IMG/VR virus record: IMGVR_UViG_3300024261_002505
Coordinates: 1-27,349 of that record
Strand: one strand, 5' to 3'
DNA: 27,349 nucleotides
From: a virus
Positions 1 through 27,349 of the stretch are shown here, piece after piece. The notes under the pieces are model-generated. The model made no database searches, was not told the origin of the DNA, and was given only the letters and a program-made list of their open reading frames with translations. Made by a program: the position numbers and the translations under genes. Every line of letters starts with the position of its first letter. Positions within the stretch are counted from its first letter, which is position 1.

Positions 1-642
1 AATGTCGACTGGTCCTGCTGTTGCCGCCATAGTAAGACTAGCTGCGGCTGTTAGATTTGTATTACCGCCGGCTGAATCAATAGATATACCACCAGTTGAA
101 TCAATTTGAACGCCTGTTGCGTCAACATCTAATAATGCTGAGTTAACATCTACCGTTTGTCCGGTACCATTCATTGTTAATGTACCACCGGTTGATGTTA
201 CGGTAACACCTGCGGCACCTTCAACGGTAAGAGCACCAGCTGATGTTGTAAAACTTGAAGCAGCAGCAGCGGCGAGGCTGATTGCACCTGCAGATGAGTC
301 AACAGTAACTGCACCTGAGACATCAACATCAAATGTTGCGCCTGCTTTTTGTTGGAAGTCGCCTTGTAGTAAAGCACCTGCTTGTGGGCGGGAGCCTGAC
401 ATAAGAGCGTCTAAATGTGTGTGTAATTCAGCGTGGTTACGCTGTACGCCACCAACGGCTGTTGCGTCGTCATACCAGTTAGATTCACCGGCAAGATTTT
501 TAATGATTGAACGCAAGTTGTTCAAATCATCATTAAGAGTACGCAATCCTGAAGTTGCTTCCATTGAAGAACCAGCTGTTGCAGAATCGCTAAATGTGTT
601 AGAACCTGAGATTTGCTCGGTTCTTACATATGTCTTTGGCAT
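1..642 (-). CDS. Fibre-like virion structural protein (3' part outside window)
   Basis: An open frame of 214 codons runs from an ATG at 642 to the left edge with no stop, so the C-terminus is missing. The start is fixed by a strong AGGAGG eight bases upstream. The first ~100 residues look like a folded head domain (it begins MPKTYVRTEQISGSNTFSDS). After that the chain becomes Gly/Ala/Ser/Thr/Val/Asp-rich with short repeating beta-type phrases such as GALTVEGAAGVTVTSTGG and GGISIDSAGGNTNLT. This composition is typical of trimeric tail-fibre or beta-helical phage structural proteins, so a tail-fibre or appendage role is inferred; no named family was recognised. Its codons are less AT-rich than those of its neighbours, partly because of the Ala/Gly content. 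It is the only gene here with a near-perfect Shine-Dalgarno, fitting high expression of a virion protein. Confidence 0.7.
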   Translation of the reverse strand, partial: MPKTYVRTEQISGSNTFSDSATAGSSMEATSGLRTLNDDLNNLRSIIKNLAGESNWYDDATAVGGVQRNHAELHTHLDALMSGSRPQAGALLQGDFQQKAGATFDVDVSGAVTVDSSAGAISLAAAAASSFTTSAGALTVEGAAGVTVTSTGGTLTMNGTGQTVDVNSALLDVDATGVQIDSTGGISIDSAGGNTNLTAAASLTMAATAGPVDI

Positions 643-648
643 ATGTTT

Positions 649-654
649 TCCTCC
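649..654 (-). promoter_or_regulatory. Strong ribosome binding site AGGAGG for the fibre-like gene
   Basis: The minus strand reads AAAAAGGAGGAAAACAT directly before the ATG at 642. Most other genes in the window have weak or no SD sequence, so this one stands out and fixes the start. Confidence 0.75.
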
Positions 655-674
655 TTTTTAAGTGTTTAAAAATT

Positions 675-698
675 AGGCTCGCGATAGATCACAAGCCT
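675..698 (-). terminator. Rho-independent terminator after the nucleotidyltransferase gene
   Basis: On the minus strand an 11-bp stem (AGGCTTGTGAT / ATCGCGAGCCT, two-base loop) is followed by AATTTTTAA. Two of the pairs are G-U wobbles that form only in the minus-strand RNA; in plus-strand RNA they become C-A mismatches. The hairpin is therefore directional. It lies between the stop of the 744-1337 gene and the strong RBS of the fibre-like gene, so it would insulate one from the other. Confidence 0.6.
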
Positions 699-743
699 TA
701 TACATAAATATTTCGTAAATAAATAAAATAAAGGAAATAAACG

Positions 744-1337
744 TTAATAAATCATATTTACGTACTTTTTGAACATCTGTTCTGTTACGATTGGTGTACG
801 TAATATATTCCAAATTGCAAGTTTTTTATCTTTTGATATAGGAGGAAGATATTGTAAAAAATTTTCTTTTTCATCATTTGCAAGAAACTGTCTCATGGCT
901 GTACCAGATATATCGACACCGCCTTCTCGAGATACATCTTGTAACTTAATTTGCTTATTCCGTAATAATAATGGTACCGAATTATTAAGTGCATTAGTTG
1001 AAAAATTGCGTTCTAAATCAACAGGATCTGAGTATATAGCATATGCGTTTTCTGGAGCGTTTTTATCTTCTTCTGATTCAAGAAATGTATATACATTTCC
1101 AATAGGTGATCCACCAAAATTTGCATTAACATTTGGCGGAAGTGCTGGTACAAGATATGAATTCCAAATTTCTTCCATATCTACTCCGTATATTGGTATT
1201 TCACCAGAACGAGTTCTGTTTGACGTTGAAACAAATAACTCGACTTCATCATTTTCAGAAGCTGCTTTTGTTATTAGGCTCCAATGTCCTAAATGTGCCG
1301 GTTTGGCACTCATTGCAATTAAACCAATTTTTTTCAT
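744..1337 (-). CDS. HxGH-type nucleotidyltransferase (cytidylyltransferase-like superfamily)
   Basis: This 197-residue protein starts MKKIGLIAMSAKPAHLGH, with HLGH at residues 15-18, the HxGH nucleotide-binding signature of the CTP_transf_like fold. A later ISGTAMRQ (about residues 143-150) matches the ISSTxxR signature. Both motifs place it with NMN adenylyltransferase, pantetheine-phosphate adenylyltransferase and related enzymes, which transfer an NMP from an NTP to a small molecule. NAD-pathway adenylyltransferases are known in T4-like phages such as KVP40, so NMNAT activity is a reasonable guess, but the substrate cannot be read from the sequence. A TATAAT lies 14 bases upstream of the start, in the short region shared with the divergent gene at 1386. 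A directional terminator follows it. Confidence 0.75.
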   Translation of the reverse strand: MKKIGLIAMSAKPAHLGHWSLITKAASENDEVELFVSTSNRTRSGEIPIYGVDMEEIWNSYLVPALPPNVNANFGGSPIGNVYTFLESEEDKNAPENAYAIYSDPVDLERNFSTNALNNSVPLLLRNKQIKLQDVSREGGVDISGTAMRQFLANDEKENFLQYLPPISKDKKLAIWNILRTPIVTEQMFKKYVNMIY

Positions 1338-1385
1338 TTTATTAGGTATATATTATAATTATTATATATTAAATAGGAATTATCA
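1338..1385. promoter_or_regulatory. Divergent promoter region with TATAAT on both strands
   Basis: This 48-base, almost purely A/T spacer separates the minus gene starting at 1337 from the plus gene starting at 1386. TATAAT occurs on the plus strand at 1354-1359 and on the minus strand at 1357-1352. Neither has a recognisable -35 box. The plus-side copy is followed by a weak AGGAAT ribosome site. These copies belong to the TTATAAT motif group seen before several other starts in the window. Confidence 0.5.
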
Positions 1386-2327
1386 ATGAAAAAAACAAAA
1401 AAAACATTGGCAAACAACGAAAAAATTAAACTCTATACAGAAAGTAGCTGGGGTTGGGGCAAAGCCGATGTTGGTTCATTATATTCTACTTTTATACAAC
1501 CATTTACAGATGTTGCACAAACTGCAGTTGCGGCAGGACTTGAAGTAGGCAATCAAGCTTATGGATTGTTTAAAACAATGTTAGGCGGTGTACTAGCCAG
1601 CGTAATACCATTTATTGACGTTGAATACGAAGAAATTCACAGAGAAACTCAAGCGCGCACAGATTCAATAAAAAGCAAATTTAAAGATGTTTTTGACAGA
1701 ACAGATAATGTTTTGAAAGACAATCATTTTAAAACATTGTTATTCCTAGTAAATCCAGGTGCAGCAATCGTTTCGTCATCAGAAAAAATTGCTACAAAAG
1801 CAAAAAAAGCAATAGAAAAAGCGCCTGGTGTTGCCACAGACTCAATTAAGGCAACTTGGGATACTGCAAAAAAAGCTCATAAACAAAGCCTTGATGCATT
1901 AGCAGGAAAATTTTTAAGTGAAAACCAAAGACTTAACGAAGACACAGATAGTGAAAAGTTTATTAAAAATATAAATGACAGTAAGTTAGCAGATGAAATG
2001 AAAAAAGAAGCTATTGAAATAATCAAAACTAGGTTAAAAGGATATTTTAACACTGTTGATAAAATCGATAATGCTAAAAATGTTGATGAACTTCAAAAAA
2101 TATTAAAATTTAATAAAAAAGTCTTAATACAACACGATGATATAAAATCACAAGAAGATAAAGAAGAAATTGAGATTCAAGTTATTGATGACGCAACTGA
2201 ACAAGTTAAAAACAGTATATTGGGTGCATTAGAGAATGAAAAAAAATCTTTTTCTAACGCTGGTTTTGATGTATCTGAAATAATTAAACTTTATGATCAA
2301 GCAATAAATACCGTAAAAAGTATTTAA
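1386..2327 (+). CDS. Hypothetical protein, possibly virion-associated
   Basis: This 313-residue protein matches no family I can name. It has a Lys-rich start, then a TESSWGWGKADVGS segment (about residues 19-32), then a helical, Ala/Val/Gly-rich stretch (roughly residues 40-77) that could associate with membrane. The rest is Lys/Glu-rich, probably coiled helix, with another hydrophobic patch at LLFLVNPGAAIV. It opens a plus-strand run of four unassigned genes (1386-3289) next to a structural gene, so a virion or internal-head role is possible but only by position. The start is supported by AGGAAT upstream and by the divergent promoter. Confidence 0.65.
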   Translation: MKKTKKTLANNEKIKLYTESSWGWGKADVGSLYSTFIQPFTDVAQTAVAAGLEVGNQAYGLFKTMLGGVLASVIPFIDVEYEEIHRETQARTDSIKSKFKDVFDRTDNVLKDNHFKTLLFLVNPGAAIVSSSEKIATKAKKAIEKAPGVATDSIKATWDTAKKAHKQSLDALAGKFLSENQRLNEDTDSEKFIKNINDSKLADEMKKEAIEIIKTRLKGYFNTVDKIDNAKNVDELQKILKFNKKVLIQHDDIKSQEDKEEIEIQVIDDATEQVKNSILGALENEKKSFSNAGFDVSEIIKLYDQAINTVKSI

Positions 2328-2341
2328 TTTTTTAAAACGTT

Positions 2342-2352
2342 TTTATAATATG
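2342..2352 (+). promoter_or_regulatory. TTATAAT promoter motif close to the start codon
   Basis: TTTATAATATG lies with its TATAAT at 2344-2349, only seven bases before the ATG at 2357. If it acts as a -10 element, transcription would begin about at the start codon. There is no SD sequence in the remaining space. Confidence 0.45.
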
Positions 2353-2356
2353 TTAT

Positions 2357-2662
2357 ATGAAGAACGCAAATAGCGACAATATAGCACTGAACCTAAGTGA
2401 AAAAGAGCTAACACATATTAGAGATCTATTTAGCGTATTATTACCTCAAGAGTTTAAGATAACGCTAAGCGAATCACTTGCAATTACAAGCAACAATCAA
2501 AAAACTGAAAATGTTTTATGGAAAAAAATATACAATTTATGTAAAACAAATAATATTCCTACTGATAAAGATGCTAGTGATTTTGCAATATTGCCGTTAT
2601 CACAGCCTGAGCTAGGTATACAACAGGTTATATTGGAAATTGAAAAAAATGAAACTACATAA
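2357..2662 (+). CDS. Hypothetical protein (101 aa)
   Basis: A short acidic-to-neutral protein with no recognised domain. Residues 13-50 look helical (LSEKELTHIRDLFSVLLPQEF). It has no SD, but a TTATAAT motif sits seven bases before the ATG. The gene ends inside the start of the next small gene, overlapping it by 14 bases, which suggests translational coupling. Confidence 0.6.
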   Translation: MKNANSDNIALNLSEKELTHIRDLFSVLLPQEFKITLSESLAITSNNQKTENVLWKKIYNLCKTNNIPTDKDASDFAILPLSQPELGIQQVILEIEKNETT

Positions 2663-2807
2663 CTCAACAATTGAAAAATTAGTAAACGTATATGATTTAT
2701 GGGGCGGTCATAAAGAAAACAAAAAGCTCAAACAAGCATTATCTGAATTAAAATTTCACGTACATCTTGATGAAAATTCAAAACAAGTGTTTCTTGTACT
2801 AAAATAA
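2649..2807 (+). CDS. Small hypothetical protein (52 aa)
   Basis: A 52-codon frame beginning MKLHNSTIEKLVNVYDLWGG and ending FLVLK. The ATG lies within the last codons of the preceding gene (14-base overlap), and the stop is eight bases before the next gene, which is the tight packing expected of a real phage gene. The upstream run GAAATTGAAAAAA has no clear SD, so expression probably depends on coupling. Function unknown. Confidence 0.55.
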   Translation: MKLHNSTIEKLVNVYDLWGGHKENKKLKQALSELKFHVHLDENSKQVFLVLK

Positions 2808-2815
2808 TAGACATT

Positions 2816-3289
2816 ATGAAAAATCAAAATTACAATATTGGACAAATTTTATTTATTTTATCACAAAAATATAACAAAGTCATACCAGTAAAAGTAACAG
2901 AACATATTATATCAAAAACTGCTGAAGGTGAAAAATCAAAATATATTGTAACACCATATTTTAATAAAAATAAAAAATATAATCTTGATCAATTATCAGG
3001 CACAGTTATGTTTAATACGCAAGACGTCTACAACTATATGTTAAATAACGCGTCTAGTGCAATAAAAGGGATTATCGAAGAATCTGTAGAGAATGCAAAA
3101 TTACTAGGATATAATAATGATATAGAGTTATTAGATAAAAGTTCTGCAGACAGTGAGCCCGAAAGTGAAAGCAAAAAACAACCGGAAGAAAAAGAGCTTC
3201 CTGAATTAAATACGGATGCAAATCCTGAAAGTGTTTCTGAAACAATAACGCTTCCTGACGGAACTGTTGCAAAAGTTAATATAAAATAA
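2816..3289 (+). CDS. Hypothetical protein with acidic C-terminal tail (157 aa)
   Basis: The N-terminal ~100 residues (starting MKNQNYNIGQILFILSQKYN) look like a compact domain. They are followed by a Ser/Glu/Pro-rich, probably disordered linker (residues ~108-140) and a short beta-type tail (TITLPDGTVAKVNIK). No family was recognised; the layout of a small domain, acidic linker and terminal peptide would suit an adaptor or virion accessory protein, which is speculation. Its end overlaps the convergent protease gene by 14 bases. Confidence 0.65.
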   Translation: MKNQNYNIGQILFILSQKYNKVIPVKVTEHIISKTAEGEKSKYIVTPYFNKNKKYNLDQLSGTVMFNTQDVYNYMLNNASSAIKGIIEESVENAKLLGYNNDIELLDKSSADSEPESESKKQPEEKELPELNTDANPESVSETITLPDGTVAKVNIK

Positions 3290-4031
3290 ATTTTGTTTGT
3301 TTTAAGAAATTCATTATTTCATCACGATGAACAAAAAAAGGCGTATTACTTTCTATTACAAGAAAGGATGAAATACCTAGTAAATTTCCGTATTCATCAA
3401 ATACTCCGCCTCCTGAATTTCCTTTATATATTTTTGCGTCTAACTGTATAAGTTTTATGCTACGCATTGAGAAGAAAGGCCTTATCGTTCTTATTGCTGC
3501 TACGAAACCATGAGAATATGAATAAGATAATCCTGATGTGTGTCCTATAACATGAACTTTATTTCCTTGTCTTATTGATGTATTATATAGACTAGCATTA
3601 TAATGAAAAGGTATATTATCTTGCACTTCTAGTAATGCAAGATCCGAATTAATATCGATATCAGCAACTTTTGCGACCTTTGGGTTTACAAATTGTATTT
3701 TTAATGAACCTGCAGAATACGCATCAAGAGCTGTTGCATAGTTTATATCAATTTTTCCTTCAGATATTGCATGTTCAACACAGTGATATGCGGTCAAGAA
3801 ATATCGTTTTGCTATCCAAACTCCAGAACAATATGGCATGTAATATTCGTTAACTTCATCTTTTTTTAATAATGCAACTGTTACATAATTGAAATAATTT
3901 AGATTTTTTTTATAATTGTAAGCTTTATGTTCTTTTCCTGATAGCATAGGAGATAATACAACAATAAGTGGTAAAGCTAGTAAAAGTATGGTGTACGAAA
4001 GCAACGATTTTATATTAATATTTTTATTCAT
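3276..4031 (-). CDS. Membrane-anchored trypsin/HtrA-like serine protease
   Basis: This 251-residue protein is a chymotrypsin-fold serine endopeptidase with a complete triad: His83 in the TAYHC box, Asp130 in INSDLALLEV and Ser206 in GNSGGG. An N-terminal hydrophobic segment (about residues 10-28) after a Lys/Asn start is a signal anchor, so the catalytic domain should face the periplasm or cell exterior. I chose the ATG at 4031 over the ATG eight codons upstream because the TTATAAT promoter motif lies inside that upstream stretch. There is no PDZ domain, unlike DegP, and the length fits a single protease domain. It is divergent from groEL, sharing ~60 bases. Possible roles are envelope protein processing, lysis or release, or superinfection control; none is shown by the sequence. 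Confidence 0.8.
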   Translation of the reverse strand: MNKNINIKSLLSYTILLLALPLIVVLSPMLSGKEHKAYNYKKNLNYFNYVTVALLKKDEVNEYYMPYCSGVWIAKRYFLTAYHCVEHAISEGKIDINYATALDAYSAGSLKIQFVNPKVAKVADIDINSDLALLEVQDNIPFHYNASLYNTSIRQGNKVHVIGHTSGLSYSYSHGFVAAIRTIRPFFSMRSIKLIQLDAKIYKGNSGGGVFDEYGNLLGISSFLVIESNTPFFVHRDEIMNFLKQTKFILY

Positions 4032-4040
4032 TTTACTTAA

Positions 4041-4052
4041 AATATTATAAAA
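4041..4052 (-). promoter_or_regulatory. TTATAAT promoter motif for the serine protease
   Basis: On the minus strand GTTTTATAATATTTT precedes the protease ATG at 4031, with TATAAT at 4049-4044 and a 12-base gap. The same A/T block reads TATAAAACAATAT on the plus strand (from 4046), a weaker candidate for the divergent groEL gene. Confidence 0.45.
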
Positions 4053-4091
4053 CAATATAGAACCAAATGTTTATCAAGGAAAAAGCAAGTT

Positions 4092-5681
4092 ATGGAAAAC
4101 AGTGATTTATCAGATAGTGTTATTTTTAATGATGAAGCAAGAACAAAGATATTTAATGGAATAAAAATTGTGTACGATGCCGTATCGTCAACATTAGGCC
4201 CTAAGGGTAAAAACGTTATAATTGAAAAACCTGGTTCATTACCTCTTATTACAAAAGACGGTGTTACAGTAGCAAAAAGTATTAAATTAAAAAACAAGCC
4301 AATGTCTCTTGGCGCAGAATTAATAAAAGAGGCTGCAAATCAAACAAACGAAGAAGCTGGTGATGGTACAACAACCGCTACTGTATTAACATATTCTATG
4401 TGCTTCGAAGCACTTAAATTATTATCGGTTGGGTATTCTCCAACATCACTAAAAAAAGGCATGGAAAGTTCCTTAGAGCATGTCAATAATATGCTAAGAA
4501 AGCAATCAATTGAAATAAACGATAAATCAGGAATGAAAAATGTTGCAACAATATCTGCAAATGGCGATGAAAACATTGGCTCGCTCATTGCTGACGCTGT
4601 CTCAAAAGTAGGAAAAAATGGAGTCGTAACAATAGAAGAAGCAAAAGGTTTAGCTACATCACTTAATATAATAGACGGACTTCAAATAGACAGGGGATAT
4701 TTGTCATCATATTTTGTAACACATGAAAACAAAATGTTATGTGAACTTGAAGATCCTTATGTTCTTGTTACAGATCAAAAAATTGAATCATTAAACGATG
4801 TTATAGGTATCCTAGAACAGATTCATAAAACAGGAAAATCATTATTAATCATAGCCGATGATATTAATGGTGATGCACTTCAAGGATTAGTTCTAAATAA
4901 GCTCAAGGCATCATTAAAAATATGCGCAATAAAAGCACCTTCATATGGTGAAAACAGAAAAGAGATATTAAAAGATATTGCGTCACTAGCAGGGACAGAC
5001 GCAATATTAAGAGAAACCGGCATTTCTTTGCAGAAATTAGGAATAAACGATCTTGGAAGATGCAAAAAAGTTATATCACATAAGTATTCAACAGTTCTTA
5101 TAGGAAAAGAATCAACAGGTGCAGTAAAAAGTAGAATATCACAAATTGAAGAGTATTTAGAAAACGTTTCATTATCTAGACAAGAAATAGATCATGCAAA
5201 AATGAGGCTAGCAAATCTTGCTAATGGTGCAGCAATTATAAAAGTAGGAGGTTCAACTGAATTAGAAATGCTTGAGCGTAAAGATCGAATAGAGGATGCA
5301 CTTAACGCAACAAAAGCAGCTGTTGACGAAGGCATTGTTCCAGGCTGTGGGTTAACATTGTATATGATAGGAAAAAGCCTTGAAAGCGTAAAAATTAATG
5401 ATGATTTAAAGCCTGGTATGCAAATTGTTATAAACGCATGTAAACAACCTTTTACAAAGATTATGACAAACTCTGGTAATTCGCCTGATGTCATAATTGA
5501 TACTATTTTACGAGAAGACGTAACAGGATATAACGTTAACACAGGAGAATATTGTAATATGATTAAACAAGGAATAATTGATCCTGTAAAAGTAACAAAA
5601 TGTGCATTTAAAAACGCGTTGTCAGTTGCTTCAATGTTTACGATGCTTGAATGCGCCGTGTTTGATAATACAAATGAATAA
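4092..5681 (+). CDS. groEL: Phage-encoded GroEL chaperonin (Cpn60)
   Basis: A 529-residue group I chaperonin aligning over its full length with bacterial GroEL (~548). Equatorial ATP-site signatures are intact: TLGPKGKN (34-41), KDGVTVAK with the Asp52 equivalent (Asp56), GDGTTTATVL with the Asp87 equivalent (Asp91), and the catalytic Asp398 equivalent in IEDALNATKAAVDEG (about 402). The intermediate and apical domains follow in normal order, including APSYGENRKE. The Gly-rich loop reads PGCG where GroEL has GGG, and the C-terminus lacks the GGM repeat tail. It presumably forms an ATP-driven folding ring, perhaps for the capsid protein. No GroES/gp31-type co-chaperonin is in the window, so host GroES or a phage gene elsewhere must serve. 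AAGGA upstream supports the start. An unknown gene and a degenerate paralogue follow. Confidence 0.93.
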   Translation: MENSDLSDSVIFNDEARTKIFNGIKIVYDAVSSTLGPKGKNVIIEKPGSLPLITKDGVTVAKSIKLKNKPMSLGAELIKEAANQTNEEAGDGTTTATVLTYSMCFEALKLLSVGYSPTSLKKGMESSLEHVNNMLRKQSIEINDKSGMKNVATISANGDENIGSLIADAVSKVGKNGVVTIEEAKGLATSLNIIDGLQIDRGYLSSYFVTHENKMLCELEDPYVLVTDQKIESLNDVIGILEQIHKTGKSLLIIADDINGDALQGLVLNKLKASLKICAIKAPSYGENRKEILKDIASLAGTDAILRETGISLQKLGINDLGRCKKVISHKYSTVLIGKESTGAVKSRISQIEEYLENVSLSRQEIDHAKMRLANLANGAAIIKVGGSTELEMLERKDRIEDALNATKAAVDEGIVPGCGLTLYMIGKSLESVKINDDLKPGMQIVINACKQPFTKIMTNSGNSPDVIIDTILREDVTGYNVNTGEYCNMIKQGIIDPVKVTKCAFKNALSVASMFTMLECAVFDNTNE

Positions 5682-6300
5682 AGACGAAAAAAACAATAAT
5701 TTTAAATATCTTGATTATATCATTAACGCCCGTTATTCTGAAATAACTGAATATATAAGAAAACAACGAAAAAAGAAAACACCTCTTGATCCTGAAACAG
5801 ATGAAGAATTTCAAAAAAGAATGAGTTTTGATTATAGGGTTGGTGATTATGCATGGTACATACCGGAAAAAATAAGGAACGTTCACCCATTTATAGCCGT
5901 TAAATGCATAATTATTGATATACATAATGCTGATGGTAATTTTGAATATACTGTTGATGAACCTATACAACATACAATACCACAAGAAAAATTATATTAT
6001 GATTCAGTGCCATGTTTTGCAGAGCTTCAGCGTATTTTTTACAAAGAAATGTCTGAGTATGCAATGAAAGAAATTAAATCTTATAATCTAGATTATGAAA
6101 AATCATTAAACGATCCTATTGAAGAAATAAAAGAAGAACATTTTATATATGAGTATAATGACATAAAAACATGGCGTTATTATGCTAATAATCAAAAAGA
6201 ACCAAATAAAAACATTTTAACAGTCAAAAAAGAAAGATTGGCTGATTGGTACACAATTTGTGATTTTTTTGACTTTGACTTAGTTTATCCTGATAGCTAA
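5674..6300 (+). CDS. Unknown protein between two chaperonin genes (208 aa)
   Basis: The start at 5674 (MNKDEKNNN) is used because it overlaps the end of groEL by only eight bases (ATGAATAA), a typical coupled arrangement; a longer in-frame start inside groEL is less likely. The protein is rich in charged and aromatic residues. A segment at about 50-110 (YRVGDYAWYIPEKI, then DGNFEYTVDEP and IPQEKLYYD) looks like a small beta-barrel or SH3-like fold, followed by a helical, acidic C-terminal half. There is no Cys pattern, transmembrane segment or known motif. Its position suggests co-expression with GroEL, but no GroES mobile-loop pattern is visible. Confidence 0.7.
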   Translation: MNKDEKNNNFKYLDYIINARYSEITEYIRKQRKKKTPLDPETDEEFQKRMSFDYRVGDYAWYIPEKIRNVHPFIAVKCIIIDIHNADGNFEYTVDEPIQHTIPQEKLYYDSVPCFAELQRIFYKEMSEYAMKEIKSYNLDYEKSLNDPIEEIKEEHFIYEYNDIKTWRYYANNQKEPNKNILTVKKERLADWYTICDFFDFDLVYPDS

Positions 6301-6305
6301 AATTG

Positions 6306-6316
6306 TTTTATAATTT
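6306..6316 (+). promoter_or_regulatory. TTATAAT promoter motif for the degenerate GroEL gene
   Basis: GTTTTATAATTTATTATG: TATAAT at 6309-6314 with only five bases before the ATG at 6320. Transcription from it would give an essentially leaderless message. The second chaperonin-like gene may thus be expressed separately from groEL. Confidence 0.45.
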
Positions 6317-6319
6317 ATT

Positions 6320-7669
6320 ATGCATTCTATTGTTAAAAATAAAAAAGATTATCAAAAAGAATTACACGAAATGCTTGAAGAGCTTGGCAGATTTGTAAAT
6401 TCAAAAGAATATACGATAAAAACAAAAAACAATGGAACACTTCATACAGAAAACATTGTTCATCTATTATCTTTTTTAAAAACCGATACACAACTTAAAA
6501 GTATTATACGTGATGTTATAATAGAGACGTGTAAATCAACTACTAAAGTAGGTGGTGATGACAAGCTTGTATTAAATTTTATGTTTACATATATGAATGA
6601 ATTGTTCAAACACAATTTACTATCTCAAAAAAAGATAAAACACATTGACGTAGAAAAATTAAAGCAAACAATCAATTCATGCAGAACATATCCACAGTTT
6701 TCTGAACTCAAAAAAGAAGTTTATAAACAATCGCAAAGAAGCGTTGCAGATATTGTAATTGAGTCATATAAGCTTGCAGGATTAACAGGAAAAATATTTA
6801 TTGATAAAAAGAACATTCCTGAACCTCAAATTGAATTAATTTCAGGAAATATTTTTAATTTACATGTTAATAATCAATTTTTAAATGGAGTAACATGGGA
6901 AAACAAAAATATAAAATGCTTAATCGTAGAAGGTATTATTGAAGGCGTTCATGAAATACACAGAATACTTGAAGAAATAAATAAAACAAAGCAACCTTTG
7001 ATTATATTTGCAACAGGCTTTAGTGATGATGTTCTGTCAACGTTGTACACAAACAAAGTGAGAGGAACTTTAGATGTTGTACCTGTGCGGATTATGTCAA
7101 GCATGGAAAACATAAATACACTTAAAGATTTATCTATTGTTTGCAAATCTGAATTAATATCTTCATTAAAAGGACAGACACTAACTAGCTTTACTGCTGA
7201 TGATCTTTCAACAGTAGATAGAATTATATGTTCACAAAAAACAATAATAATTCAAAATAACAACGAACAAGAAATTCATGCACATTTAAAATATTTATTA
7301 GACAAAAAAAATGAATCAAATATTAATGACGTTAAAGATTTATTAGATAAACGTATCAAATCAATGACATCAAATTATGTGCAAATATCGATTCCAGACA
7401 ATATCAAATATAAAGAAGATGAAGCATTTGAAAAAATCAATAACTGCATACATATGCTAAAAACGTTGATATCTAGGGGATTTGTTAATATGCAAGATGT
7501 CTTTAATTATAATTCAAAAGGATTATTTAATGATTGTCTTTTAAAGACATTTAAATCACTTAATGTTGACGTTGTTTCAACAAATACGTTGTTGGCAATA
7601 TTAAATTATGGTATCGTTAATGCAGAGCTACTTGTATCAGTTAATGCTGCTGTTGTATCAGATAATTAA
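6320..7669 (+). CDS. Degenerate GroEL-like paralogue lacking ATPase residues
   Basis: This 449-residue protein is a divergent chaperonin by comparison with the GroEL two genes upstream. Its middle (about 197-312: LIVEGIIEGVHEIHRILEEI, KQPLIIFATGFSDDVL, LYTNKVRGTLDVVPVRI) follows the apical domain step by step. DKRIKSMTSNYVQI (343-356) matches AKMRLANLANGAAI, and NYNSKGLFNDCLL to the end (396-449) matches the GYNVNTGEYCNMI C-terminal equatorial part. The ATP site is lost: TLGPKGKN became LGRFVNSKE, GDGTTTA became GDDKLVL, and catalytic IEDAL became FEKIN (371-375). About 50 residues covering the PGGG loop are deleted. It probably cannot hydrolyse ATP. A mixed ring subunit, a substrate-holding receptor or a GroEL regulator are all possible; which is unknown. 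The homology call is by eye. Confidence 0.75.
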   Translation: MHSIVKNKKDYQKELHEMLEELGRFVNSKEYTIKTKNNGTLHTENIVHLLSFLKTDTQLKSIIRDVIIETCKSTTKVGGDDKLVLNFMFTYMNELFKHNLLSQKKIKHIDVEKLKQTINSCRTYPQFSELKKEVYKQSQRSVADIVIESYKLAGLTGKIFIDKKNIPEPQIELISGNIFNLHVNNQFLNGVTWENKNIKCLIVEGIIEGVHEIHRILEEINKTKQPLIIFATGFSDDVLSTLYTNKVRGTLDVVPVRIMSSMENINTLKDLSIVCKSELISSLKGQTLTSFTADDLSTVDRIICSQKTIIIQNNNEQEIHAHLKYLLDKKNESNINDVKDLLDKRIKSMTSNYVQISIPDNIKYKEDEAFEKINNCIHMLKTLISRGFVNMQDVFNYNSKGLFNDCLLKTFKSLNVDVVSTNTLLAILNYGIVNAELLVSVNAAVVSDN

Positions 7670-8880
7670 AGAATTCTATTAAATACTCTATCCATATGCT
7701 TGTATGTAATTTTTTGTATTGTTTTTAAGCTGATTTCAAATCTGCCTTTTGATTCAGATGTTTGTTTTTGTATTGACTGTACAACTTCTTGACTAATTAC
7801 ATTAACTAGTTTCTCAAATGTGCCTTCAGGAACCGAGCTTTCGTTGCCTTCATCATCCAAAAGGCCTTTATTCAATATATAATCCTCAATTGCATCTTGT
7901 ACTGTTTTTGACATTGTTTCAGCACTAGAATCAATTGCTTTATTTATTCTTCTTTTTATATTCGGCAAATGTACTCCGTCTGGGCCGAACTCTTTTTGAA
8001 TAAGTGGATGACTTTTTGTCCAAGTATTTAAAGCTTGTGAAATTGCTGATTTTAGTGGCAGATCAAGATCGCTTATTTTTTCCAGCTCATCAGTTGGATC
8101 TGCTTCGTTTTCTGTTGGCGTAGATAATTTTTCACCTGATTCTTCAGACCCTTCAGATTCTTCTTCTGATGATGTTATGACGGCCGAATCAGGATCATCT
8201 TGCGCATTTTTTAATGCATCAACATCATCTGAATCAATAGGCGGGCGACTATCAACAGATGGTGAATTTGCAATATTCATTAATTGTTCAAAAGATTGAC
8301 TTTGAAGTTCATTAACAAAATCATCCATTTTGTCATCCATAAATGGCACTTTAGATGCTCTCCCAGACCATGTAAATTTGTTTGGGACAACAAAGTTTGA
8401 TTTAACCATTTTTACAAACTTATCACTCTGCTCCTTTGGCCATTGTGCACGGCCGGCGCTACCTTGCTCAAATGCATCTTTTAAAGGTATTTTTTTAAAA
8501 TCGTCGGTAATATCAAATGATTTCCATAATGTATCAAGCATATTTGGAAAGTTCTGAAAAAACGCAAATACAGACGCAATAAACGAACTTACATCAGACA
8601 TATCATCAACCCAGAGATCAGTTATTTTTTTATCTTTTGAAGCAGTTAATTGGCTATCTACTAGAACGTCATAAGCATCATTTATTGCGTTTTCTATTGA
8701 ACTGAGGTTAAAATTTCTTGAAGCATTACGAAAACTGTCCAGCCATCTCTCTAAACCTTTTATCTCATCTATAGTCCAGCTTTCAAGTATAACTTGATCT
8801 AATTCTTGAGTTTCTATTTTTAACTTGTTAACTTTTTCAACTAGCTTGTTTTTCTTATAATTATTTTGTAATGTATCCAT
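7666..8880 (-). CDS. Hypothetical acidic protein (404 aa)
   Basis: No family recognised. The N-terminal ~120 residues are helical with coiled-coil character. A central region is Ser/Asp/Glu-rich and surely disordered (about residues 215-265, including SSEEESEGSEESGEK), and the C-terminal ~130 residues are again helical and mildly basic (IKRRINKAIDSSAE). Two helical domains joined by an acidic linker resemble scaffold or virion accessory proteins, but this is only a resemblance. It is convergent with the degenerate GroEL gene, their stop codons overlapping over 7666-7669, and divergent from the gene at 8979. No close TTATAAT was found before its start. Confidence 0.65.
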   Translation of the reverse strand: MDTLQNNYKKNKLVEKVNKLKIETQELDQVILESWTIDEIKGLERWLDSFRNASRNFNLSSIENAINDAYDVLVDSQLTASKDKKITDLWVDDMSDVSSFIASVFAFFQNFPNMLDTLWKSFDITDDFKKIPLKDAFEQGSAGRAQWPKEQSDKFVKMVKSNFVVPNKFTWSGRASKVPFMDDKMDDFVNELQSQSFEQLMNIANSPSVDSRPPIDSDDVDALKNAQDDPDSAVITSSEEESEGSEESGEKLSTPTENEADPTDELEKISDLDLPLKSAISQALNTWTKSHPLIQKEFGPDGVHLPNIKRRINKAIDSSAETMSKTVQDAIEDYILNKGLLDDEGNESSVPEGTFEKLVNVISQEVVQSIQKQTSESKGRFEISLKTIQKITYKHMDRVFNRIL

Positions 8881-8978
8881 AAATTAATTTACTCAGTTTA
8901 GGTATTTACTTATTATTAAACTATTATTAAATATACTAAAGGTTTTAAACTTTTTTTTATTTTATAGGAAAATTAATT
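8881..8978. promoter_or_regulatory. Divergent intergenic region
   Basis: These 98 A/T-rich bases separate the minus gene starting at 8880 from the plus gene at 8979. They contain a short direct repeat (ATTATTAAA twice around 8912-8931) and, toward the plus gene, TTTTATAGGAAAATTAATT, in which TATAGG may be a weak -10 and AGGAAA a ribosome site. No clear terminator was seen. Confidence 0.35.
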
Positions 8979-9305
8979 ATGGCAACAAAAAATGATATCA
9001 ATAGACTATTTGCAGAGGTTTTAGAATACGTAAAAACTTCAACAACACAAAACGTATTATCTGCAATTCAAAATAATTCACAACAATCAAACCTATTAAG
9101 TGCCGTAGAAAAGGCTGTTAATACATCTGTAACAACTGCATATAATAATACTGCAGCTAGAGTACAAAGGTCACTGAATGAACTTGAACAAGCTGTTGCA
9201 GAGCAAACGACGGCAAAGGTAACAATGCAATTAAAAACACAAGCTTCTGCGCAAAAAAAAACAAGCAGTCGCGGTGGGCGACGTTCTTCAGCAAATAAAA
9301 CCTGA
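8979..9305 (+). CDS. Small protein with basic C-terminal tail (108 aa)
   Basis: The first ~85 residues are helical with Gln/Asn/Ala/Thr richness (VLEYVKTSTTQNVLSAIQNN). The last ~18 are strongly basic and Ser/Gly-rich (QKKTSSRGGRRSSANKT), like a nucleic-acid-binding tail. A histone-like or DNA-binding role is possible but not demonstrated; no named family was recognised. AGGAAA upstream supports the ATG. It heads a plus-strand cluster that runs to 10885 and includes ClpP. Confidence 0.65.
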   Translation: MATKNDINRLFAEVLEYVKTSTTQNVLSAIQNNSQQSNLLSAVEKAVNTSVTTAYNNTAARVQRSLNELEQAVAEQTTAKVTMQLKTQASAQKKTSSRGGRRSSANKT

Positions 9306-9307
9306 TT

Positions 9308-9766
9308 ATGCAAGGAATTAAACATTTAATTCAATGTAAATGTATATTGCCTCAGTTTAAAACACAACAGATATTTCATAAATTTGTTGTGTTTTCTATT
9401 ATAGACGATGACAAAGTTGAAAAAAAATTAGTTCAATGTAATAATTGTGCTGCAGTGCATAAAGTAACTGAAATATGTAAATCAGAAATAATCAATAAAA
9501 AAGATAATCTCCGCGGAGTTATGTCAATTGATGATTATAAAATTAATTTACCTAATAATATATCTTCATTGCTAGAAAGTCTCAATTGTCAATTGCATGT
9601 CTGGGAAGAAATCAATTTTGTAATAAAACACAAAAAATGGGGATCAAAAATAATAATAACGCATGAAGCGTATGATGATTATACGTGTGGAAAATACATT
9701 ATAATTAATTCAAAAAATGATTTTGAAATCGAAACATTTGATGAAGAAAACGTTATAACTGATTAA
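9308..9766 (+). CDS. Cys-containing hypothetical protein (152 aa)
   Basis: It starts two bases after the previous stop. The N-terminal half contains C-x-C (residues 10-12), then CNNC and a further Cys (CNNCAAVHKVTEIC), spaced so that a small zinc-binding ribbon is plausible. The C-terminal half (SLNCQLHVWEEINFVIKHKKWG onward) looks alpha/beta. I do not recognise the family. It could be a transcription or nucleic-acid-associated factor if zinc is bound, but that rests only on the Cys pattern. Confidence 0.65.
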   Translation: MQGIKHLIQCKCILPQFKTQQIFHKFVVFSIIDDDKVEKKLVQCNNCAAVHKVTEICKSEIINKKDNLRGVMSIDDYKINLPNNISSLLESLNCQLHVWEEINFVIKHKKWGSKIIITHEAYDDYTCGKYIIINSKNDFEIETFDEENVITD

Positions 9767-9804
9767 AATTTTAAAAAAAATAATTTTTATTATAGACTTA
9801 TATT

Positions 9805-10050
9805 ATGGCAAACTACGGAAAAACAGAAACAGAGCTTTTAGTAGAAGAAACATTACAATGCCGACAAATAATAAAAGAAATAACAAAATTTGGTGTTTCG
9901 CAAAAACAAATATTAAAAATAATAGAATTGTTATCTCTAGAATTAGAAAACATTGAACACACCAGAGAAATATGTGGTTTAATAAAAGAATTAAATAATC
10001 TCAGCGTTATTGACGATGAAACAACCCAAGAAGGTCTTAAATTAGTATAA
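9805..10050 (+). CDS. Small helical protein overlapping clpP (81 aa)
   Basis: An all-helical, Glu/Leu/Ile-rich protein (ETELLVEETLQCRQIIKEIT; ILKIIELLSLELENIEH) of unknown function. Its last base is shared with the clpP start (TATAATG), so the two are translationally coupled. Upstream, TATTATAGAC lies ~10 bases before the ATG and may be a variant of the TTATAAT motif. A partner or regulator of the downstream ClpP is a guess from coupling only. Confidence 0.65.
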   Translation: MANYGKTETELLVEETLQCRQIIKEITKFGVSQKQILKIIELLSLELENIEHTREICGLIKELNNLSVIDDETTQEGLKLV

Positions 10051-10640
10051 TGGGACGTAATACATTAACAACCGAAGAGAAGACACAAGAGTTAATTGAA
10101 AATGCTCAGCAGCAATATGTTGAATACTCCGCATTAAAAGAAAGAATTGTATTGCTAACCGGCGAGGTTAATGAATTATCAATTGCAAATGTAACACATC
10201 AACTGTTTGCACATTGTCAGGCATGTAATACAACACCAATAACTCTTATTATTAATACCTACGGCGGTTCTGTTGATGAAATGTTTGCTTTATATGACAC
10301 AATTAAGTATATAAACTGTCCGATACACACAGTTGGATTAGGAAAAATAATGTCTGCAGGCGTTTTATTATTAGCTGCTGGCAAAAAAGGTAAAAGAATA
10401 ATTGGAAAACATGCTAGAGTTATGTTACATCCTATATCGACTTTTACATCTGGTACAATATTTGCTGCAATCAATGAAATAGAAGAAGTTAAGCGAATGC
10501 AAGAGCTGATGATATCAAGCCTGGTGCTTGAATCAAAAATGAAAAAAACAGAACTTACAAAACTATTCAAGCAAAATATGGATATCTATATTAATGCAAA
10601 AAAAGCTATTGAGTATGGAATTGCAGATTTAATCGCATAG
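10050..10640 (+). CDS. clpP: ClpP-like serine protease (S14 family)
   Basis: This 196-residue protein has the ClpP fold and a full catalytic triad: Ser102 in GKIMSAGVLLLAAG, His127 in VMLHPIS and Asp178 in MDIYINAKKAIEYG. The oxyanion-region YGGSVDE (71-77) is present. Length matches mature ClpP (~195) with no long propeptide. ClpP normally degrades proteins fed by ClpX or ClpA, and no such ATPase is in the window, so it may use a host unfoldase. Another possibility is use as a capsid-maturation protease, since S14 enzymes serve as prohead proteases in some phages, though T4-like phages normally use gp21. It is coupled to the upstream 81-aa gene and followed eight bases later by a small helical gene. 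Confidence 0.9.
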   Translation: MGRNTLTTEEKTQELIENAQQQYVEYSALKERIVLLTGEVNELSIANVTHQLFAHCQACNTTPITLIINTYGGSVDEMFALYDTIKYINCPIHTVGLGKIMSAGVLLLAAGKKGKRIIGKHARVMLHPISTFTSGTIFAAINEIEEVKRMQELMISSLVLESKMKKTELTKLFKQNMDIYINAKKAIEYGIADLIA

Positions 10641-10648
10641 GTAATATT

Positions 10649-10885
10649 ATGGATACAAATGAACAAATAGCAAAACTTAAAACACAAATTGTCGAATCTT
10701 GGAAAGAGCTTGAAATTTTACGTGAAAGCCTTGAACTTGATCTTGCAAAATCATTAAGCGGTATTAAAACTGCAGGCGTAAGAACAAGAAAAGGGCTCAA
10801 ACTTATGAGTCAACAATCACAAACAATAAAAAAACAGCTTCTGCAAATACAGAAGCTGTTTAATGAACTTAAGAAAAAAGATTAA
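10649..10885 (+). CDS. Small coiled-coil protein (78 aa)
   Basis: A Lys/Glu/Leu-rich, continuous-helix protein with heptad-like spacing (IAKLKTQIVESWKELEILRE; IKKQLLQIQKLFNELKKKD) and a basic middle (TRKGLKLM). Function unknown. Its 3' end encodes the QLLQIQKLF region on top of a perfect 12-bp inverted repeat that looks like a terminator for the opposite strand. The coding end overlaps the convergent dUTPase-like gene by four bases. Confidence 0.6.
   Translation: MDTNEQIAKLKTQIVESWKELEILRESLELDLAKSLSGIKTAGVRTRKGLKLMSQQSQTIKKQLLQIQKLFNELKKKD
10832..10861 (-). terminator. Rho-independent terminator of the long minus-strand operon
   Basis: A perfect 12-bp stem (AAACAGCTTCTG / CAGAAGCTGTTT) with a six-base loop. 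On the minus strand it is followed by a T-run (GCTGTTTTTTTATTG), the standard intrinsic-terminator layout. On the plus strand the following sequence is TAATGAAC, without a T-run. It lies ~20 bases beyond the last minus-strand stop (10882), inside the 3' end of the opposing gene. Confidence 0.7.
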
Positions 10886-11253
10886 TAACCTGTTTTTATT
10901 CTTGATTCATTAATCTCACCTTTTTTTATATATGCGTCATATAGTTCTTCGGGTGATATACCAACTACTATAGATAACTCAATAAAATAATGTAGCATAT
11001 CACATAGCTCTTCAATAAATTTATCTCTTTGTATATTTTTTATCTCTGTTATACGGTGTGATTTCCAATTTTTTAAATGTTGAAGTGCTTCAAAATACTC
11101 CTCAACACTATTGAAAACAATTTCTCTGCAAAATTGCTGGCCTTTTTTTGCTGTTATATCAATAGGCCACGAAGGAAAGTTTCTATGCTTTTTTAATAAC
11201 AGCATAAAATCTTTTTGTTGATCAAACATATTTTGTAATTTATCGCTGCTCAT
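10882..11253 (-). CDS. All-alpha dUTPase/dCTPase-like NTP pyrophosphatase
   Basis: The frame is open further upstream, but the ATG at 11253 (MSSDKLQNMFDQQKDF) is preferred: a longer start would add a Cys-rich segment overlapping the previous gene by ~100 bases, and AGGTG precedes this ATG. The 123 residues show the dimeric dUTPase/MazG-like all-alpha pattern: FPSWPIDIT near the N-terminus, EEYFEALQHLKNWKSHR with the first acidic helix, KFIEELCDMLHYFIE with the EExxD metal-binding helix, and the C-terminal AYIKKGEINESRIKTGY signature. It hydrolyses dUTP (or dCTP/dUDP) to the monophosphate. It ends the operon just before the terminator. A trimeric dUTPase is encoded in the same operon. Confidence 0.8.
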   Translation of the reverse strand: MSSDKLQNMFDQQKDFMLLLKKHRNFPSWPIDITAKKGQQFCREIVFNSVEEYFEALQHLKNWKSHRITEIKNIQRDKFIEELCDMLHYFIELSIVVGISPEELYDAYIKKGEINESRIKTGY

Positions 11254-11542
11254 AATATACACCTGTACAATATTGTAACTTATTATAAATGTTCCAATAA
11301 GATTTGTACAACAAATCAACCAACATAGAGATTGATATAACATCCTCTGGACATTCTTTTAATTCTTCGTCATTATATTCTTCAATTACCTGTAATGCCT
11401 TATCAAGACTATCTCTTGCCTGATTGAACATTTTTAACAGTTGTATTATCTCATCCTGATATATAATACAATCCATACCTAGCAGTTTGCTTATTAACGT
11501 GAGCTGCTGGGTAAATTCGTGTATATGAGATTTATATGACAT
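11240..11542 (-). CDS. Hypothetical helical protein (100 aa)
   Basis: An all-helical, acidic protein (IQLLKMFNQARDSLDKALQV; EEYNDEELKECPEDVISISM) without a recognised domain. It overlaps the downstream dUTPase-like gene by 14 bases and follows the 72-aa gene by 10 bases, so it is part of the nucleotide operon and perhaps an accessory to it. Function unknown. Confidence 0.65.
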   Translation of the reverse strand: MSYKSHIHEFTQQLTLISKLLGMDCIIYQDEIIQLLKMFNQARDSLDKALQVIEEYNDEELKECPEDVISISMLVDLLYKSYWNIYNKLQYCTGVYYEQR

Positions 11543-11552
11543 TTAAATTAAT

Positions 11553-11771
11553 TTATTCTACAGTTTGTTCGGCTTTTTCTGCAAATTCAAGCAAATCATT
11601 GTGCTCTTTTTTAACAGTATCTTTGTAATTCTCTGTTAAAACTAATTTTCCATTGTCACCAGACTTTTCAAGCTCAATTAACCTCATGTAATCAACACAA
11701 TCTGTGCCTGTCAACATTGCTTCTTGAATAATCTGTACAATTCTTACTAATACCGTATCGTCTAATTTCAT
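11553..11771 (-). CDS. Hypothetical protein (72 aa)
   Basis: A small acidic protein (start MKLDDTVLVRIVQIIQEAML) with a C-terminal helix, starting two bases after the thymidylate kinase stop and preceded by GAGG. No family recognised; it is supported by its tight operon position. Confidence 0.6.
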   Translation of the reverse strand: MKLDDTVLVRIVQIIQEAMLTGTDCVDYMRLIELEKSGDNGKLVLTENYKDTVKKEHNDLLEFAEKAEQTVE

Positions 11772-11773
11772 AT

Positions 11774-12382
11774 TTACCTCGTAGTTTTAATATCAATATA
11801 ATCAATTATTGTTTTGTGAATTTTTTGAATATCTTGATTTGGTGAAAGATTTAAAATGTTTCTTATAGAATTATAATCATTTTGATATTCTGTGTAATAT
11901 TTTTTTACACGTGTTTGCAATTCATTATCTTTTTCATATGAATCCTTGTTATCTTTGTTAAACGAGCTTCCATTTAAAATAACAGTCATATCTGCATGTC
12001 GCAATGAAGTAAACATTTTTAATGCTAGCTTTTTATTTACGTTTGAAGCATATCCATATACCAAAACAGACGCAGACCATCTATCAAGTATTATAACATC
12101 ATATGCATTCATTAATTTAGGCAATGTTAATGCATTAAAAAAGAATTTATTCATAAACTGGACTGCTTGAAACAAGTTTGGATATTTGTTTGCAAATCCT
12201 GATGTTAGCATTTTTTTTATTAACTTAAACGTCACGCTTGAAAGCATAACACCTGAATCATTTAACGGAAATTCATAATATACTGCACGTATATTGTTTA
12301 AATTATAGTAATTGCAAAGCATCTTTGCCTGTGTTTCTTTGCCCACAGCATCAGGGCCTTCAAATGATACAAGTATCGACAT
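11774..12382 (-). CDS. tmk: Thymidylate kinase
   Basis: A 202-residue dTMP kinase, phosphorylating dTMP to dTDP in dTTP synthesis. The P-loop FEGPDAVGKETQAK (residues 7-20, GxDxxGKxT type), the conserved FPL segment (38-40) and the substrate-site LDRWSAS (the DRY/DRW motif, about residue 99) are present. The lid region near 140-160 is Lys/Asn-rich and lacks an obvious Arg cluster. T4 instead uses a dNMP kinase (gp1) of another family. It has its own TTATAAT motif eight bases before the ATG and follows nrdA, so it may be made both from the operon and from this internal promoter. Confidence 0.88.
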   Translation of the reverse strand: MSILVSFEGPDAVGKETQAKMLCNYYNLNNIRAVYYEFPLNDSGVMLSSVTFKLIKKMLTSGFANKYPNLFQAVQFMNKFFFNALTLPKLMNAYDVIILDRWSASVLVYGYASNVNKKLALKMFTSLRHADMTVILNGSSFNKDNKDSYEKDNELQTRVKKYYTEYQNDYNSIRNILNLSPNQDIQKIHKTIIDYIDIKTTR

Positions 12383-12388
12383 AATTTT

Positions 12389-12410
12389 ATATTATAAAAT
12401 CAAGATTTTA
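12389..12410 (-). promoter_or_regulatory. Internal TTATAAT promoter with overlapping palindrome before tmk
   Basis: The minus strand reads GATTTTATAATATAAAATT before the ATG at 12382, with TATAAT at 12396-12391 and an eight-base gap. A perfect 7-bp palindrome, TAAAATC-AA-GATTTTA (12395-12410), overlaps the upstream edge of the motif. It could be an operator or simply an A/T-rich hairpin between nrdA and tmk. Confidence 0.4.
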
Positions 12411-12420
12411 AAATGTATAG

Positions 12421-14829
12421 CTAAGAACCACAACTTATGCATGATTCTGGATCATCAAGAGAGCACGCAATACCTTCTGACGTGTCAATTTGTTGTTGTG
12501 GCTCTTTTTGTACCTGTGCTGTGGTATCAATGCCAAGACCTTTTGCGGCAGTATATGCAGCCTTTGTTCTTAAATAATACATTCCTGTTTTAAGACCTAA
12601 TTTCCACGCATGAAAATGTGCAGAAGTTAATTTCGCTGCATTAACATTAGGTATAAAAAGATTTTGAGATTGTGATTGACATATAAATACACCACGATCT
12701 GCAGACATATTAAGTACTTCTTTCTGACTTATTTCCCAAACAGTTTTATAAATTTCTTGCAGTTTGCCAGGTATTACATCGATACCTTGTACAGAACCAT
12801 TATTCATAATGATTTGATTTTTTAATTCTTCGTTCCAAATGTCGCGCCTAACTAATTCTTTAACAAGGTGCTTATTGACAACAATATATTCACCTGATAA
12901 TGTTCTTCTTGTGTAGATATTACTTGTAAAAGGTTCAAAAGATTCATTGTTACCTAGGATTTGTGCAGTTGACGCAGTAGGCATAGGAGCAATTAATAAT
13001 GAATTTCTAGCACCATGCTTTAAAACACTCTTTCGTAGTTTCTTCCAATCCCACATACCTGATAGCGTATCTTCGTTAACATTCCATAGATTAAACTGAA
13101 ATTGTCCCTTAGAAAGAGGGCTATGTTCGTATGATTCATAATGACCATCTTTTTTTGCAAGATCTGATGATGCAGTCATTGCTGCAAAATAGATTGTTTC
13201 AAATATATCTTTGTTTAATTTTTTTGCATCATCAGAAATAAAAGGATATTCTAATATTGCAAAAGTATCAGCCATTCCTTGAACGCCAATTCCTATGGGC
13301 CTATGGCGCATATTTGATCTGTTTGTTTCTTCTGTAGGATAAAAGTTAATATCAACTACCTTATTAAGATTCACTGTCGTTTGATAAACAACATCATAAA
13401 GAAATTTGTGATCAAATGATAGGTTTTGCTTTGCTCGACTTTTTGTTCGTCGTGTTAATCCTTTTATAAATTTAGGAAGTGCAATGGATGCCAAATTACA
13501 TACTGCTTGCTCATCTTTTGATGTATATTCAATGATTTCAGTGCACAAATTACTACTTTTGATAGTACCTAGATTTTGCTGGTTTGATTTCATGTTTGCG
13601 GCATCTTTGTAAAGCATGTATGGTGTGCCTGTTTCAATTTGTGAATCAACAATTTTTTGCCATAAATCACGAGCATTTAATGTTTGTCTCGCCAATCCTT
13701 TTTCTTCTGCTAGTAAATACGCCTTTTCAAATTGTTCACCGTATATCTCCTGAAGATCAGGTACTTCATCTGGAGAAAACAGCGACCATGTTTCGTTTGC
13801 TTCTACTCGTTTCATAAATAAGTCAGGTATCCACAAAGCAAGAAACAAATCTCTTGCACGAAGTTCTTCTTTACCATGATTTTTTCTCAAATCAAGAAAC
13901 AATTCAACATCTGCATGCCATGGCTCAAGGTAAATGGCAAATGATCCTTTTCTTTTGCCTCCTCCTTGATCAACATACCTTGCTGTTTCATTAAAAACAC
14001 GAAGCATTGGTATAATTCCATTTGATGTACCATTAGTACCTTTTATGTATGATCCTGTTGCCCTTATATTATTAATTGCAAGTCCAATTCCACCTGCGTT
14101 TTGAGATATCATAGCAACATCTGATAACGTCTTGTAAATTCCCTTTATGGAATCATCATCTACGGTAAGCAAAAAACAACTTGAAAGTTGGGGGCGACGA
14201 GTTCCTGCGTTAAACAGTGTAGGTGTTGCATGTGTCATAAAGCCTTGTGACAAAAGATCATAAGTTTTCAGTACATTATCGATATCACCTTCCCAAATAC
14301 CAACTGCAACACGCATATACATGTGTTGTGGTGTTTCAATAACTTGCCCGTTTTTCTTAAGAAGGTAACTTTTTTCAAGTGTCTTAAATCCAAAATAATC
14401 AAAATTATAATCACGATCAGTAATGATTGCAGCATCAAGTGTTTTCTTATGCTTCATAACAATTTCATAGACATGATCAGAAATTAAACTAGCATTTAGA
14501 TTTGTTTTTTCATCAATATAATTGTAAAGCTCTGAGATTGTGTCTGAAAATTTCTTATGTGATGTTTTATGTAAGCGGTTTATGCAAATTCTACTTGCAA
14601 GAATTGAATAATCAGGATGAACAGGAATAAAACTTGCGGCAGTTTCTGCAGCTAAATCATCAACCTGTTTCGTTGTAATGCCATCATAAAGACCGCTAAT
14701 TACTTTTTTTGCAATCTCAATTTCATCGATATATTGATTGTTTAATCCATAAGTTAATTTTCTAACTCTACTGCTGATTTTATCAAATTTTACAGATTCC
14801 TGACTACCGTCTCTTTTTACGACTTTCAT
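12421..14829 (-). CDS. nrdA: Ribonucleotide reductase class Ia large subunit (NrdA)
   Basis: This 802-residue protein reduces ribonucleoside diphosphates to deoxy forms. It has an N-terminal ATP-cone (starting MKVVKRDGSQESVKFDKISS, residues 1 to ~90), the active-site cysteine pair Cys218 (SSCFLLTV) and Cys444 (AVCNLASIALP), the Asn427-Cys429-Glu431 catalytic group in NLCTE, the radical-transfer Tyr pair YY at 751-752, and a C-terminal CISC (797-800) for re-reduction. Overall wording (RYVDQGGGKRKGSFAIYLEP, RARDLFLALWIPDLFMKRVE) is much closer to eukaryotic-type R1 than to E. coli NrdA. It is intact, with no intron or split as seen in some phages. nrdB lies 24 bases upstream. Confidence 0.96.
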   Translation of the reverse strand: MKVVKRDGSQESVKFDKISSRVRKLTYGLNNQYIDEIEIAKKVISGLYDGITTKQVDDLAAETAASFIPVHPDYSILASRICINRLHKTSHKKFSDTISELYNYIDEKTNLNASLISDHVYEIVMKHKKTLDAAIITDRDYNFDYFGFKTLEKSYLLKKNGQVIETPQHMYMRVAVGIWEGDIDNVLKTYDLLSQGFMTHATPTLFNAGTRRPQLSSCFLLTVDDDSIKGIYKTLSDVAMISQNAGGIGLAINNIRATGSYIKGTNGTSNGIIPMLRVFNETARYVDQGGGKRKGSFAIYLEPWHADVELFLDLRKNHGKEELRARDLFLALWIPDLFMKRVEANETWSLFSPDEVPDLQEIYGEQFEKAYLLAEEKGLARQTLNARDLWQKIVDSQIETGTPYMLYKDAANMKSNQQNLGTIKSSNLCTEIIEYTSKDEQAVCNLASIALPKFIKGLTRRTKSRAKQNLSFDHKFLYDVVYQTTVNLNKVVDINFYPTEETNRSNMRHRPIGIGVQGMADTFAILEYPFISDDAKKLNKDIFETIYFAAMTASSDLAKKDGHYESYEHSPLSKGQFQFNLWNVNEDTLSGMWDWKKLRKSVLKHGARNSLLIAPMPTASTAQILGNNESFEPFTSNIYTRRTLSGEYIVVNKHLVKELVRRDIWNEELKNQIIMNNGSVQGIDVIPGKLQEIYKTVWEISQKEVLNMSADRGVFICQSQSQNLFIPNVNAAKLTSAHFHAWKLGLKTGMYYLRTKAAYTAAKGLGIDTTAQVQKEPQQQIDTSEGIACSLDDPESCISCGS

Positions 14830-14853
14830 ATTTATTTTCCGTTTTCAATATTA

Positions 14854-15843
14854 TTAAAATTCTTCGTCCAATGAAAACATTTTTTCAGACTTATTTGTAA
14901 TCCCCGCTTTCTGATATTCTGACACACGTTTTTCAAAAAAGTTTGTTTTTCCTTCAAGTGCAATGTTTTGCATAAAATCAAATGGATTCTTTGAATTGTA
15001 AACTTTTTCATACCCTAGTTTAACAATTAACCGATCTGCAACAAACTCGAGATATTGTATCATTAATTTTGCATTCATACCAATCAAATCAACTGGTATT
15101 GATTTTGTTATAAACTTTTTCTCAATATCTAAAGCAGAACATATAATATTATTAATAGTGTTTTGTGACAACCTATTCACAATATGATTATTGTATAGAT
15201 GCACTGCAAAATCACAATGCAAATTTTCATCTCTAGATATGAGTTCGTTTGAAAACGACAGCCCTGGCATAAGGCCACGCTTCTTAAGCCAAAATATGGA
15301 ACAAAAACTGCCACTAAAAAATATTCCTTCAACTGCGGCAAAAGCAACCAATCGCTCAACAAAACTGTCTGATTCAATCCATTTTAACGCCCACTCTGCT
15401 TTTTGTTGTACAGCAGGAATTGTATCGATTGCATTCAATACGCGTTGTTTTTCCTCTGCGTCTTTAATACATGTATCAATCAATAATGAATATGTTTCAG
15501 AATGTATGTTTTCCATCATGATTTGAAAACCATAGAAAAACCTTGCTTCTGGGTATTGCACTTCATTAACAAAATTTTGTGCTAAGTTTTCATTTACAAT
15601 TCCATCGCTGGCTGCAAAAAATGCTAAGACATTTTTAATAAAGTGTTTTTCATTATCATTAAGATTATTATTCCAATGATGCATATCTTGTGATAAATCA
15701 ATTTCTTCAGCAGTCCAAAATGATGCCTCTTGTATTTTATATAATGACCATATATCATTATGTTTGATTGGAAAAAGTACGAATCTGTTTTTGTTATGTT
15801 GTAGTATGGGCTCGTGGGTCATTGTTTGCCTATTAATTTGCAA
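14854..15843 (-). CDS. nrdB: Ribonucleotide reductase class Ia small subunit (NrdB)
   Basis: A 329-residue di-iron radical subunit, partner of NrdA. The eukaryotic-type R2 metal ligands are all visible: Asp49 (FWTAEEIDL), Glu111 and His114 (MENIHSETY), Glu172 (AVEGIFF), Glu206 and His209 ([11 protein letters not shown]). The expected radical tyrosine is Tyr118 in SETYSLLID. The C-terminus FSLDEEF matches the peptide that docks into the large subunit. It overlaps the helicase gene upstream by 11 bases and precedes nrdA. Like NrdA it resembles the eukaryotic/NrdAg-type lineage rather than E. coli. Confidence 0.96.
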
Positions 15844-17245
15844 CCTTTTTTAAATCAAGTATAGGATCATTTCTTAGTTCTTTCCACTTAGATTTTAGCA
15901 TGTTATCTACTTCTTTTTTGCCCTCAGATTGTGCCTGTTCAACAGACTCATACTCATTTATAACATCAAATTTTGATTTTGATGTATCAATTGCAACGTT
16001 ATAAACTAATCCGTCTCTGCCTGCTCTGTTTTTTGCAACATGTAATCTACCTGTGTTGTTTTGCTTATCAGATATTTTTCTTGATATTGATACAACAATA
16101 TCAGCAACCATTGCTTTGCCATATGCTTCACTAATATTTTTTAATTCAATAACATCATTATTTGAACCTTCACGGTTAATTTGGCTAGCAGTCCAAATCG
16201 GTACATCAACTTCGCATGCCCATGCACGAAGTTCTTCATATACAAGCTTTAGTTCATGACGTAATGAATCGTATTTATGTGTTGATCTCATAACATCAGC
16301 ATAATCGATAAGTATAATGTCTGGTAGGAAATTTTTCTGTAATTGTAATTTTTCAAGATGAGCTCTTAAGGTATTAATTGAAGCATAATTTGTTGGATAC
16401 TCTTTAATAAATAGTCTCCCAAGCTTTTTACCATCATCGTTATATTTTTGAATAATCTGCTCTTTTGAATCAGGAACATATGTTGAATTGATATCACATA
16501 AATTTGAGTCATATCGAATACCTGTAATTGTTTCTGACAACTCAAATGTATAGTGCAAAACGTTTAGGCCTGCTCGTAATGCATTAGAACCTAACATTGT
16601 TAAAAAGTGTGACTTGCCTACACCCGTTGGTGCACATACAACAGCTAATTCTCCGCGGCCGACGCCACCATTAAAGACATGTTTTTTATCAAGTTCCTTA
16701 AGACCAGTAGGCACAGGTGATCGAGCCATTAATGTAAATCTAGCTTCGTAATCTTCAAAAAAGTCATGGCCTACAGATACTGGGGTACCAACAGAAATTG
16801 CATGCTTCATCTTATTTACGATATCATCATATTGATCAACCAAAACAAGCTCAACGGCATCTTCAAGGGCGCGCTTAAATGCTTGTCGGCGGCAAAAATC
16901 AAAAGATTTATCTTTAACAAATTTCAAATCACTAACATCTGGATTTGTTTTCATTTTTGTAATATATGAAATAATCTGCGTAAGTAATGCATCATTCTTT
17001 TTTGTAGTTGTCTTAAAATCATCTTTTACAACAGTAATTAATAATTGCAACGTTGGAAAATCTTTGTATTTTTTAAAATAAGCAAAATATTGTTTCGCAA
17101 GATATTTTAAATACTCCAAATCAAAATATTCAACATCAATAATTTCCTCCATTTGCTGAGCCCATTTTCTGTCAGTTAAAAGAGCTTGCATAATTTTTTC
17201 TTGAAAACTATTGCCAAATTGATTAAAAGTAGGTTTTGTTGTCAT
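15833..17245 (-). CDS. dnaB: Replicative DNA helicase, DnaB/T4 gp41 type
   Basis: A 470-residue hexameric 5'-3' helicase that unwinds the phage fork. The N-terminal ~150 residues are helical ([17 protein letters not shown]), as in DnaB/gp41. The RecA-like core starts near 175 ([20 protein letters not shown]), with Walker A APTGVGKS (205-212), the post-Walker Glu region TFELSE (233-238), Walker [11 protein letters not shown] with Asp314, and the TASQINREG sensor. A C-terminal Asn/Lys/Glu-rich tail follows. No primase domain is fused, and no separate primase lies in the window. It overlaps nrdB (11 bases) and the FEN-like gene (4 bases). Confidence 0.92.
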
Positions 17246-18165
17246 AATTGTGTACCATTTTCAAAAAGATAAAACATTGATTCAATTAATTTTTCATGAT
17301 TAATTGGTAATTGGGTTTTTGCCAAAGATATTAATAATTTTTGATGTTCAAAATCTGAACTATGTTGTTTAATTATATCATCAATTTGGCTGATTTGTTC
17401 ATTGTCAATTGTAGCATTTTCAAGTTGAATTAAATTCCAGTTGTCCTGAATCATCGTGAAGTTCATATAAATCTTGCTATATAACTTATTCTTTAGCGAC
17501 ATATTTTTACTTGTTTGATAAATTTCTGATAATTTTATTTTACGGTCTTGTACAGACGGAAACATTTTGCTCAACCTAACAAAACCTAATCCTTTTATAC
17601 CTTTAACGTTTGTTGATACGTCGCCGCATAGAGAATTTGCCACTGCAAAATTTTTTGAAAAAATTCTAAATTCATTACGTATTGATTCTTTGGTTATATA
17701 TAGTCGTTTAATTGGAGAAAAACATCTAATTTTTTCATCAATAAGTTGATATAAATTTTTATTCGTTGATACAATAACTTTATTATATTTATTATATTGT
17801 GTTTTGCATAAATATGCAATAATATCAACACTTTCACAGCCATTAATATAAATTTGGCAGACTGGTGTATCTTTTAATATTTTGATTGTTTGTGCAATCT
17901 GCCTTGTCCTGCTTTGGATATCACTTTGTGAACGTTTAAATTTACGTTTTTTATATTCATTATTGATATTTCTTCTATGCCTAGACGGTCCTGTATCCCA
18001 TATAATAAATACTTTTAATGGTTTTATTTCATCAATAAAGTTGCCAATAATATTTAAAAAACCGCCGACACCATTAGATTGTACACCTTTGTGATCATAG
18101 CAAGAAAATGAGTGCCACATTTGCATGAAAACACTCATTCCATCTATCAGCAAAACATTGCTCAT
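17242..18165 (-). CDS. RNase H/FEN-like 5'-3' exonuclease with substituted active site
   Basis: A 307-residue protein of the PIN/FEN fold, placed where T4-like phages carry RNase H (removal of Okazaki primers). Recognisable elements are LLIDGMS (Asp8), FIIWDTGPSRHRR (Asp57) then the EYKKRKFKRSQ arch region, GCESVDIIAYL (Glu111, Asp114), VIVSTNKNLYQLI (131-142) and the helix-hairpin-helix CGDVSTNVKGIKGLG (180-194). Several metal ligands are changed: the first Asp of the EADD box is Val113, the D-x-D pair is Asn135/Asn137, and the second Asp of GDxxDN is Thr185. Catalysis is therefore probably weak or lost, leaving DNA binding, unless other residues compensate. It overlaps its neighbours by four bases on each side. 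Confidence 0.78.
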   Translation of the reverse strand: MSNVLLIDGMSVFMQMWHSFSCYDHKGVQSNGVGGFLNIIGNFIDEIKPLKVFIIWDTGPSRHRRNINNEYKKRKFKRSQSDIQSRTRQIAQTIKILKDTPVCQIYINGCESVDIIAYLCKTQYNKYNKVIVSTNKNLYQLIDEKIRCFSPIKRLYITKESIRNEFRIFSKNFAVANSLCGDVSTNVKGIKGLGFVRLSKMFPSVQDRKIKLSEIYQTSKNMSLKNKLYSKIYMNFTMIQDNWNLIQLENATIDNEQISQIDDIIKQHSSDFEHQKLLISLAKTQLPINHEKLIESMFYLFENGTQL

Positions 18166-18644
18166 TGCATTCCGCTTGAACCAAATCCTTTATTACCGCG
18201 GTTTGTTTCTGAAACATCTTCAACAATCGTAAATCTAACTTTATTAAAGATGTTTGTTGCTAATACATTATAACATACAAGCTGAGCAACTCTATCACCT
18301 TTATTAATTTTAAAAATATCTTGTGAACTATTATGAAGAATAATTCCAATTTCACCACGATAATCCGGATCAATGATCCCACCAACAGGGAATATACCCT
18401 TGCTAGCAAGTCCTGAACGACCCTCAACCTTTAAGAACTGTACTTCCTCATTCTGGCTTGGGGTAATTATAGAATCCGCAATTTTAAGACCTGTCGGGAC
18501 TTTCTGCGTACTTCCTGGCAAAATTTCCATATCTTCAACAGATGATACGTCAAAACCTACATCTCCTTGTTTTTGCGTAGGGACAATCGCGTCCGGGTGT
18601 GTTGTTACAATTGGTATAAAAGTAAATTTATATTCTGTTTTCAT
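18162..18644 (-). CDS. dut: dUTPase, trimeric type
   Basis: A 160-residue homotrimeric dUTP diphosphatase making dUMP and pyrophosphate, lowering uracil in DNA and feeding dTMP synthesis. All five family motifs are in order: GDVGFDVSS (27-35), EGRSGLASKG (about 74-83), GGIIDPDYRGEIGIIL (about 88-103), NKGDRVAQLV (motif 4) and RGNKGFGSSG (motif 5, near the C-terminus). There is a short insertion between motifs 1 and 2. Its ATG shares a base with the uvsX stop (TAATG), with AGGAG just upstream inside uvsX. Confidence 0.94.
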   Translation of the reverse strand: MKTEYKFTFIPIVTTHPDAIVPTQKQGDVGFDVSSVEDMEILPGSTQKVPTGLKIADSIITPSQNEEVQFLKVEGRSGLASKGIFPVGGIIDPDYRGEIGIILHNSSQDIFKINKGDRVAQLVCYNVLATNIFNKVRFTIVEDVSETNRGNKGFGSSGMQ

Positions 18645-19750
18645 TATTCTCCTAGCTTTCTTGATAGTACCGAGTCAATATATTCGTTAAGGTAATCTGA
18701 ATATTCAGGATTTTTCATAATTTGATCAAATTCAGCTTTATGAAACTTTTTTGTAATCAATACTTCGCCTGTTGTATTATCAGTAACTTCAAATAATTTC
18801 CATGCACCAGTACCTGATGCGTTAATTTTTTTATTGTCATCCGTAATTAAAGGTTCACATTCTCTTATAAGATCAAATAATTGTTCATGTTCACGAATAC
18901 CTTTTCCAAAGTGAATTTCAAACTGAGCTTTTCTATGTGGAAACGCAACTTTATTTTTTACAGTTTTTGCAGATACTAATATACCTATTTGATCACCGTT
19001 TTTTTCAAGTTTTTTACCACCTAACAAATGTATCCTAACTGATGCATGAAATGGTAATGCCATACCACCAGGAGTTGTAGTAGGATCACCAAACATTACA
19101 CCAATTTTCATCCTTGTTTGATTTAAGCATACTAGAGTAATGTTTTTGTTGCCAATAATTTGTGTAATTTTACGCAAACCCTTCGACATTGCACGAGCCT
19201 GTAACCCAATAGAATCTTTATCGTATGCTGCATTAAGCTCTGCTCTAGGAGAGCTAGCTGCAATAGAGTCCCAAATTACAACAACTGGCACATCTAATTC
19301 ATGAGAATTTGCACGAAGTATTGTAGATTCAATAACACTAAATATTTCTTCTGTACACGATGTTTCAATAAACACAAAACGATTTTTAACATTGACACCT
19401 AGTGATGCAAGGTTATCAATACTCGTAGCGTTTTCAGTATCAATATAGATTACAACACCACCCATGGTCTGTGCATTCTTTGCAATCTGCAAAGCAATAT
19501 GAGACTTTCCAATACTTGGCGCGCCAAATATTTCAATTATTCGACCCTCTGGAAGACCGCCATTTTTGCGGTTTGAAATAACATAATCAAGATATTTTGA
19601 ACCTGTTGATATCCAACGCTTAATATGCGTCGGAGCAATATCAGTGCTAAGATTGTATGCAATCCTGTCTTTGTATTCTTTATTTAAATTCTTGATTAAA
19701 TCTTCTTCAAAACCATCCAGCTTTTTAGTTGATTCAGTTGCCTTTGACAT
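18644..19750 (-). CDS. uvsX: UvsX/RecA-type recombinase
   Basis: A 368-residue strand-exchange protein for recombination-dependent replication and repair. Walker A is GAPSIGKS (76-83), Walker B VVVIWDS with Asp161, and the L1/L2 region includes MKIGVMFGDPTTTPGGMALPF, a RecA-like stretch. The C-terminal ~70 residues are helical and Lys/Glu-rich (FHKAEFDQIMKN). It starts eight bases after the SSB stop, as expected for partners that co-assemble on ssDNA. No UvsY-type mediator was recognised in the window. Confidence 0.93.
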   Translation of the reverse strand: MSKATESTKKLDGFEEDLIKNLNKEYKDRIAYNLSTDIAPTHIKRWISTGSKYLDYVISNRKNGGLPEGRIIEIFGAPSIGKSHIALQIAKNAQTMGGVVIYIDTENATSIDNLASLGVNVKNRFVFIETSCTEEIFSVIESTILRANSHELDVPVVVIWDSIAASSPRAELNAAYDKDSIGLQARAMSKGLRKITQIIGNKNITLVCLNQTRMKIGVMFGDPTTTPGGMALPFHASVRIHLLGGKKLEKNGDQIGILVSAKTVKNKVAFPHRKAQFEIHFGKGIREHEQLFDLIRECEPLITDDNKKINASGTGAWKLFEVTDNTTGEVLITKKFHKAEFDQIMKNPEYSDYLNEYIDSVLSRKLGE

Positions 19751-19758
19751 ATATTACC

Positions 19759-20532
19759 TTAGTCGTTTAGAAGTTGGTCAAATACTTCGTCAATATTTTT
19801 TTTGTGATGAGCCTGCCGCGGGGCTGCTGTCATTGCAGGAACAACAGCCTCGGTTCCCAAGCCTGATAAAGAAGTAGTGCTGCCTGAAGACCAATTGTCT
19901 AGAACCCGCTTGATTTCATCATATGACTTAAGTTCATAAATTTGATTAAGATCAGGCATTGTATCAAGCCAAGATTGCGATTGGGTCATGTCTTCGCTAA
20001 GAACAGATGGTCGGGGGCGCGCCTTTACATCGGTTTGCGGCCACTTACGACCAGGTACCTGTGTAACAGAAACCTTTACGTCAAATCCTTCCTTTGGATC
20101 TGTGATATCACCATAGTCCTCATCAAGAAAGAGACGTAAAAGGCCAGTGTAAACCATTTGACCAAATGCCCAAAGACGAACGCCCTTTTCTTCTTCACCT
20201 CGAACAACAACCGGTGCATATGCGCGCATCTTTGGTCGCAACTTTTTAGCCAATTCACGTGAAGAATCTGAACCATCCTTATAAAGTTTTTGTGCAAATT
20301 CATTTACAGGATCAGGCATACCCATCTTAACAGGAGCAAGAATACCTGGGCCATCAACGATATCATAATAAAACCAGCGTTCTTTAAAAGGTTGGCCGTC
20401 ATTATCCTTAAAAGGAAGAAGCCTAATTGTATGTTCACCGACATCCGGTCGCCAAAATATTTGATTACGGCGGGGAGCCTGCCCGGTTAGTTGATCCAAC
20501 TTTGATTTGATTTTATCTAGATTAATTGCCAT
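19759..20532 (-). CDS. ssDNA-binding protein, gp32-like
   Basis: A 257-residue homologue of the T4 gp32 family, which coats ssDNA at the fork. Visible features: a basic N-terminal arm (MAINLDKIKSKLDQLTGQAPRR), the OB-fold core with RLLPFKDNDGQPFKERWFYY, PVKMGMPDPVNEFAQKLYK and GRKWPQTDVKARPRPS, then a linker and a C-terminal segment NIDEVFDQLLND that would contact partner proteins. There is no Cys in the protein, so the T4-type zinc site is absent. Its base composition is noticeably less AT-rich than neighbouring genes. AAGGAAAAC precedes the ATG. Confidence 0.88.
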   Translation of the reverse strand: MAINLDKIKSKLDQLTGQAPRRNQIFWRPDVGEHTIRLLPFKDNDGQPFKERWFYYDIVDGPGILAPVKMGMPDPVNEFAQKLYKDGSDSSRELAKKLRPKMRAYAPVVVRGEEEKGVRLWAFGQMVYTGLLRLFLDEDYGDITDPKEGFDVKVSVTQVPGRKWPQTDVKARPRPSVLSEDMTQSQSWLDTMPDLNQIYELKSYDEIKRVLDNWSSGSTTSLSGLGTEAVVPAMTAAPRQAHHKKNIDEVFDQLLND

Positions 20533-20638
20533 GTTTTGTTTTCCTTTATATTAAATGTACGTATAGTATAAGCAACAATAATTTGTTGCATATTGTGTAT
20601 TAAATTTTTATTATACTGCTAACCGATTGTTCAAATTA
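20533..20638 (-). promoter_or_regulatory. Leader region of the gp32-like gene with hairpin
   Basis: A 106-base gap, among the largest in the operon. On the minus strand it contains TATAAT (20615-20610) without a clear -35, then a 7-bp hairpin GCAACAA-ATTA-TTGTTGC (20589-20572), then TTATACTATACG, and the ribosome site AAGGAAAAC. T4 gp32 represses its own translation through a structured leader, so this hairpin could have an analogous role. That is analogy only. Confidence 0.35.
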
Positions 20639-20851
20639 TTAAATCTTTTTTGCATCACCAAATGATTTAGCGTAAGACTTCCAAACAATTTCATCAGTAA
20701 CTTTGTCGTTTGTTTTTTGCAGTTTATTTGTCATCCCTAGAGGTAAAGAATATCCGGCAATTGAAGCAGCAACTGACGCCTCTTCTTGCGTTTCAGGTTG
20801 TGATATTATTTCTTTGATATACTCTCTTAAAGTTTTAAAATTATTTTTCAT
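20639..20851 (-). CDS. Hypothetical protein (70 aa)
   Basis: A small protein starting MKNNFKTLREYIKEIISQPE. The amphipathic N-terminal LREYIKEII-type peptide resembles short N-terminal helices I have seen in many marine phage proteins of unknown role; the link is tentative. The middle is Ala/Ser-rich, the C-terminus Lys-rich. It starts four bases after the HNH gene stop. Function unknown. Confidence 0.55.
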   Translation of the reverse strand: MKNNFKTLREYIKEIISQPETQEEASVAASIAGYSLPLGMTNKLQKTNDKVTDEIVWKSYAKSFGDAKKI

Positions 20852-20855
20852 AATA

Positions 20856-21362
20856 TTAACTAATATAAAAATTCCATTCTGAATGAACTTTTGTTAAAAA
20901 ATACATATCATACTTTATTGTTTTATATGGTACTAAAGGTTGTTTTTGCAGCTGTAACCCTGATAAAGCCAAGGATTTATTAGACTTTTTTGCATTACAG
21001 AATTTGCAAGCAGCAACACAATTAGTCCAATTTGTTTTTCCTTTTGCACTTTTTGGTACAACATGATCGATGGTAAAAGAAGAAAATGTCAGTTTTTTAT
21101 TACAATACTGACATTTTGATTTATCTCTTACATATAAATTTCTTCTGTTAAACCTCATAGGATACCGCTTAAACGCAACATATTTTTTCAATCGCAGTAC
21201 TGCAGGATACTTAATTTCACCATCTTGTATTTTTATTGCAAAATCCCATTCAGCCAAAACATCAACTTTTTCTTTTGCTAAAAACTTAAATGCTTTTCTA
21301 AAATTTACAAATCCTATGCATTCATAAGTTGAATTTAACAACAAAGCCACAGGCGTCTGCAT
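20856..21362 (-). CDS. HNH endonuclease
   Basis: A 168-residue nuclease with the HNH beta-beta-alpha-metal fold: zinc knuckle CQYC (84-87), catalytic region TIDHVVPKSAKG (Asp99-His100), central Asn at NWTNC (114), second knuckle CKFC (119-122) and closing NAKKSN. HNH enzymes nick or cut DNA, often as free-standing homing endonucleases in T4-like phages, and sometimes in packaging or recombination. The ~75-residue N-terminal part (YECIGFVNFRKAFKFL) matches the domain common in cellular HNH proteins of this type. It lies between MT-A70 and SSB in the replication operon, which suits either a homing insertion or a recombination role. Confidence 0.87.
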   Translation of the reverse strand: MQTPVALLLNSTYECIGFVNFRKAFKFLAKEKVDVLAEWDFAIKIQDGEIKYPAVLRLKKYVAFKRYPMRFNRRNLYVRDKSKCQYCNKKLTFSSFTIDHVVPKSAKGKTNWTNCVAACKFCNAKKSNKSLALSGLQLQKQPLVPYKTIKYDMYFLTKVHSEWNFYIS

Positions 21363-21376
21363 GATAATAAATATTA

Positions 21377-22033
21377 TTACAAAGCAATTATTCGTTTAAG
21401 AGAATCGCGAATATCTTCATTTACTGTTCCTGGAGATTGATTACCTACACACGTCCAACCTTTGCGTTTACGGCGTGCAAATAATTCTATCTTTTTTCCA
21501 TTAGGAAACATAACGTCTAAACTATCTTGCAAAGACTCAGGTTTTTCTGAATGCTTTTTTGCAGGACCAAGAAACACAGATCTTTGAGAGCGATTATCAA
21601 TTAGTTTGCTCAGCCCTTTACCTTTTGTGCCAATCAAGCAAATTTCGTGAGTTTGCCTGAAAGTATGGCCCATATTAAAAGATAATATTTCGTTTATATT
21701 AAAACTATCAACTACATCCAGTGTTTTTTCAGTCTTTTTCATCTGTTTTTTAAGATTAACCAATGGGTTATTTTTTGTCTTTACCCAAATCCATGTTTGT
21801 TTTGGAACAAATCCCCAATTTTTTAATGTAGCAATTCCATTATGAATATGCGATGAAGGCACCCACAATGCTAAAACAGAAGGATCTGCAGTTATATTAA
21901 TAATGTCTAAATCCTTTATGCTCTCTGCGTTTAAAAGAGGGTAATGATCTTGTGCGCCTCTCTTAACTGCAGACATTTTTAGTTTATCATTAAAACTCCA
22001 AGGAGGATCTGCAACTATCACATCAAATTTCAT
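21377..22033 (-). CDS. MT-A70-family DNA N6-adenine methyltransferase
   Basis: The start at 22033 (MKFDVIVADPPWSF) is preferred to an in-frame ATG eight codons upstream because it forms a TAATG junction with the HD gene and has AGGAG in range. The 218-residue protein carries the catalytic DPPW (residues 9-12) followed by YPLLNAESIKDLDI and ALWVPSSHIHNG, the standard MT-A70 order, then FVPKQTWIWVKT and HTFRQTHEICLIGTKG. It would methylate adenine in DNA with S-adenosylmethionine. No partner restriction enzyme is present, so protection of phage DNA or epigenetic control is the likely role. The C-terminus is basic. Confidence 0.87.
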   Translation of the reverse strand: MKFDVIVADPPWSFNDKLKMSAVKRGAQDHYPLLNAESIKDLDIINITADPSVLALWVPSSHIHNGIATLKNWGFVPKQTWIWVKTKNNPLVNLKKQMKKTEKTLDVVDSFNINEILSFNMGHTFRQTHEICLIGTKGKGLSKLIDNRSQRSVFLGPAKKHSEKPESLQDSLDVMFPNGKKIELFARRKRKGWTCVGNQSPGTVNEDIRDSLKRIIAL

Positions 22034-22623
22034 TAGAGAATTTTCTCCTGTTGGCATGCTGCACGATCTGCCTGATGAATAATAACTGCCAATGTAGGCT
22101 CTTTCATTCTGTACGGCCTGTTTTCTTCTGCTTCATGACCATCATTAAGCTTGATCGCCAACCACTCATCGGCACAAAGCTTTACATCAAACGCCTGTAG
22201 CAAATATAGGCCTCGATCTGCACTGGTCATGTACTGAATTTTATCATTATATTTATACATCATTCCACGTTCAATATGCCATGATGAATCTTGAGGCAAA
22301 TAATACTCATGTTCAAAATCACCAATTTTTCCAATATCATGAAACAATGCAGATACAATCAAACTTTCTTTACTGATTTTTTCATCATAAATTTTTGATA
22401 TTGAATATGCATTTTTCAAAACACGCAAAGAATGCTCGACAAGACCACCTGGAAATGCATTATGATATTGCATACGGCTTGACGCAGGACAAAGAGCAAT
22501 GCGCTCTTCAAAATGATCAAGAAAGTTTGTAATTTGCTTATCGCGATCTTTTACTGACATACAAAGTTTATAAAACTTGTCATAATTTTCTTTAATCTGT
22601 TCTGCTGTTAGTTCATGGGTCAT
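22033..22623 (-). CDS. HD-domain metal-dependent phosphohydrolase
   Basis: A 196-residue HD-superfamily protein. Metal ligands are seen as His64 in GGLVEHSLRVL, His95-Asp96 in ALFHDIGKIGDF, a later NDGHEAE, and the closing Asp in HQADRAA. HD proteins cleave phosphate esters such as nucleotides; the substrate here is not shown. Its location directly after the polymerase gene and before MT-A70 suggests a role in nucleotide supply or in disarming a nucleotide-based defence, both inference. It starts 18 bases after the polymerase stop. Confidence 0.82.
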   Translation of the reverse strand: MTHELTAEQIKENYDKFYKLCMSVKDRDKQITNFLDHFEERIALCPASSRMQYHNAFPGGLVEHSLRVLKNAYSISKIYDEKISKESLIVSALFHDIGKIGDFEHEYYLPQDSSWHIERGMMYKYNDKIQYMTSADRGLYLLQAFDVKLCADEWLAIKLNDGHEAEENRPYRMKEPTLAVIIHQADRAACQQEKIL

Positions 22624-22641
22624 TGTAAATTTTATTAATAA

Positions 22642-23862
22642 TTACCCAGTTGTACACAATGAAGTTGCTGAAAAATAAAATTTATTTTTAATTCCAGGTA
22701 TTGATTCGCCTAAAGATTTTAACTTATCAATATGTTTAAATAATTCTGGTGAAACGTCTGCAATTAACGCATCATGAAGAACAAAAAGAGGCACAAAATT
22801 AAGTTCATGCTTTTTTGTAAATTCATTAATACTATTAAAACCAAGAAGTGCTGCATCAACGCCTGTTGATTGTATATAAGAATTATATATTGCGCCAGGT
22901 GCATGATTATCAACACGAATGTTTCTTCCAAAAAAACTTTTTAGTTTACCAGTTTTTTTAACATCATCAAAAAGTGATTCATACGTTTGATTGAATCTAA
23001 AGTATCTTTTTATTTTATTTGTATGTTCGCTTACTTCATCATGTTCCATATAAAGCTTTGATGCAAGATTATCGATTGACATGCCATACAATGTTGCCAG
23101 TGTTATTTCTTTTACAACATTTCTTTCCAATGTTCCTGAAAACATTTCTTGATTTATGAACTGATAAACATCTTGCTTATCACAATATTTATCTGCCATT
23201 GACAATGCAAGGCGCGCCTCAAAAGAAACGTAATCAAACTGCATGATTCGGCCGCCTTCATAGCGTGATTCAAGCATGTCTTTATATTCTTTTTTAAGAA
23301 GCAAAATACGTGGGCCGGATTTTACAACAAGCCTGCCAGTTCTAGATGCAAACCTATTCCATACAACAGGATAACAATATCCTTGTTCGTTTGATACAAA
23401 AGTTTCAAGGTTTGATATTGATGTTTTGTTTTCTTCAGAACGAATATATTTTAATAGTTTTTTTCGGTTTAGCTTTGCAGGCCTGAGGTCATTAAGAAAC
23501 TTATTTGTTATCTTAAAAGTGTTTGTATAATAATCTGTATCGAGTTGTTTGAAGTTTATTGAAATGCTTTCAGCAAACTCAGATACTAGTTCTTCGTATA
23601 TGGTATCAGGTAAAATGTATTCCCATATAACACCATTGTCCTTAAGATTTAATTGATTAATACAATTTTTAAATTTTTGAGGTATTTGAAAATCTAATTC
23701 AATATCGTAAAGCTTAAAAAGCTCTTTAATATTATATGAATCATATTCTGTCTTACCATATACCCATGGAGTTTGCTTTGTTTTTGTGAAGCAATTATCT
23801 TCTAAAGAATATGTTTTGTTTAGTTCAGAAAATATAATATCTTTTGAAATAGAATATTCCAC
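22642..23862 (-). CDS. polA: Family A DNA polymerase, minimal palm/fingers form
   Basis: A 406-residue replicative polymerase starting at GTG (no ATG lies upstream before a stop; TTATAAT is five bases away). Pol I elements: SRTGRLVV (173-180), motif A FDYVSFEARLAL with Asp210, O-helix RNVVKEITLATLYGMS with Arg247, Lys251 and Tyr259, and motif C LFVLHDALIADV with His363-Asp364. The Phe762 position of E. coli Pol I is Leu255, and the Glu after the motif C Asp is Ala365. There are no 5'-3' or 3'-5' exonuclease domains; typical phage PolA proteins run 550-700 residues or more. The N-terminal ~160 residues are divergent thumb-like sequence. Proofreading may come from a separate gene, as I recall for phage RM378. 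Confidence 0.85.
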   Translation of the reverse strand: MEYSISKDIIFSELNKTYSLEDNCFTKTKQTPWVYGKTEYDSYNIKELFKLYDIELDFQIPQKFKNCINQLNLKDNGVIWEYILPDTIYEELVSEFAESISINFKQLDTDYYTNTFKITNKFLNDLRPAKLNRKKLLKYIRSEENKTSISNLETFVSNEQGYCYPVVWNRFASRTGRLVVKSGPRILLLKKEYKDMLESRYEGGRIMQFDYVSFEARLALSMADKYCDKQDVYQFINQEMFSGTLERNVVKEITLATLYGMSIDNLASKLYMEHDEVSEHTNKIKRYFRFNQTYESLFDDVKKTGKLKSFFGRNIRVDNHAPGAIYNSYIQSTGVDAALLGFNSINEFTKKHELNFVPLFVLHDALIADVSPELFKHIDKLKSLGESIPGIKNKFYFSATSLCTTG

Positions 23863-23876
23863 ATTATATTATAATC
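23863..23876 (-). promoter_or_regulatory. TTATAAT promoter motif before polA
   Basis: The minus strand reads GATTATAATATAATGTG, with TATAAT at 23873-23868 and a second overlapping copy at 23868-23863, immediately before the GTG start. It separates polA from the long virion gene that precedes it. Confidence 0.45.
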
Positions 23877-23899
23877 ATGTAATACTAAATGTATCATAT

Positions 23900-26800
23900 T
23901 TATCCTTGAATAATCTCATTGGTGATTTCGTTTTCGGCGGCTGCTGCCTTACCTTGAGGAGGGCTTTTTTTATTTTGCTTCTTTTTACTGTCTTGACGAC
24001 CCTTAAGATTTTCTTCTAATTCCGTCGCGCGGCGCTGATCTTTTTTGAGGTTGCGTTTGAACCTGGCAAGGAGGGTTTCTACATTATTGATTTCCTCTTG
24101 GATCTTTTTTTCTTCCTTCTTGTCGCCGTTTTTGGCCGCATCGCCTTTCATGCCATAGAGGCGAGTTAGTTGTCTATCTAATGTTTTTATTCTATTTTCC
24201 AATCTGGCTCTTCTGTCCACGATTTGACCTATCTCATCTCTTGATGCCTCCGCTGCCTCCGCCGCTTTGCGGCGGTTTTCTGCAGCTTGGGCCTTGCGCA
24301 GTTGTTCTTTTGCTTCTTTTTGTATTTGTCTTCTTGCAGCAGCTTCTGCTTCGTCATTTATGGCATGAATTGAAAGAGGGTCTGTCTTTATCAGCTCATC
24401 AAACAATGTAAATTTATTGTCTTGTCTTGTTGCGCTAATTGTTGTTTTTATAGATCCTTTGTCTATATTATGATTGACTTTCGAAATTCTATAAATGTTA
24501 TCAAGCTCAGTACCTGTTTCAAGATCAATAAAATATTCCTGTCCTGCTCGTATATAAAAATTTCCTAACATTGTTATATCTACTTTTCCTGCAGACAAAA
24601 TCCTAGGATATCCAGTTATTTCATCTTTGCCTATTGCACGATTACTTGTTCCAGAATTTGATTTATGATTTTTTCTGAGCTCGGCGCTCATATTTGCGTC
24701 CTGGACATCTTTGTCTATTGCTAAGTTAAATTTAATGTCCTGAATAATAGATGATTCGCCATAGACATTAATTGAAGGCATAATTGCTTTGAAAAGCAAC
24801 TTAAGATTACTAAAATAATTATTTTTGTTTTCCTTACCAACAATACCTGATTTTAAAGCTTTCTGAAGCTTTTTAAATGCATCTAATCTAGTTTTATATT
24901 TATTACTAATAGCGGCGCCGGAATCATGAAAATTTTCCAATTTTTTTACATTGCCAGTATTAAACAGCAATTCTACGGAGGATTTGTCGGAGAGCTTTGA
25001 TTTCACGTTAACGTGAAACTTATCATATGCATCTCTATAAATATCTTCAAGCCGCCTTGTGGTTTTTATTTGGTATTCTCTTTGACCCATAAAGGTTTCG
25101 TCAAATACTGCCCTTATCATTTCTTTTTTTTCTGTATGAGCACTAGCTTTTGCGTCTGAGATTATTAACCGAAGTATCTTTTTGCCATCTTTTGTTTCAA
25201 CTGAATCAATATCGTACATTAACTGAGGTACTTCAAATGTAGGGTTTGTTTTTTTGTTTTTATTATTTTTTTTATTTTTTTTATTTTTTTTGTCATCCTC
25301 GACGAGTCTGCCTGTTTTAATGTCTATAGATGATGATGAATACCTAGTTAGCCATTTTGTTACGTTATCATTCGTTGGGTCTTTATACATGATATAATCA
25401 GGATCGTTTACAAACGTTTCATTTATAATTTGAAGAAAATCTTTAATAGAGATTTTATTTTTTTTACTGATAAACATTTTATGATAAATTCTATTTTTTA
25501 AGACAATGTTGTCAATTAAAAACCCACCAATATGCTTACTACTCATATATCCTGCGTTTTTATTAAACCCAAAAAAATACACTTGCAATTGTTCAAATTG
25601 ATAAGAATTTGAATTCTTGCCAGTTCTTCCGCCTCCTACATTTTGAGAATTTTTTGTGCCCTCTTTTAGTGCACAAAATTCTGTTATAAATATTTTCTGT
25701 ATTGCATTTGCCAAGCTTACGAATGTTGTTTCTTGATCACCATCAAGTGAATTAATGATGTTTTTGTTTATTTGTTCTTGCATAACGTCAAGCGTGGTGA
25801 TTTCTTCGTTTTTTTGTTTTGATGTTTTATTTTTCTTTTCAAGGTTGTCGAGCGTGCGTTCGGTCAATCCTTTCTGGGCTTTAGAGATATTTTCTGAAGT
25901 CTTCCCTTTTTTTAATGGCTTTACAAAAACGTTAAATTGTTTTTTATCTATTATTGTTTTATACAAATCTTCATTTGAGTACAAAAAAGTTATTGCACTC
26001 TGAATTTTTTTAAAATCATCTCTTGTTTGTTTTACTACTATGCCTTCATCTTTTCCGTCAAATCTAGTCTGCTTTTCATAAAAAGTGAGCAACCTCTGCA
26101 ATCCCTTAAACACATTATCCGACACGTTTTTTTTGCTTTGTTTTTTCTGACTTTTGCTATTTAATTGTTTTTTAATTTTTTTAAAATACGTCAAAATTGC
26201 ACCTTGTTGCATATCCCAAAAACTAAGATTTCTGTTTTGTTTTAAATCGCGTATTATAGCATTAACGTTAAAATCAAGATTCAACGTTTTCTGATCTGCT
26301 GGGCTTTTTTTATTAATTTCATTAATTAATTTTTCTATGTCTTCTATTTCTTCTTTAAACGTGCTATATCCGCTAGCTCGATCTAGTTCTGATTGCGCAA
26401 TAGACAGCTCTCCAAGATCTTCGAATCCAACGTTAGGCATAAGCGTAAGATTTATTGACACTTGCCCTGATGGGTCTATTGAATAATCGGTAGATTTGAT
26501 CTTAAAATTACCTAATTGTCTAGATCTTTTTATAAGTTGGGCATATGGTGATTTAATGTATGTTTTATTGTCAAACTCATCCATATGCATATACCCATAT
26601 TGAATCTCGATGTTGTTTTTGCTTGATGGGCCTATCCTAAATGGGTTTGCTGTTTCGCTGAATAACCCTAGAACGTCTTTTAATCTTGATTTGTCATGTA
26701 ATATAAGCGATAATTTTATATCCTTAACGTTAAATCCTAATCCTATTCTTCCATAATCGGATGTAGTATCGACGCCGTGAACAACTTCAAATGTAAAACT

Positions 26801-27349
26801 ACTTATTGACATATATGAACTAAATGGTTTCATTAAACCGCCTCTTGCAGAGCTACCACCTATTTTTGTATCAAAAATGTCTGGTACTAGTGTTTGTGGC
26901 GTTAAAAACGTTTCCATTCCAAAACCTGTGTTTATTTTTCCAAAACCTGCGTTTATTTTTGTTTTTGTGTTTTTTATTTTTGTTTTTGTGGCTTCGAGGT
27001 CTATAGCAGCGGTTTCAATCTTTTTCATATTATCTTCATGCATTAACACAAAATCAAGAATCTTCTCATGTTTTTTAAGCTCGTCAAGACGTTTTTCAAG
27101 CTGCTTTACAAACGGACTAACTTGACCACCGTCTACAATGCCAAAAGGAGTTTGCGGAAGGTTATCTCTTGTGCTTATAAGATTTTCAACTCTTTCGTTT
27201 AACGTAAATTTAACATTGAAATAAGGGCTTAGTTTGCTGAGTTCAATGCTATTAAACGCATTCATAAAAATTTCAGATGAAGCTGTTTGTGTTATGGTAG
27301 GCCCTACTTTATTTTCTGCAGCAAAAAGCACAAAATATGGCGTCTTATA
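23900..27349 (-). CDS. Large hub-like virion protein (5' end outside window)
   Basis: An open frame of 1,149 codons runs from the right edge to a stop at 23900; it is still open at 27349 (YKTPYFVLFAAENK), so the N-terminus is missing and an internal GTG at 27331 should not be taken as the start. Near the end of the folded part (24440-24620) lies AGQEYFIDLETGTELDNIY, then ISKVNHNIDKGSIKTTISA, a pattern like the last beta-domain of gpD/gp27/VgrG-type baseplate hub proteins. It is followed by a ~150-residue Ala/Arg/Glu-rich coiled coil (24000-24360) and a Lys/Ala-rich tail. The middle holds long Lys/Asn-rich linkers. A baseplate hub or large tail role is inferred; the first ~200 visible residues are beta-rich with a repeat KINAGFGKINTGFG. 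Confidence 0.65.
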   Translation of the reverse strand, partial: YKTPYFVLFAAENKVGPTITQTASSEIFMNAFNSIELSKLSPYFNVKFTLNERVENLISTRDNLPQTPFGIVDGGQVSPFVKQLEKRLDELKKHEKILDFVLMHEDNMKKIETAAIDLEATKTKIKNTKTKINAGFGKINTGFGMETFLTPQTLVPDIFDTKIGGSSARGGLMKPFSSYMSISSFTFEVVHGVDTTSDYGRIGLGFNVKDIKLSLILHDKSRLKDVLGLFSETANPFRIGPSSKNNIEIQYGYMHMDEFDNKTYIKSPYAQLIKRSRQLGNFKIKSTDYSIDPSGQVSINLTLMPNVGFEDLGELSIAQSELDRASGYSTFKEEIEDIEKLINEINKKSPADQKTLNLDFNVNAIIRDLKQNRNLSFWDMQQGAILTYFKKIKKQLNSKSQKKQSKKNVSDNVFKGLQRLLTFYEKQTRFDGKDEGIVVKQTRDDFKKIQSAITFLYSNEDLYKTIIDKKQFNVFVKPLKKGKTSENISKAQKGLTERTLDNLEKKNKTSKQKNEEITTLDVMQEQINKNIINSLDGDQETTFVSLANAIQKIFITEFCALKEGTKNSQNVGGGRTGKNSNSYQFEQLQVYFFGFNKNAGYMSSKHIGGFLIDNIVLKNRIYHKMFISKKNKISIKDFLQIINETFVNDPDYIMYKDPTNDNVTKWLTRYSSSSIDIKTGRLVEDDKKNKKNKKNNKNKKTNPTFEVPQLMYDIDSVETKDGKKILRLIISDAKASAHTEKKEMIRAVFDETFMGQREYQIKTTRRLEDIYRDAYDKFHVNVKSKLSDKSSVELLFNTGNVKKLENFHDSGAAISNKYKTRLDAFKKLQKALKSGIVGKENKNNYFSNLKLLFKAIMPSINVYGESSIIQDIKFNLAIDKDVQDANMSAELRKNHKSNSGTSNRAIGKDEITGYPRILSAGKVDITMLGNFYIRAGQEYFIDLETGTELDNIYRISKVNHNIDKGSIKTTISATRQDNKFTLFDELIKTDPLSIHAINDEAEAAARRQIQKEAKEQLRKAQAAENRRKAAEAAEASRDEIGQIVDRRARLENRIKTLDRQLTRLYGMKGDAAKNGDKKEEKKIQEEINNVETLLARFKRNLKKDQRRATELEENLKGRQDSKKKQNKKSPPQGKAAAAENEITNEIIQG
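24259..24279 (+). terminator. Terminator-like hairpin on the antisense strand
   Basis: On the plus strand CCGCCGC-TTT-GCGGCGG is followed by TTTT, inside the minus-strand virion gene where it encodes part of an Ala/Arg coiled coil. It has the form of an intrinsic terminator for plus-strand transcripts. It may be only a by-product of GCG/GCC alanine codons. Confidence 0.25.
25258..25299 (-). repeat. Tandem A8T repeats encoding Lys-Lys-Asn
   Basis: Three 9-base units (AAAAAAAAT on the minus strand), flanked by further A-runs, encode KKNKKNKKNNKNKK in a disordered linker of the large virion protein. Such runs are prone to polymerase slippage; loss or gain of one base leads to a stop codon within a short distance. 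Confidence 0.7.

Follow-up and report, generated by a model that had tools for sequence, protein, structure and literature searches.

The window analysed here, a stretch of 27,349 nucleotides from a virus, encodes an intact GroEL (P1) and a second, GroEL-like protein (P2). Judged from its sequence, P2 is no longer able to use ATP; it is not a decaying copy but, together with five relatives, makes up a conserved family, termed 'pseudo-chaperonins' here, in a lineage of uncultured tailed phages with large genomes. The genes concerned are arranged as follows.

4092..5681, + strand: P1, phage GroEL with ATPase motifs, 529 aa; TIGR02348 602.6 bits (cut-off 582.1); within the lineage GroEL clade
5674..6300, + strand: ORF of 208 aa between the P1 and P2 genes, overlapping the P1 stop; no homologue found
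6320..7669, + strand: P2, dead GroEL-like protein, 449 aa, one of a six-member conserved family

Both frames are present where the initial annotation had placed them, and P1, scoring above the model cut-off, is the phage GroEL it was taken for. The two genes do not form the strict tandem that had been described, as the 208-aa ORF is interposed. The proposed homology of P2 to GroEL, at an identity of 22% to P1 (E 3e-10), is borne out by profile search (NF009487 GroEL, E 9.3e-23), by a match to P. falciparum Cpn60 (7k3z, E 2.8e-14) and by hhalign against a profile of the lineage GroELs, where residues 6-390 of P2 align with GroEL 10-417 (E 2.3e-12). Collinearity runs through the N-terminal equatorial, intermediate and apical domains (family profile E 2.4e-21), and all matches of P2 in profile and structure databases are group I chaperonins, although it stays below the curated cut-offs (68.5 of 582.1 for TIGR02348, 22.9 of 34.3 for PF00118). 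A 449-codon open frame has a chance probability of about 3e-16 at the local composition, and codon log-odds favour the P2 reading frame. In an AF2 model that relied on a GroEL alignment the apical block is predicted with pLDDT 68-94, mostly above 80, while an alignment-free model reached only pLDDT 38. The modelled monomer keeps an N-terminal strand (residues 3-7), a stem hairpin (31-43) and a C-terminal strand (443-447). Note that GroEL uses such elements between subunits.

A profile search of whole related records, the only approach by which the family was detected, yielded five more dead GroELs of 370-458 aa in viral records of 204-298 kb (G052, G055, G060, G061 and G062); the dead gene is found in all five lineage records above 200 kb. 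P2 matches these proteins (L519, L522, L520, L521 and L523) at E values of 7.6e-39 to 3e-28, whereas the same five reach at most 34 bits with P1, and it scores 126.6 bits with L519 versus about 65 bits with the best intact GroEL. With mutual identities of 20-43% and open frames throughout, the six dead members form one clade (SH-aLRT 100) that is separate from the GroELs and whose attachment among them is unclear, and the lineage GroELs, P1 included, form a group of their own (SH-aLRT 99). P2 is thus not a recent duplicate of P1. With P2 as the sole dead member of the tree, its end branch is 10 and a clade of P1 and P2 is not rejected (p-AU 0.87). The dead family diverges much faster than GroEL, with a tree path of 8.0 between P2 and L520 versus 1.8 between P1 and L266. 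Scanning IMG/VR and bacterial genomes for peptide patterns taken from P2 or from its apical part returned nothing, because the dead members share so little identity, and tblastn of GenBank phages with P2 retrieved ordinary GroELs only. Among about 190 viral loci no copy of P2 adjoins an intact GroEL, since the dead gene is usually placed elsewhere: in G052, G055, G060 and G062 the intact GroEL is 145-186 kb away, and in G061 the dead gene was the only GroEL match found. The earlier picture of a paralogue retained beside an active GroEL is not supported by these genomes. A 406-aa ORF considered as a further relative (L280:5007-6227) matches P2 weakly and belongs to the family of 1386-2327.

The nucleotide site of P2 is lost and its equatorial domain eroded at the following positions.

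6395..6405, + strand: junction of the TLGPKG nucleotide-loop deletion (six residues; exact residue alignment-dependent); loop absent in 6/6 members
6452..6454, + strand: Asn45, at the position of catalytic Asp52 (the other members align here with uncertainty)
6554..6571, + strand: GDDKLV replacing GDGTTT, residues 79-84; box lost in the other five too
7442..7444, + strand: Asn375, equivalent of catalytic Asp398; Asn/Tyr/Tyr/Ser/Thr/Glu in the family
7490..7498, + strand: Met-Gln-Asp replacing the GGG triplet; the equatorial segment after it is mostly deleted

TLGPKG, Gly88, Thr89, Thr90, Asp398 and the GGG triplet are missing in all six dead members, and the Asp87 equivalent is kept in P2 alone. 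The initial annotation correctly read the change of GDGTTT to GDDKLV and the loss of the P-loop, but the latter was deleted and not exchanged for LGRFVNSKE. It was also right that the Asp398 equivalent is lost, but wrong about the change to lysine: the equivalent is Asn375, and the lysine of FEKIN, Lys372, lies three residues upstream. Around PGGG, where it noted a gap, the C-terminal half of the equatorial domain is short of 54 residues, and GGG reads MQD. Occupancy of the equatorial C-terminus across the six dead members is 0.37, L519, L520 and L523 being without most of it, and in the intermediate domain nearly every conserved GroEL position is lost.

The best-conserved part of P2 is the apical domain.

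6842..7375, + strand: apical domain, about residues 175-352; 15/17 family-invariant residues
6932..6973, + strand: helix H, with the family's signature G-x-x-E-x-V-x-E (GIIEGVHEIHRILE); the Leu234 equivalent is His214
7031..7066, + strand: helix I segment VLSTLYTNKVRG; V, T, N and R invariant; the Val263 equivalent is Tyr243

P2 keeps 14 of 25 highly conserved GroEL columns here versus 12 of 76 elsewhere (p 1.7e-4), and by VIA-align its predicted apical structure superimposes on a Cpn60 apical domain with a Z of 23.9 and an rmsd of 1.9 over 172 residues. The binding groove is altered. In GroEL, Tyr199, Tyr203, Phe204, Leu234, Leu237, Leu259 and Val263 bind substrate (PMC3268035) and overlap the GroES site (PMC3326522), and the P2 family does not preserve this set. 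The Leu234 equivalent is polar in all six dead members (H/N/N/H/D/H) and that of Val263 is changed in most (Y/K/K/A/I/K); the positions of Leu237 and Leu259 are hydrophobic in most. The apical RGYLSPYF strand (GroEL Tyr199-Phe204) is mostly gone, a loss beyond those listed earlier. Cpn10 was not found in 13 lineage records, the window record included; small genes directly upstream of the lineage GroELs were considered as candidates and are not Cpn10.

All six dead genes occupy one shared locus, and homologues of two genes, 9308-9766 and 9805-10050, then always follow downstream.

8979..9305, + strand: ORF of 108 aa at the position of the relatives' 73-87-aa genes; a positional counterpart only
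9308..9766, + strand: Cys-containing protein, 152 aa; after the dead GroEL in 6/6 genomes
9805..10050, + strand: protein of 81 aa; after the dead GroEL in 6/6 genomes
10050..10640, + strand: ClpP-like protease (PF00574 E 2.5e-36); same cassette in 4/6 genomes
10649..10885, + strand: protein of 78 aa; same cassette in 4/6 genomes

The homologue of 9308-9766 lies 0.2-1.1 kb downstream of the dead gene in five records and 1.6 kb downstream in the window, and neither gene is seen without the other in any lineage record. The dead family would flag this conserved cassette, made up of unknown genes, for study in uncultured phages of large size. As a marker, 9308-9766 gave no match by tblastn in GenBank phages. 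The cassettes of G052 and G055 show no ClpP match and carry 236-238-aa genes without Clp match instead.

In the reading we prefer, to which we give about even credence, the apical domain was exapted for binding, so that P2 would serve a specific phage partner as a holdase or adaptor that needs no ATP. These GroEL derivatives no longer have the nucleotide site or a large part of the ring-forming equatorial domain, but they keep an apical binding domain whose groove has been remodelled. P2 would then fold no proteins by an ATP cycle; its apical domain may hold or present one specific phage-encoded partner, possibly a cassette product, and binding would proceed without a GroES lid. The intact P1 would be an independent gene, its adjacency to the dead gene being seen only in this genome. 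Among the three roles first proposed (mixed rings, a substrate-specific receptor and regulation of the active ring), the receptor appears to fit best, since it is the apical domain that is under constraint. That this domain was turned into an ATP-independent adaptor presenting one protein to the viral ClpP-like protease or to an assembly machine seems rather doubtful. Two observations are counted against the preferred reading: the AF2 model still shows the inter-subunit strands, so that insertion of P2 into rings may still occur, and the ClpP-like gene is present at four of the loci, not at all six.

Such insertion, with P2 as a non-catalytic subunit in rings of P1 or host GroEL, would give hetero-oligomers of altered substrate choice or cycle. 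Hetero-oligomeric chaperonins with distinct subunits are described for chloroplasts (PMC5780408, PMC5636168); in the window, P1 and P2 share a strand, P2 being the downstream gene with one P1-overlapping gene between them, and P2 retains the predicted strands and hairpin. We nevertheless hold mixed rings to be unlikely, because the equatorial C-terminus is lost family-wide; the near-complete loss of conserved intermediate-domain positions, the distance between both genes in four other genomes and the single GroEL match of G061 point the same way. More doubtful is a role as adaptors delivering phage or host proteins to the cassette protease, for although the apical domain serves to bind polypeptides and the ClpP-like gene belongs to the conserved cassette in four of six genomes, G052 and G055 are without it, ClpP is usually paired with AAA+ unfoldases, and PHROGs ties such ClpP-like proteins to head maturation. 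We consider it improbable that P2 is a decoy or inhibitor of host GroEL, GroES or GroEL clients that redirects host folding. The GroEL-like apical fold and the rapid divergence, which resembles that of host-interaction proteins, speak for it, but the GroES-loop-binding residues are replaced, and despite the fast sequence change the apical core has stayed strictly conserved and the cassette fixed. Very unlikely, finally, is a decaying P1 duplicate, in spite of the lost motifs and the deletions relative to GroEL. When P1 was left to drift neutrally until 22% identity in 200 simulated runs, about 33 stops arose and never fewer than 18, while P2 has none; the frame is open in all six genomes; and synteny and invariant residues are common to the dead members, which the tree also separates from P1. 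The initial argument for selection over decay is strengthened by these five relatives, which share the open frame and the same losses.

Degenerate chaperonin relatives are already known in Chlamydiae and vertebrates; a search of a paper library turned up no phage family of GroELs with a dead ATPase. If our interpretation is true, a folding machine has been exapted by phages to serve simply as a binding protein, providing a natural test of the GroEL features needed for binding versus cycling; an adaptor would put the GroEL fold to a new use, apart from folding in rings. P2 resembles GroEL/Cpn60 (TIGR02348, PF00118) in its collinearity over residues 6-390 and its apical fold, and differs by the missing TLGPKG loop, GDGTTT box, Asp398, GGG triplet and 54 C-terminal equatorial residues. 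With the phage GroELs of the EL gp146 and AR9 type (PHROG 5725), of which P1 and not P2 is the window's member, it shares a phage-encoded chaperonin fold. The EL protein is about 22% identical to GroEL and does not interact with GroES (PMC7185714), but is an active ring-forming ATPase, unlike P2 with its missing ATP site. GroEL minichaperones, isolated apical domains (residues 191-376) that act on aggregation (PMC4973282), likewise work without an ATPase; they are engineered and have the native hydrophobic groove, whereas that of the P2 family is remodelled and its other domains partly remain. The vertebrate proteins BBS6/MKKS, BBS10 and BBS12 are chaperonin relatives that evolve fast and whose motifs for ATP hydrolysis are degraded (PMC2846930), but they are related to eukaryotic CCT and retain the ATP-binding Gly-Pro pair, which is absent in P2. 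Chlamydial GroEL2 and GroEL3 are divergent extras beside a canonical GroEL with changed ATP and substrate sites (PMC1892554); they are bacterial, with models of 506-533 positions (NF038370, NF038369), and P2 has lost far more, scoring 45.5 bits with the GroEL3 model NF038369 against a cut-off of 600.

The tailed phage from which this 27,349-base IMG/VR fragment derives encodes an intact GroEL, P1 (TIGR02348, 602.6 bits in a profile search), and a second protein, P2, whose homology to GroEL, proposed in the initial annotation, is confirmed by a profile search (NF009487, E 9.3e-23), by a match to structure 7k3z (E 2.8e-14) and by hhalign, in which residues 6-390 of P2 are collinear with GroEL. 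P1 and P2 share 22% identity. The region is laid out as follows:

2816-3289: member of an unannotated family of 134-167 aa found upstream of intact GroEL in most lineage genomes (also L098:10787-11224 and viral loci L273, L275, L276, L278, L280-L282), often with an exonuclease-like gene in between
3276-4022, minus strand: trypsin-like serine protease (PF13365, E 3e-18), opposite in strand to P1 and immediately ahead of it
4092-5681: P1, 529 aa
5674-6300: ORF of 208 aa between P1 and P2, overlapping the P1 stop
6320-7669: P2, 449 aa
7666-8880, minus strand: orphan protein of 404 aa, convergent with P2 (overlap 4 bases), for which no relatives were found

Set in an alignment against GroELs of the lineage and of other viruses, P2 has indeed lost the nucleotide site: TLGPKG is deleted, GDDKLV stands where GroEL has GDGTTT, and Asn375 occupies the Asp398 position, where a lysine had been reported from an alignment off by three residues. 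Asn45 is found at the position of Asp52 and MQD replaces GGG, and the gap of about 50 residues noted around PGGG amounts to 54 residues lacking from the C-terminal equatorial half. Of the strongly conserved GroEL columns, 14 of 25 survive in the apical domain, compared with 12 of 76 in the rest of the protein (Fisher p 1.7e-4). Because the codon usage of P2 in its own frame is that of neighbouring genes, and simulated neutral drift of P1 down to 22% identity introduced 33.5 stops on average (minimum 18), P2 must be protein-coding and under selection; decay, against which the initial annotation had already argued, is very unlikely.

Pattern scans found no relatives of P2, and no second GroEL was found near approximately 190 viral GroEL genes. 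In related contigs, picked through helicase and UvsX, Pfam detects no more than one intact GroEL per contig, but a profile including P2, run over the whole related records, revealed second, short GroEL-like ORFs in G061 (409 aa), G060 (399 aa), G052 (458 aa), G055 (441 aa) and G062 (370 aa). These match P2 with E 7.6e-39 to 3e-28 and P1 with at most 34 bits. The six degenerate proteins form one clade (SH-aLRT 100) in a tree that does not fix its root among the GroELs, and P1 falls inside the lineage GroEL clade. All five lineage records above 200 kb hold one such gene each; none was seen in the smaller, presumably incomplete ones, and fifty other GroEL-bearing viral records yielded full-length ORFs only. 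Note that all relatives stem from metagenomes, whose records may be incomplete. Two other viral contigs, G116 and G129, each carry two full-length GroEL-type ORFs, and GroEL genes are broken into two ORFs through frameshift or insertion at L003:5983-7601 and L365:1-1416.

All six members lack TLGPKG, Gly88, Thr89, Thr90, Asp398 and GGG; an Asp87 equivalent is kept only in P2, and at the loci L519, L520 and L523 most of the equatorial C-terminus is missing. Of the 17 family-invariant residues 15 are apical, with their centre at G-x-x-E-x-V-x-E, a new signature in helix H, and at V-x-x-T-x-x-x-N-x-x-R in helix I. GroEL residues that bind substrate (PMC3268035), a set overlapping the GroES site (PMC3326522), are altered, Leu234 being His, Asn or Asp in every member. 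A search of 13 lineage records, the one of the window among them, yielded no Cpn10 gene. An AF2 model of P2 (mean pLDDT 80; 87-94 over residues 191-260) was steered by the alignment of 28 GroELs with which it was built, no usable model being obtained without one. The predicted structure fits Hsp60/GroEL as a whole (VIA-align Z 27.4, 446 residues), and its apical part alone fits chloroplast Cpn60 apical domains (rmsd 1.8-1.9 over 172-174 residues).

Downstream of the degenerate gene, homologues of 9308-9766 and 9805-10050 occur in all six cases, and the ClpP-like gene (10050-10640) and the 10649-10885 family in four each; the 9308-9766 marker is present in precisely those records that have the degenerate gene. 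The initial annotation regarded P2 as a tandem paralogue kept beside an active GroEL. However, since the degenerate gene has conserved neighbours of its own and intact GroEL lies 145-186 kb away in G052, G055, G060 and G062, the adjacency of P1 and P2 looks like a local arrangement rather than a tandem duplication. Mixed rings may form with P2 itself but are poorly supported for the family. A DUF444 (YeaH), SpoVR and PrkA kinase cluster lies immediately upstream of the degenerate gene in two related phages (L521:3556-7992, L522:3359-7813), and close to this locus in a 293-kb phage L521:12834-14006 gives a weak FtsZ/tubulin-like match under the cut-off (PF00091, E 3e-5).

Homology, nucleotide-site loss, apical conservation, a remodelled groove, the downstream cassette and selection are established for P2 and its family. 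As to function, P2 probably binds protein independently of ATP, and its apical domain would hold a specific phage partner, possibly one from the cassette; a ClpP adaptor or a decoy for host GroE are weaker options. Measured against curated cut-offs and motifs, P2 lies outside GroEL proper, on a degenerate branch within the Cpn60 superfamily. Searches of the literature on viral, duplicated or degenerate chaperonins found no phage family of this kind, although such absence is not proof. Unlike P2, which lacks the nucleotide site, the chaperonin of phage EL has ATPase activity (PMC7185714). Chlamydial GroEL2/3 are degraded less than P2 (PMC1892554). In its working P2 would probably come nearest to a minichaperone or to the BBS proteins, which are chaperonins that have diverged and whose ATP-hydrolysis motifs are degraded (PMC2846930).
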